Source of the DNA: Kaistella palustris DSM 21579
GTDB taxonomy: Bacteria; Bacteroidota; Bacteroidia; Flavobacteriales; Weeksellaceae
Assembly (NCBI RefSeq): GCF_000422265.1
Contig: NZ_AULL01000017.1
Span: 186,001-250,000, forward strand
Length of the DNA stretch: 64,000 nucleotides
Reading direction: 5' to 3'
Each line of letters starts with the position of its first letter. The first letter of the stretch is position 1. Below the pieces are notes generated by a model. That model was not told the origin of the DNA. It worked only from the letters and a program-made list of their open reading frames with translations, and did no database searches. Positions 1-64,000 of this stretch are shown here, one piece after another. Position numbers and translations under genes: made by a program.

Positions 1-422
1 CGATGGATAAGTACCGAATACCGGCCATGATTTTTTCCGAAGGGTTTGTGCAGCCGCAACAGTTTAATCAGTTGATGTCACAAATTGATGTTATGCCCAC
101 TTTATTCGGACTGCTTAATTTTTCCTATGAATCTAAATTCTTGGGTCAGGATGTCTTTACTGAAAATTTCACTCCCAAAGCCTATGTCGCAACCTACCAG
201 GATCTTGGGCTGATTAAAGATGAACATTTAACTGTGATTTCTCCTACACGGAAAGTAAAACAATATGAACTCGTACAGCAAAAATCGGATCTCCCCGAAA
301 ACTTCCGGATTTATTACGATGAGAAACCCGTAACTGCGCCGGTGCAAACCTTAGTCAATGACTGTATTTCTGTGTATCAGGCAACAAGTTTTTGGCTGAA
401 GGAACACATGCTTAACAAATAA
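1..422 (+). CDS. Sulfatase / LTA synthase-family protein, C-terminal end (partial)
   Basis: The gene enters from outside the window; the frame is read from base 3. The remaining 139 or so residues contain a segment (DVMPTLFGLL) typical of the end of the alkaline-phosphatase-like sulfatase fold in LTA synthase-type membrane phosphotransferases and sulfatases, followed by a short soluble tail. The catalytic metal site and the membrane helices expected upstream are not visible. The family hydrolyses or transfers phospho- or sulfo-groups at the cell envelope; which substrate applies here cannot be told. It ends 34 bases before the zinc peptidase gene on the same strand, so the two may be cotranscribed. 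Confidence 0.7.
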   Translation, partial: MDKYRIPAMIFSEGFVQPQQFNQLMSQIDVMPTLFGLLNFSYESKFLGQDVFTENFTPKAYVATYQDLGLIKDEHLTVISPTRKVKQYELVQQKSDLPENFRIYYDEKPVTAPVQTLVNDCISVYQATSFWLKEHMLNK

Positions 423-456
423 ATTTTTTTGTAATTTTAGAAGTAAATTAGATATT

Positions 457-1311
457 ATGAAATGGACAAACGATAGAAGCGGAAATGTGGAGGACAGGCG
501 AGGCTCCGGAGGCGGCGGAGGTCTAATGGTCGGCGGCGGCCTCGGAACACTGATTATTGCGGCAATCGTATTTTTTCTTGGTGGTGATCCTTCAGCCATT
601 CTTTCTTCCGGCGGAAACGCCGGTCCCCAAACTGAACAGCGAGATCTGACGAAAGATGAACTTCAGGTGAAAGAATTTGTATCTATGGTGACTGCAGAAA
701 CTGAAAAAACCTGGGGAAAAATTTTTCAGGAAAACGGTATGCAGTACGATCCACCGAAAGTGGTGATGTTCGAAAGTGTAACCCAGTCCGGTTGTGGAAC
801 CGCGCAGGCCGCTATGGGACCTTTTTACTGCCCTGCTGACCAGACCGTGTATATGGATATGAGTTTCTTTCAGGAACTGCAGCAAAGGTTTGGCGCGAAA
901 GTTACCGAATTTTCTATCGCCTATGTCATGGCACACGAGATCGGTCATCATGTGCAGACACTTTTGGGAACCACCCAGAAAGTCGATCAGCTGCGTGCAA
1001 GTGGGAGATATTCTGAAGCAGATATGAACCGGGTTTCGGTTGCCACAGAATTGCAGGCTGATTTTTATGCCGGAGTCTGGGCAAAACAGACCGATAACCG
1101 CGAACATATTTTGGAGCCGGGTGATATTGAGTCCGCAATCTCGGCAGCTGAAGCAGTTGGCGATGATAACATCCAGAAACGCTCGCAGGGTTACGTAAAC
1201 CAGGAAGGATTTACGCACGGCAGTTCTGCGCAGAGAAGAGATTGGTTTATGAAAGGTTATAATACCGGCGACATCCGCCAGGGAGATACATTTAATGCCT
1301 TGCTTAAATAA
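457..1311 (+). CDS. Neutral zinc metallopeptidase, YpfJ family
   Basis: A 284-residue protein. It has a short polar, Gly-rich N-terminus (about 1-28), one membrane helix (about 29-45) and a soluble peptidase domain. The zinc motif HEIGHH lies at 160-165, and a downstream ELQAD at 198-202 supplies the third ligand as in the YpfJ/KPN_02809 family. Length and layout match the family (about 280-300 residues). Expected location is the inner membrane with the catalytic domain facing the periplasm; the physiological substrate is unknown for the family. A strong hairpin terminator follows. Confidence 0.85.
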   Translation: MKWTNDRSGNVEDRRGSGGGGGLMVGGGLGTLIIAAIVFFLGGDPSAILSSGGNAGPQTEQRDLTKDELQVKEFVSMVTAETEKTWGKIFQENGMQYDPPKVVMFESVTQSGCGTAQAAMGPFYCPADQTVYMDMSFFQELQQRFGAKVTEFSIAYVMAHEIGHHVQTLLGTTQKVDQLRASGRYSEADMNRVSVATELQADFYAGVWAKQTDNREHILEPGDIESAISAAEAVGDDNIQKRSQGYVNQEGFTHGSSAQRRDWFMKGYNTGDIRQGDTFNALLK

Positions 1312-1331
1312 AATCGGTTTCTATTGAATAC

Positions 1332-1366
1332 AAAAAACCGTATCTGTTGGGATACGGGTTTTTTTT
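1332..1366 (+). terminator. Rho-independent terminator after the zinc peptidase gene
   Basis: An AAACCGTATC / GATACGGGTT inverted repeat around a TGTTGG loop runs straight into eight T residues. It lies 20 bases after the stop codon at 1311. Confidence 0.85.
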
Positions 1367-1384
1367 GCTTTTATTTAAAAATTT

Positions 1385-1627
1385 CTAGCCTTGGTTGGAT
1401 GTGTCTCCATAAGATGTTTTCATGTCTTCAGCTTTGTTCTGAACCTGTGAAACAACATCATTTGCTTTGGATTTTAAATCACTACCAAATTTGTTGAAGT
1501 TATCTTTTGCTGTATTTACTTTGTCCTTTACAGCTTGTTTTTCTTCAGGAGTAGAATTTTTATACTTCCACCATGCTAATGCTCCCAGTCCTAATAATGC
1601 AAGAAGCCCGTTTTTTTTAGTGCCCAT
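1385..1627 (-). CDS. Small YtxH-like stress/membrane-associated protein
   Basis: An 80-residue protein. It starts with a Gly-rich hydrophobic stretch (about 7-20) followed by WWKYKN and a long Lys/Asp/Asn-rich amphipathic helix. This is the layout of YtxH-like proteins: a short membrane anchor plus a hydrophilic helical tail. Members are often induced by general stress, but no enzymatic function is known. Transcription from the left-hand neighbours is separated by a terminator on each side. A second small hydrophilic protein of similar style lies at 6382-6648. Confidence 0.6.
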   Translation of the reverse strand: MGTKKNGLLALLGLGALAWWKYKNSTPEEKQAVKDKVNTAKDNFNKFGSDLKSKANDVVSQVQNKAEDMKTSYGDTSNQG

Positions 1628-1746
1628 AATATTAATGTTTTAAGTTTTAAAAATATAATTTGATACACATGTGATTGTAAAAAGTGTGCCACGATTTCTG
1701 CATAAAGTATAAAATTTTGTTAAATGCTGAGTATTCAGGGAAACAA

Positions 1747-1772
1747 AAAACTCTGCCCGGGGACAGAGTTTT
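1747..1772 (-). terminator. Terminator of the pruA gene
   Basis: Perfect 9-bp stem AAAACTCTG / CAGAGTTTT around CCCGGGGA, lying 20 bases beyond the pruA stop codon, with the T-rich side on the minus strand. Confidence 0.8.
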
Positions 1773-1791
1773 ATTTAAAATCAGGATTTCA

Positions 1792-3417
1792 TTAACCCAG
1801 ATAAGGATACTTATAATCTTTAGGCGAAACAAAGGTTTCTTTGATGCTTCTTACAGAAACCCACCGCATAAGATTCATTTTTGAACCTGCTTTGTCGTTT
1901 GTTCCTGATGCTCTGGCACCGCCGAACGGTTGCTGTCCTACCACCGCTCCGGTTGGTTTGTCATTAATGTAGAAATTTCCCGAAGCATTTTCCAGTGCTT
2001 TATAAGCTTCTGCGATTGCATAACGGTCCTGCGCGAAAACGGCACCCGTTAACGAGTAAGGTGACGTTTGATCAACGAGTTTTAAAGTCTCGCTCCATTT
2101 TTCATCTTCGTAAACATAAACCGTAAGAATCGGTCCAAAGATCTCTTCACAAAGTGATTCGTAATTTGGATTTGTGGTGAGAATAACGGTAGGTTCCACG
2201 AACCATCCCCTCGAATCATCGCATTTACCGCCCATAATTACAGAGGAATCTGCGGATTTTTCCGCTCTTTCAATATATCCTTTACATTTATCGAAAGAAC
2301 CCTGGCTGATCACCGCATTGATGAAGTTCGAAGGATCTTCCGGACTGCCCATTTTTACCGTTTTCAGTTGGGCTTCCATTGTCTCTTTTACTTTTGGCCA
2401 AAGTGATTTTGGAACGTATGCACGGGAAGCTGCGGAACATTTCTGTCCCTGATATTCGAATGCACCGCGTACAAGACCTGTTGCAACAGCATCTACATTG
2501 GCGGAAGAATGCACTACCACAAAATCTTTTCCACCGGTTTCACCTACAATTCTTGGATACGTTTTAAATTTGTGAATATTGTTGCCGATCATTTTCCACA
2601 TTCCCTGGAATACAGAAGTAGAACCTGTAAAGTGAAGTCCCGCAAAATCCGGGTGTGCCATTACTTTTTCAGCAGTTTCTTTGCCATCAGTAAAAATCAT
2701 ATTGATGACTCCCGCAGGTAAACCGGCTTCGGTTAAAATATCCATAATTACTTTTGCTGCAAGAATCTGTTTGTCGGAAGGTTTCCAGACCACCACATTG
2801 CCCATCATTGCCATACATGTCGGCAAATTCCCGGCGATAGCCGTAAAGTTGAACGGTGTTACTGCAAAGCAGAAACCTTCGAGTGGGCGGTATTCTGTTC
2901 TGTTCCAGATTCCTTCATCTGAAACCGGTTGTTCACTGTACATTTCCGTCATGAATTCTACGTTAAAACGAAGGAAATCAATAAACTCACAAGCTGAATC
3001 GATTTCGGCCTGATGTACATTTTTACTCTGTCCGATCATAGTTGCCGCATTTAAACGGTCTCTGTACGGACCTGCGAGAAGATCAGCAGCTTTCAGAAAA
3101 ATTGCTGCACGCTGTTCCCAACCAAGGTTATTCCAGTTTTCCTTTGCCTCCAAAGCTGTATTGATGGCGCTATCAACATCCTGCATGGTTCCTTTATAAT
3201 AAAAACCAAAATCGTGCTGGTGATCCTGTGGGGAAACAAGACGGACTTTTTCACTGCTCTGTACCTCCTTACCATTGATGATCATTGGGATTTCTGCTTT
3301 TTCTTTCCACATGGCCTTATATGTGGCAAGAAGTGATTTTACCTCCGCAGAGCCGGGTGCATAACTTCTCACGGGTTCGTTGACCGCCATAGGAACTTGC
3401 GATATTGCTTTTGACAT
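1792..3417 (-). CDS. pruA: L-glutamate gamma-semialdehyde (1-pyrroline-5-carboxylate) dehydrogenase
   Basis: A 541-residue aldehyde dehydrogenase of the P5C dehydrogenase type. It oxidises glutamate semialdehyde, formed from proline, to glutamate with NAD. The catalytic Glu sits in GETGGK (E293) and the nucleophile in QGQKCSAASR (C327); FTGST lies just before these at about 264. Length (about 540) fits the stand-alone P5CDH of Bacteroidota rather than the fused PutA of proteobacteria. Proline dehydrogenase is not next to it. The promoter (TTTG, 21 bases, TAACTTTG) lies about 35-70 bases upstream of the ATG and a terminator follows, so it is probably monocistronic. Confidence 0.93.
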   Translation of the reverse strand: MSKAISQVPMAVNEPVRSYAPGSAEVKSLLATYKAMWKEKAEIPMIINGKEVQSSEKVRLVSPQDHQHDFGFYYKGTMQDVDSAINTALEAKENWNNLGWEQRAAIFLKAADLLAGPYRDRLNAATMIGQSKNVHQAEIDSACEFIDFLRFNVEFMTEMYSEQPVSDEGIWNRTEYRPLEGFCFAVTPFNFTAIAGNLPTCMAMMGNVVVWKPSDKQILAAKVIMDILTEAGLPAGVINMIFTDGKETAEKVMAHPDFAGLHFTGSTSVFQGMWKMIGNNIHKFKTYPRIVGETGGKDFVVVHSSANVDAVATGLVRGAFEYQGQKCSAASRAYVPKSLWPKVKETMEAQLKTVKMGSPEDPSNFINAVISQGSFDKCKGYIERAEKSADSSVIMGGKCDDSRGWFVEPTVILTTNPNYESLCEEIFGPILTVYVYEDEKWSETLKLVDQTSPYSLTGAVFAQDRYAIAEAYKALENASGNFYINDKPTGAVVGQQPFGGARASGTNDKAGSKMNLMRWVSVRSIKETFVSPKDYKYPYLG

Positions 3418-3452
3418 ATTTTTACTTTTTATTGAATTTTTTGTGAATGTTA

Positions 3453-3485
3453 CAAAGTTACGCCAATTTGCGGTTAACTACCAAA
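3453..3485 (-). promoter_or_regulatory. Promoter of pruA
   Basis: On the minus strand TTTG (3485-3482) is followed after 21 bases by TAACTTTG (3460-3453), which matches the Bacteroidota -33/-7 consensus with normal spacing. Confidence 0.65.
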
Positions 3486-3503
3486 AGTCAGCACGCCAGC
3501 AAA

Positions 3504-4151
3504 TTATGCTTTTACAAGGATTCGGTCGCACACGATCTGGCTCAGAACCGTGGAGTCACCGTTGAGCAAAACCGTCATGGAATGATCGTAATTTTCAATT
3601 TCCAGAATTTCTATTTCCTGGCCCAGCTCCAGTTTTTTAGAATTCAGGTAGCTTAGGAAATCATCGTCCGAAACCGTCACTGCGGCGAAAGTAACCTTAT
3701 CGCCCACCTTGCAGCTGCTGAGTTTTAGCAGATCACGTGCGATGATATTTCCGTCTTTGTCGGGAATTGGTTCGCCATGGGGATCGGTCTTCGGATAATT
3801 TAAAATCTCATCCATCTTATCGAAAAATATTTCCGACTGTATATGTTCTACCTGTTCGGCGATTTCGTGTACATTTTCCCAACCGAAATTCATCGTCTGC
3901 ACCAGAAACATTTCCGTAAGCCGGTGTTTGCGCACCACCAGTGCCGACTGCTTGATGCCGGAAGCGGTTATTTTCAGCGGTTTATAACTTTCGTAAATCA
4001 CCCATTTCTTTTCCGCAAATTTCTTCATCATATTGTTAACACTCGGCATCTTCACGTTAAGGAATTTGCTCATTTCGTTAATGGTGACCGTTTGCTCGTC
4101 ATTGATCAGGTGGAAAATGGCTTTCAGGTAATTCTCTTCAGTAAGTGAGAT
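3504..4151 (-). CDS. DtxR/MntR-family metal-dependent transcriptional regulator, probable non-ATG start
   Basis: The protein has an N-terminal winged helix, a helical metal-binding and dimerisation domain (HEIAEQVEHIQS, with His/Glu ligands) and a C-terminal FeoA/SH3-like domain (about the last 75 residues). The family represses metal uptake genes when Mn or Fe is bound. The first in-frame ATG (4073) would delete the first helix of the DNA-binding domain. In-frame coding continues upstream through LTEENYLKAIF, the usual family N-terminus, to an ATC codon at 4151-4149 that directly follows an in-frame TAA. Starting there gives 215 residues, close to what I expect for the family. A TAGATTTG promoter box ends only 11 bases before this ATC. 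No metal transporter is adjacent. Confidence 0.8.
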   Translation of the reverse strand: MSLTEENYLKAIFHLINDEQTVTINEMSKFLNVKMPSVNNMMKKFAEKKWVIYESYKPLKITASGIKQSALVVRKHRLTEMFLVQTMNFGWENVHEIAEQVEHIQSEIFFDKMDEILNYPKTDPHGEPIPDKDGNIIARDLLKLSSCKVGDKVTFAAVTVSDDDFLSYLNSKKLELGQEIEILEIENYDHSMTVLLNGDSTVLSQIVCDRILVKA

Positions 4152-4162
4152 TTACGTTGATA

Positions 4163-4170
4163 CAAATCTA
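4163..4170 (-). promoter_or_regulatory. -7 promoter box of the DtxR-family gene
   Basis: TAGATTTG on the minus strand. If transcription starts about four bases downstream (near 4159), the leader to the inferred ATC start is only about eight bases. This places the mRNA start upstream of the conserved N-terminus. Confidence 0.55.
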
Positions 4171-4190
4171 ACATTTTTCTGATGACTAAA

Positions 4191-4212
4191 AAACCCACAG
4201 GAATGTGGGTTT
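4191..4212. repeat. Hairpin-forming inverted repeat between divergent genes
   Basis: Perfect 9-bp stem AAACCCACA / TGTGGGTTT with a GGAA loop. A T-run follows only on the minus strand, so it looks like a leftward terminator, yet no leftward gene lies immediately upstream to need it. It may insulate the divergent genes. Confidence 0.5.
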
Positions 4213-4237
4213 GAGTTTACTATAAAAAATCTTTAAT

Positions 4238-4327
4238 ATGAAGAGACTTACCAAAAAAGCGATGATCATTTTTTTGATCTGTTTCCTCTACAAAATTCGG
4301 AAAAGCCGCACTTTTCAAACAGGTTAA
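4238..4327 (+). CDS. Possible 29-residue membrane peptide
   Basis: A short open frame starting with ATG encodes a Lys/Arg-rich N-terminus, a hydrophobic core (MIIFLICFLY) and a basic tail, i.e. a plausible single-span peptide. It follows the hairpin at 4191-4212 and precedes the threonine aldolase gene by 51 bases. No promoter box or homologue is recognised, and so short a frame could be chance. Confidence 0.25.
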   Translation: MKRLTKKAMIIFLICFLYKIRKSRTFQTG

Positions 4328-4378
4328 ATCCACGTATTTTGCAGCGTGCTTTCACGTTTTTTTTATTATTTTTATCTG

Positions 4379-5410
4379 ATGAAATTTTCCTTTAAAAATG
4401 ATTATTCAGAGGGTTGTCACCCGCGGATCCTGGAAGCTCTTTTTTCAACCAATCTAAGTCAGCAGGGCGGTTATGGACTAGATGACTACTGCCAAAATGC
4501 TGAAATATCAATACAGGAGAAAATTAATAATCCTGCAGCCAAAGTTTTTTTCCTTTCCGGCGGAACGCAGGCCAATCTAACGGTGATCGCTGCTTTTTTG
4601 CGCCCGCACGAAAGTGTAGTTTCTGCCCAGACCGGCCATATTTTCACCAATGAAACAGGCGCAATTGAGGCGACCGGTCATAAAGTTCACGCAGTACAGT
4701 CTGCAGACGGCAAAATAAAGCCGCAGCAGATTCAGGAAATTCTGGATGCACACCGTAATGTCCCGCATCAGTTGAAACAGAAACTGGTATATATTTCAAA
4801 TTCCACTGAACTCGGCACCATTTATTCCCGGACTGAGCTTAAAAATTTATCTGCTTTCTGCAAAGAAAATGATCTTTACCTTTTTATGGACGGTGCACGG
4901 CTCAGTCAGGCATTAGCCGCAGAAACCAATGATATTACGCTTCAGGATCTCGGTCAGCTTACGGATGCTTTTTACTGGGGTGCCACCAAAAACGGCGCGT
5001 TGCTCGGTGAAGCTATCATCATTAATAATAAGGAACTTCAAGGGGATTTCGGTTTTCATTTAAAACAAAAAGGAGCGTTGCTCGCGAAAGGCAGATTGCT
5101 CGGGATCCAGTTTCAGGAATTGCTTCATAACGACCTTTACTTGAGTTTGGCAAAACATGCCAATGTACAGGCGATGAAAATAAAAGAAGCTTTCAGCAAA
5201 AAGGGTTACGATTTCCTGACCGAAACTTTCACCAATCAGATTTTCCCGGTTTTGAAACATTCGGAAATTGAAAAACTTGCGGAAAACTTCGATTTCTATG
5301 TCTGGAAAAATATTGATGATGATTCCGCCGCCATTCGAATCATTACGTCCTGGGCAACAGCTGCTGAAGTTACAGATCTTTTTATTCAGAAGATCAATTC
5401 CTTAAAATAG
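4379..5410 (+). CDS. ltaE: Low-specificity L-threonine aldolase
   Basis: A 343-residue PLP enzyme of fold type I that cleaves threonine/allo-threonine to glycine and acetaldehyde. Visible signatures are FLSGGTQAN (cofactor phosphate site, about 58-66), the family segment QTGHIFTNETGAIE, FMDGARLSQA (Asp171, contacting the PLP ring nitrogen) and WGATKNGALLGEA with the Schiff-base lysine K204. An upstream in-frame ATG at 4346 would add eleven aromatic-rich residues not typical of the family, so the ATG at 4379 was chosen. Confidence 0.88.
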   Translation: MKFSFKNDYSEGCHPRILEALFSTNLSQQGGYGLDDYCQNAEISIQEKINNPAAKVFFLSGGTQANLTVIAAFLRPHESVVSAQTGHIFTNETGAIEATGHKVHAVQSADGKIKPQQIQEILDAHRNVPHQLKQKLVYISNSTELGTIYSRTELKNLSAFCKENDLYLFMDGARLSQALAAETNDITLQDLGQLTDAFYWGATKNGALLGEAIIINNKELQGDFGFHLKQKGALLAKGRLLGIQFQELLHNDLYLSLAKHANVQAMKIKEAFSKKGYDFLTETFTNQIFPVLKHSEIEKLAENFDFYVWKNIDDDSAAIRIITSWATAAEVTDLFIQKINSLK

Positions 5411-5415
5411 GTCAT

Positions 5416-5444
5416 AAAAAAACGCCCTACTGCAAAGTAAGGCG
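5416..5444 (-). terminator. Terminator of fabI
   Basis: Stem CGCCTTAC / GTAGGGCG (one mismatch) on the minus strand, followed by seven T residues. It lies just past the fabI stop and also separates it from the convergent ltaE gene. Confidence 0.7.
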
Positions 5445-5470
5445 AAGCTGTCTTTTTAATAAACGGAAGT

Positions 5471-6277
5471 TTAATCTTCAAACTTATCGACGATTTTCTG
5501 TGAAACTCCGGTTTTGCTGAAACCACCGTCGTGGAAGAGATTCTGCATGGTTACTTTTTTCGTAAGATCAGAGAACATGCTTACACAGTAATTGGCACAG
5601 TCCAGTGCGTCTGCATTTCCGAGCGGCGACATGTCATCGGCAAAGTTGAAAAAGCCGCTGATTCCCTTTACACCCGCACCTGCTTTCGTCATCACCGGCG
5701 ATTGAGAAATGGTATTTACCCGAACTTTGCGCTCGCCCCAATAATAGCCGAAACTTCTGGCGATACTTTCCAGGTAAGATTTATTATCTGCCATATCGCT
5801 GTAATTTGGGAAAGTCCTTTGTGCCGCGATATAGGTGAGCGCCAAGATAGAACCCCATTCGTTCATTATGTTCTTGTCCCAGGCGGTCTTCATTACTTTG
5901 TGGAAAGATACGGAAGATACGTCCCAGCCTTTTTCCAGGAAATCGTAATTCAGTTCGGTGTAGCTTTTTCCTTTTCTGATGTTTACCGACATACCGATTG
6001 AGTGCAGTATGAAATCAATTTTCCCAAACTTTTCTTCCGCATGCGCAAAAAGTTTTTCCAGATCTTCCATTGAAGTGGCGTCAGCAGGAATAACATCTGA
6101 ACCTGTCTTCTTTGCAAGTTCATCAATTTCACCCATTCTCATAGCGATTGGCGCGTTCGAAAGTATAAATTCAGCACCTTCTTCATGACATCTTTCTGCC
6201 ACTTTCCATGCGATTGACTGATCATTTAGCGCACCGAAAATAATTCCTTTCTTGCCTTTTAGTAATCCGTAGGACAT
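5471..6277 (-). CDS. fabI: Enoyl-[acyl-carrier-protein] reductase (NADH), FabI type
   Basis: A 268-residue SDR-fold enzyme that reduces trans-2-enoyl-ACP in the last step of each type II fatty-acid elongation cycle. It has the FabI variant of the cofactor loop (GALNDQSIAWK) instead of the classic TGxxxGxG, LHSIG at 91-95, and the FabI-type catalytic pair Y159-x6-K166 in NYSDMADNK. VRVNTISQSPVMTKA near 190 is the typical substrate-loop region. It is transcribed alone from a TACATTTG promoter box and has its own terminator. FabI is the target of triclosan-type inhibitors. Confidence 0.93.
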   Translation of the reverse strand: MSYGLLKGKKGIIFGALNDQSIAWKVAERCHEEGAEFILSNAPIAMRMGEIDELAKKTGSDVIPADATSMEDLEKLFAHAEEKFGKIDFILHSIGMSVNIRKGKSYTELNYDFLEKGWDVSSVSFHKVMKTAWDKNIMNEWGSILALTYIAAQRTFPNYSDMADNKSYLESIARSFGYYWGERKVRVNTISQSPVMTKAGAGVKGISGFFNFADDMSPLGNADALDCANYCVSMFSDLTKKVTMQNLFHDGGFSKTGVSQKIVDKFED

Positions 6278-6298
6278 AATAATAGTTGTTTAATTAGA

Positions 6299-6306
6299 CA
6301 AATGTA
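6299..6306 (-). promoter_or_regulatory. -7 promoter box of fabI
   Basis: TACATTTG on the minus strand, 21 bases upstream of the fabI ATG. No convincing -33 element was identified. Confidence 0.5.
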
Positions 6307-6381
6307 AAATTTTTATTGCTGAAAGCATAACAAAAGGGAACCAATTTCTTGATTCCCCTCATAACTATATGAAACTTAGAA

Positions 6382-6648
6382 TTAGTTCGTCGCTTTGCGA
6401 ACTTCCGCTTTTGCGTCTTCTGACCAGTCTTTGGTCTGTTCCCATGCATCAGATACCGCATCTTTGGTATCTTCCCAGGCATCGGATACATTGTCTTTCG
6501 CTCTTTCCATCCAACCTTCAGCGGTTGGCGTTGCATTTCTGTCTCTTTCTTCGCGGATGTAATCCTTAGCTCTGTCGGCATAATCGTTTACTGTCCACTT
6601 TGTTTTATCTACCGCTCTTTCAGCGTCGTTATAATCCTGTCTGTCCAT
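6382..6648 (-). CDS. Small hydrophilic helical protein, stress-type
   Basis: An 88-residue, strongly charged protein with no signal peptide or membrane segment. It contains two related short units (DNVSDAWEDTKD and DAVSDAWEQTKD at about 52-75), an 11-12-residue periodic pattern like that of LEA- or CsbD-like proteins, which protect cells during desiccation or osmotic stress. That function is only an analogy here. It stands alone between fabI and tag; the 190 bases on its upstream side are AT-rich and gave no clear TAnnTTTG box. Confidence 0.55.
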   Translation of the reverse strand: MDRQDYNDAERAVDKTKWTVNDYADRAKDYIREERDRNATPTAEGWMERAKDNVSDAWEDTKDAVSDAWEQTKDWSEDAKAEVRKATN

Positions 6649-6818
6649 AATAATATTATTTTAGTTAGTAATTAATGAAAAATTTAATTTGATATTACTT
6701 AAGATACAATATCTATTCCTAAATAATTTAAGATTATGTTAAAGTTTTCGTAAAGGTTTCCCAATTATTTTTTTAATGTAGCAATGTCACTTTTATTAAA
6801 ATTTTGAATCACTTTATG

Positions 6819-6826
6819 TAAATTTG
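6819..6826 (+). promoter_or_regulatory. -7 promoter box of tag
   Basis: TAAATTTG, 16 bases before the tag ATG, giving a leader of about 12 bases. Confidence 0.5.
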
Positions 6827-6842
6827 ATGAGAATTTACAATA

Positions 6843-7412
6843 ATGAAAAAGATCCGCTGCGGCTGGTGCGAGAAAAGTGACCTCTACCGAACTTATCACG
6901 ATGAGGAATGGGGCAAACCGGTTTACGACGATGATACGATTTTCGAGTTTCTTGTGCTGGAAAGTTTTCAGGCAGGACTCTCCTGGCTTACGATACTAAA
7001 TAAGAGAGACAATTTCCGCAGGGCATTCGATGATTTTAATTATAAAAAAATCGCCGTATATTCTCCTGAAAAGGTTTCTCAACTGATGGATGACCCGGGA
7101 ATTGTGCGAAACCGCCTCAAAGTTCTGGCAACCATTAACAATGCCCAAAAATTCATGGCTGTACAGAAGGAGTTCGGTACATTCGCAAAATATATTTGGG
7201 AATTTGTAGGCGGCAAACCCATCATTAACCATCCAAAAGAATTAGCTGACGTTCCTGCAACAACGATAATCTCGGATGCTCTCGCGAAAGATTTAAAGAA
7301 GCGTAGTTTCAAGTTTCTGGGTTCCACCGTAATTTATGCGCATATGCAGGCCACCGGAATGGTCGATGATCACCTGGAAAACTGCTTTTGCAAAAGTCCC
7401 GCGGACGTATAA
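6843..7412 (+). CDS. tag: DNA-3-methyladenine glycosylase I
   Basis: A 189-residue base-excision repair enzyme that removes 3-methyladenine from alkylated DNA. All elements of the Tag family are present: CGWC at the N-terminus, YHDEEWG at 17-23, FEFLVLESFQAGLSW (about 38-52, containing the catalytic Glu) and the C-terminal DDHLENCFC. The N- and C-terminal Cys/His residues form the zinc snap seen in E. coli Tag. It is transcribed alone and converges on the nucleoside phosphorylase gene. Confidence 0.93.
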   Translation: MKKIRCGWCEKSDLYRTYHDEEWGKPVYDDDTIFEFLVLESFQAGLSWLTILNKRDNFRRAFDDFNYKKIAVYSPEKVSQLMDDPGIVRNRLKVLATINNAQKFMAVQKEFGTFAKYIWEFVGGKPIINHPKELADVPATTIISDALAKDLKKRSFKFLGSTVIYAHMQATGMVDDHLENCFCKSPADV

Positions 7413-7442
7413 AAAAATACGCTCCATTTCTGAGGCGTATTT
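7411..7442 (-). terminator. Terminator between tag and the nucleoside phosphorylase gene
   Basis: Perfect stem AAATACGC / GCGTATTT around a 12-base loop. The stronger T-run is on the minus strand, so it mainly serves the leftward phosphorylase gene, but it may act in both directions. Confidence 0.65.
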
Positions 7443-7461
7443 GTACAATATCGCGGAATTC

Positions 7462-8316
7462 TTATTTAATGATTCGGTCCAGCACCCATTTGATCAGGTT
7501 TTTTTCAGAGGCTGCGTGATCGGCAGAAAATTCACCGCGCCGTCTGTTCGCAATAACTGAATTTACCGTAATTGCTTTGTGGCCCAGCAATTTCGAAAGG
7601 CCATAAATTGCCGAGGTCTCCATTTCGAAATTTGAAACGCCAAGTTCATTCAGTGTTTCCAAAAATTGATCGTCAATTGCTTTCAAACGCAACTGTCGCC
7701 CCTGTGGCGCATAGAAACCGGGGAAGGTCGCAGTGTTTCCGTGGTATTTTGCATCTTTATAATAATCGGCAATATCTGCTGCCCAATCAGAAAAATAGAG
7801 CATAGGTTTAATTTTCTCATACGGGAATTTCGCCATGAAATTGCGGGAAAATTCGTTTTCGAAACTGTAGTCTGAGTAAAAATGAAGCAAACCGTCTAGG
7901 CCGACCACATTTTGTGTCACCAGCATATTGTCAACTTCAACCTCAGGATTTACGCTGCCGCAGGTTCCCATGCGGAACAATTCCAGAGCGGTATGATCTT
8001 TTTTAAATTCCTTTTCTTTCAGGTCGATATTAACCAGCGCATCCAGCTCATTCATTACAATGTCGATATTTTCGGTACCTATGCCGGTAGACATTACCGT
8101 AATCCTTTCACCGCGAAGTGTTCCCGTATGGGTATAAAATTCGCGTTTATTTTTTTTAATGTCGATCTTATCGAAGAACTGCGAAACCTTGGGAACTCTG
8201 TCGGGATCGCCCACAAGAATAATTTTTTCTGCAATATCTTCGGGCAGAAGGTTTAGGTGGTACACACTGCCGTCTGCGTTCAGAACAAGTTCAGAGGCTG
8301 CTAATTTATTGATCAT
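7462..8316 (-). CDS. Nucleoside phosphorylase (uridine phosphorylase-like)
   Basis: A 284-residue member of the PNP/UDP family. LVGDPDRVPKVSQFF (about 34-48) is the phosphate/ribose site, VMSTGIGTENIDIVMNE (about 74-90) the central strand and glycine loop, FRMGTCGSV (about 113-121) the base pocket, and NFEMETSAIYGLSKLLGHKA (about 229-248) the ribose-binding Glu-Met-Glu signature. It would split pyrimidine (or purine) nucleosides with phosphate for salvage. The bacteroidotal subgroup is usually annotated as uridine phosphorylase; specificity cannot be read from sequence alone. Confidence 0.85.
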   Translation of the reverse strand: MINKLAASELVLNADGSVYHLNLLPEDIAEKIILVGDPDRVPKVSQFFDKIDIKKNKREFYTHTGTLRGERITVMSTGIGTENIDIVMNELDALVNIDLKEKEFKKDHTALELFRMGTCGSVNPEVEVDNMLVTQNVVGLDGLLHFYSDYSFENEFSRNFMAKFPYEKIKPMLYFSDWAADIADYYKDAKYHGNTATFPGFYAPQGRQLRLKAIDDQFLETLNELGVSNFEMETSAIYGLSKLLGHKAITVNSVIANRRRGEFSADHAASEKNLIKWVLDRIIK

Positions 8317-8336
8317 AATCGTATATTTTTAAAATT

Positions 8337-8358
8337 AAAAAACCCTCTCAAAAGAGGG
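8337..8358 (-). terminator. Terminator of the SUI1-like gene
   Basis: Perfect 6-bp stem CCCTCT / AGAGGG with a 4-base loop, followed on the minus strand by a T-run. It separates the SUI1-like gene from the downstream phosphorylase gene. Confidence 0.75.
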
Positions 8359-8406
8359 ACCTTAAAGTTACGCAGAAATTTTCTGCCGCTCAAGTTTTTC
8401 CAGTGT

Positions 8407-8730
8407 TTATCCGCCCACACGCTTTGTTTTATAGCCCATATCCTGCAGGATCTTCATGATGCGGTCGCGGTTGTCTCCCTGTATGATGATCACCCCATCT
8501 TTCTCGGAACCACCAATGCCTAGCGTGGTTTTTATTTTCTTTGAAATGTTTTTAAGGTCGTCAGCAGAGCCTTCAAAACCTTCGACAAGCGTTACAGGTT
8601 TGCCGTGCCGCCCTTTTTTTTCAAATTTACAGATGAGCGGATCCTTTTGCACAAATATTTCCTGCGGCATTTCGAAATCCTGCTCTTCATGGTCAGGAAA
8701 CATATTTTTAAGTTGATCTCTTAAATCCAT
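8407..8730 (-). CDS. SUI1/eIF1-like translation factor (YciH family)
   Basis: A 107-residue protein with a variable acidic N-terminus and the SUI1 core: GRHGKPVTLVEGFEG (about 42-56), DDLKNISKKIKTTLGIGGSE and a C-terminal GDNRDRIMKILQDMGYKTKR. Bacterial members resemble eIF1 and affect start-codon selection fidelity in vitro; their cellular role is unsettled. Two ATGs are adjacent (8733 and 8730). A TATTTTTG box ends at 8735, one base before the first, so the second ATG, four bases after the box, is chosen, which makes the mRNA effectively leaderless. Confidence 0.85.
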   Translation of the reverse strand: MDLRDQLKNMFPDHEEQDFEMPQEIFVQKDPLICKFEKKGRHGKPVTLVEGFEGSADDLKNISKKIKTTLGIGGSEKDGVIIIQGDNRDRIMKILQDMGYKTKRVGG

Positions 8731-8734
8731 CATA

Positions 8735-8742
8735 CAAAAATA
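8735..8742 (-). promoter_or_regulatory. Promoter box giving a leaderless SUI1-like mRNA
   Basis: TATTTTTG, then four bases, then the ATG at 8730. The expected transcription start (about four bases after the box) coincides with the start codon. Confidence 0.6.
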
Positions 8743-8833
8743 CAGAAATAAAATTCTGATGAAAGCGGAAGATTTTTAAGTCGCTGATGATATGCAAATC
8801 ATAAAATAATCATAAAAAATAATTATGGTTCGT

Positions 8834-8848
8834 TTAGTTCCGAACTAA
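8834..8848. promoter_or_regulatory. 15-bp palindromic operator in the efflux regulator promoter
   Basis: TTAGTTC-C-GAACTAA is a perfect 7-1-7 palindrome lying directly upstream of the TACTTTTG box at 8853, where RNA polymerase would sit. Position and symmetry suit binding of a dimeric winged-helix repressor, most simply the GbsR/MarR regulator encoded immediately downstream (autoregulation). Confidence 0.6.
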
Positions 8849-8852
8849 GCCG

Positions 8853-8860
8853 TACTTTTG
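8853..8860 (+). promoter_or_regulatory. -7 promoter box of the regulator/efflux operon
   Basis: TACTTTTG, 18 bases before the ATG at 8879. The TTG at 8858 that could act as a start lies inside this box, which excludes it. Confidence 0.6.
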
Positions 8861-8878
8861 TCTGTTCAAAATTTAAGG

Positions 8879-9322
8879 ATGGAATTCGATAAGGACATTT
8901 TCCGGGAAATGGTGAAATTTTATGGTGAGGCGTATCATTTGCCGCCGCTTGCCGCAAAAATTTACGCCTATTTAATTTTTGATTTCGACCGGAACGGTGT
9001 TTCTTTTGAAGAGTTCGTTGAGATCTTTGCAGCGAGTAAAAGCTCGGTTTCCTCCAATCTTAATCTGCTGCTGAACCTCGACATCATTAAAGATTTTACG
9101 AAGATCGATGAAAGAAAACGTTTTTTTGTGATGAATGAAAATTACATGAAAATCCGTTTTCGGGAAATCATCGATAAAATGGAAAAGGAACTTTCGATCC
9201 TTAATAAACTCAGTAATTACCGTAATTCGACAGATGCAACGGCGGTGCGGAAATTCCAGACTTATCAGGCACTCTTTCAAAAAAACATCGACAATATTCA
9301 GGAAATGCTGGATCAGGTTTGA
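8879..9322 (+). CDS. GbsR/MarR-family transcriptional regulator of the efflux operon
   Basis: A 147-residue winged-helix protein with the GbsR-like pattern: helical N-terminus, LPPLAAKIYAYLIF, the recognition region FAASKSSVSSNLNLLLNLDIIKDF (wing with KIDERKRFF), and a C-terminal dimerisation helix. It lies 52 bases upstream of the membrane-fusion gene of an RND pump on the same strand, and its promoter carries a perfect palindrome. I infer a local repressor of the pump, released by a ligand or membrane stress; the ligand is unknown. The upstream TTG start was rejected because it falls within the promoter. Confidence 0.82.
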   Translation: MEFDKDIFREMVKFYGEAYHLPPLAAKIYAYLIFDFDRNGVSFEEFVEIFAASKSSVSSNLNLLLNLDIIKDFTKIDERKRFFVMNENYMKIRFREIIDKMEKELSILNKLSNYRNSTDATAVRKFQTYQALFQKNIDNIQEMLDQV

Positions 9323-9374
9323 GTTTTCTGTGTTAATGACTTTAAAAAAAAATAGAAACGTAAAAATATAATCC

Positions 9375-10604
9375 ATGAGAAATAAGATGATTCTCTTAGC
9401 GCTGTCACTGCTTTCGGTCGCAGCCTGCAAAGACAAAGACGCGAAACCGGCGCAAGGTCCAAAAGTGGTTTCTACCGTAGCTGTGGAAAACCGCGACGTG
9501 ACCGGTTACATGACTTTCCCTGCGAGTATTGAAGGTCGTGTGAATAATGAAGTCCGTGCCAAAATGCAGGGATATATTACGCAGGTTTTGGTTGATGAAG
9601 GTCAGTTTGTTTCAAAGGGCCAACCGCTTTTCCGGCTGGAGACCAATGCTTTGAACCAGTCTGCTTCTGCCGCAAAAGCAGGTGTAGGCGCGGCACGTTC
9701 TAATGTGGCAGCTTCGGAAGCCAATGTAAAAGCAGCGCAGTCGGCAGTAAATGCAGCACAGGTTGAAGTAAATAAACTGCGCCCACTCGTGGAAAAAAAT
9801 ATCATCAGCAATGTGCAGCTTCAGACTGCGCAGGCAAATCTTGCGCGTGCGCAGGCACAGGTTTCGCAGGCAATTGCGGCAAAACAGCAGGCCAGCGCCG
9901 GCGTGGCGGAGGCGCAGGCTAATTTTCAGGGTGTGCAGGCAAACATCGATTATTCCATTATTCGCGCGCCGATCTCCGGCGTGATCGGTAAAATAAATTT
10001 CCGGAACGGGAGTCTTGTGGGACCGGGTGATCCAATGCCTATTTCCACTGTTTCCGATACCAGCGAGCTGTACGCCTATTTCTCGATGAACGAAAAAGAG
10101 TATCTCGATTTCCTTAAAAATGCCAAAGGTGCAACCGTGCCTGAAAAGTTACGGAACATGCCGCAGGTAGAACTTCTGCTCGCCAATAATGAGGTTTACA
10201 AAGAAAAAGGAACTATAAAAACCGTGACCGGCCAGATCGATCCGGAAACAGGAAGCATTCAGTTCAGAGTATCTTTCCCCAATCCCGATAAACTGCTGAG
10301 CAACGGAAACAGCGGACGGGTCAGGCTTCCCGTGAAGTATGACAATGCACTGGTTCTGCCGGAAAGTGCCACTTATGAACAGCAAGGCTTGGTCTACATC
10401 TATAAAGTTAAAAAGGATACCGCAACAAGTGCCGTGATTAATGTGCTGGACCGCGTGAATAATATGGTGATCATAAAAGATGGCGCTGCCAAAGGTGAAG
10501 TGGTGGTTGCAGAAGGAGTCGGAGCCATCAAATCCGGTTCTCCCGTGAAACCGCAGCCGAAAGACTTTGATGAGATCGTAAATGCAATAAAACCCATTTT
10601 CTAA
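9375..10604 (+). CDS. RND efflux pump periplasmic adaptor (membrane fusion) lipoprotein
   Basis: A 409-residue AcrA/MexA-family adaptor. The lipobox LSVAAC (Cys17) predicts anchoring in the inner membrane. It is followed by a barrel-sandwich half (GYITQVLVDEGQFVSKGQPLF), a long Ala/Gln-rich coiled-coil hairpin (about 95-190), the second half of the lipoyl domain (YSIIRAPISGVIGK) and beta-barrel plus membrane-proximal domains. It links the inner-membrane RND transporter to the outer-membrane channel. It ends 7 bases before the transporter gene, so translation is probably coupled. Confidence 0.92.
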   Translation: MRNKMILLALSLLSVAACKDKDAKPAQGPKVVSTVAVENRDVTGYMTFPASIEGRVNNEVRAKMQGYITQVLVDEGQFVSKGQPLFRLETNALNQSASAAKAGVGAARSNVAASEANVKAAQSAVNAAQVEVNKLRPLVEKNIISNVQLQTAQANLARAQAQVSQAIAAKQQASAGVAEAQANFQGVQANIDYSIIRAPISGVIGKINFRNGSLVGPGDPMPISTVSDTSELYAYFSMNEKEYLDFLKNAKGATVPEKLRNMPQVELLLANNEVYKEKGTIKTVTGQIDPETGSIQFRVSFPNPDKLLSNGNSGRVRLPVKYDNALVLPESATYEQQGLVYIYKVKKDTATSAVINVLDRVNNMVIIKDGAAKGEVVVAEGVGAIKSGSPVKPQPKDFDEIVNAIKPIF

Positions 10605-10611
10605 AAAACCC

Positions 10612-13600
10612 ATGGTTAAAAAATTTATAAACAGACCGGTATTATCCACCGTAGTTTCCATTCTGATCGTTATTCTGGGAATTCTGGGACTTATATCGCT
10701 GCCTGTTACTCAGTATCCTGATATTGCACCACCTACGGTGAGAATCTCAGCAAATTATACCGGAGCCAACGCGCAAACGGTGATGAACAGCGTAATTATT
10801 CCAATTGAAGAACAGGTGAACGGTGTGGAAGGAATGGATTATATATCCTCTTCTGCAGGTAACAACGGTTCGGCTTCCATTCAGATATTCTTCAAGCAGG
10901 GAATAGACCCGGATATTGCGGCCGTAACTGTGCAGAACCAGGTTCAGCGCGCGATTCCGCTTTTACCGTCCGAGGTTACCCGTTCCGGAGTTACTGTAAA
11001 TAAGCAGCAGACCAGCGCACTGATGTATCTTACGTTTTATACCAGCAATCCACATTTAGATGAAACCTGGCTGCAGAATTATATGAACATCAATATTATT
11101 CCTGCCCTTAAAAGGGTAAATGGAGTAGGCGATGCAATGTCGTTTGGCGGCAAGAACTATTCGATGAGAATTTGGCTGGATCCCGCGAAAATGGCGGCAT
11201 ATGGTCTGGAACCTTCAGAAGTTTCTGCTGCGATTAATGATCAGTCACGGGAAGCTGCCGCCGGCGCGCTGGGCGAAAACAGCGGAAGTTCTTTTCAATA
11301 TATAATTACTTACAAAGGAAAATATAACGAAGTCGACCAGTTCGAAAATATTATTCTGCGCGCAATGGGCAACGGTGAATTCCTTCGTTTAAAAGATGTG
11401 GCAGAAATTAAGCTCGATTCGCAGTCGTATGCCGGAGTTGGCGAAAATAACGGCCGCCGTGCGATCAGTATGGGGATCTTTCAGACGCCCGGCTCCAATG
11501 CGCAGGAAATTATTACCAACATAAAGACCTTGCTAAAGGAACAGGAAAAATCATTTCCGCAAGGAATCGGTTACAGTGTAAACTTTGATACCAATGAGTT
11601 TCTGGAAGCTTCGGTTTCCAAAGTAATTACCACTTTGCTCGAGGCTTTCGTGCTGGTGTTCCTGGTGGTTTTTCTTTTTTTACAGGATTTCCGCTCTACA
11701 CTTATTCCCGCAATTGCGGTGCCGGTATCGATTATCGGTACATTTTTCTTTCTGAATTTACTCGGCTATTCCATTAACCTGCTTACACTTTTCGCGCTTG
11801 TACTGGCGATCGGTATCGTTGTGGATGATGCGATTGTGGTGGTAGAAGCCGTGCATGCAAAAATGGAACACGGCATAACCGATGCGCGCAAAGCCACGGT
11901 AGAAGCAATGGATGAAATCACCGGTGCCATCATCTCAATTACCTTGGTAATGGCTGCCGTGTTTATCCCGGTTACTTTCTTAACCGGTCCGACCGGTGTT
12001 TTCTATCAGCAGTTTGGGGTGACATTAATTATTGCGATCCTTATCTCGGCGGTAAATGCACTTACACTGAGTCCGGTACTCTGTTCACTTTCCCTGAAGC
12101 CGCCTGCGCACCACAGCAAAGAGTACGCAGAAATGAATTTTTTGCAGAAATTCTTCAGTAAATTCAATGCAGGTTTCACGGCGACAACCAGACGTTACGG
12201 GCATTCATTCGCTTATCTTATCCGTCATAAATGGGTGACGCTTCTGATATTTGCAGCTGGAGGTGTGACTTTTTGGTGGGCAAATTCTACCATGCCCACA
12301 GGATTTATTCCTAAAGAAGACCGTGGAATATTATTTACCGATGTACAGCTGCCACCAGGTGCCTCCATGGAACGGACCTACAATGTTTTAAAAGACCTGC
12401 AGGCAGAAGCCCGAAAAATTCCGGGTGTACAGAATGTAAGTTTTACAGCCAGCCGTGGATTTATGTCCGGTCAGGGGTCCAACGTGGGCCAGGCATTCAT
12501 CAAACTCGATCCTTTTAAAGAAAGAGGTAAAGCCGGTGATCAGTCGATAGATGATATTACTAAAAAACTCTTTGGCTTAACGGGCAAATATCCCGATGCC
12601 AAAATCGTATTCTTTTCTCCGCCAAGTGTTCCCGGATTTGGAACGAGCGACGGTTTCTCTGCGGTTTTACTGGATAAATCAGGCGGCGACATTAATGAAT
12701 TAAATAAAGTCACCCAAAGTTTTATTGGTGAACTGATGAAGCGACCGGAAATCCAGTTTGCCTCTACCTCATTTAATACCAATTATCCCCAGTTCCAGAT
12801 GGTTGTGAATGTGCCGCGCGCTGAAGAAAGCGGCGTGACACTAAACAGTATTCTGAGTACGATGCAGGGATATATCGGGGGAATCTATTCCTCAGATTTC
12901 ACCAAATACGGAAAACAGTTCCGCGTGATGATTCAGGCGCTGCCGGAAGACAGAACTTCACCAGAAAGTCTCAACTCCATTTACGTAAGGACGGCAAACG
13001 GTACCATGGCGCCCATTTCACAATTCGTGACGCTTGAGAAAAGTTTTGGACCGCAATCACTGGAACGCTATAATCTGTTTACATCTGTGGGGATCAGTGG
13101 CTCCAGCAACCCGGGTTTTTCTACCGGTGATGCGATCAAAGCAGTGCAGCAGGTCGCAGCAGATAATTTGCCGGCAAACTACGATGTAGAATTCACCGGA
13201 CTTTCAAAAGAAGAAATGAAAGCAGGATCTCAGACGTATGTCGTATTTCTGCTGAGTTTCATTTTCGTGTACTTTATCCTGTCGGCACAGTATGAAAGTT
13301 ATTTGCTGCCCTTCTCCGTGATTTTATCGCTGCCACTTGGTGTGGTTGGTGCTTTCTTTGGTCAGAGGATCTTTGGGCTGGAGAACAATATTTATTTCCA
13401 GATCGCCATCATCATGCTCATCGGGCTTCTTGCAAAGAATGGAATTCTGATTGTGGAATTTGCGCTGCAGCGGCGACATCACGGCGAATCAATTGCCATG
13501 TCTGCCATCAATGCGGCAAAAGCAAGACTACGTCCGATACTGATGACCTCCTTTGCGTTTATCTTCGGAATGGTGCCTTTGGTTTTTGCAAGCGGCATAG

Positions 13601-13761
13601 GCTCTGTCGGTAACCGTTCCATTGGGACCGGCGCGGCCGCCGGTTTGCTTATCGGTACTTTCTTCGGGCTCATCGCGATTCCTGTTCTGTATGTGATCTT
13701 CCAGTCGCTGCAGGAAAAAGTATCTCCTTTAAAGGAAAAAGAAATTAACCTCTCAGAATAA
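10612..13761 (+). CDS. RND multidrug efflux transporter, HAE1 (AcrB) type
   Basis: A 1049-residue inner-membrane, proton-driven transporter of full AcrB length. Residues follow the AcrB plan: a first helix at about 10-30, a large periplasmic porter/docking loop, TM helices at about 335-500, a second periplasmic loop and a final TM bundle. The proton-relay acids D405 and D406 (GIVVDDAIVV) and the partner lysine K942 (LLAKNGILIVEF) are in place. HAE1 pumps export lipophilic drugs, dyes or bile-type compounds; the substrate here is unknown. It is the middle gene of an adaptor-transporter-channel operon. Confidence 0.95.
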   Translation: MVKKFINRPVLSTVVSILIVILGILGLISLPVTQYPDIAPPTVRISANYTGANAQTVMNSVIIPIEEQVNGVEGMDYISSSAGNNGSASIQIFFKQGIDPDIAAVTVQNQVQRAIPLLPSEVTRSGVTVNKQQTSALMYLTFYTSNPHLDETWLQNYMNINIIPALKRVNGVGDAMSFGGKNYSMRIWLDPAKMAAYGLEPSEVSAAINDQSREAAAGALGENSGSSFQYIITYKGKYNEVDQFENIILRAMGNGEFLRLKDVAEIKLDSQSYAGVGENNGRRAISMGIFQTPGSNAQEIITNIKTLLKEQEKSFPQGIGYSVNFDTNEFLEASVSKVITTLLEAFVLVFLVVFLFLQDFRSTLIPAIAVPVSIIGTFFFLNLLGYSINLLTLFALVLAIGIVVDDAIVVVEAVHAKMEHGITDARKATVEAMDEITGAIISITLVMAAVFIPVTFLTGPTGVFYQQFGVTLIIAILISAVNALTLSPVLCSLSLKPPAHHSKEYAEMNFLQKFFSKFNAGFTATTRRYGHSFAYLIRHKWVTLLIFAAGGVTFWWANSTMPTGFIPKEDRGILFTDVQLPPGASMERTYNVLKDLQAEARKIPGVQNVSFTASRGFMSGQGSNVGQAFIKLDPFKERGKAGDQSIDDITKKLFGLTGKYPDAKIVFFSPPSVPGFGTSDGFSAVLLDKSGGDINELNKVTQSFIGELMKRPEIQFASTSFNTNYPQFQMVVNVPRAEESGVTLNSILSTMQGYIGGIYSSDFTKYGKQFRVMIQALPEDRTSPESLNSIYVRTANGTMAPISQFVTLEKSFGPQSLERYNLFTSVGISGSSNPGFSTGDAIKAVQQVAADNLPANYDVEFTGLSKEEMKAGSQTYVVFLLSFIFVYFILSAQYESYLLPFSVILSLPLGVVGAFFGQRIFGLENNIYFQIAIIMLIGLLAKNGILIVEFALQRRHHGESIAMSAINAAKARLRPILMTSFAFIFGMVPLVFASGIGSVGNRSIGTGAAAGLLIGTFFGLIAIPVLYVIFQSLQEKVSPLKEKEINLSE

Positions 13762-13785
13762 ACCGGACAGATAATTTTTTTGAAA

Positions 13786-15204
13786 ATGAGAACAATGAAA
13801 AAACATTTCACCATAAAAACAGCGTTGGCGATATTCGCAGTCTTCATACTGTCTTCCTGCATGACGCGTGCAAAATATGAAAGACCGCAAGACGTCGTTG
13901 ATGAAAATCTTTTCCGTACCGATCTTTTGCCGAAAGACTCTTTGAGTCTTGCCACAGTTTCCTGGCGGGACATATTTACAGATCCAATTCTGCAAAAACA
14001 TATCGCCACAGCTTTGGATAATAACCTCGATGTTCGTGTCGCCCTACAAAACATTACGGCCGCAGATTCTTATCTGAAACAGAGTAAAGCTGCTTATCTG
14101 CCTACACTTTCAGCGGGACCCAATTACACTTTCCAGACTCAGTCGCTGAATACACAGGCCGGCCAGCTTATGAACTCACGCAAATACAGTGATCAGTTCG
14201 ATGTTTCTGCAAATTTGGGTTGGGAGGCCGACATTTGGGGGAGGCTGCGCGCTCAGGAAAAAGCCGAATATGCAAATTACCTGGGTACGGTGGCTGCACA
14301 TCAGGCGGTGAAAAGTGATCTTGTTGCCGCAGTTGCTTCAGCTTATTATCAACTTCTGACTTTTGATGACCAAAAAAGGATCATTAATGAAACCATTGCT
14401 TTGCGAAGAAAAAACCTCGAGACTACATCGGCGCTTAAAGATGCGGGAACACTCACAGAGGTTGCGGTAAAGCAAAGTGAAGCGTTGGTCTACAATGCAG
14501 AATCTCTGCTTATAAATATCGATGTGCAGATTGCCCTGCTCGAAAATACGATGAGTCTGCTGCTTGGCGAGCCTTCGCACTCAATCGCACGCAGTACAAT
14601 CGATGCGCAGAAAATGCCGGTAAATCTCGCCCTTGGTTATCCTGCGAACCTGCTTGCCAACCGACCGGATGTGAAAGCCGCAGAATACCGTCTGATGAAT
14701 GCCTTTGAGCTGACGAATGCGGCAAAAGCCAATTTCTATCCGACTTTACGCTTAACGGGCAGTGGCGGAATTACTTCCGGCGATTTCGATAATCTGTTCA
14801 GTGCAAATTCACTTTTTGCTAATGTAGTCGCGGGGTTGGCACAGCCGATCCTTAACAGGCGGCAAATCAGGACACAGTATGAAGTGAGTCTGGCGAATAA
14901 GGAAATCGCCTACCTGAACTTCCGAAAATCTGTACTTACGGCAGGAAAAGAAGTATCCGACGCTTTGAAGATCTATCAGGCGCAGGACACATTTATTAAT
15001 CTGAAGAAAAAAGAGGAGGAAGCTTACCGAAACTCGGTCGAATATTCTCAGGAACTTGTAAATTACGGGTTGGCCAACTATCTGGAAGTGATCAATGCAA
15101 GTGTAAATCAGCTCAATGCCGAACTCAATATCTCAAACGCGGAATATTCGAAACTTGATGCCGGCGTAGAACTGTACCGTGCGCTTGGCGGCGGCTGGAG
15201 ATAG
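13786..15204 (+). CDS. Outer-membrane efflux channel, TolC/OprM (NodT) lipoprotein
   Basis: About 472 residues. A signal peptide ends in the lipobox LSSC (ILSSCMTRAKYERP), as in OprM-type rather than TolC-type channels. Two structurally repeated halves follow, with long amphipathic helices rich in Ala/Leu and beta segments (SANLGWEADIWGRLR and LAQPILNRRQIR are characteristic). It completes the tripartite pump. The start is ambiguous between ATGs at 13786 and 13795, both giving a proper signal peptide; it lies 24-33 bases after the transporter stop. No clear terminator was seen before the convergent methyltransferase gene. Confidence 0.92.
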   Translation: MRTMKKHFTIKTALAIFAVFILSSCMTRAKYERPQDVVDENLFRTDLLPKDSLSLATVSWRDIFTDPILQKHIATALDNNLDVRVALQNITAADSYLKQSKAAYLPTLSAGPNYTFQTQSLNTQAGQLMNSRKYSDQFDVSANLGWEADIWGRLRAQEKAEYANYLGTVAAHQAVKSDLVAAVASAYYQLLTFDDQKRIINETIALRRKNLETTSALKDAGTLTEVAVKQSEALVYNAESLLINIDVQIALLENTMSLLLGEPSHSIARSTIDAQKMPVNLALGYPANLLANRPDVKAAEYRLMNAFELTNAAKANFYPTLRLTGSGGITSGDFDNLFSANSLFANVVAGLAQPILNRRQIRTQYEVSLANKEIAYLNFRKSVLTAGKEVSDALKIYQAQDTFINLKKKEEEAYRNSVEYSQELVNYGLANYLEVINASVNQLNAELNISNAEYSKLDAGVELYRALGGGWR

Positions 15205-15288
15205 AGGTTATATGAATTAAGCGAATTTTTAAAACCAATAAACAAAAGATAAATCGCGAGAAGTTTTGCCTTTCACTTGCCACGTAAT

Positions 15289-15822
15289 TTATAGTGATTT
15301 AAAGAATTCCCACATCACAATTCCGCCGCATACCGAAACATTCAGTGAATGTTTTGTGCCCAGCTGCGGGATTTCTAGAAACGCATCGTACATAGTCAGC
15401 GGTTCTTCGCTAAGACCCTCGACTTCATTTCCGAGAACAACAGCGTATTTTTCATTTTTACTGATGGAATAAGTGCTGATGCTCCCGGAAGTGGTGGTCT
15501 GTTCGATCCCGATGACTTTAAAATTCTCCTTTTTTAAATTTAAAAGCGCTTCACTGATGTCTTTTTCGTAAATCCAGTCTACACTTTCGGTGGCACCCAA
15601 AGCGGCTTTGTGAATTTCGCGGTGCGGCGGCTGAGGTGTAATTCCGCACAGGACCACTTTTTCGATTAAGAAAGCATCTGCCGTTCTGAAAATGGCACCC
15701 ACATTATGCATGCTCCGCACATTATCTAAAACCACAACAAGCGGTGTTTTTTCTTTTTGCTTAAAGGTTTCGACATCGATACGGCCTAATTCTTCGAGTT
15801 TCAGTTTCTTGGTGGATGACAT
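15289..15822 (-). CDS. TrmH/SpoU-family RNA 2'-O-methyltransferase
   Basis: A 177-residue SPOUT enzyme. The three family motifs are present: DNVRSMHNVGAIFRTAD (motif 1), VVLGNEVEGLS (motif 2) and LNVSVCGGIVMWE (motif 3, which forms the SAM-binding knot). It would methylate a ribose in tRNA or rRNA; the target is not deducible. An extended frame would start at a TTG inside a TATTTTTG promoter box, so the ATG at 15822 is used, leaving a leader of about 12 bases. Confidence 0.85.
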   Translation of the reverse strand: MSSTKKLKLEELGRIDVETFKQKEKTPLVVVLDNVRSMHNVGAIFRTADAFLIEKVVLCGITPQPPHREIHKAALGATESVDWIYEKDISEALLNLKKENFKVIGIEQTTTSGSISTYSISKNEKYAVVLGNEVEGLSEEPLTMYDAFLEIPQLGTKHSLNVSVCGGIVMWEFFKSL

Positions 15823-15837
15823 TTTCGTATTTTGATA

Positions 15838-15845
15838 CAAAAATA
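15838..15845 (-). promoter_or_regulatory. -7 promoter box of the SpoU methyltransferase gene
   Basis: TATTTTTG on the minus strand, 15 bases before the ATG at 15822. Confidence 0.55.
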
Positions 15846-15960
15846 ATTCTTGAACGCGAAGAACACTAATAATTTATCTGGATTAATAAAAAAGACTTTT
15901 ATTTGATTTTTCGAAATCTAATTTAATAATGTTATTATGATACTTTATTTTCTATTTTCC

Positions 15961-15994
15961 TTTGTTTATATATATATATATATATATATATTTG
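15961..15994 (+). promoter_or_regulatory. Promoter with a (TA)12 microsatellite spacer, probably phase-variable
   Basis: A -33 TTTG (15961-15964) and a -7 TATATTTG (15987-15994) are separated by 22 bases that consist almost wholly of TA repeats. The uninterrupted TA run covers 15967-15990 (12 units), the last two units forming the start of the -7 box. Loss or gain of TA units by slippage would change the spacing in 2-base steps without touching either element. The ATG of the surface protein is 20 bases downstream. Confidence 0.6.
15967..15990. repeat. (TA)12 dinucleotide tract
   Basis: Twelve perfect TA units in the spacer of the promoter of the T9SS repeat protein. It is the only long simple-sequence tract I noticed between genes in this window. 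Confidence 0.9.
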
Positions 15995-16013
15995 TTTTAC
16001 TTGAATTCCCGCT

Positions 16014-17570
16014 ATGAAAAAAATATTTCTACTTTTTACCTTGATTTCATCTTTTCTGATGGTTGCACAAACAGCACCTTCCATTCAATGGCAAAAATCG
16101 CTTGGTGGAACTAGTCGCGATACAGCTAAGTCAATTCTGCAGACTTTAGACGGTGGTTATATTCTTGCAGGATATTCTCAGTCGAATGATGGAGATGTTA
16201 GCGGGAATCATGGTGGTTGGGACTATTGGATTGTTAAACTCGACCAAAGTGGTAATGTCCAGTGGCAAAAATCGCTCGGTGGTGGCCAGTCCGACTACGC
16301 GCAGTCTGTTCAACAATCAGCTGACGGGGGTTATATAGTAGTTGGTTATTCTGAGTCAAATGACGGTGATGTAAGTGGAAATCACGGTGATTACGATTAT
16401 TGGATCGTGAAGCTCGACAGTAGTGGAAACATTCAATGGCAAAAATCGCTTGGCGGCAGTTATGAGGATTTCGCTAAATCCGTTCAGCAAACCGCAGATG
16501 GCGGTTATATAGTGGGTGGATATTCACAGTCAAATGATGGCGATATTACTGGCCATTACGGCAATTATGATTATTGGATCGTGAAGCTCGATAGCAGCGG
16601 TAATATACAGTGGCAGAAATCGCTGGGCGGAACTGGCGAAGATCGAGCAAATTCAGTACGACAAACAACAGATGGTGGTTATATTATCGGCGGATATTCT
16701 CGGTCCGTTGACGGTAATGTCAGTGGGAATCACGGTGATTACGATTATTGGGTTGTAAAGCTTAACAGCATTGGTAACGTCCAATGGCAGAAATCTTTTG
16801 GCGGAAGCAGTATTGATATTGCTACTTCAGTTCAGCAAACTACAGACAGCGGCTATATCATTGCAGGATATTCTTCTTCAACTGACGGTGATGTGAGTGG
16901 ACATCACGGAAATGGGGGTGTTTATCCTGATTATTGGATCGTAAAGATTGACAGCAATGGTACTATCCAATGGGAGAAATCTCTCGGCGGAATGTTTGGA
17001 GATTTTGCTTACGCCATTCGACAGACAAACGATGGCGGGTATATTGTAGCCGGTGAATCATGGTCTAGTGATGGCGATGTGAGTGGACATAAGGGAAGTA
17101 CATCTTCTTCTGACTATTGGATTGTTAAGCTTAACAGCATCGGTAATATCCAGTGGGAAAAGTCACTCGGTGGATATGATAATGATATAGCCAGCTGCAT
17201 TCAGCAAACTGCGGACGACGGTTATATTGTTGTGGGAGAGTCGATTTCAGATGATGGTGATGTCAGCGGACACCATGGATCAACAGTTTATAATGATGTA
17301 TGGGTAGTAAAACTCACTGCGGAAGGTTTGGCAACAGATGAAACAAATATTACCAAAATCAATATTTACCCAAATCCTGTAAAAGATATTCTCAATTTTT
17401 CAGAAGAAGTTTTGAACGTAAAAATTACGGATGTTTCCGGAAAAACGGTAAAACAAATTTCGGCGAAAGGAAAATCGATAGATATTTCTGGCCTTACAAA
17501 AGGCGTTTACATTATCTCTGCAACTACAAAAGCTGGAGAAACCGTAAATAAAAAAATTGTGAAAGAGTAG
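16014..17570 (+). CDS. Secreted seven-repeat surface protein with T9SS sorting domain
   Basis: A 518-residue protein. A signal peptide (1-19, ending MVAQ) is followed by seven tandem units of 58-62 residues (about 24-440), each of the form QWQKSLGG..D.A.S..QT.DGGYI..GYS.S.DGDVSG.HG..DYWIVKL. The Trp of the first QWQ is W26. The tail (about 447-518, with INIYPNPV, ITDVSGKTV and GVYIISATTKAG) is a type A T9SS sorting domain, so the protein should cross the outer membrane and be anchored or released. Seven similar four-strand-like units suggest a seven-bladed beta-propeller, which is inference. Function is unknown; adhesion or glycan binding are options. Expression is probably phase-variable through the promoter repeat. 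Confidence 0.85.
   Translation: MKKIFLLFTLISSFLMVAQTAPSIQWQKSLGGTSRDTAKSILQTLDGGYILAGYSQSNDGDVSGNHGGWDYWIVKLDQSGNVQWQKSLGGGQSDYAQSVQQSADGGYIVVGYSESNDGDVSGNHGDYDYWIVKLDSSGNIQWQKSLGGSYEDFAKSVQQTADGGYIVGGYSQSNDGDITGHYGNYDYWIVKLDSSGNIQWQKSLGGTGEDRANSVRQTTDGGYIIGGYSRSVDGNVSGNHGDYDYWVVKLNSIGNVQWQKSFGGSSIDIATSVQQTTDSGYIIAGYSSSTDGDVSGHHGNGGVYPDYWIVKIDSNGTIQWEKSLGGMFGDFAYAIRQTNDGGYIVAGESWSSDGDVSGHKGSTSSSDYWIVKLNSIGNIQWEKSLGGYDNDIASCIQQTADDGYIVVGESISDDGDVSGHHGSTVYNDVWVVKLTAEGLATDETNITKINIYPNPVKDILNFSEEVLNVKITDVSGKTVKQISAKGKSIDISGLTKGVYIISATTKAGETVNKKIVKE
16086..17330 (+). repeat. Seven in-frame tandem coding repeats, first five spaced exactly 174 bp
   Basis: The QW-start of each unit falls at 16086, 16260, 16434, 16608, 16782, 16968 and 17151. 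The first four intervals are exactly 174 bp, then 186 and 183. Neighbouring units stay similar at the DNA level (for example TATTGGATCGTGAAGCTCGA recurs), so unit gain or loss by recombination is possible. Confidence 0.85.
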
Positions 17571-17598
17571 AGTAATCCCAAATATGCATTTTTAAAAA

Positions 17599-17631
17599 AC
17601 CTCAGAACTTTATAAATTCTGAGGTTTTTTT
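17599..17631 (+). terminator. Terminator of the repeat-protein gene
   Basis: Perfect 10-bp stem AACCTCAGAA / TTCTGAGGTT with a short loop, followed by T residues to 17631. It separates the surface-protein gene from mutS. Confidence 0.85.
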
Positions 17632-17690
17632 ATGGCAAAAACAAAATTTTTCTTTTTTACTCAAGGGGAATCTTTACTCTCTAAAAACAG

Positions 17691-17698
17691 TATTTTTG
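17691..17698 (+). promoter_or_regulatory. -7 promoter box of mutS
   Basis: TATTTTTG, 26 bases upstream of the ATG at 17725. The more distant ATG at 17632 sits before this box, inside the terminator tail, and is therefore not used. Confidence 0.55.
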
Positions 17699-17724
17699 TA
17701 AAAACTTATTCAATAAATCCAAAT

Positions 17725-20304
17725 ATGGCAAAGAAAGAAACTCCTTTAATGACGCAGTACAACACCATCAAGGCGAAATATCCGGATGCGCTATTGCTGT
17801 TTCGTGTAGGCGATTTCTACGAAACTTTTGGAAGCGACGCCGTGCGGACTTCGCAGATTTTGGGAATAGTGCTGACTAAAAGAGCGAATGGTGAAGGGCA
17901 TATCGAACTCGCAGGGTTTCCGCATCATTCGATCGATTCTTATTTGCCTAAACTCGTGCGTGCAGGTCTGCGTGTAGCAATTTGCGACCAGCTCGAAGAT
18001 CCCAAATCCGTGAAAGGAATTGTAAAACGCGGCGTGACCGAACTCGTAACTCCCGGCGTTACTTTTAATGAGCAGGTGCTTACATCGAAGCAGAATAATT
18101 TCCTGCTTTCCATTCACAAAGAAAAAGAAAAATACGGGATTGCCCTGGTAGATGTTTCTACAGGCGAATTCCTGACCGCTGAAGGCAATCTGGAAAAACT
18201 ACTGCATATTGTAGGGACTTTTGAGCCGAGCGAGATCATCTATCAGCGCCTGACTGAGCTTCCCACACAACTCAAGAACAGGAATTCATTTAAACTCGAA
18301 GACTGGGCTTTTCAGTATAATTACGCCTACGAAAAACTCACAAACCATTTCAAAACGCAGTCGCTGAAAGGTTTCGGTATTGAAGATCTGACTCTTGGAA
18401 TCACCGCGGCCGGAGCGATTTTCGCGTATCTGGTAGAAGATACACACCACGCGCTTTTGCAGCATATCTCAAAAATTCAACTGATCCCGCAGGACGATTA
18501 TCTGATGATGGATCACTTTACGCTGCGGAATTTAGAGATCGTTTGCCCAAGTCATCCCAGAGGGAAATCGCTGCTCGATATCATCGATAAAACCTCTACG
18601 CCAATGGGCGGAAGATTGCTGCGGCGAAGGCTGATCCTGCCTTTAAAATCAGTGAGTGAGATCAACAGAAGACTTGATCTGATCGAATTCTTTAATAAAA
18701 ATGAAAATCTGAAGTATGAAATCCTGCAGCTGCTGAAATCGATTTCGGATCTCGACCGTCTGCTGGGGAAACTTGCCTCAGAAAAAATTTGCCCGAAAGA
18801 AGTGGGTTATCTGCGGCAGAGTTTCGGCAGCATCCAAAAAATTAAAGAACTCCTGCATCCACATGCTGAGGTTTTGGCGTGGCTTTCACCTTTGGCAAAT
18901 ATCAGCGATCTCATTGGTTATTTAAATAATTACCTGAATGACGACCTGCCTGTAAATATTGCCAAAGGCTCCGTCATAAAAACGGGTATTTCCGAAGAGC
19001 TCGATCATTTGCGCGGCCTTCAGAACAAAGGAAAAAACTTTCTGGATGAAATGTGCGAACGCGAGATCAAACGCACCGGAATCTCCAGCCTGAAAATCAG
19101 CTTTAATAATGTATTCGGCTACTTTATCGAGGTTCGGAATACGCATAAAGATAAAGTTCCCGGGGACTGGATCCGCAAGCAAACGCTCGTCAACGCCGAA
19201 AGGTACATTACCGAAGAACTGAAGGAATACGAAGAACAGATCCTGGGCGCCGAGGAAAAGATCTCGCGGATCGAGCATCAGCTCTACCGCAAAGTCTGCG
19301 AAAATATCATGATCTACCTGGATCAGATCCAGGAAAATTCCGGGATAATTGCCGAACTCGACTGTGCGGTTGGCCTTTCGGAACTTGCTGTTACCGAGAG
19401 TTATACCAAACCCGTTTTAAACGATTCTTTCGAGATCAATTTAAAGGAGGGCCGGCATCCGATCATCGAAAATGCCTTGCCTTTGGGCGAAAAATACATT
19501 CCGAACGATTTGTTTTTGTCTAAAGACACCCAGCAGATCATCATGGTGACAGGACCGAATATGGCCGGAAAATCCGCGATTTTAAGACAGACTGCCATTA
19601 TCTGTTTGATGGCGCAGATCGGCAGTTTTGTGCCGGCAAAACATGCTGAGATCGGAATTTTAGATAAAATTTTTACGAGAGTTGGCGCTTCAGATAATAT
19701 TTCTTCCGGCGAGTCGACATTTATGGTGGAGATGAATGAAGCAGCTAATATCCTGAACAATATTTCCGAGCGCAGTTTGATTCTCCTTGATGAGATCGGC
19801 CGCGGAACTTCTACCTACGACGGGGTTTCGATCGCCTGGGCAATTGCGGAATATCTGCACCAACATCCCACGCAGGCGAAAACGCTCTTTGCCACGCATT
19901 ATCATGAACTGAACGAAATGACGGTAAATTTTGAGAGGATCAAGAATTTTCACGTGTCCATTCAGGAGCATAAAGGAAATATCATTTTTCTGCGGAAGTT
20001 AGTTTCCGGCGGCAGTGAACACAGTTTCGGGATCCATGTCGCGAAACTTGCGGGAATGCCTTCCACCGTGGTAAACAGGGCAAATGAGATCTTAAAAACT
20101 TTAGAAAAAAGCCGTTCCCAAAGCGGTTCGAAAAAATCTGCCAAAGCAATTACCGATGAAAGTTTGCAGTTGTCTTTCTTTCAGTTAGACGATCCTGTTC
20201 TGGAAAATATTCGTGAAGAATTATTGAAAATCGACGTTAATACATTGACGCCAATCGAAGCTTTAATGAAGCTGAATTCGATTAAAAAAATGATCGGACG
20301 TTAG
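17725..20304 (+). CDS. mutS: DNA mismatch repair protein MutS
   Basis: An 859-residue mismatch-recognition ATPase. The N-terminal mismatch-binding domain carries the F-x-E motif (F31, E33 in GDFYETFG). Connector, lever and clamp domains follow, then the ATPase with Walker A GPNMAGKS (610-617), the STFMVEMNE segment, Walker B ILLDEIGRGTSTYDG and FATHYHEL. Length is that of MutS1. It starts repair of base mismatches and small slippage loops. By position it is next to the gene with the (TA)12 promoter; this is probably coincidence, but MutS status would control the switching rate of that tract. Confidence 0.95.
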   Translation: MAKKETPLMTQYNTIKAKYPDALLLFRVGDFYETFGSDAVRTSQILGIVLTKRANGEGHIELAGFPHHSIDSYLPKLVRAGLRVAICDQLEDPKSVKGIVKRGVTELVTPGVTFNEQVLTSKQNNFLLSIHKEKEKYGIALVDVSTGEFLTAEGNLEKLLHIVGTFEPSEIIYQRLTELPTQLKNRNSFKLEDWAFQYNYAYEKLTNHFKTQSLKGFGIEDLTLGITAAGAIFAYLVEDTHHALLQHISKIQLIPQDDYLMMDHFTLRNLEIVCPSHPRGKSLLDIIDKTSTPMGGRLLRRRLILPLKSVSEINRRLDLIEFFNKNENLKYEILQLLKSISDLDRLLGKLASEKICPKEVGYLRQSFGSIQKIKELLHPHAEVLAWLSPLANISDLIGYLNNYLNDDLPVNIAKGSVIKTGISEELDHLRGLQNKGKNFLDEMCEREIKRTGISSLKISFNNVFGYFIEVRNTHKDKVPGDWIRKQTLVNAERYITEELKEYEEQILGAEEKISRIEHQLYRKVCENIMIYLDQIQENSGIIAELDCAVGLSELAVTESYTKPVLNDSFEINLKEGRHPIIENALPLGEKYIPNDLFLSKDTQQIIMVTGPNMAGKSAILRQTAIICLMAQIGSFVPAKHAEIGILDKIFTRVGASDNISSGESTFMVEMNEAANILNNISERSLILLDEIGRGTSTYDGVSIAWAIAEYLHQHPTQAKTLFATHYHELNEMTVNFERIKNFHVSIQEHKGNIIFLRKLVSGGSEHSFGIHVAKLAGMPSTVVNRANEILKTLEKSRSQSGSKKSAKAITDESLQLSFFQLDDPVLENIREELLKIDVNTLTPIEALMKLNSIKKMIGR

Positions 20305-20322
20305 GTAGAACAGATGCATTCA

Positions 20323-20760
20323 TCAGCTAAACTCGATTGATAAAGACATCGTAAAAAGAAAACGTGTCGGTTCACCATTCACCACAGCAGGCGTCCAGGT
20401 TTCCTTCACTTTTTTCAAAGCTTTCTCCAGCCGTTCGGAATAGCGGATGTCGCCCATTGCAAGTATATTAGTTAGTTTACCATCTTTCTCGATAATGAAA
20501 TAAACCCTGGTCTTCATTTTCCTCAGATTATCGGGGTTCAGATTAAACGTATCTATTTTATTCATCAGCGTGGTTCTGAAAGCATTGATGCCACCGGGAA
20601 ATTCGGGCAGGACATCTGCCCGCACAGCCACCTCGGAAAGGTCCATCTTGGTTTTCAGATAGGAATAATTTGGAACCTTGGTAACGTCGGTTACGGGAAG
20701 AACCGTCTGACCGAATGCAACAAGACCCACAAAAAGTAAAACGAAAGTAAAGTATCTCAT
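20323..20760 (-). CDS. Exported protein with TonB-like C-terminal domain
   Basis: A 145-residue protein with a signal peptide (1-18, LFVGLVAFGQ) and a mature domain carrying the hallmarks of the TonB C-terminal fold as it occurs in Bacteroidota: PEFPGGINAFR (about 53-63), a VYFIIEKDGKL strand (about 87-97) and a final TWTPAVVNGEPTRFLF segment (about 121-136). It lacks the N-terminal membrane anchor and proline spacer of real TonB, so it is not an energy transducer on its own. It starts 18 bases after the ABC exporter and is probably cotranscribed. Role unknown. Confidence 0.65.
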   Translation of the reverse strand: MRYFTFVLLFVGLVAFGQTVLPVTDVTKVPNYSYLKTKMDLSEVAVRADVLPEFPGGINAFRTTLMNKIDTFNLNPDNLRKMKTRVYFIIEKDGKLTNILAMGDIRYSERLEKALKKVKETWTPAVVNGEPTRFLFTMSLSIEFS

Positions 20761-20778
20761 ATAATTCTACCAAAAATG

Positions 20779-22617
20779 TTAACCAAAATTCTGCAGATCG
20801 ACCAGTTTTCTATACACGCCGTTGCTTGAAAAGAGTTCGTGGTGTGTGCCCTGTTCCACGATCTCACCGCGCTCCATGACCACGATCCAGTCGGCTTTCT
20901 GAATGGTCGACAGCCGGTGCGCGATCACGAGCGAAGTCCTGTTTTCCATCATTTTCTCCAAAGCTTCCTGTACAAATCTTTCGCTTTCGGTATCGAGTGC
21001 CGAAGTAGCTTCATCCAGGATCATGACCGGCGGGTTCTTTAAAACTGCGCGGGCAATTGACACTCTTTGCTTTTGGCCACCCGAGAGTTTATTGCCGTCA
21101 TCACCTATATTGGTATAATATTTTTCGGGCAGGCCTTCTATAAACTGGTGTGCATTGGCGATTTTTGCGGCATTGATGACTTCTTCTTCGGTGGCGTCGG
21201 GTTTTCCCATCAGGATGTTGTTGAACACGGAATCATTAAACAAAACAGATTCCTGTGTCACCATACCTAAGAGATTGCGGTAGTCCGTCACCTTTAAATT
21301 TTTAATGTTGACGCCATCAACCAGAATTTCACCTTCAGAAACGTCGTAAAACCTGGCGAGCAGGTTCGCGATGGTGGTTTTTCCGGAACCCGACTGCCCT
21401 ACCAGAGCAATGGTTTTTCCTTTGGCAATTGTAAGGTTGAAATTCTTTAAGATCACATTGTCTTTATCGTAGAAAAAACCGATATCCTTAAATTCAATCG
21501 CCGATTTCAATGTAGAGATTGGGATCGGATTTGCGATCTCATCAATCTTCAGGTCATAATCCAGCACTTCGGAAACTCGGTCCAAACTCGCCATGCCGCC
21601 CTGGATATTCGAAATGGCACTTGATAATTTTTTCGCGGGATCCAGAATCTGAAAAAACATACCGATAAACACGAGAAATGTTTCAGGTTCCATGGTGCGT
21701 TCGTTCAGGATCTGTACACCCGCAAACCAGGTAATGATCAGGATCGTGACCGAACCCATGAATTCGCTCATCGGGGAGGCGAGTTCGCGGCGGCGGCTCA
21801 TGCCGATCGCATATTTCTGCCAGTTGTCTGTGGTGGTGTTGAACCGGTTTTTCAGGATTTTATCGGCATTAAATATTTTAATGACTTTGCTGGATTTCAG
21901 GGTTTCATCAACCAGAGAAAAAAGATTTCCCAATTCTTCCTGCGCAGCGGTCGCCTGTCTTTTCAGGCTTTTGCCCACCCACGAGATCAGGCCGCCCATT
22001 ACCGGAAAAACCAAAAGGGAAAATAAGGTGAGTTTTGGCGACAGTATAAATAAGGTGATCAGCGAGGTGATGATCATAAACGGTGAGTTGATGATATCCA
22101 CTAAACTGCCCATAATGCCTGCTTCAACACCGCCGATGTCATTGGAAATCCGCGACATCATATCGCCTTTTCTTTTTTCTGTAAAGAATGAAACCGGAAG
22201 TTTCAGGAATTTGTCATACATCGCGGTACGGAGGTCCTTGGTAATTCCTACACGGTAATTCACCAAAAGATAAGCACCCAAATAACGGAAGAGATTCCGC
22301 AGCAAAAAAGCCGCAGCAGTAATCGCGCACAGAATGGCCAGAATCTTTACGGCACCGTGGTCTTCGATGGATTTTTGAATGGTGTAGTAAACCCAGTCTT
22401 TTGCATACCCAAAAAAGTCGACCAGTCGGCCCGAATTTACCGGCGCTTTCGATGTATCCACTTTCTCGACCGTACCGAACATTAATCCCAGAATCGGCAA
22501 CATGGTGGCTACGGAAAAAATATTAAGCACAGAATACATTATATTGCAGAATATGCTGGCAAAAAGGTATTTCTGATGTGGTTTTGCAAAATGGAATATT
22601 CTTTGGAATGGTTTCAT
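20779..22617 (-). CDS. ABC exporter (MsbA-like), fused permease and ATPase
   Basis: A 612-residue half-transporter. It has six TM helices (about 20-320), including the DMMSRISNDIGG coupling region, then a nucleotide-binding domain with Walker A GQSGSGKTT, the Q-loop VTQESVLFND, signature KLSGGQKQR, Walker B PVMILDEATSALD and the H-loop IAHRLST. It works as a homodimer in the inner membrane. The subfamily includes MsbA lipid A flippases and multidrug exporters; in Bacteroidota this single-gene form is often assigned to lipid or LPS-core export. The substrate is not proven. Confidence 0.88.
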   Translation of the reverse strand: MKPFQRIFHFAKPHQKYLFASIFCNIMYSVLNIFSVATMLPILGLMFGTVEKVDTSKAPVNSGRLVDFFGYAKDWVYYTIQKSIEDHGAVKILAILCAITAAAFLLRNLFRYLGAYLLVNYRVGITKDLRTAMYDKFLKLPVSFFTEKRKGDMMSRISNDIGGVEAGIMGSLVDIINSPFMIITSLITLFILSPKLTLFSLLVFPVMGGLISWVGKSLKRQATAAQEELGNLFSLVDETLKSSKVIKIFNADKILKNRFNTTTDNWQKYAIGMSRRRELASPMSEFMGSVTILIITWFAGVQILNERTMEPETFLVFIGMFFQILDPAKKLSSAISNIQGGMASLDRVSEVLDYDLKIDEIANPIPISTLKSAIEFKDIGFFYDKDNVILKNFNLTIAKGKTIALVGQSGSGKTTIANLLARFYDVSEGEILVDGVNIKNLKVTDYRNLLGMVTQESVLFNDSVFNNILMGKPDATEEEVINAAKIANAHQFIEGLPEKYYTNIGDDGNKLSGGQKQRVSIARAVLKNPPVMILDEATSALDTESERFVQEALEKMMENRTSLVIAHRLSTIQKADWIVVMERGEIVEQGTHHELFSSNGVYRKLVDLQNFG

Positions 22618-22690
22618 TAAAGGAAATTAAGGTGCGAAATTACGGAATTTTGAATTTGCATTTTTCTTAATGTAAATTTCCGATATAAAT

Positions 22691-22719
22691 AAAAACAGCC
22701 CCAAAAAACTCAGGGCTGT
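22691..22719 (-). terminator. Terminator of the DUF4293 gene
   Basis: Perfect 7-bp stem ACAGCCC / GGGCTGT with T-rich sequence on the minus strand, between the DUF4293 gene and the ABC exporter gene. Confidence 0.7.
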
Positions 22720-22746
22720 CTCACTCAAAAAAAAATCGTTGTACGT

Positions 22747-23136
22747 TTAGCGGAGTCTGTCTACAGATTTTACGAGCCTGTCGTCTTTTCTGATGTACAT
22801 ATTTGCAATCAGCAAACCAACTACAGAAATCAACGGGAAAATCGGCTCAATACCTTTCTCAGGAAAATCAATTCCTCCAGGTAAAGTGAGTAACCAGTAC
22901 GCCAGTAAACCGAGCAACAAAGCGTTTATAATCATGCTGATGTTGTTCAGCAGAATTTGTCTCTTTCTTTCCTTATAACTCAAGATGCTCAGGAAACCCA
23001 GTAATACGAGCGCTACACACGAAACTGAAATAAAAGGCACCGGTCCGAACAGTGAAAAATCCTGCCCGGTGATGAACAGAAAAACCGCACCCAGGAGCGA
23101 CAAAAATATCCAAACTGTCTGTATTCGCTGTAACAT
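22747..23136 (-). CDS. DUF4293-type four-helix membrane protein
   Basis: A 129-residue protein with four predicted TM helices. It starts MLQRIQTVWIFLSLL and carries the SYKERKRQILLN loop between helices 2 and 3, as in the Bacteroidota-restricted DUF4293 family of unknown function. The start at 23136 was chosen because a TATTTTTG promoter box lies 18 bases upstream; a longer frame (to 23208) would begin before the promoter. It is divergent from rho, and in my recollection this neighbourhood recurs in related genomes. Confidence 0.75.
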   Translation of the reverse strand: MLQRIQTVWIFLSLLGAVFLFITGQDFSLFGPVPFISVSCVALVLLGFLSILSYKERKRQILLNNISMIINALLLGLLAYWLLTLPGGIDFPEKGIEPIFPLISVVGLLIANMYIRKDDRLVKSVDRLR

Positions 23137-23153
23137 GTTGAGTATATGAAGTG

Positions 23154-23161
23154 CAAAAATA
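23154..23161 (-). promoter_or_regulatory. -7 promoter box of the DUF4293 gene
   Basis: TATTTTTG on the minus strand. The expected start near 23150 gives a leader of about 14 bases. Confidence 0.55.
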
Positions 23162-23171
23162 GCAATAATTT

Positions 23172-23202
23172 TTTGCATTTTTAGAAAATTAGTGTAGATT
23201 TG
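23172..23202 (+). promoter_or_regulatory. Promoter of rho
   Basis: TTTG (23172-23175), 19 bases, TAGATTTG (23195-23202): a near-ideal Bacteroidota promoter. The leader to the rho ATG is about 85 bases, long for this window, leaving room for autoregulation as known for rho in other bacteria. Confidence 0.7.
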
Positions 23203-23290
23203 CAGCACTAACGATCTGAAAACAGAAAAGTCGCCTGACTTATCTTATTTACTTTCAACTACTTATTATAATACTTTTACATAACGACAT

Positions 23291-25201
23291 ATGTTCAATC
23301 TTGAAACGTTACGGTCAAAATCCGCTGAGGATTTGGCTAAAATAACAAAAGATTTCGGCGTTAAACTGGCTAAAAACAGTACAGAAAATGACAAGATCTT
23401 TGCAATTCTGGATTTCCAGGCCTCGAATACGAAAGTTGCAAAAGACTATTACAACGCCACTGAAACTACTATGAATACAGAAGAACAGGCAGCACCAGCT
23501 CCCAAAAAAGCAGCGCCCAAAAAAGCAGCGCCAAAAAAGAAAGCCGAAAAGCCTGTAGAAAATGCAGCGGAAAATGCACCATCTCAAGCAGAAGCTAAAG
23601 CTGATGGGCCCGTGAAAGACGCCGCGGCAACCGCCTCCGAAGATGTGCAGAAACCTGCTCAGACCGGTGAGCGGAAAAGAAAGCAGCGAACTTCTGCGCC
23701 CAAACAAACAGCTGAAACCGCAGAAACTGCACAAAATACCGACACTGCAACCGTTTCTGAACCAGTGGTAAAAGCGAAGGAAGAAAACGGAGCGCCTGCC
23801 GGAAATTCGAACAACAGCCAGCGACATAGCAACCACAAGCAAACAGAGGTGCAGGAAACCGGCAACGGTAATCCACATCATACGCAGAATGGCGGCGGAA
23901 ACCCAAACAATGGTCAAAACGGCAACGGGAACCAAAATGGGAATGGCCACCAAAACGGAAATACTTCACAGAATAAGCCGAACCACCAGAATCACCCCAA
24001 CCAGAATAAAGGACAGCACAAAAACCAGAATAAAAATCAGCAGAATTCCGACACACAGGAAGACTCGCAGAAAAAAGATTTTAACTTCGACGGCTTGGTA
24101 ACGATCGAAGGTGTGCTCGAAATTCTTCCGGATAATTACGGATTCCTGCGCTCACCTGATTTTTCTTACATCTCTTCGCCGGATGATGTGTATGTTTCTA
24201 CGAACCAGATCCGCAATTACGGTCTGAAAACCGGTGATGCCGTGAAAGGTATCGTGCGTTTACCGAAAGAAGGCGAGAAATATTTTTCATTATTAAAGCC
24301 CACTGAAGTCAACGGCCGCGATCTTGAGTTTATCAAAGACCGCGTGTCATTCGAATTCCTGACGCCACTTTTCCCCGAAGAAAAATTTAACCTTACCGGC
24401 AAGCATTCCACCATTTCGACAAGAATAGTGGATCTGTTCACACCGATCGGAAAAGGTCAGCGCGCCATGATCGTTGCGCAGCCGAAAACCGGTAAAACCA
24501 TGCTGCTGAAGGATATTGCAAACTCAATTTCTGCCAATCATCCCGAAGCTTATATGATGATCCTTCTCATCGACGAAAGACCGGAAGAGGTGACCGACAT
24601 GGAAAGAAGCGTGAATGCAGAAGTTATTGCATCAACCTTTGATGAACCTGCAGATAAACACGTAAAAGTGGCAAATCTGGTTCTTTCTAAAGCGCAAAGG
24701 ATGGTAGAATGCGGTCACGATGTCGTTATTTTACTGGATTCCATAACGCGATTGGCGAGAGCTTACAATACCGTGACACCGGCTTCCGGAAAAATTCTTT
24801 CAGGTGGAGTTGATGCCAACGCGCTTCACAAACCGAAAAGATTTTTTGGTGCGGCGAGAAATATTGAAGGCGGCGGCTCATTAACCATAATCGCAACAGC
24901 CTTAATTGACACGGGTTCTAAAATGGATGAAGTAATCTTTGAGGAATTTAAAGGAACGGGGAATATGGAACTTCAGCTCGACCGGAAAATAGCAAACAAA
25001 AGAATTTATCCCGCGATTGATCTTGTTTCATCAAGTACCAGAAGAGATGATCTGCTTTTAGACGAGACTACGCAACAAAGAATGTGGATCCTGAGAAAAT
25101 ATCTCGCAGACATGAATCCTGTTGAAGCAATGGAATTTGTAAACAAAAGCATTAAAAATACTTTGAACAACGAAGAGTTTTTAATGTCGATGAACCGCTA
25201 A
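23291..25201 (+). CDS. rho: Transcription termination factor Rho with a large disordered insertion
   Basis: A 636-residue hexameric RNA helicase/ATPase that ends transcription. Order: N-terminal helix-bundle (about 1-50), an approximately 200-residue low-complexity region (about 61-260) that begins with Lys/Ala/Pro repeats and turns into Asn/Gly/Gln/His-rich sequence, the RNA-binding OB fold ([15 protein letters not shown]), then the ATPase with Walker A PKTGKT (K402), [20 protein letters not shown] and the [12 protein letters not shown] segment. E. coli Rho has 419 residues, so the insertion accounts for the extra length. Bacteroidota Rho insertions of this kind are known to be disordered and to promote condensates. 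Confidence 0.95.
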
Positions 25202-25223
25202 CCTAAGCTTTAATCTAAAAATG

Positions 25224-25250
25224 AAACCGTTCAGCAATGAGCGGTTTTTT
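25224..25250 (+). terminator. Terminator of rho
   Basis: Ten-base arms AAACCGTTCA / TGAGCGGTTT with one mismatch and a GCAA loop, followed by T residues. Confidence 0.75.
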
Positions 25251-25292
25251 GCTTTTGTCAATGTTAAAGATTTATTAAAGTAGTAGGCGATC

Positions 25293-25324
25293 TTTGTAAT
25301 TGCTCTAAATAATGAGTAAATTTG
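25293..25324 (+). promoter_or_regulatory. Promoter of the superoxide dismutase gene
   Basis: TTTG (25293-25296), 20 bases, TAAATTTG (25317-25324); the ATG lies 28 bases further on. Confidence 0.65.
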
Positions 25325-25352
25325 AGATATAACAAAATAAAATCAAAATATT

Positions 25353-25949
25353 ATGGCATTCGAATTACCTAAATTAGGTTATGCATACGATGCACTGGAA
25401 CCTACCATTGATGCTAAAACAATGGAAATTCACTACACAAAACACCATCAGGGTTATGTGGATAATTTAAATAAAGCAGTTGCCGGAACAGATCTTGAAA
25501 ATAAGTCTATAGAAGAAGTCTGCAAAACGGGAACCGATAAAGCGGCAGTTAGAAATAACGGCGGCGGGCACTATAATCACTCACTTTTCTGGGAGATACT
25601 TACACCTGGCGGTAGTAAAGACCCTGTGGGAAATGTAAAAGCAGCTCTAGAAAATTACGGTGGTTTCGACAAATTTAAAGAGGAATTTTCCAACGCTGCC
25701 AAAACAAGATTTGGTTCAGGCTGGGCCTGGCTATGTAAGAAAGACGATGGTTCGGTTACTGTTTGCTCTACACCAAACCAGGATAATCCATTGATGCCGG
25801 TGGCGGATTGCCAGGGAACTCCACTTTTGGGGCTTGATGTCTGGGAACATGCTTATTACCTAAACTACCAGAACAGAAGACCGGATTATGTTTCCGCTTT
25901 CTTTGATATCATCAACTGGGATAAAGTGGAAGAGCGATTTAACAGGTAA
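25353..25949 (+). CDS. sod: Superoxide dismutase, Mn/Fe family, Mn-like
   Basis: A 198-residue cytoplasmic enzyme that dismutes superoxide. Metal ligands are H27 (EIHYTKHH), H76 (HYNHSLFW), D162 and H166 (LDVWEHAYY). The second-sphere glutamine is in PNQDNP (Q143), the position typical of Mn-dependent enzymes, whereas Fe enzymes carry it near residue 70. It is therefore probably manganese or cambialistic. It is transcribed alone between two terminators. Confidence 0.92.
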
Positions 25950-25966
25950 GATCTTAAAAAAAATAT

Positions 25967-25997
25967 AAAAAGGTTCAGAAAGTTTCTGGACCTTTTT
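25967..25997. terminator. Bidirectional terminator between sod and the DUF6146-like gene
   Basis: Fifteen-base arms (one G-T pair) starting AAAAAGGTTCAG, with A-rich and T-rich ends on both sides, sit between two convergent genes and can serve both. Confidence 0.85.
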
Positions 25998-26001
25998 ATT
26001 T

Positions 26002-26418
26002 TTAGCGGATGTCGGTGGCACTTAAACCTTTCAGCCGCAGACCATATTTCCAGTTTACATAAGCAAAGACCTGGTAGAGCTTATATTCGAATTTCAAACC
26101 GTAGTTTTCCTGCGGATCGTAAGAAATCGAAGATTCTATAATATTCGGATATCTTCCGGAAAAATAATAGGAGTTCCATTCAGTGACGAGAAAAGTGTTC
26201 TTACTTTTCAGATAAGTTTCGGAGTACATATTCATAGGTTTTGCCACAGCGTTGAGGAAATAGTCATACTGCGAATCCAGGACCTGCAGATCCCACTCGC
26301 CCTCGTCATTTTTTGCCGGTGCAATTTCTGCGTGAGGTTGGTTTGGATCTACCCTTTTTTGGCTCACACAACCTGCAAGCAGCAAAGGTAAAATTATAAA
26401 AGTGAGTATTTTTTTCAT
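26002..26418 (-). CDS. Lipoprotein of unknown function, DUF6146-like
   Basis: A 138-residue protein with a signal peptide and lipobox (LLLAGC, Cys17). The mature part is rich in aromatic residues: LDSQYDYFLNAVAKPMN, VTEWNSYY, then YKLYQVFAYVNWKYGLRL near the C-terminus. I associate this pattern with the Bacteroidota family DUF6146, from memory and not confirmed. It is predicted to sit in the periplasmic or outer-membrane lipoprotein pool. A TATTTTTG promoter box lies 23 bases upstream. No partner gene is evident. Confidence 0.6.
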   Translation of the reverse strand: MKKILTFIILPLLLAGCVSQKRVDPNQPHAEIAPAKNDEGEWDLQVLDSQYDYFLNAVAKPMNMYSETYLKSKNTFLVTEWNSYYFSGRYPNIIESSISYDPQENYGLKFEYKLYQVFAYVNWKYGLRLKGLSATDIR

Positions 26419-26440
26419 CTTGATATTTTGAAATTCATAT

Positions 26441-26448
26441 CAAAAATA
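26441..26448 (-). promoter_or_regulatory. -7 promoter box of the DUF6146-like gene
   Basis: TATTTTTG on the minus strand, overlapping the tail of the upstream nuclease gene terminator; the leader would be about 19 bases. Confidence 0.5.
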
Positions 26449-26476
26449 AAACCGAAACTATTTCAGCTTCGGTTTT
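26442..26476 (-). terminator. Terminator of the EEP-family nuclease gene
   Basis: Perfect 9-bp stem AAAACCGAA / TTCGGTTTT with T residues on the minus side, just past the stop codon at 26494. Confidence 0.75.
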
Positions 26477-26493
26477 ACTTTGTTAATCTTTTT

Positions 26494-27687
26494 CTATTTT
26501 ACTTCCCGCTGCAAAACTACAAAGGCAGGGAAGTGGTCACTGAAGCCGCCGGTAAACTTATCGCCGCTCCAGGAGCGAAGCGGGTAACCTTTCCAGTTGC
26601 CTTCGCGCGTAATGAGATAAGGTGGCGCGAAGATTTCTGTTTTATAGATCGAGTAATCCTTGCCTACTTTATCTGAAAGCACATTTCCTGAAACAATGAT
26701 CTGGTCGAACAGATTCGGTGCGTCCTGATATGCAAGCGACGCGACACCTTTTTTAAACAGCGGATACATCAGGTTTAAATAAGGAGTTTCCGGACTCAGA
26801 TCTTTCGGATCGCCAACTGCTTTCAAATAGTTCTTTAAACTTGAACTGATCGGATCATCATTAAAATCACCCATGGCAAAAAGCTTGGTCGAAGGATCTT
26901 TCAGGCGGATACTGTCCATCTGCTGCTTTAAAACTACAGCCGCCGCATTTCTTTTTGGTACAGAAGCCGCTTCACCACCACTTCGGGAGGGCCAGTGGTT
27001 CATGAAAAAAGCAACTTTCTCGTTGTCCAGGAAACCGGTCACAACTACAATGTCACGCGAATAGGTGCGTTTATCGCCGTTATAGATTTTAATTTCTTTT
27101 TTTAAAGAATTCGTGGGTGTAAATCTTCTTTTCTGATAGATGATCGCTACATCGATGCCACGTGCATCATAAGAATTATAGTGTATGATGCCGTAGTCGT
27201 ATTTCGCCAGCACCGGTTCTTTGATGAGGTCTTCGATTACCTGTCTGTTTTCAACTTCGATCAGACCTACGATCGCCGGTGCGGTATTGGTATATTTAGC
27301 ACCCATTTCAGAAATTACTCTGGCCACATTTGCAAGCTTGGTCTTGTAGTTTTTTGAATTCCAGTTTTTGGGACTGTTCACGGTGAAGTCATCGGAAAGG
27401 AATTGTTTACGGACTACTTTTTTACCTTTCAGTAAGTTGTCGCTCCACTCGCCGCGGTAATCTTCTGTTGTTTCCAAATATTTGAGTGAATCCAGCGGTA
27501 CGCTGCGGTGGAAAGCGGGATTGCTTATATCCTTGGTCCCGTCGATATAATCTGCGGATGCAATGGTATCCCATAAATTCTCCACATTCATAAAGCCGAT
27601 CGTAGCGACTTTGCGAAGTTGACCCTGCTGTTGTGCGAAGGTAAAACCGAACAGGAGAAGGAGTACAAAACTGACTATTTTTTTCAT
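26494..27687 (-). CDS. Secreted endonuclease/exonuclease/phosphatase (EEP) family protein
   Basis: A 397-residue protein with a signal peptide (1-18, ending TFAQ). The EEP fold is marked by IGFMNVENLWDT (Asn34/Glu36-type metal site), GLIEVENRQVIEDL (catalytic Glu), FFMNHWPSRSGG, FAMGDFNDDP (Asp-x-Asn) and the final GGFSDHFPAFV (Asp-His). Exported relatives in Bacteroidota are annotated as endonucleases or phosphodiesterases/phosphatases. It is divergent from a TonB receptor and DUF5689 lipoprotein operon with only 204 bases between, suggesting a shared task such as nucleic acid or organophosphate use (inference). Confidence 0.85.
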   Translation of the reverse strand: MKKIVSFVLLLLFGFTFAQQQGQLRKVATIGFMNVENLWDTIASADYIDGTKDISNPAFHRSVPLDSLKYLETTEDYRGEWSDNLLKGKKVVRKQFLSDDFTVNSPKNWNSKNYKTKLANVARVISEMGAKYTNTAPAIVGLIEVENRQVIEDLIKEPVLAKYDYGIIHYNSYDARGIDVAIIYQKRRFTPTNSLKKEIKIYNGDKRTYSRDIVVVTGFLDNEKVAFFMNHWPSRSGGEAASVPKRNAAAVVLKQQMDSIRLKDPSTKLFAMGDFNDDPISSSLKNYLKAVGDPKDLSPETPYLNLMYPLFKKGVASLAYQDAPNLFDQIIVSGNVLSDKVGKDYSIYKTEIFAPPYLITREGNWKGYPLRSWSGDKFTGGFSDHFPAFVVLQREVK

Positions 27688-27715
27688 TTTTTAAACGGTA
27701 TAATATTTAAGAATA

Positions 27716-27723
27716 CAAATCTA
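27716..27723 (-). promoter_or_regulatory. -7 promoter box of the EEP-family nuclease gene
   Basis: TAGATTTG on the minus strand; the leader would be about 25 bases. It is divergent from the TonB receptor promoter about 100 bases away. Confidence 0.5.
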
Positions 27724-27824
27724 CTAATAAAATATTATGGTAAAGCTATTTTTGGTTAGACCTAATAGTTATCAGTTCACCCCGAGAAAACTGTTAAAAA
27801 CATGTAAAGTATTATTATATTGTT

Positions 27825-27832
27825 TAAATTTG
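27825..27832 (+). promoter_or_regulatory. -7 promoter box of the TonB receptor operon
   Basis: TAAATTTG, with about 55 bases of A-rich leader before the ATG at 27892. Confidence 0.5.
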
Positions 27833-27891
27833 CGCTTATTAGTTTACTGAATTCACTTATAATTCAAAAAGCAAAAAAATAAATTATCAAC

Positions 27892-30756
27892 ATGATTAAA
27901 AAGCTATCTTTAATCTCTTTGTTTACGCTGCTTCCAGCTTCTTTTTACTTTGCGCAGACCACGGTTTATGCATACTTAAAAGATGCCAACGGAAATCCGG
28001 TCGAAAGCGCCGAGATAGATTTGAAAAGTTCCGGTTCCGGGGTGAAAGCCGATAAGATCGGATACTTCCAGTTCGTTGACCTGCAAACCGGTCATTACCA
28101 AATCGTTATTTCCAAGCCTAATTTCGAAACCAAGGTGATGGAGTTTGACGTAACCGAAGAGAAGAAAAAAGATTTGGGCGTGATCACGCTTTATTCCACT
28201 TTAACAGGTGCAGATCAGGGTCTTGCAATTATTGAAAGCAGTGGCGACGAAGAGAATTCCAGCCAGGCAAGTACAGTAGGGCTTTTGCAGTCTTCTCAGG
28301 ATGTGTTCAGCAGAATTGCAGCGTATGACCTGGGAGCTTACTGGTTCCGCCCAAGAGGAATCGACGGCAGAACCGGAGAAACCATGATGAATGGCGTTTC
28401 TATGGTCAAAGGTGACAACGGAAACGTAGACTTCAGCAATTGGGGAGGCTTAAATGAAATTACGCGCTACCCGGAAATTTCCGCGAACCACGCACCTTCA
28501 GAATATGCGTTTGGTGGAGCAAGTTCCGTAATTTATAAAAATACCAATGCCAGCGATTACCGAAAAGGTTTTCAGGCCACTTATTCACTGACCAACCGGA
28601 ATTACCGTAACAGAGCATCCCTGCGATACAGCTCAGGAATGAACAAGAACGGTTGGGCGTTCACCGCAATGGGTGCCAGAAGATGGGCCCAGGAAGGCAT
28701 CAATGAAGGCACATTCTATGATGCATACGGTGCATTTTTAGGAATTGAAAAGAAAATAAATGATGCGCACACCGTGACTTTGAACGCGTTTGCCGCACCT
28801 TACAGAAGATCAACATCCAGTCCAAGTACGCAGGAAGTTTATGATTACAGAGGTGTTCATTACAATTCCTATTGGGGTTGGCAGGATGGTGAAAAGCGCA
28901 GCGAAAGAGTTCGTGCAGGGTTCCAGCCTATTTTCCAGCTTCAGGATTTCTGGAAGATCAATAAAAAATCAAGCCTCCGTACAGCGGTATCTTACCAGTT
29001 CGGAAAAGATAAAAGTGCGAGACTCGACTGGCAAAATGTGCCCAATCCATCGCCAACATATTACAGATATCTGCCAAGTTATTTCGACTCCCTGGATCCC
29101 AATGCTTCGCTTCCTGTAGGCGACGGCGAGACACCGACTACACTGCAGCAGGCTTACGCCACTTCGCTGGCAGGTTGGCAAAGCGGTGATCCGGAAATTA
29201 CGCAGATCAACTGGGATGCTTTGTACCGAAGAAATATGGCGCAACCCACCGCAGATTATTACGGAGCTACCGGCAAACGCGCACTTTATTTTCAGGTTAA
29301 TGATGTAAGCGATGATAAGATCTTCAATGCAGGAACGCATTATACCTACAGCTTCAATGATACCAGCAGATTTCTGCTAAACGTATCTTACCAAAACTAC
29401 AAATCCGAGTTGTACCGTGAAGTGAAAGATCTTCTGGGTGCAGATTTCGCTTTGAACCGCGATCCGTTTGCAGCCACCAATCAACCGGGAAAAAGTGGTC
29501 TTTATAATGAAGGTGAAACCGATGTGGCTAAAAGGGTAGGTGATAAGATCAATTACGATTACGCATTTTCTCGTCAGGAAGTTAAGGTAAACCCTGGTTT
29601 CAAATTCCAGACCGGTAAATTTGATGTATTTGTGTCAGGTTTGGCGGGTTATTCCACTTCAAACAGAGAGGGTTATTTTAAACATTACCTTTATGAAGAT
29701 TCTTACGGAAAAAGTCCAAATTACGATTTCTGGAATTTTGGTCTGAAAGGTCAGGTTATTTATAAAGTAGATGGCAGAAACTTCCTGGTATATAATGGTG
29801 CCTATTTCAATCAGGCTCCTTTTCTGGAAGATCTCTTCATCAATCCAAGAGTTAATTCCTCAACCGCGCCGAATATTACCAGTGCAATCATCAATGCAAA
29901 TGATCTGAGCTACGTGGTCAGCAGTCCATTCTTTAAAATAAGATTAACTGGATATTTAGTCGATACTCAGAATGACACCAATGTACAGCGTTTCTTTGCT
30001 GATGGTATCCAGATCGCGACCGCCGGTGCCGATGGAGAAGTCGGTAATGTGCAGAGTGCTTTTGTTACGCAGGTCATGTCGAATGTCGACAAAAGAAATA
30101 TGGGTGGTGAACTTGGTGTAGACGTAAAAATACTTCCGACTTTATCACTTCAGGGTCTGGCAAGTTACGGTCAGTTTACTTACAGAAATGATCCGAATGT
30201 ATATTTTGCCTCTGATGCCAGCGGAACGTTTGCCGACGGAAAATCTTATCTTGATTTTGGTAAAGCATATCTGAAAAATTACAGACAGGGTGGTACGCCG
30301 CAACAGGGTTACTCCTTAGGTTTCCGTTACAATTCACCGAAATACTGGTGGTTTGGAGCGAACTGGAATTATCTTGATGACAACTTCCTGGATCCATCTG
30401 CATTGCTGCGATCTGAGAGGTTTATTCAAAATCCTGTAACCGGAACCCCGTACGCAGGTGTTACTGAAGCTGAATTAAGAAACGTTTTACAGCCCACACG
30501 TTTGCCGTCAGCTTATTTCCTTAACGCCAACGTAGGGAAATCATGGAGACTTGGGGCTTACTATGTGTTGGTTACCGCTTCTGTAAATAATATTTTAGAC
30601 AATACCAAGTATATCACCGGAGGTTTCGAGCAGACAAGACGTGTAACTTTCCCGGGTTATATTGAAGAGAACAGCAGAGAGTTTTCCCTTTTCGGACCGA
30701 AATACTGGTACACGCAGGGCAGATCCTATTTCGTAAACCTTCAGGTTAGATTTTAG
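27892..30756 (+). CDS. TonB-dependent receptor with carboxypeptidase-like N-terminal domain
   Basis: A 954-residue outer-membrane protein. A signal peptide (1-22, ending YFAQ) is followed by a carboxypeptidase-D-like regulatory domain (about 23-105, VYAYLKDANGNPVESAEIDL), a plug region (about 115-230, with FRPRGIDGRTGETMMNG) and a beta-barrel ending in an aromatic strand (SYFVNLQVRF). The ligand is unknown. The next gene, a DUF5689 lipoprotein, starts 31 bases downstream and may be the surface partner, much as SusD-like proteins partner SusC-like receptors. Confidence 0.88.
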   Translation: MIKKLSLISLFTLLPASFYFAQTTVYAYLKDANGNPVESAEIDLKSSGSGVKADKIGYFQFVDLQTGHYQIVISKPNFETKVMEFDVTEEKKKDLGVITLYSTLTGADQGLAIIESSGDEENSSQASTVGLLQSSQDVFSRIAAYDLGAYWFRPRGIDGRTGETMMNGVSMVKGDNGNVDFSNWGGLNEITRYPEISANHAPSEYAFGGASSVIYKNTNASDYRKGFQATYSLTNRNYRNRASLRYSSGMNKNGWAFTAMGARRWAQEGINEGTFYDAYGAFLGIEKKINDAHTVTLNAFAAPYRRSTSSPSTQEVYDYRGVHYNSYWGWQDGEKRSERVRAGFQPIFQLQDFWKINKKSSLRTAVSYQFGKDKSARLDWQNVPNPSPTYYRYLPSYFDSLDPNASLPVGDGETPTTLQQAYATSLAGWQSGDPEITQINWDALYRRNMAQPTADYYGATGKRALYFQVNDVSDDKIFNAGTHYTYSFNDTSRFLLNVSYQNYKSELYREVKDLLGADFALNRDPFAATNQPGKSGLYNEGETDVAKRVGDKINYDYAFSRQEVKVNPGFKFQTGKFDVFVSGLAGYSTSNREGYFKHYLYEDSYGKSPNYDFWNFGLKGQVIYKVDGRNFLVYNGAYFNQAPFLEDLFINPRVNSSTAPNITSAIINANDLSYVVSSPFFKIRLTGYLVDTQNDTNVQRFFADGIQIATAGADGEVGNVQSAFVTQVMSNVDKRNMGGELGVDVKILPTLSLQGLASYGQFTYRNDPNVYFASDASGTFADGKSYLDFGKAYLKNYRQGGTPQQGYSLGFRYNSPKYWWFGANWNYLDDNFLDPSALLRSERFIQNPVTGTPYAGVTEAELRNVLQPTRLPSAYFLNANVGKSWRLGAYYVLVTASVNNILDNTKYITGGFEQTRRVTFPGYIEENSREFSLFGPKYWYTQGRSYFVNLQVRF

Positions 30757-30787
30757 TAAATAAATAAGAATTTTAAAAAATAATATA

Positions 30788-32209
30788 ATGAATTTCAGAA
30801 AATATTTTAAAACTGCTTGTGTAATTGCGATTTCTGCTTTTACGGTAAGCTCTTGTGTAGATAAGGACGAGTGGGATACGCCGCCTATCAACTGCAACAA
30901 TAAGTTCGATGCACCGAATATTACGATGGCAGATTTCAAAGCCTTGGCGCCATCAACACCTGGATACGTTTTGATTACTGATGATAAAATCTTCGACGGT
31001 TATATTATCTCTTCCGACGAAAATGGTAATTTCTACAAAACCATTTCCTTCCAGGACAAACCGGAAAATCCAACCGCAGGTTTGCAGATGGAAGTTGACA
31101 GAGCAAGTAATTATGCAGACTTCCCTGTCGGAACTCACATTAGAATCAATGCGAAAGGTCTACGTTTGGGTCTTGATCGCGGTACTGTAAAAATCGGTTC
31201 TGTAGATCCTCAGTATGCGATCGGTAGAATTCCGGGGGTGCTATTCTCCAGATATATCTCAGCAGTTTGTGACGGTAATACCATGGAGATCGCAACCATT
31301 AAACCAACTGAATTGCCAAACCTGTCTTCTGCAATGCAGAAAAAGTATATCAATACTTTGGTTAAAGTTCCGAATGTTCAGTTTAACATTTCTGAACTGT
31401 ACCCTACCAACAAACCGTACATCGATTATCTTGCTGGTGCCGGTGTAGATACCAACAGAGGTATTGAAGATGCTTTCGGTGGAACAACGGTTCTTAGAAG
31501 CTCAGGATTTGCGTCTTACGGTTCCACACTTTTACCAAAAGGCACAGGGGATCTTACCTTTGTAGTAAGCTATTATACCACTAAAACACCGGTAACTTAT
31601 CTGCCGGCTGATTTCCAAATGCTGATCAGAGGTCTTGCTGACGTGAACATTCCGCCAACAGGAACAAGATTCGATCCAACGCCACCAAAAGGAGGTACGG
31701 CTATTACTTATCCTGCAACACTTTTGGAAACCTTCGAAGGTTATACAGGAAATCTTCTGGATACTTTCCCGCCATACATCAATGATCCGATCCTTGGAAA
31801 CAGATACTGGCAGATGAAGACCTTCAGCAATAACAATTACATTGAACTAAGTGCGAACGCCGGAACTGGTCCTTATGAGACATTCTTCATCGTTCCTGTA
31901 ACCTTCACTCCGGGTAAAGCGCTGAGCTTTAATGTGAATGTCGGTTATTACAACGGTGCTGCGCTTAAGGTGTATACTTCTACAGATTATACGCCACTGG
32001 GTGATGTAACAGCTGCAACATTAACGGATATTACCTCCAGCTTCACCATTCCGACAACTCCTGCGTCAGGATACGGAGTTTTGGCGCCAGCCGGCAGTTA
32101 TACTATTCCGTCCACGCTTTCAGGAAAAGGTTATGTAATGTTCAAATATGCCGGTGTTGGTGGCGGTATCACCACCACTATTCAGCTGGATAAGATCGCG
32201 TTACAGTAG
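30788..32209 (+). CDS. DUF5689-domain surface lipoprotein
   Basis: A 473-residue lipoprotein (lipobox VSSC, Cys20). The N-terminal half is the DUF5689 type (TMADFKAL, YVLITDDKIFDGYIISSDENGNFYKTI, GTHIRINAKGLRLG), an OB-fold-like module. The C-terminal half (about 315-473: LLETFEGYTG, RYWQMKTF, then YVMFKYAGVGG and IQLDKIAL) resembles choice-of-anchor J / DUF5017-type beta-sandwich domains. It sits 31 bases behind a TonB receptor and ends with a strong terminator, so the two form an operon. A nucleic-acid- or ligand-capturing surface role is inferred from the OB-like fold and from the divergent nuclease gene. Confidence 0.75.
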   Translation: MNFRKYFKTACVIAISAFTVSSCVDKDEWDTPPINCNNKFDAPNITMADFKALAPSTPGYVLITDDKIFDGYIISSDENGNFYKTISFQDKPENPTAGLQMEVDRASNYADFPVGTHIRINAKGLRLGLDRGTVKIGSVDPQYAIGRIPGVLFSRYISAVCDGNTMEIATIKPTELPNLSSAMQKKYINTLVKVPNVQFNISELYPTNKPYIDYLAGAGVDTNRGIEDAFGGTTVLRSSGFASYGSTLLPKGTGDLTFVVSYYTTKTPVTYLPADFQMLIRGLADVNIPPTGTRFDPTPPKGGTAITYPATLLETFEGYTGNLLDTFPPYINDPILGNRYWQMKTFSNNNYIELSANAGTGPYETFFIVPVTFTPGKALSFNVNVGYYNGAALKVYTSTDYTPLGDVTAATLTDITSSFTIPTTPASGYGVLAPAGSYTIPSTLSGKGYVMFKYAGVGGGITTTIQLDKIALQ

Positions 32210-32233
32210 ACCCGTATCTTTTACTTAATAATT

Positions 32234-32260
32234 CCGCCTCTGCAAAGGGGCGGTTTTTTT
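32234..32260 (+). terminator. Terminator of the TonB receptor/DUF5689 operon
   Basis: Stem CCGCCTCT / AGGGGCGG (one G-T pair) with a GCAA tetraloop, then seven T residues. Confidence 0.85.
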
Positions 32261-32322
32261 GTTGTTAATGTTTTCAGGTAATGCAGACCAAAATTTATTA
32301 ATTAAAATCCCGAAATTAATTA

Positions 32323-32336
32323 GGACTAATTTGTCC
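32323..32336. promoter_or_regulatory. Putative Rrf2 operator GGAC-N6-GTCC
   Basis: Inverted repeat GGAC TAATTT GTCC; the centre is nearly symmetric too. It overlaps the -33 TTTG (32330-32333) of the promoter that drives the Rrf2 gene, an ideal place for a dimeric Rrf2 repressor. Binding by this Rrf2 is inferred from position only. Confidence 0.5.
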
Positions 32337-32361
32337 GATTTACGAATATTAGTTACCTTTG
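32330..32361 (+). promoter_or_regulatory. Promoter of the Rrf2/Ric operon
   Basis: TTTG (32330-32333), 20 bases, TACCTTTG (32354-32361), a textbook Bacteroidota promoter. The ATG of the Rrf2 gene is 21 bases beyond the box, which excludes the longer frame that begins at 32259. Confidence 0.7.
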
Positions 32362-32381
32362 TCGAAGAGAAATCAAGAATT

Positions 32382-32813
32382 ATGTTATCAAAAACCTGCG
32401 AATATGCCTTGCGCGCGATGATCTATATTGCACAGAACTCGAAGGATGGGAGTATGATCAACATCAAGGAAGTAGCTGCGCAGATCAATTCCCCTGAACT
32501 TTTTATAGCCAAGATCCTTCAGAACCTGAGCCGACAAAACTTTTTACAGTCATCCAAGGGCAGATATGGCGGATTTTATATTTCCGATAAGGAAGCCGAA
32601 ACTTCACTCGCAGATATAATTACCGCAATCGATGGTGACAAAATGTTCGAAGGTTGCGGTTTGGGACTATCATCCTGCTCAGATGCGAATCCGTGTCCTA
32701 TACACAATACTTATAAGGAAGCACGCCACCAGTTGCAGCAGATCTACGGAGAAACTACGCTCAGCCAGTTCCGGGAAGCCGGTAATCTGGAAACACTTCT
32801 TTTAAAACGTTAA
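32382..32813 (+). CDS. Rrf2-family transcriptional regulator with cluster-binding cysteines
   Basis: A 143-residue winged-helix regulator. The N-terminus MLSKTCEYALRAMIYIA and the wing SSKGRYGGFYIS are typical for Rrf2. Three cysteines, C92, C99 and C105 (C-x6-C-x5-C), correspond to the Fe-S ligands of IscR/NsrR-type proteins, so a redox- or NO-sensing cluster is likely. It is followed at 57 bases by the Ric/ScdA-type gene, matching the known association of Rrf2 sensors with nitrosative-stress repair. A palindrome overlaps its promoter, suggesting autoregulation. Confidence 0.85.
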   Translation: MLSKTCEYALRAMIYIAQNSKDGSMINIKEVAAQINSPELFIAKILQNLSRQNFLQSSKGRYGGFYISDKEAETSLADIITAIDGDKMFEGCGLGLSSCSDANPCPIHNTYKEARHQLQQIYGETTLSQFREAGNLETLLLKR

Positions 32814-32870
32814 TAAACTTGCAAAAAGAATCTCTTTAATATAATATCTATACTTTAAAACTTCATAAAA

Positions 32871-34079
32871 ATGGCAACAATAGAAAAACTGGTCGTATCC
32901 ACCATCGAACCGCGGTTGAAACATCCTACAGTATTTAAATATTTTGACGCACTGCAGCCGGGCGAAGAATTCGTGATTGAAAACGATCATGATCCGAAGC
33001 CTTTATACTACGAAATTATCGCCGAGCGCGGCGCAATTTTCACCTGGGAATATCTGGAAAAAGGTCCCGAGACATTCCTGGTTCGCATTAAAAAAAATCC
33101 CGAAGAAAATGAAACAGAGGAAATCGAACGGTTAAATGTAACTGTAATCGAGCCTCGCCTGAAACACCCAACTATATTCAAATATTTCGATGCCTTAAAA
33201 CCCGGACAAAGTTTCATTATCGAAAACGACCACGATCCAAAACCGCTCTATTACGAACTGATCGGCGAGCGCGGCAATATCTTCACCTGGGAATATCTGC
33301 AGCAGGGACCTGAACTTTTTGTGGTGAAGATCTCTAAAAACCCGGCCACTCAAACGGGTGAAGAAACCATTGGTGCGATTGCCGCCAAAGACATCCGTAA
33401 AGCGGAACTTTTAAAATCCAAAGGGATCGATTTCAGCTGTGGGGGCGATAAAACCGTGAAGGAAGCAAGTGAGGCAGCCGGAATGTCAGAAGCTGAACTC
33501 CGCGCCGAATTGCAGCACGCGGTGAAAACTACACTGTCACCAAGTTTTGATTACGATAAATGGGATCTGGATTTTCTTGCAGATTTCATTGTCAATACAC
33601 ACCACCGTTATATTAAGGATAACGCAGAAAATCTCAACGATCTCGCCATAAAAGTAGCCGAGCATCACAGCGCTAACCATCCGGAACTGAACAGACTGTC
33701 GACAGTGACCTATCATTTTTTGCAGGATCTTGTAGATCATATTATGCGTGAAGAGGAATTTTTCTTTCCCGCCATCAAACAGATGGTTGCCAAAAGAAAT
33801 AATCCCGCGCTGGAAACCGAATATCAACCTGGTATTATGGCGGAACCGATAAGTATCCTGAAAAAAGAACATGAGATCGCGGGTGATGACCTTTCCTTTT
33901 TCCGGAAGCTTACCAATGATTACGCGCTTCCGGCTGATGCCTGTAATTCCTACCGCTACCTTTTTGAAAAAATGAAAGAATTTGAAAGTGATCTGCAGAC
34001 GCATCTTCACCTGGAAAATAATCTGCTGTTCGCGAAGGCGCTTGAACTGGATGCGGAATTGGCGAAAACTGTTTCATAG
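32871..34079 (+). CDS. ric: Iron-sulfur cluster repair di-iron protein (Ric/ScdA) with two N-terminal DUF2249 domains
   Basis: A 402-residue fusion. Two near-identical DUF2249 domains occupy about 8-75 and 89-155 (each with IEPRLKHPT.FKYFDAL, ENDHDPKPLYYE and FTWEYL; period 81). Next comes the ScdA N-terminal (DUF542) domain at about 166-225 and a hemerythrin-like four-helix domain (about 235-395) with ligand candidates H245, H266, H290, E294, H334, H380 and E382. Ric proteins mend Fe-S clusters damaged by NO or peroxide. The DUF542 motif, normally FCCGG, reads DFSCGG here (S189, C190), so one of the two usual cysteines is missing. E. coli YtfE and S. aureus ScdA lack DUF2249 domains. Confidence 0.88.
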   Translation: MATIEKLVVSTIEPRLKHPTVFKYFDALQPGEEFVIENDHDPKPLYYEIIAERGAIFTWEYLEKGPETFLVRIKKNPEENETEEIERLNVTVIEPRLKHPTIFKYFDALKPGQSFIIENDHDPKPLYYELIGERGNIFTWEYLQQGPELFVVKISKNPATQTGEETIGAIAAKDIRKAELLKSKGIDFSCGGDKTVKEASEAAGMSEAELRAELQHAVKTTLSPSFDYDKWDLDFLADFIVNTHHRYIKDNAENLNDLAIKVAEHHSANHPELNRLSTVTYHFLQDLVDHIMREEEFFFPAIKQMVAKRNNPALETEYQPGIMAEPISILKKEHEIAGDDLSFFRKLTNDYALPADACNSYRYLFEKMKEFESDLQTHLHLENNLLFAKALELDAELAKTVS

Positions 34080-34220
34080 GAATTCAGTATTTTAAAACTG
34101 CATTAGATTTTATTAATTTTTTAACTGCAAGAGCGGCTGTAAACAATTTTTGTTTAATGTTTCTGACAAACGTAAATCCCGCTGCTTTTGTGGTTTTTAA
34201 TAATCCTTTTTTACTGAGGA

Positions 34221-35063
34221 ATGATTACTATGGAAAATATATCCGCTCAAACCAAGATTTCAGCACTGATCAAGGCCAATCCGAAAAGTGTAGATGCAAT
34301 TGCGTCGTTAGCCAAACCGCTGGAAAAACTGAAGAATCCCATCCTGCGGAAGATTATGGCCTCGCGGGTCACAATCGCCGAAGCTGCAAAAATGGGCGGC
34401 ACCACGATAGACGAGTTTAAGCGCGTCCTGCTTCCACTTGGCTTCAGGTTTGATGATACTTTTGCACCGGCAGATGATTCCGCGCATGAACCTCAGCCGG
34501 ATTGGTTAAAAAATGCATCGGAGAAAGATATTGATTTCTACGATGTGCGGCCGATCATCGATAACGGTGCAGATCCATTAAAGGAAATCCTGGGGCGTTT
34601 CAAAACGGTTGAACCCGGCAAAATCCTCTGCATCATCAATAATTTTGTGCCCACACCGCTGATCCATCTTTTAAAACAGGAAAAAGCCGACGCGTCTTTT
34701 GTTGAAACCATTAATGAAAAAGAATTCCGCACCTATTTCCTCAAAAAAGAAAAAGAAAGTGCGCCGTCTTCCGTAACTGCAGACGAAAAACTGCATATGG
34801 ATTCTACAGAGGCTTTTCAAGAGATCTGCGACAAATTTCCAAAGGATAAAACTAAAGTGATCGATGTCCGTGCGCTGGAAATGCCGGGACCAATGCACAC
34901 TATTCTGGCTGAACTCGAAGAACTTCCCGACGGGCACGCTCTTTTCATTTACCATAAAAGAGTTCCGGTTTTTCTTTTAGAGGAACTCACCGACAAAAAT
35001 TACGAAGTTCACATCAACAGCAAAGACGAAAACGAGGTGAAAATGCTCATCTATAAAAAATAA
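34221..35063 (+). CDS. DUF1858 / double-DUF2249 protein
   Basis: A 280-residue cytoplasmic protein. The N-terminal DUF1858-like helical segment (about 7-75) is followed by two divergent DUF2249 domains, each beginning with a DVR motif: YDVRPIIDNGADPLKEIL (about 112-185) and VIDVRALEMPGPMHTIL (about 213-280). DUF2249 domains belong to the TusA-like sulfur-carrier/redox group, though I see no conserved catalytic Cys here. It starts 141 bases after ric on the same strand and its stop abuts the next gene (TAA-ATG). The start could also be the ATG at 34230. It looks like a second DUF2249 component of the same stress module. Confidence 0.75.
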   Translation: MITMENISAQTKISALIKANPKSVDAIASLAKPLEKLKNPILRKIMASRVTIAEAAKMGGTTIDEFKRVLLPLGFRFDDTFAPADDSAHEPQPDWLKNASEKDIDFYDVRPIIDNGADPLKEILGRFKTVEPGKILCIINNFVPTPLIHLLKQEKADASFVETINEKEFRTYFLKKEKESAPSSVTADEKLHMDSTEAFQEICDKFPKDKTKVIDVRALEMPGPMHTILAELEELPDGHALFIYHKRVPVFLLEELTDKNYEVHINSKDENEVKMLIYKK

Positions 35064-36326
35064 ATGGCACAGATCAATATTGGTAAAGCCCCCGGAAACC
35101 GCGCTGTACTTCCTTTTTACGCTACAGGAGCGGTGATGTTTTTTGTGCTCTGCGCACTTTTGTTCATTTATCCCGACACTTTTATGCGGCATTATTTTAC
35201 GCCTCATCTGCTGGCTATTGTACATATTGCGGCACTTGGCTGGGGTACGATGATTATTTTCGGTGCGGCACACCAACTTTTGCCGGTCATCTGCGAACAG
35301 GACCTTTACAGTGAGAAAATGGCGGCTTTCACCTGGTATACGCTCACACTCGGCATGATCCTGCTGGTGACCAATTTCTGGAAACTCACCGTCGGCTGGC
35401 TGATGATTTCCGGCGGCGCTCTTGTCGTGATCTCCGCAGTTCTGTATTTATTTAATGTGCTGAAGACTACGCGTGTCTGTGCAAACTATTCGGTACAGAA
35501 ACTTTTTATCATTTCTTCCGCGCTGTGGCTTTTGTTTACAGTAACCGTGGGTTTGCTGCTCGCCATTAACCTAAAGTTTTCGTTCTTCAAACAGAGTCAT
35601 CTGGAAATTCTGAAGCTTCACGCACACGCAGGACTTGCAGGTTGGTTTCTGCAGCTTATTACCGGTGTAAGTTCGAAACTTGTTCCCATGTTCCTGCTTG
35701 GCAAATCGAAGAAGGATTTTCTGCTGAAGTGGGCATTTATAATCCAGAATACCGGGCTTGTTCTTTTCCTTGCAGATGGTTATTTTATTGGCGTCAGTGC
35801 GCGGGCTTTGATCTACGCGGCCATTGTTTTAACCGGCGTTATTTTCTGGCTGCTTTATCTCTTCGACACCTTTAAGAACCGTCTTCGCAAAAAAGTGGAG
35901 ATTCTGATGAAACATGCTTTTCTGTCGTTTGCCGCGCTTGTACTTTCAATTTTATTGCTGCCTGCGGTTTACTTTTCTACAGGTTACCGCTGGACAATGC
36001 TTTACGGGAGTCTTCTGTTCATGGGTTGGATCACAAGTCTGATTTTGGGCAAAACCTTTAAAACACTTCCGTTCATCATCTGGAATGACAATTATAAAAA
36101 TCTTTCGGGAAAAGTAAAAGTGCCGTTGCCCAAACATCTTTATAATGAAAAACTTACCGTTTGGCAGTTTAGGCTGTTCATTGCGGCGTTTCTTGTATTT
36201 GCGCTGGGCATCATCATTCAGCAGCTTGTAATCATCCGGTTGGGTGCACTTTTATGGTGTGTGGTGGCGACACTCTACAACATCAATGTCTTTAAATTAA
36301 TCTTCCATAAAAATAGAACGTCATGA
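35064..36326 (+). CDS. 12-helix membrane protein, NnrS / heme-copper oxidase subunit I-like
   Basis: 420 residues with about twelve TM helices. Three times, at W60, W194 and W322, a GW-x6-G-x6-P pattern recurs with exactly the same internal spacing (G67/P74, G201/P208, G329/P336), in helices 2, 6 and 10. This means a threefold repeat of four helices, the same plan as heme-copper oxidase subunit I. Candidate heme or copper ligands are H48, H54 and H70 (helix 2) and H186 and H188 (helix 6); helix 10 has none. It is adjacent to Ric/Rrf2, which suits an NO-related role such as NnrS or a NO reductase-like enzyme. It overlaps the next gene by four bases (ATGA). Function unproven. Confidence 0.6.
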   Translation: MAQINIGKAPGNRAVLPFYATGAVMFFVLCALLFIYPDTFMRHYFTPHLLAIVHIAALGWGTMIIFGAAHQLLPVICEQDLYSEKMAAFTWYTLTLGMILLVTNFWKLTVGWLMISGGALVVISAVLYLFNVLKTTRVCANYSVQKLFIISSALWLLFTVTVGLLLAINLKFSFFKQSHLEILKLHAHAGLAGWFLQLITGVSSKLVPMFLLGKSKKDFLLKWAFIIQNTGLVLFLADGYFIGVSARALIYAAIVLTGVIFWLLYLFDTFKNRLRKKVEILMKHAFLSFAALVLSILLLPAVYFSTGYRWTMLYGSLLFMGWITSLILGKTFKTLPFIIWNDNYKNLSGKVKVPLPKHLYNEKLTVWQFRLFIAAFLVFALGIIIQQLVIIRLGALLWCVVATLYNINVFKLIFHKNRTS

Positions 36327-36652
36327 TACTTGATCCTACCGACGAAAATTACGATAAAATAAACCGTGCAGAAACAGCGCTGTATGAAGTTATAGATCCT
36401 GAACTGATGGTTAACATTGTGGATTTGGGTTTGGTTTACGATGTGGAGATTCCCGCCGCAAACCGGATCAAAGTCACCATGACCCTCACCACACCACACT
36501 GTCCGATGGGCGAAGCCATTCAGACCGGCGTAACCAACGCACTCGAAAAAGAGTTCCCGGGATATGAAGTGGAAATCAATCTGACCTTTGAGCCCGCCTG
36601 GAACTACGATATGGTTTCCGCGGAAGGTATGCTGCAACTCAACGGCGGCTGA
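36323..36652 (+). CDS. MIP18/DUF59-family Fe-S cluster assembly factor
   Basis: A 109-residue protein of the PaaD/SufT/MIP18 family: YEVIDPELMVNIVDLGLVYDV (about 16-36), a central strand, VTMTLTTPHCPMGEAI (about 51-66) with the conserved Cys, and the C-terminal LTFEPAWNYDMVS typical of SufT-like proteins. The family helps insert or repair Fe-S clusters. Its ATG overlaps the stop of the 12-helix gene (ATGA), so the two are translationally coupled; it is the last gene of the inferred NO / Fe-S repair operon. Confidence 0.88.
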   Translation: MILDPTDENYDKINRAETALYEVIDPELMVNIVDLGLVYDVEIPAANRIKVTMTLTTPHCPMGEAIQTGVTNALEKEFPGYEVEINLTFEPAWNYDMVSAEGMLQLNGG

Positions 36653-36661
36653 TCATTTTAC

Positions 36662-36692
36662 AAAAAAAACCGTCACCTTATTCAGATGACGG
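36662..36692 (-). terminator. Terminator of the DUF6702-like gene
   Basis: Stem CCGTCA / TGACGG on the minus strand followed by eight T residues, in the convergent gap with the Fe-S assembly gene; it may stop both. Confidence 0.7.
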
Positions 36693-36713
36693 AGTAATAT
36701 TGTATAAGTTCAG

Positions 36714-37184
36714 TTAAAAACTCACTTCGTTTACCTCTTTGCCGCGCTGGAAATTCATTGTTTTCTGATTTCCCTTGTACGCAATATTCACCAGATTAAA
36801 CTGTTTCGGAAAGGTACTGAGCATGATTGTATTTTTAATTTTAATGGTGCTCACGTTTGTAACGCCACCTGCCTCAAAATACACCCAAACTGATTCGCCG
36901 TTTACCTGACTTCCCGTGAAGGTGAGTGTCTTAGGACTTCCGTTTACATACAGATCAAAATTGTTGTTCACATATTTTTTAACTTCTGCTTCAAAACTTG
37001 CGGTATTTGGGTTTATCTTAATGGCGTCTGAAATATGTGCGGTATTCATTTTGGTGGTAAACTTCAGTATTTTACTGCCCTCTACATAATCAACTTTCGT
37101 CATTGATGAATAAAATTCTGCCGAAGCAAAACTCATCAGAATCATCAAAACGAAAAATCCCGAACACTGTAAAAACTTTTTCAT
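36714..37184 (-). CDS. Exported DUF6702-like protein
   Basis: A 156-residue protein with a signal peptide (ending FASA, about residue 22). The mature part is beta-rich: SSMTKVDYVEGSKILKFTTKM near the N-terminus and a final INIAYKG-like strand region. I place it with the Bacteroidota family DUF6702 (periplasmic, unknown function) with moderate confidence. A further in-frame start at 37202 would add six residues; 37184 gives the normal signal peptide. It lies 41 bases after the LOG-family gene and could be the last gene of that minus-strand operon. Confidence 0.6.
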   Translation of the reverse strand: MKKFLQCSGFFVLMILMSFASAEFYSSMTKVDYVEGSKILKFTTKMNTAHISDAIKINPNTASFEAEVKKYVNNNFDLYVNGSPKTLTFTGSQVNGESVWVYFEAGGVTNVSTIKIKNTIMLSTFPKQFNLVNIAYKGNQKTMNFQRGKEVNEVSF

Positions 37185-37225
37185 TACTTTAAATTGTGTC
37201 ATGTTAATCTCAAATATGGTGCCAA

Positions 37226-37984
37226 TCAGAAGTTTACGTTTACCGTGTATTTATCGTAAAAAGCTTTAATATGGGCCACTGCATCTTCGGCGGTATCCAC
37301 TACGCGGTAGAGGTTAAGATCCGCCTCGGCGATCATGCCGTTCTCGAGTAGAGTAGCCTTGAACCAATCCAGCAAGCCACCCCAGAATTTTGAACCCACC
37401 AGTACGATCGGGAATTTGCCGATCTTATTGGTTTGTATGAGCGTGATCGCTTCCATAAGTTCATCTAAAGTTCCGAAACCGCCCGGCATCACCACAAAAC
37501 CCTGCGAGTATTTTACAAACATTACCTTGCGCACGAAAAAATAATCGAAATCCATATTAAAACCTTTGTCAATATACGGATTAAAATGCTGCTCAAACGG
37601 CAGTTCTATATTCAGGCCGATTGATTTTCCGCCGCCCTCGCGGGCACCTTTATTTCCTGCCTCCATAATTCCGGGGCCGCCTCCGGTAATTACTCCAAAG
37701 CCGATATCGGTAATCTGTTTGGCAATATCCACCGCGAGTTGGTAATACGGATCTTCGGGTTTTAATCTCGCAGAACCGAAAATCGAAACGCAGGGACCGA
37801 TCTTTGCCAGCTTTTCGTAACCGTCTACAAATTCGGCCATGATTTTAAAAACCATCCAGCTGTCTTTGGTAATGGTTTCGTCCCAGGTTTTTTCGCTGAA
37901 GGATCGCTGGATTTTCTGGTCTATTTCAAAGGAGGGTCCGGCCGCCGCTTTGGTTGTTCCTTTGCCTCTGTTTATTTTACTCAT
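37226..37984 (-). CDS. LOG-family (TIGR00730) Rossmann-fold protein
   Basis: A 252-residue protein with the hallmark PGGFGTLDELMEA (about 168-180), the earlier GGGPGIMEAGNKGAREGGG (about 107-125) and the conserved FGSAR start of the Rossmann fold. The family includes cytokinin-riboside monophosphate phosphoribohydrolases and, more broadly, nucleotide 5'-monophosphate nucleosidases. It starts one base after the stop of the MurU-like gene, so the two are coupled. An upstream in-frame start (38059) would overlap the neighbouring gene heavily and was rejected. Confidence 0.85.
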   Translation of the reverse strand: MSKINRGKGTTKAAAGPSFEIDQKIQRSFSEKTWDETITKDSWMVFKIMAEFVDGYEKLAKIGPCVSIFGSARLKPEDPYYQLAVDIAKQITDIGFGVITGGGPGIMEAGNKGAREGGGKSIGLNIELPFEQHFNPYIDKGFNMDFDYFFVRKVMFVKYSQGFVVMPGGFGTLDELMEAITLIQTNKIGKFPIVLVGSKFWGGLLDWFKATLLENGMIAEADLNLYRVVDTAEDAVAHIKAFYDKYTVNVNF

Positions 37985-37985
37985 T

Positions 37986-38699
37986 TTATTTAAATATTTT
38001 TTCGGCTGCCAATACCGATTCCGGCTTTCCGACATCGATGAGGTTTGCCTGATGTTCATAGCCGTGGATTTCTTCGGTATGCATAAGGTCCAGATATTGT
38101 TCCATGATCGAAAACTTACCCTTTCTTTTTATTTTATTGAATATCATTGGGTTAATGCAGTGTATACCACTGAAAGCCAAAGGTTTAAATCCTTTGTTAA
38201 ACTCGGCAAGTCTCTGCTCACCGCTTTCCACATTCAGCCAGCCACGCAAGATCATGTCACTGTTAAACAAGAGTTTGCGGGAGCTTTTACGGTCAGAAAC
38301 GGCTAAGGTCGCAAAGTCATTTTTCGTTTGATGATATTCGATGAAACCATTCAGGTCAAGATCTGTTAGAATGTCCGCATTCAGGATCAGAAAATCCTCG
38401 CCATGATCCAGGAACTGTCTTGCAAAAACCAGTCCGCCGCCGGTTTCCAGAAGCGCGTCTTTTTCGTCGGAGATTTCGATTTTACTGCCGAAATTATTGT
38501 TTTCCTTTAGAAAAGATACGATCTGCCCGCCGAAATGATGCACATTAATCACAAAATCATTGATGCCATAGCGCTGCAGATATTTTATATTCCTTTCGAG
38601 CAGCGGCACACCATTTACCACCGCCAGCGCTTTTGGGTGGTGATCAGTAAAGGGTTTCAGTCGGGTGCCTTTACCGGCAGCGAATATAAGTGCTTTCAT
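37986..38699 (-). CDS. murU: Sugar-1-phosphate nucleotidyltransferase, MurU-like
   Basis: A 237-residue protein with the nucleotidyltransferase signature MKALIFAAGKGTRLKPFTDHHPKAL at the N-terminus, LETGGGL (about 86-92), LILNADILTDLD (metal-binding Asp, about 103-114) and LIDVGKPESVLAAE at the end. Size and context (AmgK-like kinase two genes upstream) suit MurU, which makes UDP-MurNAc from MurNAc-1-phosphate; a related hexose-1-phosphate specificity cannot be excluded. It forms a block with the kinase, RapZ-like and LOG-family genes, all on the minus strand. Confidence 0.75.
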   Translation of the reverse strand: MKALIFAAGKGTRLKPFTDHHPKALAVVNGVPLLERNIKYLQRYGINDFVINVHHFGGQIVSFLKENNNFGSKIEISDEKDALLETGGGLVFARQFLDHGEDFLILNADILTDLDLNGFIEYHQTKNDFATLAVSDRKSSRKLLFNSDMILRGWLNVESGEQRLAEFNKGFKPLAFSGIHCINPMIFNKIKRKGKFSIMEQYLDLMHTEEIHGYEHQANLIDVGKPESVLAAEKIFK

Positions 38700-38768
38700 A
38701 AAATGTTTTTACCGTCCGGAGAAACTGAGCGCGTACTGCATCTGAGTTTCAATTTCAATCATGGAATA

Positions 38769-39179
38769 TCAGTTATCATTAAGTTGCGGCTGCTCATCAT
38801 GGTGAAGGCTGACCTCGGTCTGGGGATATTTCTTTTTGATGAACTCAGCAGTTTTTTCAGCGCAGTATACTGAGCGGTGCTGGCCACCTGTACAGCCGAA
38901 GTTGATCTGCAGATGTTCAAAACCACGACCAAGATAATTTTCGATGTTAATGGAAACGAGATCTTTAACTAAACCGAAAAACTTCGGCATATCGGTCTGG
39001 GTTTCTAAAAATTCCTGTACGTCGGCATCGCGGCCGGTCTGCTGTTTGTATTCTTCGAGTCTTCCGGGGTTTAAAATACCGCGGCAGTCAAAAGCAAAGC
39101 CACCACCGTTGCCTGTTTCGTCTTTCGGAATGCCGCCCTTTTTGTAGGAAAAACTGTGTATGTCTATTTTTAATGTCAT
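38769..39179 (-). CDS. Stand-alone RapZ C-terminal-domain protein
   Basis: A 136-residue protein covering only the C-terminal half of RapZ: IDIHSFSYKKGGIP, FAFDCRGILNPGR (about 28-40), and FGCTGGQHRSVYCAEK (about 94-109). The N-terminal P-loop domain of E. coli RapZ (284 residues in all) is absent. In E. coli this domain senses glucosamine-6-phosphate and binds the sRNA GlmZ. Here the gene sits between AmgK-like and MurU-like genes, consistent with sensing an amino-sugar metabolite in cell-wall recycling (inference). Confidence 0.85.
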   Translation of the reverse strand: MTLKIDIHSFSYKKGGIPKDETGNGGGFAFDCRGILNPGRLEEYKQQTGRDADVQEFLETQTDMPKFFGLVKDLVSINIENYLGRGFEHLQINFGCTGGQHRSVYCAEKTAEFIKKKYPQTEVSLHHDEQPQLNDN

Positions 39180-39219
39180 TTTATTTTATTTAACCGGAAT
39201 TTAGGTGAGCAGCTTTCAA

Positions 39220-40239
39220 TTAACCGTTTAGTATTTCCTTTATTTTAATTCCGGTTTGTTCTGTATTTAGTTCAGATATTATTTTTTGCAACTCGGGAAA
39301 TTCCCTCATTTCATCCCATGAGTTGGAGAAGTTATAGAGATTTGTAATTCCCTGATTCAGGCTTTTGCGAAAATGTGCTTTTTTCTGTACAAGACCGCGA
39401 AAGCCGTACGCTCCCAAAACCTGCATGTAGCGGATAAGTTGCAGCGGTTTCAGAGAATTCTGGAGATCAGTTACGGTTACGTCATCTTTCCAGAATGAAA
39501 AATAATAACTAAGCATTTCGTTGCGGAAATCCCCGGGGAAATTGGCTTTTGCCTGAAAGAGGAAGGAGACTACGTCGTACATCAGCGGGCCGCGCATCGC
39601 TGCCTGATAATCAATAAAGTAAACTTCGTCACTGTCGTTCACCATAATGTTTCTCGCCTGAAAGTCCCGCAGTATCAAACTCTGAGGCTTCAGGTTTTCA
39701 AGCCGTGACACAATCTTTTTGAATTCCTGCAGCAAGGTGGATTTGTGATAGGGAATTTCAAGTACATCGGCGATAAAACTTTTAAAATAAAAAAGATCAT
39801 TCGTGATCGGAAGTTCATCATAGCTTTCGTACTCGAAAGTATAAGAATAATCTACATTTGTTAAAGTGCGGGACTGCAGCAGATAGAGTTTTTCCAGCAC
39901 AGATTTTACCAGGGCGCGGGTGCGTTCAGTTAAACCTTCGCGGTCAATTATTTCTGAAAGGGTTTGGTCACCCAGATGCTGCTGAATATAGAATTTCCGG
40001 TCAGGTGCGATTGCAAGGATTTGCGGTGTATTTAACTGAAGCCGTGAAAAGAGTTCCGAAAAGTAAAAGAAACTTTCATTTTCCGCCAGATTTTCATTTG
40101 CCGTGATCACGTATTTTATGCCTGCACTTTGAGCCACAAAATTCTGCCTGGAGGAACCGCTTTGGGCTAATGCAAAGAATTGCTGTGCTGTGCTGCCGGT
40201 AAATTCTTCGAGAAAAAGTTGTGCGTCGTCCTGCGTCAT
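39220..40239 (-). CDS. amgK: Aminoglycoside-phosphotransferase-fold sugar kinase, AmgK-like
   Basis: A 339-residue kinase. The catalytic loop reads LILRDFQARNIMV (about 195-207) and the metal-binding segment FIDYQAAMRGPLMYDVVSFL (about 215-234), both characteristic of AmgK, the anomeric kinase for N-acetylmuramate/N-acetylglucosamine. With the MurU-like gene nearby it completes a short route from recovered MurNAc to UDP-MurNAc that bypasses fosfomycin-sensitive MurA. A TATATTTG promoter box lies eight bases upstream of the ATG, so the leader is only a few bases. Confidence 0.78.
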   Translation of the reverse strand: MTQDDAQLFLEEFTGSTAQQFFALAQSGSSRQNFVAQSAGIKYVITANENLAENESFFYFSELFSRLQLNTPQILAIAPDRKFYIQQHLGDQTLSEIIDREGLTERTRALVKSVLEKLYLLQSRTLTNVDYSYTFEYESYDELPITNDLFYFKSFIADVLEIPYHKSTLLQEFKKIVSRLENLKPQSLILRDFQARNIMVNDSDEVYFIDYQAAMRGPLMYDVVSFLFQAKANFPGDFRNEMLSYYFSFWKDDVTVTDLQNSLKPLQLIRYMQVLGAYGFRGLVQKKAHFRKSLNQGITNLYNFSNSWDEMREFPELQKIISELNTEQTGIKIKEILNG

Positions 40240-40246
40240 AGGTCTA

Positions 40247-40254
40247 CAAATATA
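40247..40254 (-). promoter_or_regulatory. -7 promoter box of the AmgK-MurU operon
   Basis: TATATTTG on the minus strand, seven bases before the ATG at 40239, in a 53-bp divergent gap shared with xrtF. Confidence 0.55.
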
Positions 40255-40279
40255 CTGAAAATAGAATTTTGGAAAGCGC

Positions 40280-40287
40280 TATATTTG
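40280..40287 (+). promoter_or_regulatory. -7 promoter box of xrtF
   Basis: TATATTTG, five bases before the ATG at 40293; an upstream in-frame start would precede the promoter. Confidence 0.55.
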
Positions 40288-40292
40288 TTCCG

Positions 40293-40826
40293 ATGTTTAC
40301 CGATTTCAAACCTGTATTTAAGATCCTGCTGCGTTTCGTCCTCATTTATGTGGTGCTGGTCCTGGCGTATCAGTTTTACCTGAATGAATTTGCGAATTCG
40401 GGGCTCGATCCGGTCTCGACCTGGGTGATGAGACAAAGCGTCTATTTACAGAATGTTTTTGGATATCCCTCGGAAATGGTGCCCGGCAAACCCGAACAGG
40501 AAACGACCTGGTTTTTTGTGAGTGGCAAATATGTATCGCGCATGGTGGAAGGTTGCAATGTAATTTCTGTAGCCATACTTTTCCTTTCTTTTATTTTCGC
40601 TTTTTACGAAGGTGCGAAAACATTCCTTTTCGCAGCGGTAGGTTTGCTGGCACTGCATGTGATGAATGTGCTGCGAATTGTAGGTTTGAATGTTCTTTTG
40701 GTGGAAACGCCTCAATATTCCAAAATCGGTCACGACTATCTTTTTCCCGCCATCATTTACGGAAGCGTTGTCGCTCTCTGGCTGATCTGGATTCAGTATT
40801 TTGCACTTAAAAAAGTGGAGAAGTGA
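40293..40826 (+). CDS. xrtF: Exosortase family protein XrtF
   Basis: A 177-residue membrane protein with about five TM helices and the catalytic triad of exosortases/archaeosortases: C88 (VEGCNVIS), R128 (MNVLRIV) and H147 (IGHDYLFP). Such enzymes are predicted transpeptidases that cleave sorting signals at the cytoplasmic membrane. The small size and the partner gene overlapping at its end (GTGA) identify the F type of Flavobacteriia, for which no substrate is established as far as I know. I see no obvious sortase-like target in the window. Confidence 0.85.
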   Translation: MFTDFKPVFKILLRFVLIYVVLVLAYQFYLNEFANSGLDPVSTWVMRQSVYLQNVFGYPSEMVPGKPEQETTWFFVSGKYVSRMVEGCNVISVAILFLSFIFAFYEGAKTFLFAAVGLLALHVMNVLRIVGLNVLLVETPQYSKIGHDYLFPAIIYGSVVALWLIWIQYFALKKVEK

Positions 40827-41257
40827 AAGTGCTGAATTGGGTTATCGTAGCCTTGGGAATTTTCGGACTGATCTCCGTCCGGATGCTGGAAAGTAAAATT
40901 TTCTATGATCCTTTTCTGGAGTTTTTTCATATCGCTGATAAGAACGCACATTTTCCGGACTTCTACTGGCTGCCTTTGATTGGGAATTATACTTTCCGTT
41001 TCGCGCTTAATCTTTTATTTTCTGCAGTCATTGTTCATTTTATTTTCAAAAATAAAAGGTGGACGGTTCAGGCTGTAGTTTTACTGGCGATCGTCTTTGC
41101 GATCACATTTCCGGTTTATCTGTACTGTATTCATACAAAATTCGAGATCGGATATTTATTCTCCTTTTATATGCGGCGCTTTGTGATTCAACCGTTAACG
41201 CTGCTTCTGATCATTCCTCTTTTTTATTACCGAAAAAAGCAACTGCCGCGGGTTTAA
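40823..41257 (+). CDS. Exosortase F system-associated membrane protein
   Basis: A 144-residue protein with four predicted TM helices (about 7-22, 52-72, 80-100, 115-135). It starts with GTG overlapping the xrtF stop (GTGA), so translation is coupled. The segment FYDPFLEFFH...PLIGNYTFRFALN is the family signature I know from XrtF-associated proteins. It probably assists or positions the exosortase. Its stop overlaps the convergent CDF gene by four bases. Confidence 0.8.
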   Translation: MKVLNWVIVALGIFGLISVRMLESKIFYDPFLEFFHIADKNAHFPDFYWLPLIGNYTFRFALNLLFSAVIVHFIFKNKRWTVQAVVLLAIVFAITFPVYLYCIHTKFEIGYLFSFYMRRFVIQPLTLLLIIPLFYYRKKQLPRV

Positions 41258-42255
41258 GTGTTCACATCGTGCTTGTTGTGCTGCGAAATTGTTTTCTCAT
41301 TCCACTCTATTTTTTTTACAAAAGGCCTTTCGCGTACCGGGCATTCCCAAAGTTCACAGATCTCGCAGGAGGTCGGTTTACAGTCATCCATATGAAAATT
41401 AAATTCGATGGTCCTGTCCGTATCTTCAGCAATAAGTTGGTAGACTTTTTCCATTTCCTCGTGGGCGGTGCGCAGTTCGTAATACCAGGGAAGCGTAATA
41501 TGCGCATCGATATGAAGTCCGCTGCCGTGTCGCTGTATCCGCATGTTGTGAATGTCCATCCATTCCGGTTGTCGGTTTTCATTAAGAAATTTCGCGAGGC
41601 TGGAGAGCATGTCAACATCAGCCTCATCCATAATACCACTTAGGGCCTTGCGGATGATCTTATAACCGACGAACATAATATATGAACCGAAAAGCATCGC
41701 TACCACAGCATCGATCCAGTAGAGTTTTGTAAAGTAAACGAGCACCAGACTTACGACAACGCCGATGGTGGTAAAAGTGTCGCTCTGCAAATGTCTGCCT
41801 GAACTTTGAAGGACAAGTGAGTTTTCTTTAATTCCTTTTTTATAGGAAATATGACCGAGTAGATAATTGATACCACCGGTCACGGCAATGATAAGTATGC
41901 CCCAGTCCAGCTTCTGCGGAATGTTTCCCTGTAAAAGTGAATTAAATGACTGTACAATGATCACTATTCCGGCAAAAATGATGAGCGCGCCCTCGATGCC
42001 CGAGGTTACAAACTCCACTTTGCCGTGGCCGTACGGATGTTCGCGGTCTTTCGGTTTCGCCGCCAGGAAAAGCGAATATAAACCCATGAAAGCCGCAATG
42101 ATGTTTACAATACTTTCCATAGCGTCGGAAAGCACGGCATCTGAACCTGTAAAATGCCAGGCGATTAATTTCGCCACAAAAAGCGCAATGCCGATAACGG
42201 CCACGCTACGCTGGAAGGCAAAACTATTGTTTGTGGAATGATCTTTTACGGGCAT
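41254..42255 (-). CDS. Cation diffusion facilitator (CDF) metal transporter
   Basis: A 333-residue inner-membrane antiporter. About six TM helices (about 15-215) are followed by a cytoplasmic ferredoxin-like domain. SDAMESIVNI (about 37-46) and DREHPYGHGKVEF (about 70-82) are the family motifs around helices 2 and 3; a second Asp pair lies in helix 5 (YWIDAVVAML). The C-terminus carries an extra Cys/His-rich tail (HMDDCKPTSCEICELWECPV) which may bind Zn or another metal. The likely substrate is Zn, Fe or Mn. Confidence 0.88.
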   Translation of the reverse strand: MPVKDHSTNNSFAFQRSVAVIGIALFVAKLIAWHFTGSDAVLSDAMESIVNIIAAFMGLYSLFLAAKPKDREHPYGHGKVEFVTSGIEGALIIFAGIVIIVQSFNSLLQGNIPQKLDWGILIIAVTGGINYLLGHISYKKGIKENSLVLQSSGRHLQSDTFTTIGVVVSLVLVYFTKLYWIDAVVAMLFGSYIMFVGYKIIRKALSGIMDEADVDMLSSLAKFLNENRQPEWMDIHNMRIQRHGSGLHIDAHITLPWYYELRTAHEEMEKVYQLIAEDTDRTIEFNFHMDDCKPTSCEICELWECPVRERPFVKKIEWNEKTISQHNKHDVNT

Positions 42256-42302
42256 CTGAAGTTTTATTTATTGATCTAAAATTGTTTGAATTGTCTATCA
42301 TC

Positions 42303-42329
42303 AAAAATGCTCACATTTCTGTGAGCATT
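42303..42329 (-). terminator. Terminator of asd
   Basis: Perfect 10-bp stem AATGCTCACA / TGTGAGCATT with a 4-base loop directly after the asd stop codon; the T-run on the minus side is short. Confidence 0.6.
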
Positions 42330-42332
42330 CAT

Positions 42333-43355
42333 TTAAACCAGTTTGTTTGCAAGGAGATACTCCGCAATCTGCACCGCGTTGGTCGCGGCACCTTTCCTGA
42401 GGTTATCTGCCACGATCCACATGTTCAGTGTATTGGGCTGTGAACGGTCCCTACGGATCCTGCCGACAAATACTTCATCTTTTCCCTCTGCGTAGAGCGG
42501 CATTGGGTAAATTCGGTTTTTCACATCATCTAATACGGTCACACCGGGTGTTTGCGAAAGTACTTCGCGAATTTCATCCAGGTCGAAATCATTTTCAAAT
42601 TCCACATTTACACTTTCAGAATGGCCGCCCTGGACCGGCACGCGCACTGCAGTGGCCGAGATCTGAAAGGAATGGTCACCGAGGATCTTTTTCGGCTCGG
42701 TCATTAATTTTATTTCTTCTTTGGTATAATCGTCATCAGAAAAATCATCACACTGAGGTAAGGCATTTTTAAATATATCGTATGGATACACTTTTTCCTT
42801 TTTATCTTTTCCTTCGAAAGAGTTTCGGTTCTGTACCGAATCTTCAATCTCAGTGTCAAGCTGATCCACCGCATTCTTGCCTGTGCCGGTAACCGACTGG
42901 TAGGTCGATACGATCACGCGCTTTAAATTATACTTTTTATGAAGCGGATGCAGAACCATGACAAGCTGAATGGTGGAACAGTTTGGATTTGCGATAATCT
43001 TATCTTCTGGGCTTAATGTGGTTGCATTGATTTCCGGAACCACAAGTTTTTTATCGGTTTCCATGCGCCAGGCAGAAGAATTATCGATCACGGTGGTACC
43101 GACAGCGGCAAACTGTGGTGCAAATTCCAGCGAAGTTTTTCCGCCGGCCGAGAACAGTGCGATATCCGGTTTTGCCGCGATCGCACTTTTCATGGAAACG
43201 ACCTTATAAGGAGTTCCTTTAAAAAGCACCGTTTTTCCCACCGATTTTTCCGAAGCCACAGGAAGTAATTCCGTAAGCGGGAAATTCCGTTCTTCCAAAA
43301 CCTTCAGCATAATTTGACCTACCATGCCGGTAGCGCCAACCACAGCTACTTTCAT
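42333..43355 (-). CDS. asd: Aspartate-semialdehyde dehydrogenase
   Basis: A 340-residue NADP-dependent enzyme that reduces aspartyl phosphate to aspartate semialdehyde, the branch point to lysine/diaminopimelate, threonine and methionine. GATGMVGQIM at 8-17 binds NADP; NPNCSTIQLV (about 128-137) holds the catalytic Cys; VPVQGGHSESVNVEF (about 240-254) holds the active-site His. It lies 34 bases after a four-helix membrane protein gene on the same strand, and probably shares its promoter. Confidence 0.93.
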   Translation of the reverse strand: MKVAVVGATGMVGQIMLKVLEERNFPLTELLPVASEKSVGKTVLFKGTPYKVVSMKSAIAAKPDIALFSAGGKTSLEFAPQFAAVGTTVIDNSSAWRMETDKKLVVPEINATTLSPEDKIIANPNCSTIQLVMVLHPLHKKYNLKRVIVSTYQSVTGTGKNAVDQLDTEIEDSVQNRNSFEGKDKKEKVYPYDIFKNALPQCDDFSDDDYTKEEIKLMTEPKKILGDHSFQISATAVRVPVQGGHSESVNVEFENDFDLDEIREVLSQTPGVTVLDDVKNRIYPMPLYAEGKDEVFVGRIRRDRSQPNTLNMWIVADNLRKGAATNAVQIAEYLLANKLV

Positions 43356-43389
43356 TCTTAATTATCTTTAAAAAAAAATTATTATTGAT

Positions 43390-43827
43390 CTACGCACCGA
43401 AAAGTCTGTGCCACTGGAATGCCCACAACATCAAGGCTAATGCTATAACCGCGATGATTACCCAACTCATTCTGATCTTATCGCTTGTTTTGAACTTTTT
43501 ATTTAAAACCGTCAGCAAAACTGCAGCGATGATCATAGACACGGGATGTTCCACATAAGTATTACGGGAAACAGAATCCTTCATCAGTGTACCTGCAGCC
43601 AATGCCGCCTTGAAACCCGGAGAAAAGAAAAACAACATAACCAAACCAATAAGTGCCTGAGTATGAAAGAAAATCATGGTGAACAAAGTTGATTTTCTTA
43701 ATAGTTTCGAGATCCTGCCCGAATAGCCGAACATTGTAATCAAAAGCGCTACAGTGAAAACTGCCGATGAAAGCAAAATTAAGTAGGCGAACCCACGGTG
43801 TGCCTGAAGCATGATGTTGAAATCCAT
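43390..43827 (-). CDS. Four-helix membrane protein with conserved histidines
   Basis: A 145-residue protein with four predicted TM helices. Histidines near helix ends, H10 (LQAHRGFAYL), H55 (FFHTQALIGL) and H94 (VEHPVSMIIA), form a pattern compatible with a b-type heme, as in small cytochrome b561-like proteins, but no assignment is proven. It lies upstream of asd with a 34-bp gap and has its own TATCTTTG promoter box. Confidence 0.6.
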   Translation of the reverse strand: MDFNIMLQAHRGFAYLILLSSAVFTVALLITMFGYSGRISKLLRKSTLFTMIFFHTQALIGLVMLFFFSPGFKAALAAGTLMKDSVSRNTYVEHPVSMIIAAVLLTVLNKKFKTSDKIRMSWVIIAVIALALMLWAFQWHRLFGA

Positions 43828-43848
43828 AATTTAATTTTTGTTTAAAGG

Positions 43849-43856
43849 CAAAGATA
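43849..43856 (-). promoter_or_regulatory. -7 promoter box of the four-helix protein/asd operon
   Basis: TATCTTTG on the minus strand, 21 bases before the ATG at 43827. Confidence 0.5.
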
Positions 43857-43912
43857 AATAAATACTGTGTATAAGCCAGCGTATAAACTGTACTTCGCCG
43901 CCTGATGCCATT

Positions 43913-43948
43913 AAAAAAAACTGCCTTACAAAATGAATTGTAAGGCAG
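43913..43948 (-). terminator. Terminator of the Oar-like receptor gene
   Basis: Perfect 11-bp stem CTGCCTTACAA / TTGTAAGGCAG with a 6-base loop and a run of eight T residues on the minus strand. Confidence 0.9.
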
Positions 43949-43969
43949 CTGTATAAATGCACGTGACCG

Positions 43970-46900
43970 TTAGAAAGAATATTTAAATCCTAACATTGCG
44001 CTCCATGTCGTAAATCTGTTACTTGCCGGTCTGTAAGGTGCAGTTACAAGATCTGCACCGGAACGAAGCATTGTAAAGGCTGGGTCCGGAGAAAGGTTTC
44101 CGGATCTTCCCAGCACTGCTGCTCCGTAAGAACTTACAGTGTTGTCCTGGATTCCCCATTCAGAGTTCAGCAGGTTACCAAAGTTTAAGATATCTAAACT
44201 GATGGCAACTTTATCTCCTTTCTGAACCATATCTGTAAATATGTTCTGTGAAATTCTTACATCTACACGGTTTAACCATGGTAAAAGGAACTCGTTACGT
44301 GGCAGGATCTGACCTCTGTATTTTTCCAGACCGTTGTCTGCAATGAACTTGTTAAATGCCGCATCCTGTTGAGCTGCTGTAAACAGAACTGTATTTCCGC
44401 TTTTGATGTCGGCGAATTTAGTCACCTCACCAGCTTTAGGGATATACATCAGGTCATTGGCAATACCATCACCATTCACGTCATTGGAATAGTAGTAGGA
44501 GAATCTTCCCTGATTTGCTCCTGTATAATACACACCGATCGTCGTGTTCTTAATGTTATAGCTCACATTTGCTACAATTCTGTGTGGGATAGAGAAAGCA
44601 GAGATGCTCAGGTCCTGCTGGTTTGGCGAATCCACCGTTGGCGAGGCCTGCCATGCTGAACTTGCACTTGATCCTGCATTGGCAGAAATCTCTTTAGCTT
44701 CTGAGAACGTGTAATATACTGATCCCGACAATCCTTTCCAGTTTCTCATGTTTGCTCCAAATGTTGCAGAAAATGCAGTTCCTTTGGTATCGGAGTTGGT
44801 TAAAACCGTAGCACTGTTGGCGCCGATCTTGTCGTTGTACTGGTAAGATGCGGTGTTAGGATAATACACGCGGTCCTGATTGGTCATTCTTGCTGTAGAC
44901 TCCTTTCTGTTGGCTCCGTACTGGAATACAGAATTTACATCTTTAGTATATAGAATGTCAGTGGTAAGTGTGAATACAGAGTTTGGAATCTTGTAATCTG
45001 CTCCGAAACTTGATCTCCATACAGATGGCATTTTGAAATCTCTGTCCACCAAAGCAAAAGAGGCAGGTGCGCCTTCCTTAGGACTGTTGATAAATACATT
45101 GCCAGCTCCTGCCGGTGGATTTGCTACATAGTAGTAAATATCTTCCGGGTGGAATCTCACGTTACCGATCCAGCCGGCAACTTCAGCATAAGAACCCGGT
45201 TCTACAGTGTTCTGTAAAACACCTGCGTTGGTTGGCATGTTTGTTAACCATACAAAAGGAACACGTCCGGAGAAGATACCAGTACCTCCACGTAATGTTA
45301 AACTTTTATCTCCCAAAACGTCGTAGTTAAATCCTAAACGTGGTGAAAGTGTAACTTTGGATTTCGGCCATTCACCGGATGCGTAATTTCTTGGATTACC
45401 ATTTTTATCTAAAAGGTTTAATGCATCAATTGAAGGATTGGCAGTAAGATCATTTAAATAATTAGGCAGTTCAGCTCTTAATCCTACTGTAAAGTTGAAT
45501 TTCTCGCTTAGTGTAATTCTGTCCTGCAGATATGCAGAAGCCAAACCAAAGTTCACACGTGAATACGTATCCTGGTTTGCATACGGATAAGTTAAACCAA
45601 ACATGATCGGTGCTACCTCAGCCGCTGTACCTGTCTTAAGGAAATCTTCAACTGAAGCATATCGGTAATAACCTGTTCCCATTCTGGTATAAGAGTTACC
45701 GAATTTCTGAACTTCATAGGCAATACCTGCTGTAAAGTTGTTCTTTCCTACTGTATAAGTTAAGTTATTTGTAAAAGAGAAGTTATCATTCACCACATCA
45801 TTCAGGTAAGAAAATAGTTCTGTACCGAAACTGATGTAGTTTCCGCCATTGGCAGAACCATCCCAGATATCAACAAAAGGGAAAAGTTTTTCCGATGGAG
45901 AAGTTCTTTTATCCTGAATCTTGGAGTAAGTAAATAACAGTTTATTTGAAAGGCTGGAGTTGAAAGTTGAGTTTAACTCGGCAGTAATTGAACTTACTGT
46001 ATTCTCAAAACCATAATTTCCGCTTTCGAAAGTCATTGCCTTATCACTCACACGTCCCCATGAAGATCTTGGAGCCGGACCGGATGAAGCATTGGCAACC
46101 TGCTGAGAGGTACCTTTCAACATGTTATAACGAACTGCGAACTTATGTTTATCGCTGATGTTCCAGTCTAAACGGAGCAGGAATTTGTCGCCCTGCTGTT
46201 CTGCTTCATTCGCATATCCCTGGTAACGTCCCGGGTTGTATCCCCATCTGTTGATCAGGTGATTCTGTACTGCGATCAGATCAGATTCCTTTACTCTGGA
46301 AATGTTATTTGCAGGATCTGCAATTCCGTCCTGTGAAGCGGTCCAAAGATTTGCGCCGGAAGCATTTGCTCCAGTTGCAGTTTCCCGCTCACCACTTAAG
46401 AAGAAGAATAATTTATTTTGTAGAATAGGTCCGCCTACTGTAAAGCCGTTGGTGAGTTTAGCTCCGGAAACTCTTTCAATGTCTTCACCGTTGATCTTCC
46501 AGCCATTGAGTTCTTTACCGTTGTAGTAACCGTAAAGTGAGCCGTGGAATCTGTTTGTACCTGATTTTGTAATCGCATTGATACCCGCTCCTGTAAATCC
46601 GGACTGCGTTACATCAAACGGCGCAATGTTTACAGAGATCTCCTGGATGGCATCTAAAGAAATAGGCTGTGAGTTGCCACCCGGCAGTGGGCTGCTGCTC
46701 AAACCAAAACCATTGTTAAAGTTGGCACCATCGATCTGAAGGTTGTTGTAACGCGCGTCACGGCCTGCAAAAGAGTTTCCGTTAGCCTGCGGAGTCAGTC
46801 TCGTGAAATCGGTGATACTTCTAGAAGACTGTGGAAGTTCCTGAATAAGTTTTTGATCAATGTTCGTAGCCGCACCGGTCTTGTTTACATTTCTGCTTTT

Positions 46901-47281
46901 ATTTCCCGTTACCACTACCTCAGCAATGTTTGCGGTTTTCTCGCCAAAAACAGGATTGATCACAAACGGCTGACCCAGTTCCAGGTATACATCTTCGTAT
47001 ACGATTGGATTTTCGCTGCCGTACATGATCTCTACACGGTAGGGACCACCCACACGCATGTTGGGTAAGTTAAAAGCTCCGGCAGCATTTGCTGACGCGG
47101 TGTACACCGTACCCGAAGGCAAATGTGTCGCTTTAATTGTGGCGCCGGAAGTTTTCTGGCCGTCATTGGTTTTCACAATACCCGACAGATTACTTGTGGT
47201 AACCTGCGCATGTACAGTGCCGTAACCTGCAAAAGCCAAAGCCGCAATCAGAACGGTCTTCTTTAATGGATTAAAAGTCAT
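43970..47281 (-). CDS. Oar-like TonB-dependent receptor
   Basis: A 1103-residue outer-membrane protein. A signal peptide (1-25, ending VHAQ) is followed by a carboxypeptidase-like beta-sandwich (about 30-110), a TonB box-like NIAEVVVTG (about 118-126), a plug (DARYNNLQIDGANFNNGFGL, SGTNRFHGSLYGYYNG) and a long barrel ending WSAMLGFKYSF. Length and segments such as AGINAITKSGTNRFHG match the Oar subfamily first described in Myxococcus, now linked in various Bacteroidota to peptide or protein export/uptake. The ligand here is unknown. It is transcribed alone. Confidence 0.88.
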   Translation of the reverse strand: MTFNPLKKTVLIAALAFAGYGTVHAQVTTSNLSGIVKTNDGQKTSGATIKATHLPSGTVYTASANAAGAFNLPNMRVGGPYRVEIMYGSENPIVYEDVYLELGQPFVINPVFGEKTANIAEVVVTGNKSRNVNKTGAATNIDQKLIQELPQSSRSITDFTRLTPQANGNSFAGRDARYNNLQIDGANFNNGFGLSSSPLPGGNSQPISLDAIQEISVNIAPFDVTQSGFTGAGINAITKSGTNRFHGSLYGYYNGKELNGWKINGEDIERVSGAKLTNGFTVGGPILQNKLFFFLSGERETATGANASGANLWTASQDGIADPANNISRVKESDLIAVQNHLINRWGYNPGRYQGYANEAEQQGDKFLLRLDWNISDKHKFAVRYNMLKGTSQQVANASSGPAPRSSWGRVSDKAMTFESGNYGFENTVSSITAELNSTFNSSLSNKLLFTYSKIQDKRTSPSEKLFPFVDIWDGSANGGNYISFGTELFSYLNDVVNDNFSFTNNLTYTVGKNNFTAGIAYEVQKFGNSYTRMGTGYYRYASVEDFLKTGTAAEVAPIMFGLTYPYANQDTYSRVNFGLASAYLQDRITLSEKFNFTVGLRAELPNYLNDLTANPSIDALNLLDKNGNPRNYASGEWPKSKVTLSPRLGFNYDVLGDKSLTLRGGTGIFSGRVPFVWLTNMPTNAGVLQNTVEPGSYAEVAGWIGNVRFHPEDIYYYVANPPAGAGNVFINSPKEGAPASFALVDRDFKMPSVWRSSFGADYKIPNSVFTLTTDILYTKDVNSVFQYGANRKESTARMTNQDRVYYPNTASYQYNDKIGANSATVLTNSDTKGTAFSATFGANMRNWKGLSGSVYYTFSEAKEISANAGSSASSAWQASPTVDSPNQQDLSISAFSIPHRIVANVSYNIKNTTIGVYYTGANQGRFSYYYSNDVNGDGIANDLMYIPKAGEVTKFADIKSGNTVLFTAAQQDAAFNKFIADNGLEKYRGQILPRNEFLLPWLNRVDVRISQNIFTDMVQKGDKVAISLDILNFGNLLNSEWGIQDNTVSSYGAAVLGRSGNLSPDPAFTMLRSGADLVTAPYRPASNRFTTWSAMLGFKYSF

Positions 47282-47319
47282 ATCAATATTGGTTTAGATA
47301 TTTTGTTTTTACTTTTTTA

Positions 47320-47327
47320 CAAAACTA
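47320..47327 (-). promoter_or_regulatory. -7 promoter box of the Oar-like receptor gene
   Basis: TAGTTTTG on the minus strand, 38 bases before the ATG at 47281, in a 216-bp very AT-rich gap otherwise without visible features. Confidence 0.45.
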
Positions 47328-47497
47328 TTTAAATTTTGTGAAAGTTTTATTAATAAATTGTTAAAATTTAAAATTTTGTTAATTTTTACATTAAAGATTT
47401 GATTACAAACCGTTTACAGAACTGCTTGCAGGCTCAGAAAAAAATTGAACTTTATTCAATTAATAATAATTGACGGTTATAATAATTATTCAATAAA

Positions 47498-48358
47498 TTA
47501 CTTTACCGCTTTCAGGCTGAGATCAATGTTAGCCGCAGAGTGCGTGAGCGCTCCTGCCGAAATAAAGTTCACACCTGTGGCCGCTACATCCTTCAGCATG
47601 CTGCGCGTGATCCCGCCGGAAGCTTCAGTTTCGCATTTCCCGCCGATGAGCTGCACTGCTTTTTTCATCAACCTTATGTCCATATTATCGAGCATGATCC
47701 GGTCCGCACCCACTTTTACAGCCTCCTGCACCTCATCCAGATTTCGGGTTTCAACTTCTACCTTCAGATTTTTCTTATTTTTTTTGAGATATTCTTTCGC
47801 CATTTTCACTGCATTTGTAATGCTGCCGTTATAATCTATATGATTGTCTTTCAGCATGATCATGTCATACAGGCCATACCGGTGATTGGTTCCACCACCG
47901 ATGGCCACGGCCCATTTCTCGCACATCCGGAAGTTGGGTGTCGTCTTGCGTGTATCCAGCAGTTCGGTTTTCGTACCCAGCAGGCGGGAATTCCAGTCAT
48001 GGGTCATGGTTGCAATACCACTCATCCGCTGCATACAGTTGAGCACAAACCGTTCGGTTGACAGAATGGAGCGCGCACTTCCCGTGACGTAAAACGCAAT
48101 ATCGCCCACTCTTGCCGAGTCGCCGTCTTTAAGTAAAACTTCGACCTTCAGATTTCTGTCGTACTGTTTAAAGATCATTTCAGCAAGCTCTACGCCCGCC
48201 AGTATGCAGTTTTCCTTTACAATAAGTTGCGCTTTCTGCTGCAGATCTTTTGGGATGGTGGCCAGAGTGGAATGGTCGCCATCCTGCAGGTCTTCATCGA
48301 GCGCGTTTTTAATAAATGTTTTGATGGCGTCTTTGGTTACGTATTTCGGTTTTTTCAT
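47498..48358 (-). CDS. nadC: Nicotinate-nucleotide pyrophosphorylase (carboxylating)
   Basis: A 286-residue enzyme that joins quinolinate and PRPP to nicotinate mononucleotide in de novo NAD synthesis. Recognisable segments are NALDEDLQDGDHSTLA (about 12-27), NCMQRMSGIATMT (about 107-119), LLDTRKTTPNFRMCEKWAVAIGGGTNHRYGL (interrupted here for brevity; about 133-163), and DRIMLDNMD and EASGGIT near the C-terminus. It begins eight bases after nadB and forms an operon with it; nadA is not in the window. Confidence 0.93.
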   Translation of the reverse strand: MKKPKYVTKDAIKTFIKNALDEDLQDGDHSTLATIPKDLQQKAQLIVKENCILAGVELAEMIFKQYDRNLKVEVLLKDGDSARVGDIAFYVTGSARSILSTERFVLNCMQRMSGIATMTHDWNSRLLGTKTELLDTRKTTPNFRMCEKWAVAIGGGTNHRYGLYDMIMLKDNHIDYNGSITNAVKMAKEYLKKNKKNLKVEVETRNLDEVQEAVKVGADRIMLDNMDIRLMKKAVQLIGGKCETEASGGITRSMLKDVAATGVNFISAGALTHSAANIDLSLKAVK

Positions 48359-48366
48359 GTCTGATA

Positions 48367-49938
48367 TTAAATTAAATCTTTATTATAAAAGGCTCCTTTA
48401 TTTTCTTTCATCGCTAATGACTGTTTGATGATAAGGTAAGAAATGTTCACCAAATTCCGCAATTCTGAAAGTTGTGGCGACAGGATTGAGTAGTTATAGA
48501 GTTCGGTCACGGCCTCAAATATCTCATGCTGTTTCTTCTTTGCCAGCGCCAAACGGTCGTTGCTGCGGACGATACTTACCAGATCGCTCATCATTTCCTG
48601 CAACTGCCGCCGGAAGTACGAAACCATAACCATTTCATCCATGATCTTCATGCCCTCTTCGTTCCAGTCTGGAACAGCCTTTAAATCATCAAAATTAAAG
48701 TCATTGATTTCCAGGAGTTCTACCGTTTTAAGTGCCGCGTTGTGGCCGAAAACCAAACCTTCCAGCAAAGAATTGGAGGCGAGCCGATTCGCACCATGTA
48801 AACCTGAATTGGTGCATTCGCCCACGGCAAACAGATTTTTAATGGAACTCTGACCGTCGCGGTCCACATCTATCCCGCCCATAAGATAATGGCAGGCGGG
48901 AACCACGGGAATTAACTGCCGGAAGGGATCGATTCCTTCCTGCACGCATTTCTGGTAAATGTTTGGGAAATGTTCCATGAATTTTTCGTGGTCCATTTCG
49001 CGGCAGTCCAAACCTACATAGTCATCGCCGGTAATCTTCAGCTCACTATCGATCGCGCGTGCCACAATATCGCGGGAGGCAAGTTCTTCGCGGTCATCGT
49101 ATTTGTGCATAAACTTTTCGCCATCCTTGGTGCGGAGTTTTGCGCCGTCGCCACGCACTGCTTCAGAAATTAAGAATAGCATACCGTCGAGTTTGGAATA
49201 CAGCGCGGTAGGATGAAACTGATAATACTGCATGTCGGAAATTTTGCCCCGTGCTCTGTGTACAAAAGCAATCCCATCACCGGTTGCAATGATCGGATTG
49301 GTGGTGTTTTTATACACATGTCCCGCCCCGCCGGTGGCTACCAAAGTGATCTTGGCGGTAATTTTTTTGATCTTCTTTCTTTTTTCATCCAGAATATAGG
49401 CGCCGTAGCAATCGATCTTATCCTTGTCGAAAATTTTTCCGGGAACGTGGTGCTGCGTGATGAGATCAATGACATAGTGATGTGCCATGATCTCGATATT
49501 GGGCGATTTGTTTGCCGTGACCAAAAGCGCGCGCTCGATCTCGGCACCCGTAATATCTTTGTGATGCACAATGCGGTTTTCGGTGTGTCCGCCTTCGCGG
49601 CCGAGCAGGAGTGAACCGTTCTTTTCATCGAATCTGGTGCCCCAATCCACGAGTTCCTTAAATCTTTCGGGACCTTCTTCAATAACCATTTTTACCACAT
49701 CCAGATTATTTTCGCCGTCGCCGGCCCGCATGGTATCATCAATATGTTTTTGGAAATTGTCTTTGCCGAAATCGGTGACTACTGCCAGGCCGCCCTGCGC
49801 ATATTTGGTGTTGCTTTCATCTTCATCTGCCTTGGTCACGATGATGATCCTGGCATCCGGCATCCTTTCAGAAATTTTTATGGCATAAGAAAGACCGGAG
49901 ATTCCTGATCCAATGACAAGTACGTCTGCTTTTATCAT
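48367..49938 (-). CDS. nadB: L-aspartate oxidase
   Basis: A 523-residue FAD enzyme that oxidises aspartate to iminoaspartate for quinolinate synthesis. It shows the FAD-binding VIGSGISGLSYAIK (about 7-20), TKYAQGGLAV (about 43-52), GREGGHTENRIVHH (about 113-126), FHPTALY, and the GGIDVDRDGQSS / GLHGANRLASNSLLE segments typical of NadB as against succinate dehydrogenase, which it resembles. It is the first gene of a nadB-nadC operon. No clear TAnnTTTG box was found in the 140-bp gap upstream. Confidence 0.93.
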   Translation of the reverse strand: MIKADVLVIGSGISGLSYAIKISERMPDARIIIVTKADEDESNTKYAQGGLAVVTDFGKDNFQKHIDDTMRAGDGENNLDVVKMVIEEGPERFKELVDWGTRFDEKNGSLLLGREGGHTENRIVHHKDITGAEIERALLVTANKSPNIEIMAHHYVIDLITQHHVPGKIFDKDKIDCYGAYILDEKRKKIKKITAKITLVATGGAGHVYKNTTNPIIATGDGIAFVHRARGKISDMQYYQFHPTALYSKLDGMLFLISEAVRGDGAKLRTKDGEKFMHKYDDREELASRDIVARAIDSELKITGDDYVGLDCREMDHEKFMEHFPNIYQKCVQEGIDPFRQLIPVVPACHYLMGGIDVDRDGQSSIKNLFAVGECTNSGLHGANRLASNSLLEGLVFGHNAALKTVELLEINDFNFDDLKAVPDWNEEGMKIMDEMVMVSYFRRQLQEMMSDLVSIVRSNDRLALAKKKQHEIFEAVTELYNYSILSPQLSELRNLVNISYLIIKQSLAMKENKGAFYNKDLI

Positions 49939-50078
49939 TAAAAATTTGGTGTTAGAGTTTATCCGGTTTGCAGCGGAATTTTTTAATCAGTGTTATTTGG
50001 CAAGGTAAATTTACAGTTTCTGAAAATTTCACGGGCATTATCTTACGGCGTAAAAAGCGTAATTCATTCGGATGAATT

Positions 50079-50708
50079 TCAAATAAATTTAAAGAGATGT
50101 TCGTTGGGTTTCCTTACTTTTTTAAACCGCTGAAAGTGATCCTCATCGGCTCTGTATCCCAGCGCAAGAGTTACAGCAACCTTTTCTTTGGTGATATCAA
50201 TATTTAAAATCCTGTCGATCTCAACCTGTTTGAAACCTTCCATCGGGCAGGTGTCTACATTCTCCAGCGCAGCGGCAAACATCAGGTTCCCAAGCACAAT
50301 ATAACTTTGTTTGTCGGCCCAGATCATAATTTCCTCCTCGCTCAACCGGTCGATATGGCTGCTGATACTTTGGCGGAAAGGCCCTAATTCTTCCAAAGGA
50401 ATTTCGCGCGTTTCGGAAATGTGATTAAAGTAACTGCCGATATATTCGCTGCCAATGTTGTTTTTGGAGACAATAGCAATAAGGTGAGAACATGTGGAAA
50501 TTTGTGAAGGATTATAAAATGCGGGAATAAGCTGCTCTTTCACCGCCTCACTTTCAACCACAATAAGCTCATACGGCTGCAGGCCCAGAGAACTTGCAGA
50601 AAGTTTTGCCGCCTCCAGAATATTGGCGATCAGTTCGGCAGGAACTTTTTTTTCCTTATTAAATTTTTTTACAGAATATCTTCTGTTCAGCGCCTCAAGA
50701 TATGTCAT
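50079..50708 (-). CDS. NAD(P)H-dependent nitroreductase-family oxidoreductase
   Basis: A 209-residue FMN protein of the NfsB/FRase I type: ALNRRYSVKKFNKEKK (FMN phosphate site, about 6-21), SSLGLQPYELIVVES (about 38-52), SHLIAIVS, NLMFAAALENVDTCPMEGF (about 141-159) and VTLALGYRADED near the end. It would reduce nitro-compounds, quinones or flavins; the physiological substrate is unknown. The TATCTTTG box ends four bases before the ATG, so the mRNA is leaderless. Confidence 0.88.
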   Translation of the reverse strand: MTYLEALNRRYSVKKFNKEKKVPAELIANILEAAKLSASSLGLQPYELIVVESEAVKEQLIPAFYNPSQISTCSHLIAIVSKNNIGSEYIGSYFNHISETREIPLEELGPFRQSISSHIDRLSEEEIMIWADKQSYIVLGNLMFAAALENVDTCPMEGFKQVEIDRILNIDITKEKVAVTLALGYRADEDHFQRFKKVRKPNEHLFKFI

Positions 50709-50712
50709 TGAA

Positions 50713-50720
50713 CAAAGATA
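50713..50720 (-). promoter_or_regulatory. Promoter box giving a leaderless nitroreductase mRNA
   Basis: TATCTTTG, four bases (TTCA), then the ATG at 50708. Confidence 0.6.
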
Positions 50721-50813
50721 AATAATTGAAGAGACTTTTACACCGGTTTAGGTTGCAGCAATTAATCTAAATAATAAGCCAATGGGCAAAAATGCAAGGC
50801 TTATATCTTAAAT

Positions 50814-51296
50814 TTAAGCATTAAAGAGCCCGCCATTCTTCAGATTTTCGAAATAGGTGTCGACTTGTAACGGTTCCGTTTGGGCAGCTTTTACAGCGAG
50901 TTCGTCGCAAATTTCATTCTCAATATGGCCTGCATGACCTTTTACCCAGTGAAAAGTGATCCGATGCATTTTCAATAACGGAAGCAGGCGCTGCCACAGA
51001 TCCGGATTTTTTACATCTTTAAAACCTTTACGTATCCAGCCGTAGATCCATTTTTTGTTAATGGCGTCCGCGACATATTTACTGTCGGTGAAAATATGGA
51101 TATCGTTTTCGGTGGACTTCAGTTTTTCGAGCGCCACGATGACCGCGAGCAACTCCATGCGGTTGTTGGTCGTAAGTCTGAATCCCTGGGAATAACGCCG
51201 CTCATATTTCTTTTCGGGGACTTTCATTACAATGCCAAAGCCGCCTTTTCCGGGGTTTCCGCTACAGGCGCCATCGGTGAAAATTTGTATTATCAA
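50814..51296 (-). CDS. rnhA: Ribonuclease HI, TTG start
   Basis: A 160-residue RNase H that removes RNA from RNA-DNA hybrids. Active-site acids lie in FTDGACSGNPGKGGFG (Asp7), NNRMELLAV (Glu) and HIFTDSKYVADA (Asp), with the last one in the C-terminal helix region after FHWVKGHAGHIENEICDELA. The only start codon between the upstream in-frame stop and the conserved first strand is TTG at 51296. It lies 30 bases after dnaB and is probably cotranscribed with it. Confidence 0.92.
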   Translation of the reverse strand: MIIQIFTDGACSGNPGKGGFGIVMKVPEKKYERRYSQGFRLTTNNRMELLAVIVALEKLKSTENDIHIFTDSKYVADAINKKWIYGWIRKGFKDVKNPDLWQRLLPLLKMHRITFHWVKGHAGHIENEICDELAVKAAQTEPLQVDTYFENLKNGGLFNA

Positions 51297-51326
51297 AACT
51301 GAATTTTAAAACTAAAGGAAAATTTT

Positions 51327-52922
51327 CTAGAACTCGAATTCATCGTCATCATCCAGATCATTCATTGATGAGCCGGATAGGTTCTGCTTGTTTGGCAGAT
51401 CAAAAGCGGCACCCGGATCAATGGTGGTCTTTATTTTCTCAAAACCTGTCGGCGTATCGAGTTGCCCGAAATTGGAATCCTGATAACCCGAGCCGTACTG
51501 ATTCCCAAAAAGATCCAGATCCGCAAACTTGGCGATATTTTTGAAGAAGGACATCCGTACATCAGCAGTGGCACCGTTCCGGTGTTTGGCGATGATGAGT
51601 TCCGCCTGATTTTCGGTAGAACTTTCGGCGCCGTCTTCATCATTATCCCAGTGCGTGATCTTATAGTATTCCGGACGGAAGATGAACGAAACAATATCCG
51701 CATCCTGCTCGATTGCTCCGGATTCCCGAAGGTCAGACAGCATCGGTCTTTTGCCGGGCCTTGTCTCCACACTCCGCGAAAGCTGCGAAAGAGCGATCAC
51801 AGGCACATTCAGTTCTTTGGCGATTGCTTTCAGGGAACGCGAGATCGTAGCGATCTCCTGCTCCCGGTTGCCCGCACCTCCTTTGCCGGAGTTTGCAGTC
51901 ATCAGCTGCAGGTAATCGACCATGATGATCTTTACACCATGCTGCATCACAAGTCGCCGGCACTTTGCGCGGAAATCAAATACCGAGAGCGACGGCGTTT
52001 CATCGATGAAGAGCGGTGCGTTTTCCAGCGCCGAAACATTGGAGAAAAGCCTTTGCCATTCCTCGTCACTCATTTGGCCTTTGCGCAGTTTCTCAGAAGA
52101 AATCCCGGTTTCCGATGCGATCATACGTGTGATCAACTGCACCGAAGCCATTTCCAGCGAGAACAGCGCCAAGGGGACTTTGTGTTCTACCGCGATATTT
52201 CTTGCCATAGAAAGCAGAAAGGCAGTTTTACCCATCGCGGGACGTGCCGCAATAATGATGAGGTCGGAGTTTTGCCAACCACCGGTTTCCTTATCAATAT
52301 CCCGGAATCCCGATGGAATCCCCGAAATCCCTTCTTTGTCCTTTAATGATTTAATGGTTTCTATCGCCTGCTTTACCAATGTATTTGCAGTATCAAAACC
52401 TTTTTTAATGGTTCCATTTGTAATCTCAAAAAAAGACTGTTCCGCTTTGTCGAGCAGTTCGAAAACATCGGTGGATTCCTTGTAGGAACTGTCGATCACA
52501 TTGGCTGAAACATTGATCAGGCTGCGCAGAATGAATTTCTCCAGGATCACACGCACATGATATTCAATATGTGCACTGGAGGAAACGCCCATGGTAAGAT
52601 CGATGATGTAATGGTCGCCACCGGCAAAACCCAACTTTTCGGTTTTCTTCAGTTCCTGGATCACGGTCATCAGATCGACAGGATGGTTTTCCTCAAAAAG
52701 CTTTACGATCGCGCGGAAGATCTCCTGGTGGCGCGGGTCATAAAATACATCTGCCGTAAGCAGGTCGATGGAATAATCCAGACCTTTCTTGTCGATCAAA
52801 AAAGTTCCGATCACCAGTTTTTCAAAATCAACTGCATTTGGCGGCATTTTGCCATCGGAAATCGATAATTCCCTGGCAAAATTTCCGTGAATGAGAGATG
52901 ATAAAGATTCCTTTTGAGTCAT
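51327..52922 (-). CDS. dnaB: Replicative DNA helicase DnaB
   Basis: A 531-residue hexameric helicase that unwinds the replication fork. The N-terminal DnaB domain (about 22-125: PPNAVDFEKLVIGTFL, FYDPRHQEIF, YHVRVILEKF) is joined to a RecA-like core with Walker A ARPAMGKTAFLLS, Walker B MVDYLQLMTA and ALSQLSRSVETRPGKRPMLSDLRESG split across 355-385. No intein is present. The C-terminal tail (about 475-531) is acidic and species-specific. A TATCTTTG box ends four bases before the ATG, so the transcript is leaderless. rnhA follows. Confidence 0.95.
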   Translation of the reverse strand: MTQKESLSSLIHGNFARELSISDGKMPPNAVDFEKLVIGTFLIDKKGLDYSIDLLTADVFYDPRHQEIFRAIVKLFEENHPVDLMTVIQELKKTEKLGFAGGDHYIIDLTMGVSSSAHIEYHVRVILEKFILRSLINVSANVIDSSYKESTDVFELLDKAEQSFFEITNGTIKKGFDTANTLVKQAIETIKSLKDKEGISGIPSGFRDIDKETGGWQNSDLIIIAARPAMGKTAFLLSMARNIAVEHKVPLALFSLEMASVQLITRMIASETGISSEKLRKGQMSDEEWQRLFSNVSALENAPLFIDETPSLSVFDFRAKCRRLVMQHGVKIIMVDYLQLMTANSGKGGAGNREQEIATISRSLKAIAKELNVPVIALSQLSRSVETRPGKRPMLSDLRESGAIEQDADIVSFIFRPEYYKITHWDNDEDGAESSTENQAELIIAKHRNGATADVRMSFFKNIAKFADLDLFGNQYGSGYQDSNFGQLDTPTGFEKIKTTIDPGAAFDLPNKQNLSGSSMNDLDDDDEFEF

Positions 52923-52926
52923 GGGG

Positions 52927-52934
52927 CAAAGATA
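52927..52934 (-). promoter_or_regulatory. Promoter box giving a leaderless dnaB mRNA
   Basis: TATCTTTG, four bases (CCCC), then the ATG at 52922. Confidence 0.6.
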
Positions 52935-53024
52935 GTTTTTTTTAAAAGTTAAAGGAACTTATTAATCAACACCGCGCCGTGGTTTTAGTTTAATAACGTA
53001 ATAATCAACCGGTTGTTTTGTTGA

Positions 53025-53145
53025 TAAGTTTGAAGGGGGCGGAGAAACTGAAACCGTTCTTTAGCCCGGATGGCAATGGAGCCCAAAGGGCGGAGTGTAC
53101 AGCCGGCCGTGACCTGCGCAGACAAACAGCTTTATCTGGCTCCCA
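53025..53145 (+). ncRNA. Candidate structured RNA element (Flavo-1-like or dispersed repeat)
   Basis: A TAAGTTTG promoter box (53025-53032) is followed by a GC-rich, noncoding block in an otherwise AT-rich gap. AGCC (53063-53066) and GAT (53069-53071) can pair with ATC (53134-53136) and GGCT (53138-53141), closing a domain. Inside lies a GCCC-AAA-GGGC hairpin (53081-53091), and GGAGCC (53078-53083) is also complementary to GGCTCC (53138-53143), which would be an alternative fold. The AGCCCGGATGG opening resembles noncoding elements I recall being repeated in Chryseobacterium genomes; identity with the Flavo-1 RNA motif is a guess. No protein is evident on either strand. Confidence 0.4.
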
Positions 53146-53151
53146 AAAAAA

Positions 53152-54390
53152 TCAATAGTTCATTTTGCGCAGTTTCGGTACTTTGGTTGCGACCAGAACT
53201 GCAATGAGCACAGTCATACTTCCGCCGAAAACTACAGAACGAACCACGCCCAGCAGTTTTGCAGCAAGACCGCTCTCGAACTGTCCCATTTCGTTACTCG
53301 ACATGATGAAGATCGAATTCACACTAAGCACCCGGCCGCGGATAAAATCCGGCGTTTTTAACTGCACGATCGTGCCGCGGATCACCACCGAAATTCCATC
53401 GAGCATACCACTGAAAACCAACAGGATAAATGATAGCCAGTACAGTTTTGAAAGGCCGAAACCGATGATGCACAGACCAAATCCGGCCACGGCTACAAGC
53501 AGTAATTTGCCCTGGTTTTTCTTTAATGGCACAAAAGCGAGCGTGATGATGATGCACATGGAACCGATATCCGAGGCGGCATTCAGTAGACCGAAACCTT
53601 CGGCGCCCACTTTTAGAATATCTGTGGCAAACACGGGGATCATGGCCACGGCACCGCCGAAAAGCACCGCAAACATATCGAGACAGAGTGCGCCCAGGAT
53701 TTCCTTGGTTTTGTAAATGTAGGCAAGACCTTCGCGCATACTTTGCATGACACCAACTTCGCCCTTTACATTTTCCGTTGGATGCTTTTTCAGAAACCAG
53801 AAGAAAACAGAGGACAAAATCATAAGTCCCACTACCACCATGATGGTTCCTGAAATGTCTATCCAGTGAATCAGAAAACCACCGATCGCGTGACCGCAGA
53901 CCGAGGCGGTAAGAAAAGTAGCCTGGTTTAAGGTGATCGCATTGGGCAATTCTTCGCGCGTCACGATTTTAGGAATCATCGAGGGGATGATTGGTCCAAT
54001 AAAAGCACGGCAGAAACCTGTGAAAAAGATGACACCATAAATAAAATAGGAAATTTGCAGGTTGCTGAAATGCAGGAGTTTATGACCGAATAAGGCCGGG
54101 ATCAGCAGCAGGCTGATGAGTATAACGTAGGCGTAGTTGCAGATGAGCAGGAGCTTTTTCTTTTCGGAATTGTCGATGACATGCCCAGCATAAAGTGCTG
54201 TAGATACGGCAGGAATCACTTCCGACAGACCGATGAGCCCGATGGCGAAGGGATCTTTGGTCAGCTGGTAGATCCACCAGCCCATGAGCGTGGCGAGCAT
54301 CCGGAAGGATAAAACGAGGAAAAACCGGCCGGTCATTAAATTTCGAAATTCGGGGATACGAAGCGTCTGGACGGGTTTCAGTGAAATCAT
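53152..54390 (-). CDS. MFS transporter
   Basis: A 412-residue protein with twelve predicted TM helices. Its N-terminus RIPEFRNLMTGRFFLVLSFRM and the loop SGMLDGISVVIRGTIVQLKTPDFIRGRVLSVN match the enterobactin-exporter (EntS)-like group of the major facilitator superfamily (MFS_3). The substrate is unknown. It is transcribed from a TACTTTTG box four bases before the ATG (leaderless) and ends eight bases short of the structured element at 53145. Confidence 0.85.
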   Translation of the reverse strand: MISLKPVQTLRIPEFRNLMTGRFFLVLSFRMLATLMGWWIYQLTKDPFAIGLIGLSEVIPAVSTALYAGHVIDNSEKKKLLLICNYAYVILISLLLIPALFGHKLLHFSNLQISYFIYGVIFFTGFCRAFIGPIIPSMIPKIVTREELPNAITLNQATFLTASVCGHAIGGFLIHWIDISGTIMVVVGLMILSSVFFWFLKKHPTENVKGEVGVMQSMREGLAYIYKTKEILGALCLDMFAVLFGGAVAMIPVFATDILKVGAEGFGLLNAASDIGSMCIIITLAFVPLKKNQGKLLLVAVAGFGLCIIGFGLSKLYWLSFILLVFSGMLDGISVVIRGTIVQLKTPDFIRGRVLSVNSIFIMSSNEMGQFESGLAAKLLGVVRSVVFGGSMTVLIAVLVATKVPKLRKMNY

Positions 54391-54394
54391 GGTG

Positions 54395-54402
54395 CAAAAG
54401 TA
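54395..54402 (-). promoter_or_regulatory. Promoter box giving a leaderless MFS-transporter mRNA
   Basis: TACTTTTG, four bases (CACC), then the ATG at 54390. Confidence 0.6.
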
Positions 54403-54463
54403 ATTTTTAGAAATTAAATTCCAGCGGTAGCCGGAGTGTTTTTAAAATTTTGATTTAAAAATT

Positions 54464-54471
54464 TATCTTTG
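54464..54471 (+). promoter_or_regulatory. Promoter box giving a leaderless SMR-transporter mRNA
   Basis: TATCTTTG, four bases (AAAA), then the ATG at 54476. Confidence 0.6.
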
Positions 54472-54475
54472 AAAA

Positions 54476-54814
54476 ATGAACTGGATCATATTAATTATCG
54501 GCGGCCTGTTCGAAACAGGGTTTGCAACCTGCCTGGGCAAAGCGCAGGAAACTTCCGGAAAAGAGAGTTATTTCTGGTGGACCGGTTTTGCGGTTTCGCT
54601 TTTCCTCAGCATGTTTTTACTGTACAAAGCGATCTCGGTGGGCGCAGCGCCCATCCCGGTGGGTACTGCGTATGCCGTGTGGACCGGAATCGGGGCGGTA
54701 GGTGCAGTTTTTATGGGAATTTTTATTTTTAATGAGCCGGCAACTTTCTGGCGTATGTTTTTCGTTTTTACGCTTATAGCTTCTGTTGTGGGACTTAAAG
54801 TCGTAAGCAATTAA
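54476..54814 (+). CDS. Small multidrug resistance (SMR) transporter, SugE/Gdx-like
   Basis: A 112-residue protein with four TM helices. The essential membrane Glu is E13 (GGLFETGFATCLG), and GTAYAVWTGIGAVGAVFMGI (about 63-82) is the family signature. It functions as an antiparallel dimer exporting guanidinium-like or quaternary ammonium compounds against protons. Being a single gene rather than a pair, and the overall pattern, favour the SugE/Gdx type over paired SMRs. No guanidine riboswitch can precede it because the transcript seems leaderless. Confidence 0.88.
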   Translation: MNWIILIIGGLFETGFATCLGKAQETSGKESYFWWTGFAVSLFLSMFLLYKAISVGAAPIPVGTAYAVWTGIGAVGAVFMGIFIFNEPATFWRMFFVFTLIASVVGLKVVSN

Positions 54815-54864
54815 GGTAGATATGAAATCAGTAAGAGTTCCGCGATTTCATTAGAAATAATTAG

Positions 54865-54893
54865 TTGCATTGTACAAATAATTATTACATTTG
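54865..54893 (+). promoter_or_regulatory. Promoter of the T9SS anchor-J protein gene
   Basis: TTG (54865-54867), 18 bases, TACATTTG (54886-54893); the ATG at 54921 follows after a short leader. A longer in-frame start at 54891 lies inside the box and is rejected. Confidence 0.6.
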
Positions 54894-54920
54894 AGTACAT
54901 TAACCAACAAATCTTTTTTT

Positions 54921-55787
54921 ATGAAAACAAAACTACTTTCTTTAGCGGCATTTGCAATGCTGTTTTTCGCGAACGCGCAAACAACCTTACTGTCAGAAGG
55001 TTTTAACACTGTTCCAGTCGCGGGGTGGACCACTACGAACCAAAGTACAACGGTAGGTTCTACCGGCTGGTTCCAAGGAAATACCACGGTTTTTAACGCT
55101 CAGGCGGGACCGGCAACCTCATACATCGGGGCGAATTTCAATAACACAACCGGTGCAAACACCATCAGCAACTGGCTGATTACACCTCAGGTAATGGTGC
55201 AGGACGGCGACGTTTTAAAATTCTGGACCAGAACTACAACGGGTGCGCCGTTTGCAGACCGTCTGGAAGTAAGGTCTTCAGTGGGAGCCACACCAACTTT
55301 GCCAACCGGCGCTACAGGTGTAGGTTCCTTCAGTAATGTGCATCTTACAATCAATCCGTCGCTGATAACCGGTCCTACCGGATATCCTGATGTTTGGACA
55401 GAATACACGATTACAGTTTCAGGCGTTTCGCCAACACCTGTAGCGTTGAATTTTGCCTTCCGTTATTTTGTAACAAGTGGCGGCCCGTCGGGTAACAACT
55501 CCAATTTCATCGGTATAGATACGCTTTCGCTGGTGAGACCTGCTTTAGCCGTTTCCAATACCGGCAAGTCCACGGTATCGATCTATCCTAATCCAACTGC
55601 AGATTATCTAAATGTAAATGCTGCATCTAAAGTGTCTAAAGTTGAGATATTTGATATTTCCGGTAAAAATGTGAAAGCAGAACTGGTTGACGGTAAAGTT
55701 GATGTTCAAAATCTTGCTAAAGGATCATATATCATCAAAATTACAGAAGCGACAGGAGTAAGCTCTCAGAAATTTATTAAGAAATAA
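54921..55787 (+). CDS. Secreted choice-of-anchor J protein with T9SS sorting domain
   Basis: A 288-residue protein. It has a signal peptide (1-20, ending FANAQ), a beta-sandwich of the choice-of-anchor J / cleaved-adhesin type (about 21-205; LLSEGFNTVPVAGWTT, SNWLITPQVMVQDGDVLKFWTRT, FAFRYFV, IGIDTLSLV) and a type A T9SS sorting domain (about 215-288; VSIYPNPTADYLNV, VEIFDISGKNV, GSYIIKI). It should be exported across the outer membrane. Adhesin-like sugar or protein binding is suggested by the fold only. A terminator follows. Confidence 0.85.
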   Translation: MKTKLLSLAAFAMLFFANAQTTLLSEGFNTVPVAGWTTTNQSTTVGSTGWFQGNTTVFNAQAGPATSYIGANFNNTTGANTISNWLITPQVMVQDGDVLKFWTRTTTGAPFADRLEVRSSVGATPTLPTGATGVGSFSNVHLTINPSLITGPTGYPDVWTEYTITVSGVSPTPVALNFAFRYFVTSGGPSGNNSNFIGIDTLSLVRPALAVSNTGKSTVSIYPNPTADYLNVNAASKVSKVEIFDISGKNVKAELVDGKVDVQNLAKGSYIIKITEATGVSSQKFIKK

Positions 55788-55816
55788 TTCCGGTAAAAAT
55801 TCGGGATAAACTCGAG

Positions 55817-55847
55817 CCGCCTCAACTGAAAAGTTGGGGCGGTTTTT
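55817..55847 (+). terminator. Terminator of the T9SS anchor-J gene
   Basis: Ten-base stem CCGCCTCAAC / GTTGGGGCGG (one G-T pair) with a 6-base loop and five T residues. Confidence 0.85.
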
Positions 55848-55966
55848 ATTTAGGAAACGACAGACGATGAATCACTGCATTTTCAGCGGATGCATAGCCT
55901 GATCTTTCTTCATCTTTAATGCCTAAAAAGTTGCTGATAAAGACAGCTTATCATCTCAAATTAAAA

Positions 55967-56332
55967 CTATTGCGGTGGTGTAAATACTTTGCCAATATCC
56001 TGCAGGGTGGAGGCGATTACTGCAGTAACTGCAATGAATCCCGCTATGCCGCCAATAAGGACCGCTGTGCCTGCCGCGTTGAATTTCCTTACTTTCCAAA
56101 TGGTGTTTTTGCTGAGCGCAGTCCGGTCCTGATTTCTTAGACCTATGATACTGTCTTTTTCAATGGAAGAAATCATCATTTTGGTTTTCAGGTCGTTTTC
56201 ATGAAAAAAAGTGTAATTTTTCCCGGCCCGTAGTTTACCAAAGTCTTGCGCATCGGTTTTGGCTACATATTTATTTGTCGTGCAGGAGCAGACCTGAAAC
56301 AGCAGAAAAATGAAGAGAATATTTTTCATCAT
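55967..56332 (-). CDS. Small lipoprotein with C-terminal membrane helix, unknown family
   Basis: A 121-residue protein with a signal peptide and lipobox (QVCSC, acylated Cys near residue 17), a basic beta-rich middle (LRAGKNYTFFHENDLKTKMMISSIEKDSI, interrupted) and a C-terminal hydrophobic helix (about 92-110, AVLIGGIAGFIAVTAVIAS). The middle part resembles short SH3-like lipoprotein domains, but I cannot name the family. The second ATG (56329) is an equal start candidate. It lies 34 bases after the GH3 gene on the same strand. Confidence 0.6.
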   Translation of the reverse strand: MMKNILFIFLLFQVCSCTTNKYVAKTDAQDFGKLRAGKNYTFFHENDLKTKMMISSIEKDSIIGLRNQDRTALSKNTIWKVRKFNAAGTAVLIGGIAGFIAVTAVIASTLQDIGKVFTPPQ

Positions 56333-56365
56333 ATTATTTAAAAATCACCATGCGAAAGCAAGTTA

Positions 56366-57868
56366 TTATTTTACGATATAAGTTTTCAGAAAATCACTGA
56401 TTTTCCTGTCATTGGCCAGCCGTGGAATTTTGTTCTGGCCACCGAGTTTTCCTTCGGAGCGGGCGTATTCCTGAAAAGCATTTTTGCGTAAACTTCTTAT
56501 TTTTAAAGGCTGCAGTATTTTACCCGAGATCAGATCATCATAATAAGAATTACGCTGCCGCAGTTGTTCATCTAAATATTTTCCAAAAGATTCTGCATTC
56601 TGCGGCTCTTTTTCAAACTCGATGAACCATTCGTGATACGGCAAACCGGATTCCGGATTAACCTGCGGTGCGAGGTGAAATTCTGTGATCTGCGCCGGAA
56701 ATTTTGCTACCGTCGCCTTCATTGCCTCTTCCACTTCATAAGCGATCACATGTTCACCAAAAGCCGACGTAAAATGTTTGGTCCGCCCCGAAACGAGTAT
56801 ACGGTAAGGATCTTTTGAAACAAACCGAACGACATCGCCGATGGAATATGCCCACAAGCCGGAATTGGTTGTCAGGATCAGCGCATAATCTTTGTGCAGT
56901 TCCACTTCATTTAATGTAAGCCGTTTGGCGTCGGGTTTTCCGGAGGTTTCCAGCGCAATAAATTCATAGAAGATCCCGTGATTGGTCAGCAGCAGCAAAC
57001 CTTCTTTTTTATAATCATCCTGAAAGGCAAAAAAACCTTCGCTCGCGGGGAAAGTCTGTAAGATATCAACCTTTCCACCAAGCAGTTCTTCCATCTTTTC
57101 GCGGTAAGGCTCATAATTTACGCCACCGGTAATTATGAGTTGAAGATTTGGAAAAAGTTCGGTGATCTTTTTTTTGTTTCGCGCGATGAGTTTTTCAAAA
57201 TACATGATCAGCCATGGCGGAATGCCGGAAATCAATGTCATGTTTTTACGTTCGGTTTCTTTTACGATCTCATTGACTTTAGTTTCCCAGTCTTCGATCA
57301 GGTTGGTCTTTTCACTCGGCAAGCGGTTTTTTTGAAGATAAGAGGGAATATGATGCGCGACAATTCCTGAAAGTCTGCCGGTTTTAATGCCATAAATTTC
57401 GTCGAGTTGCGGACTGCCCTGCAGAAATATCATTTTACCATTTACAAAATCTGCGCTGCCTTTCTGTGCAATGTAATGAAAGATAGCACTTTGTGCCGCA
57501 CCGGTCTGGTACGGCATTGCTTCTTTGGATATGGGAATATATTTAGCTCCCGAAGTAGTGCCCGATGTTTTTGCAAAATATTCCGGAGTTTCCGGCCAGA
57601 GAATATGGCGCTGCCCTTTTTTTACTTTTTCTATGTAGGGTTTCAGGTCTTCGTAATCGGCAACCTGCACGCGGGACTGAAAATCCTGAACAGAATTTAT
57701 TTTCTCAAACTGATGTTCGCGGCCAAACAGGGTTTTTTCGGCAGTTTTTACAAGTGCAAGCAAAAGCTGCTGCTGGTCATTCACGGCATTTTGTTTAAAG
57801 GTTTTAGTACCTTTCACATGTCGTTTTGCCCACAGCAGGGCGATATTTTTCTTTAAGAAATTTTGCAT
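56366..57868 (-). CDS. GH3-family acyl-adenylate-forming enzyme
   Basis: A 500-residue member of the GH3 (plant auxin-responsive) family within the adenylating superfamily. P-loop-like FAKTSGTTSGAKYIPIS (about 103-119), the family helix region LIEDWETKVNEIVKE, ITGGVNYEPYREKMEELLGG (about 231-250), TFPASEGFFAFQ (about 256-267) and YSIGDVVRFVSKDPYRILVSGR (split over 339-360) are visible. Plant relatives conjugate amino acids to acyl acids via adenylates; the bacterial substrate is unknown. A TAAATTTG box ends four bases before the ATG, so the mRNA is leaderless. Confidence 0.88.
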   Translation of the reverse strand: MQNFLKKNIALLWAKRHVKGTKTFKQNAVNDQQQLLLALVKTAEKTLFGREHQFEKINSVQDFQSRVQVADYEDLKPYIEKVKKGQRHILWPETPEYFAKTSGTTSGAKYIPISKEAMPYQTGAAQSAIFHYIAQKGSADFVNGKMIFLQGSPQLDEIYGIKTGRLSGIVAHHIPSYLQKNRLPSEKTNLIEDWETKVNEIVKETERKNMTLISGIPPWLIMYFEKLIARNKKKITELFPNLQLIITGGVNYEPYREKMEELLGGKVDILQTFPASEGFFAFQDDYKKEGLLLLTNHGIFYEFIALETSGKPDAKRLTLNEVELHKDYALILTTNSGLWAYSIGDVVRFVSKDPYRILVSGRTKHFTSAFGEHVIAYEVEEAMKATVAKFPAQITEFHLAPQVNPESGLPYHEWFIEFEKEPQNAESFGKYLDEQLRQRNSYYDDLISGKILQPLKIRSLRKNAFQEYARSEGKLGGQNKIPRLANDRKISDFLKTYIVK

Positions 57869-57872
57869 CCTG

Positions 57873-57880
57873 CAAATTTA
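57873..57880 (-). promoter_or_regulatory. Promoter box giving a leaderless GH3-family mRNA
   Basis: TAAATTTG, four bases (CAGG), then the ATG at 57868. Confidence 0.6.
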
Positions 57881-57910
57881 GATGTTTTTTCAGTTGAACT
57901 GCCTTTAAAA

Positions 57911-58522
57911 CTAGAGATTGAAACGGTAACCCAAACTTAAACTCAACAGCGTAGAGCGGCTGAAATATTTTTTAATGTCGGGATTTTCGTTATAGACAGG
58001 TGCTGAAAAAGAACGCAGATTTCCTTCCACAAAAACTGATTGATAGCCCAAAGGATCCAACACGTACAGCGCTTTTGCGCCGATTTTAAAACCGAGACCG
58101 TTACTTTTCAGTTTTTTGTCTTTGATATCGAGGAATACAGCCGTATAATTGAAATAGCTGAAGCCTGCCATTTCTTCCACCATAAAATCTTCAGAAATGT
58201 TTTCACGGTGTGTCAGGAAAGCATCTATAACAGTCATTTTGGGCGAACCTACATTACCATAGAGATTTTGATGGCCGTACTTCACGTTGGAAAAGAGCAT
58301 GTTATAATTCATGCCTACACCGAAATTTACGGGAGTCATCAGATTTCCACCGAAGGCAAAGCCGTAGAAAGGTTCCAGATCTTTGGCCAGGGAATTATTT
58401 CCTACAGGTTTCATCGCAATGATCTTTGCTTCGATATTTGAAACTACGTCCGGTGTGTTTTTCTTTTTCTGACCGAAGACCAAACTTGCAGTCATTAAAA
58501 ATATTAAAAAAGTCAGACGCAT
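57911..58522 (-). CDS. Predicted outer-membrane beta-barrel protein
   Basis: A 203-residue protein with a signal peptide (1-17, ending VFGQ). Alternating amphipathic strands follow (FYGFAFGGNLMTPVNFGVGMNYNMLF and similar, interrupted) and the C-terminal strand LLSLSLGYRFNL ends in the aromatic pattern of Bam substrates. Its ATG overlaps the stop of the preceding lipoprotein gene (TAATG), so the two are translated together. Function unknown; it is not a recognised OmpA or porin. Confidence 0.65.
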   Translation of the reverse strand: MRLTFLIFLMTASLVFGQKKKNTPDVVSNIEAKIIAMKPVGNNSLAKDLEPFYGFAFGGNLMTPVNFGVGMNYNMLFSNVKYGHQNLYGNVGSPKMTVIDAFLTHRENISEDFMVEEMAGFSYFNYTAVFLDIKDKKLKSNGLGFKIGAKALYVLDPLGYQSVFVEGNLRSFSAPVYNENPDIKKYFSRSTLLSLSLGYRFNL

Positions 58523-58881
58523 TATTTCAACTTAATATCATTAAAAATTATATAGCTGATTCCCGCCGGAACAACGATCTGCAGCGAATCTGCGGCAATA
58601 TAACATCCCGGTTTCGACGAACTGAAAGAACTTATTTTTTTGTTGACTGCCACCGAAAATGAATCCGCGGTAAGCGGGCCGGAGAGTGTGAAGTCGCCGG
58701 CGTTGTCCGGAATCGTTTCCGCCACATTCGTACTTCCACTGCTGAGCTTTACGGTGATTTTTCTGTAATCCAATCCGGTTCCGGTAATTTTCCCTTCTAC
58801 GTAAGCGCGCGGATTGGCACGGCTTTCCGAATTACAGGACCAGAGAATGAAGAGTGCGAAAACCGTGGCGAAAATTTTCAT
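58522..58881 (-). CDS. Small lipoprotein, DUF4369-like
   Basis: A 119-residue lipoprotein (lipobox LWSC, Cys16). The mature beta-rich domain (GKITGTGLDYRKITVKL, ETIPDNAGDFTLSGPL, YIAADSLQIVV) resembles the first domain of DUF4369-type or similar beta-sandwich lipoproteins of Bacteroidota; the assignment is tentative. It is coupled by a TAATG overlap to the downstream beta-barrel gene, so the pair probably works at the outer membrane. Confidence 0.6.
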   Translation of the reverse strand: MKIFATVFALFILWSCNSESRANPRAYVEGKITGTGLDYRKITVKLSSGSTNVAETIPDNAGDFTLSGPLTADSFSVAVNKKISSFSSSKPGCYIAADSLQIVVPAGISYIIFNDIKLK

Positions 58882-58901
58882 TTAATTTTTTTTAAAGATA
58901 T

Positions 58902-58927
58902 AAAAAGCCCCGGAAAACTTTCGGGGC
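58902..58927 (-). terminator. Terminator of the small exported repeat-motif protein gene
   Basis: Perfect 6-bp GC stem GCCCCG / CGGGGC on the minus strand followed by five T residues. Confidence 0.7.
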
Positions 58928-58947
58928 GATTCAGGTTTTAGTACCTT

Positions 58948-59229
58948 CTATTTTGTTTTAAATCTCTTATCGGGAGTTCCATCCTTTTTCAAATGCTGGT
59001 TTTCTCTGTACCGTTTGTCTGGTGTACCGTCTTTTTTCAGTTTAATGCCAGCGGAAGTGGCAGATGATTTTATGGCAACTGCGGATTTGGGTGCCGGCTG
59101 TTTGGCGACGGGCGCGGTCGTGGCGGCTTTGGCCGGAGCCGCAGGTGTGGCTTGCCGGGGAACGGCCTGTTGTGCGTTTGCCAAACCGAGACCTAGAACA
59201 AAAGCCAGGGGCGCGAATAATTTTTTCAT
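58948..59229 (-). CDS. Small exported Ala/Pro/Lys-rich protein with duplicated LKKDGTPDKR motif
   Basis: A 93-residue protein. The signal peptide (1-20, ending ANAQ) is followed by a low-complexity Ala/Pro/Lys region (about 21-58) and then LKKDGTPDKR twice (64-73 and 80-89), each followed by an aromatic residue. The motif occurs, as I recall, in other small exported proteins of Chryseobacterium, where its role is unknown. Basic and unstructured, it could bind anionic surface polymers (speculation). A longer frame to 59289 lacks a signal peptide at its N-terminus and is rejected. Confidence 0.6.
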   Translation of the reverse strand: MKKLFAPLAFVLGLGLANAQQAVPRQATPAAPAKAATTAPVAKQPAPKSAVAIKSSATSAGIKLKKDGTPDKRYRENQHLKKDGTPDKRFKTK

Positions 59230-59382
59230 TTTCTTGTAATTAAAAGGTTTCTTACTGATTAACCGATGTAAAAGTAAATAATTTGGCAATTTGAGCTGCA
59301 GGCGTGTTTCACTTTAACCAACTTTAACTCATTAGTACAATTGGTGTTAAGGAAGTAATTATTCAAATTATTCCTGATTCGT

Positions 59383-59390
59383 TATCTTTG
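59383..59390 (+). promoter_or_regulatory. -7 promoter box of mfd
   Basis: TATCTTTG, with about 75 bases of leader before the ATG at 59469. The in-frame TTG at 59388 is inside the box and cannot be the start. Confidence 0.55.
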
Positions 59391-59468
59391 CAGCTTCAAA
59401 CGGTTTCGGAACGCTCCCGAAATCGCTTTCGTCGTTTACAGTTAACGGCTTTAATATTACCTTTTTGC

Positions 59469-62400
59469 ATGCAGTTAAAACCCATTCACCAAACTTTTTT
59501 GCCCGATTTGCTGAAGAACGAATTTGGAAAAGAGATCTTTCAAACCTTAGAGCAGACTCAGCATTTATCGGTGCGGGGTTTTGCCGGTTCCTCTCCGTCG
59601 ATATTTACGGCTGAACTTTTCCTTATTTACAAAAAAACAGTACTTTTTCTTATCGAAGACCGTGAAGAAGCGCTTTACGTGACCTCGGAAATGGAGGATC
59701 TGCTGGGCAAAGAACACGTGCTGTATTTCCCGTCTTCGCATCTGGAGCCTTATCAGATCGAAAAAACGCAGAATGCAAATCTGGTCTTAAGAACTGAGGT
59801 CATCAACAAGCTTACGTCGGGCACACGGCCGAAAGTAATTATTGCAGGTTTTTCTGCGATGGCCGAGAAAGTATTGAGAAAAAAGGATTTCAACGCCATT
59901 TCACATAAGATTACAGCCGGCGAAAGTCTGGATTTTGATTTTACCGGGGAACTGCTGCATCAGTTTAATTTTAATCTGACTGATTTCGTGTCCGAACCCG
60001 GCGAATTTTCCGTGCGTGGCGGGATTGTAGATGTTTTTTCCTATTCCAATGAAGAACCGTACAGGATTACTTTTTTTGGGAATCAGATCGAAAGCATAAA
60101 AACCTTTAATATAGAAACTCAGCTGACCAATGGCAAAGTCAACAGTTTTCAGTTGGTTTCAAATATGAATTTTGCTTCGTCGGCTGATAAGGTTTCACTG
60201 CTGGAACTTTTACCGAAAGAAAGTTTCATTGTCTCGAAAAATGCATTTGCAGGCCTCAGAAAAATCAAGGAATTTTACGCCAAAGCGGAAGATAAATTTG
60301 CGCTTTTCACCACCGATATCAGGCATCAGGCGCCGGAAGAACTTTTTCTGTCGGAACCTGAACTGGTAAGCGATTACCGGAAATTCAAGACCATTGATTT
60401 TACGCTTGATGAATTGCGGATTGATGGATTACAGTCTCAGACACTTGAAATATCCCAGACGCAACAACCATCCTTTCATAAGAATTTTGAACTTCTTATG
60501 GACGATCTAAAAGAAAAACAGCAGGAAAATTTCGATATCTGGATCTCGTTTTCCACAGAAAAACAAAAAGAAAGGCTCGAAAGTATTTTTGAAGATTTGG
60601 CTGGGAATGCACTTTCTGATTCAGAAGCGAACGATGCTGTTGCCAAACCGCCGGTAGTATTCAAATGTTTTAAATCTGAAATTCACGAGGGTTTTGTAGA
60701 TTCTGCCCACAAAATTTCAGTGTACACGGATCACCAGATTTTTGACCGGTACCAAAGGTTTAAAGCAAAAAACACTTTTGCGAAATCGGAACAGCTCACG
60801 CTGAAGGATCTTATGCAGATGAAAGTGGGCGACTATATTACACACATTGATCACGGCATCGGTAAGTTCATGGGTCTGGTCAAGGTAAATAATAACGGAA
60901 AAGTGCAGGAATGTTTTAAACTCACTTACAAAAATGGCGACCTGCTTTATGTAAGCATTCATTCGCTGCATAAAATCTCGAAATACAACGGCCCCGACGG
61001 AAAGGAGATCGTGTTGTCCAAACTCGGTTCGCCTGCCTGGAAATCATTAAAACAAAAAACGAAAGCGAAAGTAAAACAGCTTGCTTTCGATCTGATACGG
61101 CTTTACGCGGAAAGAAAATCGGCGAAAGGATTTGCTTTTGCACCGGATTCTTATCTGCAGAATGAACTCGAGGCAAGTTTTATTTATGAAGACACGCCCG
61201 ACCAGGAAAAAGCAACGGTGGATGTGAAAAGTGACATGGAAAACGATAACGTGATGGACCGCCTGATCTGCGGCGATGTAGGATTCGGGAAAACGGAAAT
61301 TGCGATCCGCGCCGCTTTTAAAGCAGCAACCGACGGTAAACAGGTTGCGGTACTGGTGCCGACCACGATCTTAGCATTCCAGCATTACCGCAGTTTCCAG
61401 GAAAGGCTGAAGGAATTTCCGGTAAACATTTCCTATATGAACAGATTCCGCACGGCCAAGCAAAAAGCAGAAACCCTCGCCGGCCTCGCAAGCGGAATGA
61501 TCGATATCGTGATCGGAACACACCAACTCGTAAGTCCAAATGTAAAGTTTAAGGATCTGGGCCTTTTGATCATCGATGAAGAACATAAATTTGGAGTATC
61601 AGTAAAAGACAAACTGAAAACTTTGAAAAGCAATATCGATACGCTTACACTTACTGCTACACCAATACCGCGCACTTTACAGTTTTCGCTTATGGCGGCG
61701 CGCGATCTTTCGGTGATCAAAACACCACCGCCCAACCGCCAGCCGGTGGAAACGCATATTGTCGGTTTTAATGAGGAAACAATTCGCGATGCGGTTTCCT
61801 ATGAAATTCAGCGGGACGGCCAGGTTTATTTCATCAATAACCGGATTGAAAATCTGAAGGATATTGCGGGACTTATCCAGCGTCTGGTGCCCGATGCCCG
61901 CGTGATTACAGGTCACGGGCAGATGGAAGGGAAACAGCTCGAACGGAATATTCTCGATTTTATGGAAGGGAAATATGATGTGCTGGTCTCTACCACGATC
62001 ATCGAAAGTGGCGTAGATGTCCCGAATGCGAATACGATCTTCATTAATGATGCTCAGCGTTTTGGTATGGCCGATCTGCACCAGATGCGAGGCCGCGTAG
62101 GACGGAGCAACAGGAAAGCCTTTTGTTTCCTGATCACGCCGCCGTTTGATATGATGACCTCTGAAGCGCGCAAACGCCTGGAAGCTATCGAGCAGTTTTC
62201 GGATCTTGGCAGTGGATTTCAGATTGCGATGAAGGATCTTGAGATTCGCGGTGCCGGTGATCTGTTGGGTGGTGAACAAAGCGGTTTCATCAATGAAATG
62301 GGTTTTGACACCTACCAGAAAATCATGCAGGAAGCTTTGGAAGAACTTCAGAACGATACCGAGTTCGAAAATTTATTTGAAAATGAAGAGGACCGCCAAA

Positions 62401-62888
62401 AACTTTTCAAGTCGACCAAAGATGTTAATATTGATACTGACCTGGAATTAATGCTGCCGGATTCTTACGTTCAAAGTATTGAAGAGCGGCTCTCACTCTA
62501 TCAGAAACTTGCGGATATTCAGGATAAAGAAAATCTGCAGAAATTTACAGCAGATATGGAGGACCGTTTTGGTCTTTTACCACCGGAAGCCAAAAACCTG
62601 ATAAAATCTGTAGAGCTGAAATGGATCGCCGCCGAAATTGGCTTTGATAAAATTGTGGTGAAAAACGGAATTTTCCTCGGATATTTCCCGCCGAATCCAC
62701 AGGATAAATTTTACCAAAGCGGGAAATTCCGAAACATCATTTCCTATCTTAACCGAAATCCCAAAGAGGCAACTTTGAAGGAAAAAGCCGGCAAAGAAGG
62801 CAGCCAACTATTAATGCGAAAAGAAAATGTGCAGAATGTAGATGAGGTAAATGCAGTTCTGGAGCGGATACTTGAAAATAAGGAATAA
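59469..62888 (+). CDS. mfd: Transcription-repair coupling factor
   Basis: A 1139-residue protein that removes RNA polymerase stalled at DNA lesions and recruits UvrA. Layout: UvrB-like N-terminal domains (about 1-330, SVRGGIVDVFSYSNEEPYRI near 180), the RNA polymerase-interaction domain with KVGDYITHIDHGIGKFMGL (about 452-470), and an SF2 translocase with Walker A DVGFGKTE (about 602-609), IIDEEHKFGV, TATPIPRTLQFS, VSTTIIESGVDVPNAN and the HQMRGRVGRSNRKAF motif, ending in the autoinhibitory C-terminal domain. It is of full family length and transcribed alone. Confidence 0.95.
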   Translation: MQLKPIHQTFLPDLLKNEFGKEIFQTLEQTQHLSVRGFAGSSPSIFTAELFLIYKKTVLFLIEDREEALYVTSEMEDLLGKEHVLYFPSSHLEPYQIEKTQNANLVLRTEVINKLTSGTRPKVIIAGFSAMAEKVLRKKDFNAISHKITAGESLDFDFTGELLHQFNFNLTDFVSEPGEFSVRGGIVDVFSYSNEEPYRITFFGNQIESIKTFNIETQLTNGKVNSFQLVSNMNFASSADKVSLLELLPKESFIVSKNAFAGLRKIKEFYAKAEDKFALFTTDIRHQAPEELFLSEPELVSDYRKFKTIDFTLDELRIDGLQSQTLEISQTQQPSFHKNFELLMDDLKEKQQENFDIWISFSTEKQKERLESIFEDLAGNALSDSEANDAVAKPPVVFKCFKSEIHEGFVDSAHKISVYTDHQIFDRYQRFKAKNTFAKSEQLTLKDLMQMKVGDYITHIDHGIGKFMGLVKVNNNGKVQECFKLTYKNGDLLYVSIHSLHKISKYNGPDGKEIVLSKLGSPAWKSLKQKTKAKVKQLAFDLIRLYAERKSAKGFAFAPDSYLQNELEASFIYEDTPDQEKATVDVKSDMENDNVMDRLICGDVGFGKTEIAIRAAFKAATDGKQVAVLVPTTILAFQHYRSFQERLKEFPVNISYMNRFRTAKQKAETLAGLASGMIDIVIGTHQLVSPNVKFKDLGLLIIDEEHKFGVSVKDKLKTLKSNIDTLTLTATPIPRTLQFSLMAARDLSVIKTPPPNRQPVETHIVGFNEETIRDAVSYEIQRDGQVYFINNRIENLKDIAGLIQRLVPDARVITGHGQMEGKQLERNILDFMEGKYDVLVSTTIIESGVDVPNANTIFINDAQRFGMADLHQMRGRVGRSNRKAFCFLITPPFDMMTSEARKRLEAIEQFSDLGSGFQIAMKDLEIRGAGDLLGGEQSGFINEMGFDTYQKIMQEALEELQNDTEFENLFENEEDRQKLFKSTKDVNIDTDLELMLPDSYVQSIEERLSLYQKLADIQDKENLQKFTADMEDRFGLLPPEAKNLIKSVELKWIAAEIGFDKIVVKNGIFLGYFPPNPQDKFYQSGKFRNIISYLNRNPKEATLKEKAGKEGSQLLMRKENVQNVDEVNAVLERILENKE

Positions 62889-63106
62889 AAGGTGGAAGCA
62901 TTTAAGTAAAACTTCCGCTGGAGAAGAAGCTACTTGAAATAAAATCTTTTTTGGCGTGGTTGTAAGTCATTGGCAATAATAAAAGTGAAATTCAGTTTGA
63001 AAATAAAGTTCCTTTATAATTGATATATTTCAGACCAGGCCGGCTTTTACTTTGAGTCGAAACATTTGTAAACTGTAACTGCTGGTTTCCATTTCTAAAA
63101 AATGTC
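62889..63106. other. AT-rich intergenic region between mfd and the lipoprotein gene
   Basis: About 220 bases. A weak hairpin (GTGGAAG / CTTCCGC, 62892-62918) without a T-run could terminate mfd transcription; otherwise nothing identifiable. Confidence 0.4.
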
Positions 63107-63114
63107 TACTTTTG
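63107..63114 (+). promoter_or_regulatory. -7 promoter box of the lipoprotein gene
   Basis: TACTTTTG, 18 bases before the ATG at 63133. Confidence 0.5.
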
Positions 63115-63132
63115 CTAAAATTATTTTTAAAG

Positions 63133-63963
63133 ATGAAAAGCCTTTTACCGATATTTTCTTTACTCTTCAGTGCGGTTGTTTTATGGTCCTGCGAACCGGG
63201 CCGCGACGAAAACGGCGACTTTCTGTTTGGCGTCGATCCGGGTTCCGGCGGCACACCGGTAACTGCAAGCCGGCTTTTAAAAAAAATGTCTTCACATGAA
63301 CTGAACGAGGATACAGGTGAATGGGAAGACAGTGATATTACATACAATTACACCGACAGGAAACTGGTTTCCTACACTGAAAACGGTGGCGAACCCACGG
63401 TATTTACCTACAACGCAAACAACAGAATCTCGGGTTTATCGAATTCCGGGCAATCTGCATCATTTGAATACAGCGGTTCAACACTGTCGAAAATAGTGAC
63501 TACAATTCCGGAATTCGCCACGATTACATCCGACTTTACATACACAAATGCACAATTGACCAAAACCGTTTCCGTGCAGGAATATACGTTTCCAGTTCCA
63601 TCAAAACTTTATATAGAAACCACTTATGCTTATACCGGAGCCAATATGACCACGGCAACTGTAAAATCCGGCATGTATGTAAACGGTGAACTGCAGCTCA
63701 GTCCCGAAATTCAGGTTCTGACCTTTGAATACGACACTAAAAAATCACCTTATCAGCTTTTACCGCGGGAATTTATTTTGTTCCTCACGGGAATCGGTCC
63801 GCAGGGCGCGGCTTATCTTTCGGCCAATAATTTCACCAAATTTACAAGTACGGTCGGCCCGGTTTCAGATGTGTCGGCATTTACCTATACGTATGATTCC
63901 CAAAACTATCCGACCCTGATGAAAGGTCCTGAAGAGGAAACGGTAAAATTTGAATACCAATAA
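63133..63963 (+). CDS. Lipoprotein with short tyrosine-rich repeat units
   Basis: A 276-residue lipoprotein (lipobox LWSC, Cys20). The mature protein shows repeated short units resembling YD/RHS-like beta repeats: ITYNYTDRKLVSYTENG, FTYNANNRISGLSNSG, FEYSGSTLSKIVT, FTYTNAQLTKTVS, FTYTYDSQNYPTLMKG. It is a Bacteroidota type often annotated as hypothetical or DUF4595-like. Probably exposed at the outer membrane. Its stop lies nine bases before the pth start, so the two could be cotranscribed. Confidence 0.65.
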   Translation: MKSLLPIFSLLFSAVVLWSCEPGRDENGDFLFGVDPGSGGTPVTASRLLKKMSSHELNEDTGEWEDSDITYNYTDRKLVSYTENGGEPTVFTYNANNRISGLSNSGQSASFEYSGSTLSKIVTTIPEFATITSDFTYTNAQLTKTVSVQEYTFPVPSKLYIETTYAYTGANMTTATVKSGMYVNGELQLSPEIQVLTFEYDTKKSPYQLLPREFILFLTGIGPQGAAYLSANNFTKFTSTVGPVSDVSAFTYTYDSQNYPTLMKGPEEETVKFEYQ

Positions 63964-63972
63964 ATTTTCTGC

Positions 63973-64000
63973 ATGAAATACCTGATCGTAGGTCTTGGAA
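63973..64000 (+). CDS. pth: Peptidyl-tRNA hydrolase, N-terminal start (partial)
   Basis: Only the first nine codons are in the window: MKYLIVGLG, the usual beginning of Pth (continuing NPG in the family). The enzyme recycles peptidyl-tRNAs released from ribosomes. The call rests on this short but characteristic start. Confidence 0.6.

Follow-up and report, generated by a model that had tools for sequence, protein, structure and literature searches.

A (TA)12 microsatellite in the probable promoter of a secreted beta-propeller gene of Kaistella palustris: a candidate length-tunable spacer

The window, that is the whole stretch of 64,000 nucleotides from Kaistella palustris DSM 21579 that was analysed, carries a gene for an exported beta-propeller protein between a trmH-like gene and mutS. 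A long TA dinucleotide tract lies immediately upstream of the propeller gene, and the locus comprises the following features:

15961..15964, plus strand: TTTG, candidate -33 element, predicted to lie at -38 to -35
15967..15990, no strand assigned: (TA)12 dinucleotide tract, repeat count as given by the assembly
15987..15994, plus strand: TATATTTG, -7 element, 27 nt before the ATG and kept in the orthologue
15999, plus strand: predicted transcription start
16014..17570, plus strand: gene for an exported seven-bladed beta-propeller with T9SS type A sorting domain (PF18962, TIGR04183), 518 aa
17595..17631, plus strand: intrinsic terminator, 13-bp stem followed by a T run (RNA fold -14.4 kcal/mol, z -5.4)
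17691..17698, plus strand: TATTTTTG, separate -7 element of mutS, 31 nt before its ATG at 17722
17722..20304, plus strand: mutS (MutS domains I-V), a neighbour outside the unit and a conserved neighbour of the trmH-like gene

The product of the propeller gene combines the N-terminal signal peptide and the C-terminal Por_Secre_tail of T9SS type A cargo. Its N-terminus is hydrophobic and is scored as a signal peptide by a crude rule, and its C-terminus matches the sorting-domain profiles PF18962 (5.6e-14) and TIGR04183 (1.8e-11). Seven WQKSLGG-type repeats start near residues 26, 84, 142, 200, 258, 320 and 381, and an AlphaFold2 model (mean pLDDT 77.7) predicts seven four-stranded blades and a C-terminal domain. 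The description of an exported seven-repeat T9SS protein in an earlier note on this DNA is thus borne out by the sorting-domain profiles, the repeats and the predicted blades. The nearest solved fold, and best Foldseek match, is the CylK propeller, which the predicted fold resembles. Pfam matches to DUF4438 and YbjN were rejected as repeat noise, as no single stretch passed alone. With T9SS-sorted beta-propellers of the SBBP/delta-60 type the protein shares the signal peptide, the seven repeat blades and the Por secretion tail; it differs from them in that its repeat region is strongly diverged from that of its own orthologue. This region (16073-17330) is far more diverged than the two ends of the gene (92% identity for the sorting domain as for the first 60 nt), as if the blades had been exchanged or were evolving rapidly.

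As judged from the sequence, the propeller gene most likely forms a transcription unit by itself, with a promoter and a terminator of its own, and transcriptional coupling of mutS to it is not expected. While mutS is indeed the next gene, as had been pointed out in the earlier note, it starts at 17722, past the strong terminator, and its adjacency is not meaningful because its pairing with the trmH-like gene is ancestral: across the genus nearly every examined species has the two as neighbours, most of them directly side by side, and only in two species was the propeller gene found between them. mutS as a functional partner was rejected in view of the terminator, its own promoter and this ancestral synteny. 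Although the longest mutS frame opens at 17632, in the terminator region, translation probably begins at 17722, in agreement with the orthologues of the genus. The junction between the trmH-like gene and mutS (15823-17722) is a site of insertions: two species have the propeller gene there and another has a different gene of 211 aa (L055), and the gap is enlarged in a few more genomes (L051, L063, L066).

From 15961 to 16016 the sequence reads TTTG-TT-(TA)12-TTTG-N19-ATG, the ATG at 16014 being the start codon of the propeller gene. The tract claimed in the earlier note is real: it occupies 15967-15990, is the sole TA run of at least seven units in the 2.98-Mb genome (G+C content 42%, measured over 310 kb) and is beyond chance, runs of eight units being absent from dinucleotide-preserving shuffles of the window. 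In its length and its position 5' of a surface gene it corresponds to the dinucleotide tracts of about nine or more units of hif-type promoters. It had been placed exactly between TTTG and the -7 element; the spacing of 22 nt from TTTG to TATATTTG holds, the exactness does not, since TATATTTG begins with the last two TA units, and two T's stand between TTTG and the tract.

TATATTTG is well supported as a -7 element by its sequence context because the motif TANNTTTG occurs in sense excess upstream of genes (75 sense, 46 antisense and 18 reversed sites in 310 kb of the same contig) and because its distance from the start codon is the modal one. Among 138 TANNTTTG sites located 14-60 nt before an ATG in 710 kb of the organism's own genome the mode is 22-29 nt, and the 27 nt found here fall inside this range, so that a sense TANNTTTG stands at the usual ATG distance of Bacteroidota sigma-A promoters. 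With the -7 geometry established for F. johnsoniae (T at -12, G of TANNTTTG at -5; PMC6847099), transcription is predicted to start near 15999 and the leader would be about 15 nt long. For TTTG at a spacing of 22 an assignment as -33 element is plausible on sequence grounds. The spacing is long for such an element because TTTG would lie at -38 to -35 if transcription starts around 15999. TTG is present 17-23 nt 5' of TANNTTTG at 28 of the 138 sites (20%), compared with 8 to 16 in other windows of seven offsets, with 19-22 as the enriched spacings; the longer TTTG occurs in the same range at 13/138 sites versus 3/138 at control offsets. Likewise, in the transcriptome of F. johnsoniae AT-rich motifs at -18 and -28 were stronger than the -33 element, which was 'much less evident' (PMC6847099). 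The -33 element of this genome is thus real but optional and weakly used. Of the -33/-7 pair proposed earlier, the -7 element stands on modal distance and sense excess, whereas the -33 element is a weak one. Very probably the (TA)12 tract is a slippage-prone microsatellite within a genuine sigma-A-type promoter.

Among the 36 genomes of the genus that were compared, only one further species carries the propeller gene between the trmH-like gene and mutS. Its promoter reads TTTG-TT-(TA)4-TTTG, the tract being 16 bp shorter, and the -7 element, the gene start and the flanks are conserved: identity amounts to 87% over 15841-15966 and to 92% over the first 60 nt of the gene, with 79% over the coding parts of the trmH-like gene and mutS. 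The count of TA units across related genomes, which had been put forward as a check, therefore differs, with 12 units here and four in the syntenic orthologue. As far as two orthologous promoters from two species can tell, the tract appears hypervariable and changes much faster than its surroundings, because its length shifted from 12 to 4 units, or the reverse, next to a conserved -7 element, gene start and flanks. In the orthologue the spacing from TTTG to TATATTTG is 6 nt; no TTG stands 17-23 nt 5' of TATATTTG, and this promoter showed no conserved inverted or operator-like sequence. The gene is kept under (TA)4 although its promoter offers no usable -33 element, which speaks against -33 spacing being strictly required.

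The same architecture recurs in other Bacteroidota. A scan of about 85,000 species with the pattern TTTG-N0-14-(TA)8-TTTG matched 24 places, 17 of which were counted as Bacteroidota (sixteen so titled and one titled Wenzhouxiangella, whose encoded protein has a T9SS-like end and which is possibly mis-binned). The matches outside the Bacteroidota lie mostly inside a gene or have no nearby sense gene downstream; most Bacteroidota matches are followed by a sense gene for an exported or membrane protein, as in the following cases:

Hanstruepera ponticola: (TA)9, 43 nt before the ATG of a gene for a T9SS-sorted protein
Candidatus Alistipes avicola (L132:3440-3524): (TA)12 with a spacing of 22, as in Kaistella palustris, before a gene for a leucine-rich lipoprotein
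Muribaculaceae and Rikenellaceae: matches before genes for lipoproteins
Marinilabiliaceae: match before a gene for a TonB-dependent receptor

For the (TA)12 promoter of the Alistipes lipoprotein no orthologous promoter was found in Alistipes relatives for comparison. Orientation is biased as well: in a class-wide sample of 395 genomes 15 matches with at least five TA units, besides the one in the window, stood against 4 reversed ones (binomial p 0.019), and the genomes bearing hits yielded 6 new matches and 0 reversed. Seventeen matches stand 12-70 nt from a downstream ATG, and for 15 of them the gene that follows encodes a protein with a signal peptide, a lipoprotein or a membrane protein, compared with 49 of 138 (36%) at ordinary TANNTTTG sites of this genome (Fisher 4e-5); among the genes around the matches the share is 41/143. 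Of these matches, all with tracts of at least eight units (9/9) precede exported or membrane proteins. These counts were obtained with a crude signal-peptide rule, with membrane proteins included and with a set defined after the first matches had been seen, and we regard the bias towards exported genes as a lead, not as proof. The architecture is rare: with at least six units it is present in 3/320 genomes of the family, and a sample of the phylum, mostly from distant classes, gave matches in 3/395. Two further matches came from a sample of the order, one 31 nt before a gene for a protein without signal peptide and the other within a gene in a genome of 0.6 Mb. In other members of the family, most long TA tracts lie outside such promoters. 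In one genome of the same family (L069) a gene for an exported protein lies about 112 nt downstream of TTTG-N-(TA)6-TTTG. The recurrence of TTTG-(TA)n-TATATTTG, its sense bias and the exported genes that follow it support a wider candidate class of length-tunable promoters. Tentatively, and with some doubt, these may be contingency promoters scattered over the Bacteroidota, in which a TA microsatellite fills the gap between the -33 and -7 elements and extends into the latter, and in which slippage would retune single genes for secreted proteins, lipoproteins and TonB receptors.

For the promoter in Kaistella palustris we propose, with about even confidence, that slippage of the spacer tunes transcription of the secreted propeller in graded, length-dependent steps. 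In this sigma-A-type promoter the (TA)12 tract would act as the spacer and also supply the upstream half of the -7 element. A change in copy number would leave TATATTTG intact and would shift TTTG and the AT-rich helical-phase elements 5' of TATATTTG in steps of 2 bp; the earlier expectation that slippage alters the spacing by 2 nt at a time and spares the elements agrees with this, as TATATTTG would survive a change in length. Transcription of the propeller gene would then vary by degrees rather than strictly on or off. Directly seen are the tract, the position of the -7 element, the difference in length between species and the recurrence before exported genes of the phylum; we infer the variation in length within a population and its effect on expression. 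With a weak -33 element the spacing itself may matter little.

Neutral expansion is a serious rival, even if it is somewhat improbable. In such a scenario slippage in this lineage started from the TATATATTTG motif of an ordinary -7 promoter, and any AT-rich spacer was tolerated without a useful effect on expression. The weak use of the -33 element, at the 138 TANNTTTG sites as in F. johnsoniae (PMC6847099), is consistent with this, as are the retention of the gene under (TA)4, the long non-promoter TA tracts in other genomes of the family and the rarity of the architecture there; sense-oriented recurrence in Bacteroidota together with the bias to exported-protein genes argues against it. A strict switch of the hif type is unlikely and, because the -33 element is weak, less likely than length-dependent tuning. 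One or two repeat numbers would have to place the -33 TTTG correctly and all other lengths would have to silence the gene, whereas some 80% of TANNTTTG sites lack a TTG at 17-23 nt and an orthologue with a spacing of 6 has been retained. The present spacing of 22 does fall into the enriched range of 19-22, 11 units would give 20, and the architecture resembles the (TA)9-11 of hifA/hifB (PMC2651432). The phase-variation switch suggested in the earlier note therefore stands as far as the mobility in length between species is concerned, and is weakened as a strict, -33-dependent on/off device by the 28/138 sites and the (TA)4 orthologue. That the tract acts through DNA structure, as TA DNA that melts readily or forms a cruciform, or as the binding site of a regulator, with its length incidental, is very improbable: its single-strand DNA fold is better than that of every shuffle, which any TA run would show, but four units suffice in the orthologue and no conserved operator-like sequence accompanies them.

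Graded tuning by slippage would have an established precedent in the hifA/hifB fimbrial promoter of Haemophilus influenzae with its (TA)9-11 (PMC2651432), and the parallel drawn earlier is apt. In hifA/hifB a TA tract is located between core promoter elements, its copy number alters their spacing and a surface structure is driven; the present tract would match this, with TTTG as a candidate -33 element. Unlike the divergent hifA/hifB promoter, the promoter described here is not divergent; its -33/-7 elements are of the Bacteroidota type, the tract overlaps the -7 element, the -33 element is weak in this group, and the system is a candidate read from sequence. Within the Bacteroidota the known route to phase variation is inversion, and a review from 2025 treats Bacteroides mainly for inversion and does not mention Flavobacteria (PMC11868660). 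The invertible Bacteroides promoters for capsule and SusC/SusD resemble the present case in that expression of surface proteins is variable through TANNTTTG promoters of the same phylum; they rely on site-specific inversion, whereas microsatellite slippage is the only candidate mechanism here. At the level of titles and abstracts, phase variation by slippage was not found in the open-access literature for Flavobacteriia, in line with the earlier note, or for Bacteroides. Promoters acting through repeat slippage would thus be new for Bacteroidota relative to the searched literature, in which inversion dominates. If the -7 element does contain a length-tunable spacer, these bacteria would have in it a simple means of surface variation that is open to testing, and TTTG-N-(TA)n-TTTG in front of an exported gene would provide a search pattern applicable to genomes and read sets alike. 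Should the wider class exist, its contingency promoters would act by slippage, in parallel to the known invertible promoters of the phylum.

Follow-up and report, generated by a model that had tools for sequence, protein, structure and literature searches.

What is the structured element that separates dnaB from an MFS transporter gene in this Kaistella genome? Within the window (the whole 64,000-nucleotide stretch of DNA that was analyzed), positions 53025 to 53145 are flanked by dnaB (51327 to 52922, minus strand) and by the transporter gene (53152 to 54390, minus strand). The initial annotation, made from the sequence alone, described a folded RNA with its own promoter and possibly two states, lying antisense to both neighbors, and suggested a lineage-wide repeat or a Flavo-1-type element. 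The closest named relatives of the MFS protein come from Kaistella, with identities of up to 90%. Three short open reading frames of 45 to 46 amino acids run across the site. Gene contexts here and below come from a crude open reading frame caller (at least 80 amino acids) used without annotation, and context counts vary by a few between passes.

Flavo-1 is a folded repeat found at many places in the genomes of flavobacteria and related bacteria. A permissive Rfam scan of positions 52900 to 53300 placed Flavo-1 (RF01705) at 53059 to 53113 on the plus strand (35.4 bits, E = 5.4e-6) as the sole Rfam match there up to an E value of 10, while a scan of the whole window at the gathering cut-off gave no match. 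The match, recovered by cmscan and by a scan of the organism's own genome, spans model positions 1 to 76 with the apical part mostly deleted, and its score lies under the RF01705 gathering cut-off of 42 bits. Of 18 relatives matched at this site, 14 clear that cut-off. The dnaB-site copy is best described as a divergent homolog, orthologous to passing copies, rather than as a formal Rfam hit. Its own genome contains at least 37 Flavo-1 matches, at least 20 of them above the cut-off, among which the dnaB-site copy ranks 30th (150 of 710 candidates scored). Two traits of the class, a Bacteroidetes host and repetition within the genome, are both present, and the suggestion of a lineage-wide repeat or Flavo-1-type element was borne out by the sole Rfam match, the copies within the genome, and the passing relatives at the same site; the model search and the search for further copies that had been proposed with it both returned matches. 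All copy numbers are lower bounds, as the first 15 candidates (wide search) or the first 150 were scored per genome. At least 44 of 296 genomes drawn from the phylum carry a match (at least 36 above the cut-off), matches number from at least 36 to at least 47 in each of five same-family genomes, and at least 92 and at least 99 in two genomes of another genus in the same order (g3, which we take to be Flavobacterium), with none among the candidates scored in 14 control genomes. The element is almost certainly a divergent copy of the Flavo-1 repeat, inherited at its site; its core is conserved, and in some cases the copy has decayed or disappeared.

Taken alone, the sequence shows no better folding than its shuffled versions (z = 0.87 on the plus strand and 0.40 on the minus strand); the evidence for structure is comparative. 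Across 19 orthologs and with the outer helix included, 94.7% of cells are paired (84.4% when shuffled), 28 cells have changed on both sides (6.8 when shuffled), and the covariation score is 0.379 (0.165 when shuffled), a signal that is lost when partners are slid. The compensatory change that the initial annotation had proposed looking for is strong. The fold in its "folded RNA" is real by this measure; it may be adopted by RNA or by single-stranded DNA. Read by eye, the dnaB-site copy makes each of the 11 pairs of the model, one of them T-G, and its internal loops (GCA/GTA and GGA/GGA) and an A-G mismatch are of the Flavo-1 type. Among 152 standard copies the first internal loop is GNA/GNA in 149, and the second is GNA/GNA in 78, GGC/AYA in 50, and something else in 24. 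The predicted GCCC-AAA-GGGC hairpin is present at 53081 to 53091 (plus strand), where sequence and Rfam alignment identify it as a strongly shortened Flavo-1 apical helix; most orthologs have longer, different apical helices. Two dnaB-site copies, L062 and L063, have very similar upstream flanks but differ in their apical helices, as though the whole tip had been exchanged at once.

Pairing of the ends, AGCC at 53063 to 53066 with GGCT at 53138 to 53141 (both plus strand), also stood, on pairing and ortholog alignment, and forms an outer helix, P1, whose 5′ strand is unpaired in the Rfam model. Its AGC/GCT pairs are formed in 91% of cells across the 19 orthologs, with a single cell changed on both sides. 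The additional GAT/ATC pairing fell outside the covarying structure, and its GAT belongs to the core. In a set of 112 copies, weak conservation extends about 20 nucleotides upstream of the model start, and 78 copies carry a 3′ motif, GCYCC-(U)AAAA, the remaining 34 departing from the search pattern. Conservation in the 78 fades about 12 nucleotides past the first base of GCYCC; 53 are of a long form, in which an insert separates the core from P1, and 25 of a short form, an end that was also seen by eye in 16 of the first 20 g3 copies. P1 reaches at least 4 bp in 21 of 26 copies with a GCC-type 3′ end, a set that includes some orthologous copies, and none of 5,000 permutations scored as high. 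New for Flavo-1 are P1 and the 3′ end past the Rfam model, together with the promoter, orientation, wobble, and transposase results given below; these points bear on the family more than on the dnaB-site copy. At the dnaB site the 3′ boundary is CCC-AAAAAAA (53142 to 53151, plus strand), whose A-run touches the stop codon of the transporter gene (53152 to 53154, minus strand). Across the 19 orthologs the two halves of the core have mean pairwise identities of 0.81 and 0.75, and the GCTCC-AAAA end has 0.71. The dnaB promoter region reaches 0.94 and two upstream boxes 0.87 each, and the spacers, the insert, and the apical part lie between 0.36 and 0.51; the core is nearly as conserved as the neighboring regulatory boxes.

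Inheritance at the site was followed through a dnaB search that returned 36 same-genus genomes, from which the 30 best-matching loci were taken. Flavo-1 occupies the same place in the same orientation at 19 of the 30 (own included), 14 times above the cut-off; the two weakest matches have E values of 0.005 and 0.009, and three matched copies (L071, L073, L075) look decayed by eye. Among the 11 sites without a match, one (L064) holds an apparent remnant, again by eye, and 10 are clear absences, with gene order kept in five and another arrangement beside dnaB in five. On a dnaB tree with a midpoint root and 12 of 29 inner branches weak, Flavo-1 states cluster (8 changes for four labels versus 14.6 when shuffled; 6 changes for intact presence alone), a pattern that fits, and does not show, a single gain early on, followed by loss and decay. 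In two Elizabethkingia loci dnaB lies next to the MFS gene and Flavo-1 is absent. A model (R1) built from 16 dnaB-site orthologs matched 10 of 80 loci fetched by the MFS gene, and nine of the 10 came from the 20 loci that had dnaB within reach; some of these genomes are sources of R1, and the search therefore identifies carriers rather than providing an independent test. Positional inheritance extends to other copies. When 46 of the 47 copies in the relative G326 were compared with the 37 in the own genome, 14 of the 37 had both flanking genes and their orientation in common with a G326 copy and 4 more agreed on one flank; among copies sharing neighbors otherwise, three pairs were inverted and three were in other arrangements.

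Promoters in Bacteroidetes follow the rule TAnnTTTG. The promoter box initially assigned to the element, TAAGTTTG (53025 to 53032), did not hold up: TAnnTTTG occurs there in the own genome only (1 of 19 orthologs), the window contains 70 occurrences where 61 are expected, and the box is the end of a conserved block, TGTTGATAAGT (53019 to 53029; identity 0.87 in 19 orthologs), which we take to resemble a DnaA box. Nor did a recurrent promoter of this type appear in the 80 nucleotides upstream of 112 copies, where TAnnTTTG is found six times on the element strand (about four expected from base composition), scattered, and 10 times on the other strand. The 80 nucleotides downstream of the same copies contain it 14 times on the element strand and twice on the other. 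The promoter of a small RNA (sRNA) gene was rejected on the lack of a fixed-place upstream TAnnTTTG, the one promoter motif sought. Rfam types Flavo-1 as "Gene; sRNA," and a table in the founding paper rates it as probably RNA, probably not cis-regulatory, and probably not a switch (PMC2864571). Passages of a Flavobacterium psychrophilum transcriptome study place Flavo-1 matches in either sense, many of them outside transcribed regions (PMC9723704), which together with the upstream result and the poor conservation of TAAGTTTG makes a free-standing sRNA gene improbable. Flavo-1 is listed, with no function given in that listing, in a further paper (PMC9029176), and our search of the literature on Flavo-1/RF01705 found no function.

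A second conserved block, TTAATCAACA (52962 to 52971; identity 0.87), is inverted relative to TGTTGATAAGT. The inverted DnaA-box-like pair lies upstream of dnaB across the genus, partly where Flavo-1 is absent, and TGTTGATAAGT is readable by eye in several genomes without Flavo-1; control of dnaB by DnaA through these blocks is possible. Four nucleotides before the dnaB ATG, the box TATCTTTG (52927 to 52934, minus strand; identity 0.94) is the likely −7 box of a dnaB promoter and would leave the dnaB mRNA almost leaderless. The position between dnaB and the MFS gene might suggest a riboswitch or leader for one of them. The core lies about 125 bp further upstream than TATCTTTG, however, so that the likely dnaB promoter sits between Flavo-1 and dnaB; other copies adjoin varied genes; and Flavo-1 (plus strand) is, as initially stated, antisense to both dnaB and the MFS gene (minus strand). 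We consider a leader function very improbable. The two-state proposal fared no better, as the competing GGAGCC and GGCTCC sequences are both present in only 1 of 19 orthologs, that of the own genome, and Flavo-1 is probably not a switch.

The antisense placement is a property of the family. In 143 copies from five genomes (37 own, 46 from G326, 35 from G257, 23 from G068, and 2 from G206, those from relatives other than G326 being picked among the best-scoring), 80 are antisense to both neighbors and 26 sense to both (P = 1.4e-7, with copies treated as independent though some are orthologous), while 22 have divergent and 15 have convergent genes on their two sides. In copies whose right-hand neighbor is convergent, the median distance from the model end to the stop codon of that neighbor is 23 to 88 nucleotides in the four larger genome sets. 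Both patterns favor an element acting at the RNA level, in which the transcribed Flavo-1 strand folds, ends or destabilizes an antisense transcript, and shields the 3′ end of the convergent gene; the excess of G-T over A-C in core pairs (11 versus 1) is in line with it as well. Against it, the 3′ end is A-rich and not U-rich, no replacement terminator is visible by eye at dnaB sites without Flavo-1, and wobbles are very few, and we regard an RNA-level role as possible but doubtful. An intrinsic terminator was rejected because the A-rich end has no U-run, with the exception of one orthologous site in three relatives (L083, L097, and L110). There the Flavo-1 3′ end lies inside a GGAGCAAC...GTTGCTCC-type hairpin, and a T-rich run after the hairpin in L083 and L097 gives an apparent terminator.

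Orientation was also compared with replication. In G326, with an origin backed by GC skew, 34 of the 46 listed copies (of 47) face against the fork. The corresponding counts are 24 of 39 in G281 (39 of 40 matches listed) and 39 of 65 in G302, each alone not significant and both based on origins estimated via dnaB position and rounded genome lengths. The pooled 97 of 150 may simply follow gene orientation. In G206, Flavo-1 orientations (at least 41 matches, by eye) fall into four long alternating chromosome blocks, which are incompletely explained by the fork directions that five 16S genes imply. None of the 46 listed copies in G326 lies between 1.05 and 1.55 Mb, the 0.5 Mb around the likely terminus.

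Wobble pairs bear on whether RNA or DNA folds. In 152 distinct standard copies (37 with shifted or broken register excluded), 1,499 of 1,520 core cells are Watson-Crick, 11 are G-T, 1 is A-C, and 9 are other. The sole control, tRNA stems from 50 of 54 distinct tRNAs in the fetched loci (anticodon stem at best fit), has 55 G-T and 4 A-C in 850 cells, and G-T is about nine times rarer in the Flavo-1 core (0.7% versus 6.5%). The core ratio of G-T to A-C, 11 to 1, is the same as in tRNAs (Fisher P = 1.0), and this ratio, together with the G-A loops, points to the Flavo-1 strand as the one that folds. Isolated mismatches in the apical helix have no wobble preference (26 G-T and 32 A-C, versus 55 and 4 in tRNA). 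Over all copies, those of shifted register included, two counts gave 36 G-T with 28 A-C and 33 G-T with 19 A-C. The rare wobbles and the missing apical preference are unlike an RNA helix, which is suggestive but not proof. Two points count against folded DNA: the core prefers G-T over A-C as a folded RNA does, though folded single-stranded DNA may do likewise, and short helices beside G-A loops may forbid wobbles in RNA too.

A repeat this abundant could also be mobile. A miniature, largely selfish element, spread as single-stranded DNA by some enzyme and with a present pattern that is residual, would match the dozens of scattered copies, the hairpin form, and the differing apical helices of L062 and L063 despite similar upstream flanks. 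Yet Flavo-1 was found at none of 18 Y1-transposase match loci searched with flanks of about 1.5 kb (3 own and 15 in four relatives; the 15 include two that overlap, two with internal stop codons, and two scoring under the Pfam cut-off), and mobilization as a REP by a RAYT was not supported within these flanks, as copies do not flank a transposase gene in either set. No neighbor gene family recurs beside Flavo-1 past shared loci and two weak similarities, a single copy used as query found nothing in a plasmid set and a 24-nucleotide match to one phage, and the core is constrained at its inherited site. A mobile element is accordingly a rather improbable explanation of the present copies. Two Y1-transposase genes of the own genome (L045 and L046) sit amid palindromes of their own (GCCACTTCGTGGC with CCCAATG, and GCGGGCTAAAGCCCGC), which by eye are unlike Flavo-1.

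With somewhat less than even confidence, we favor a protein-bound folded DNA site over a promoter-driven sRNA or a dnaB leader, because of the sole Rfam match, the copies in the own genome, the inherited sites, the covariation, the lack of a recurrent upstream promoter, the likely dnaB promoter box so close to the dnaB ATG, the rare wobbles, and the antisense bias. Placed just downstream of a stop codon and mostly antisense, the Flavo-1 strand would fold when single-stranded into P1, a core of short Watson-Crick helices with purine-rich internal loops between them, and an apical helix that can be replaced; the folded form would be a putative structural DNA site, REP-like but without the tie to a RAYT transposase. 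The comparisons show the fold, its covariation, the inheritance of position, the orientation bias, and the lack of a recurrent upstream promoter, and from there we infer folding of DNA instead of RNA and binding by a protein; to our knowledge, no Flavo-1 binding protein has been described. A more specific and only tentative version holds that Flavo-1 is not an RNA gene but a polar, mostly antisense DNA hairpin recognized as folded single-stranded DNA by an unknown Bacteroidetes protein, with the apical part rewritten and the core selected. We count against the protein-bound DNA site that Flavo-1 is dispensable at dnaB, where 11 of 30 sites have no match and three copies look decayed. The repeat is frequent: genomes of the genus carry dozens of copies, and two others from the same order carry about a hundred. 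It has been filed as an sRNA since 2010; if the DNA reading is true, it is a DNA-level element instead. The boundaries, the extra helix, the inherited dnaB test site, the orientation rule, and the scarcity of wobbles provided here make the choice between RNA and DNA directly testable.

Among known systems, REP/RAYT (TnpA-REP) elements are, like Flavo-1, intergenic imperfect hairpins in many copies, and a passage on the Bacteroidetes TnpA-REP subclass 2.6 describes flanking "atypical secondary structures" (PMC6006769). Flavo-1 differs in being absent within about 1.5 kb of the 18 Y1 match loci. Hairpins of the attC-like and IS200/IS605 types may be comparable as folded single strands with polarity, though no association of Flavo-1 with a Y1 transposase was found. 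From RF01705 itself the dnaB-site copy departs in its score below gathering and its apical helix of 4 bp. Three parts go beyond the pairs or the length of that model: P1, the GCYCC-(U)AAAA end, and the insert that separates P1 from the core. The dnaB-site copy shares with RF01705 the Bacteroidetes host, the UAGCC sequence, the three-pair helix, the A-G mismatch, the purine-rich internal loops, and the variable apical helix.
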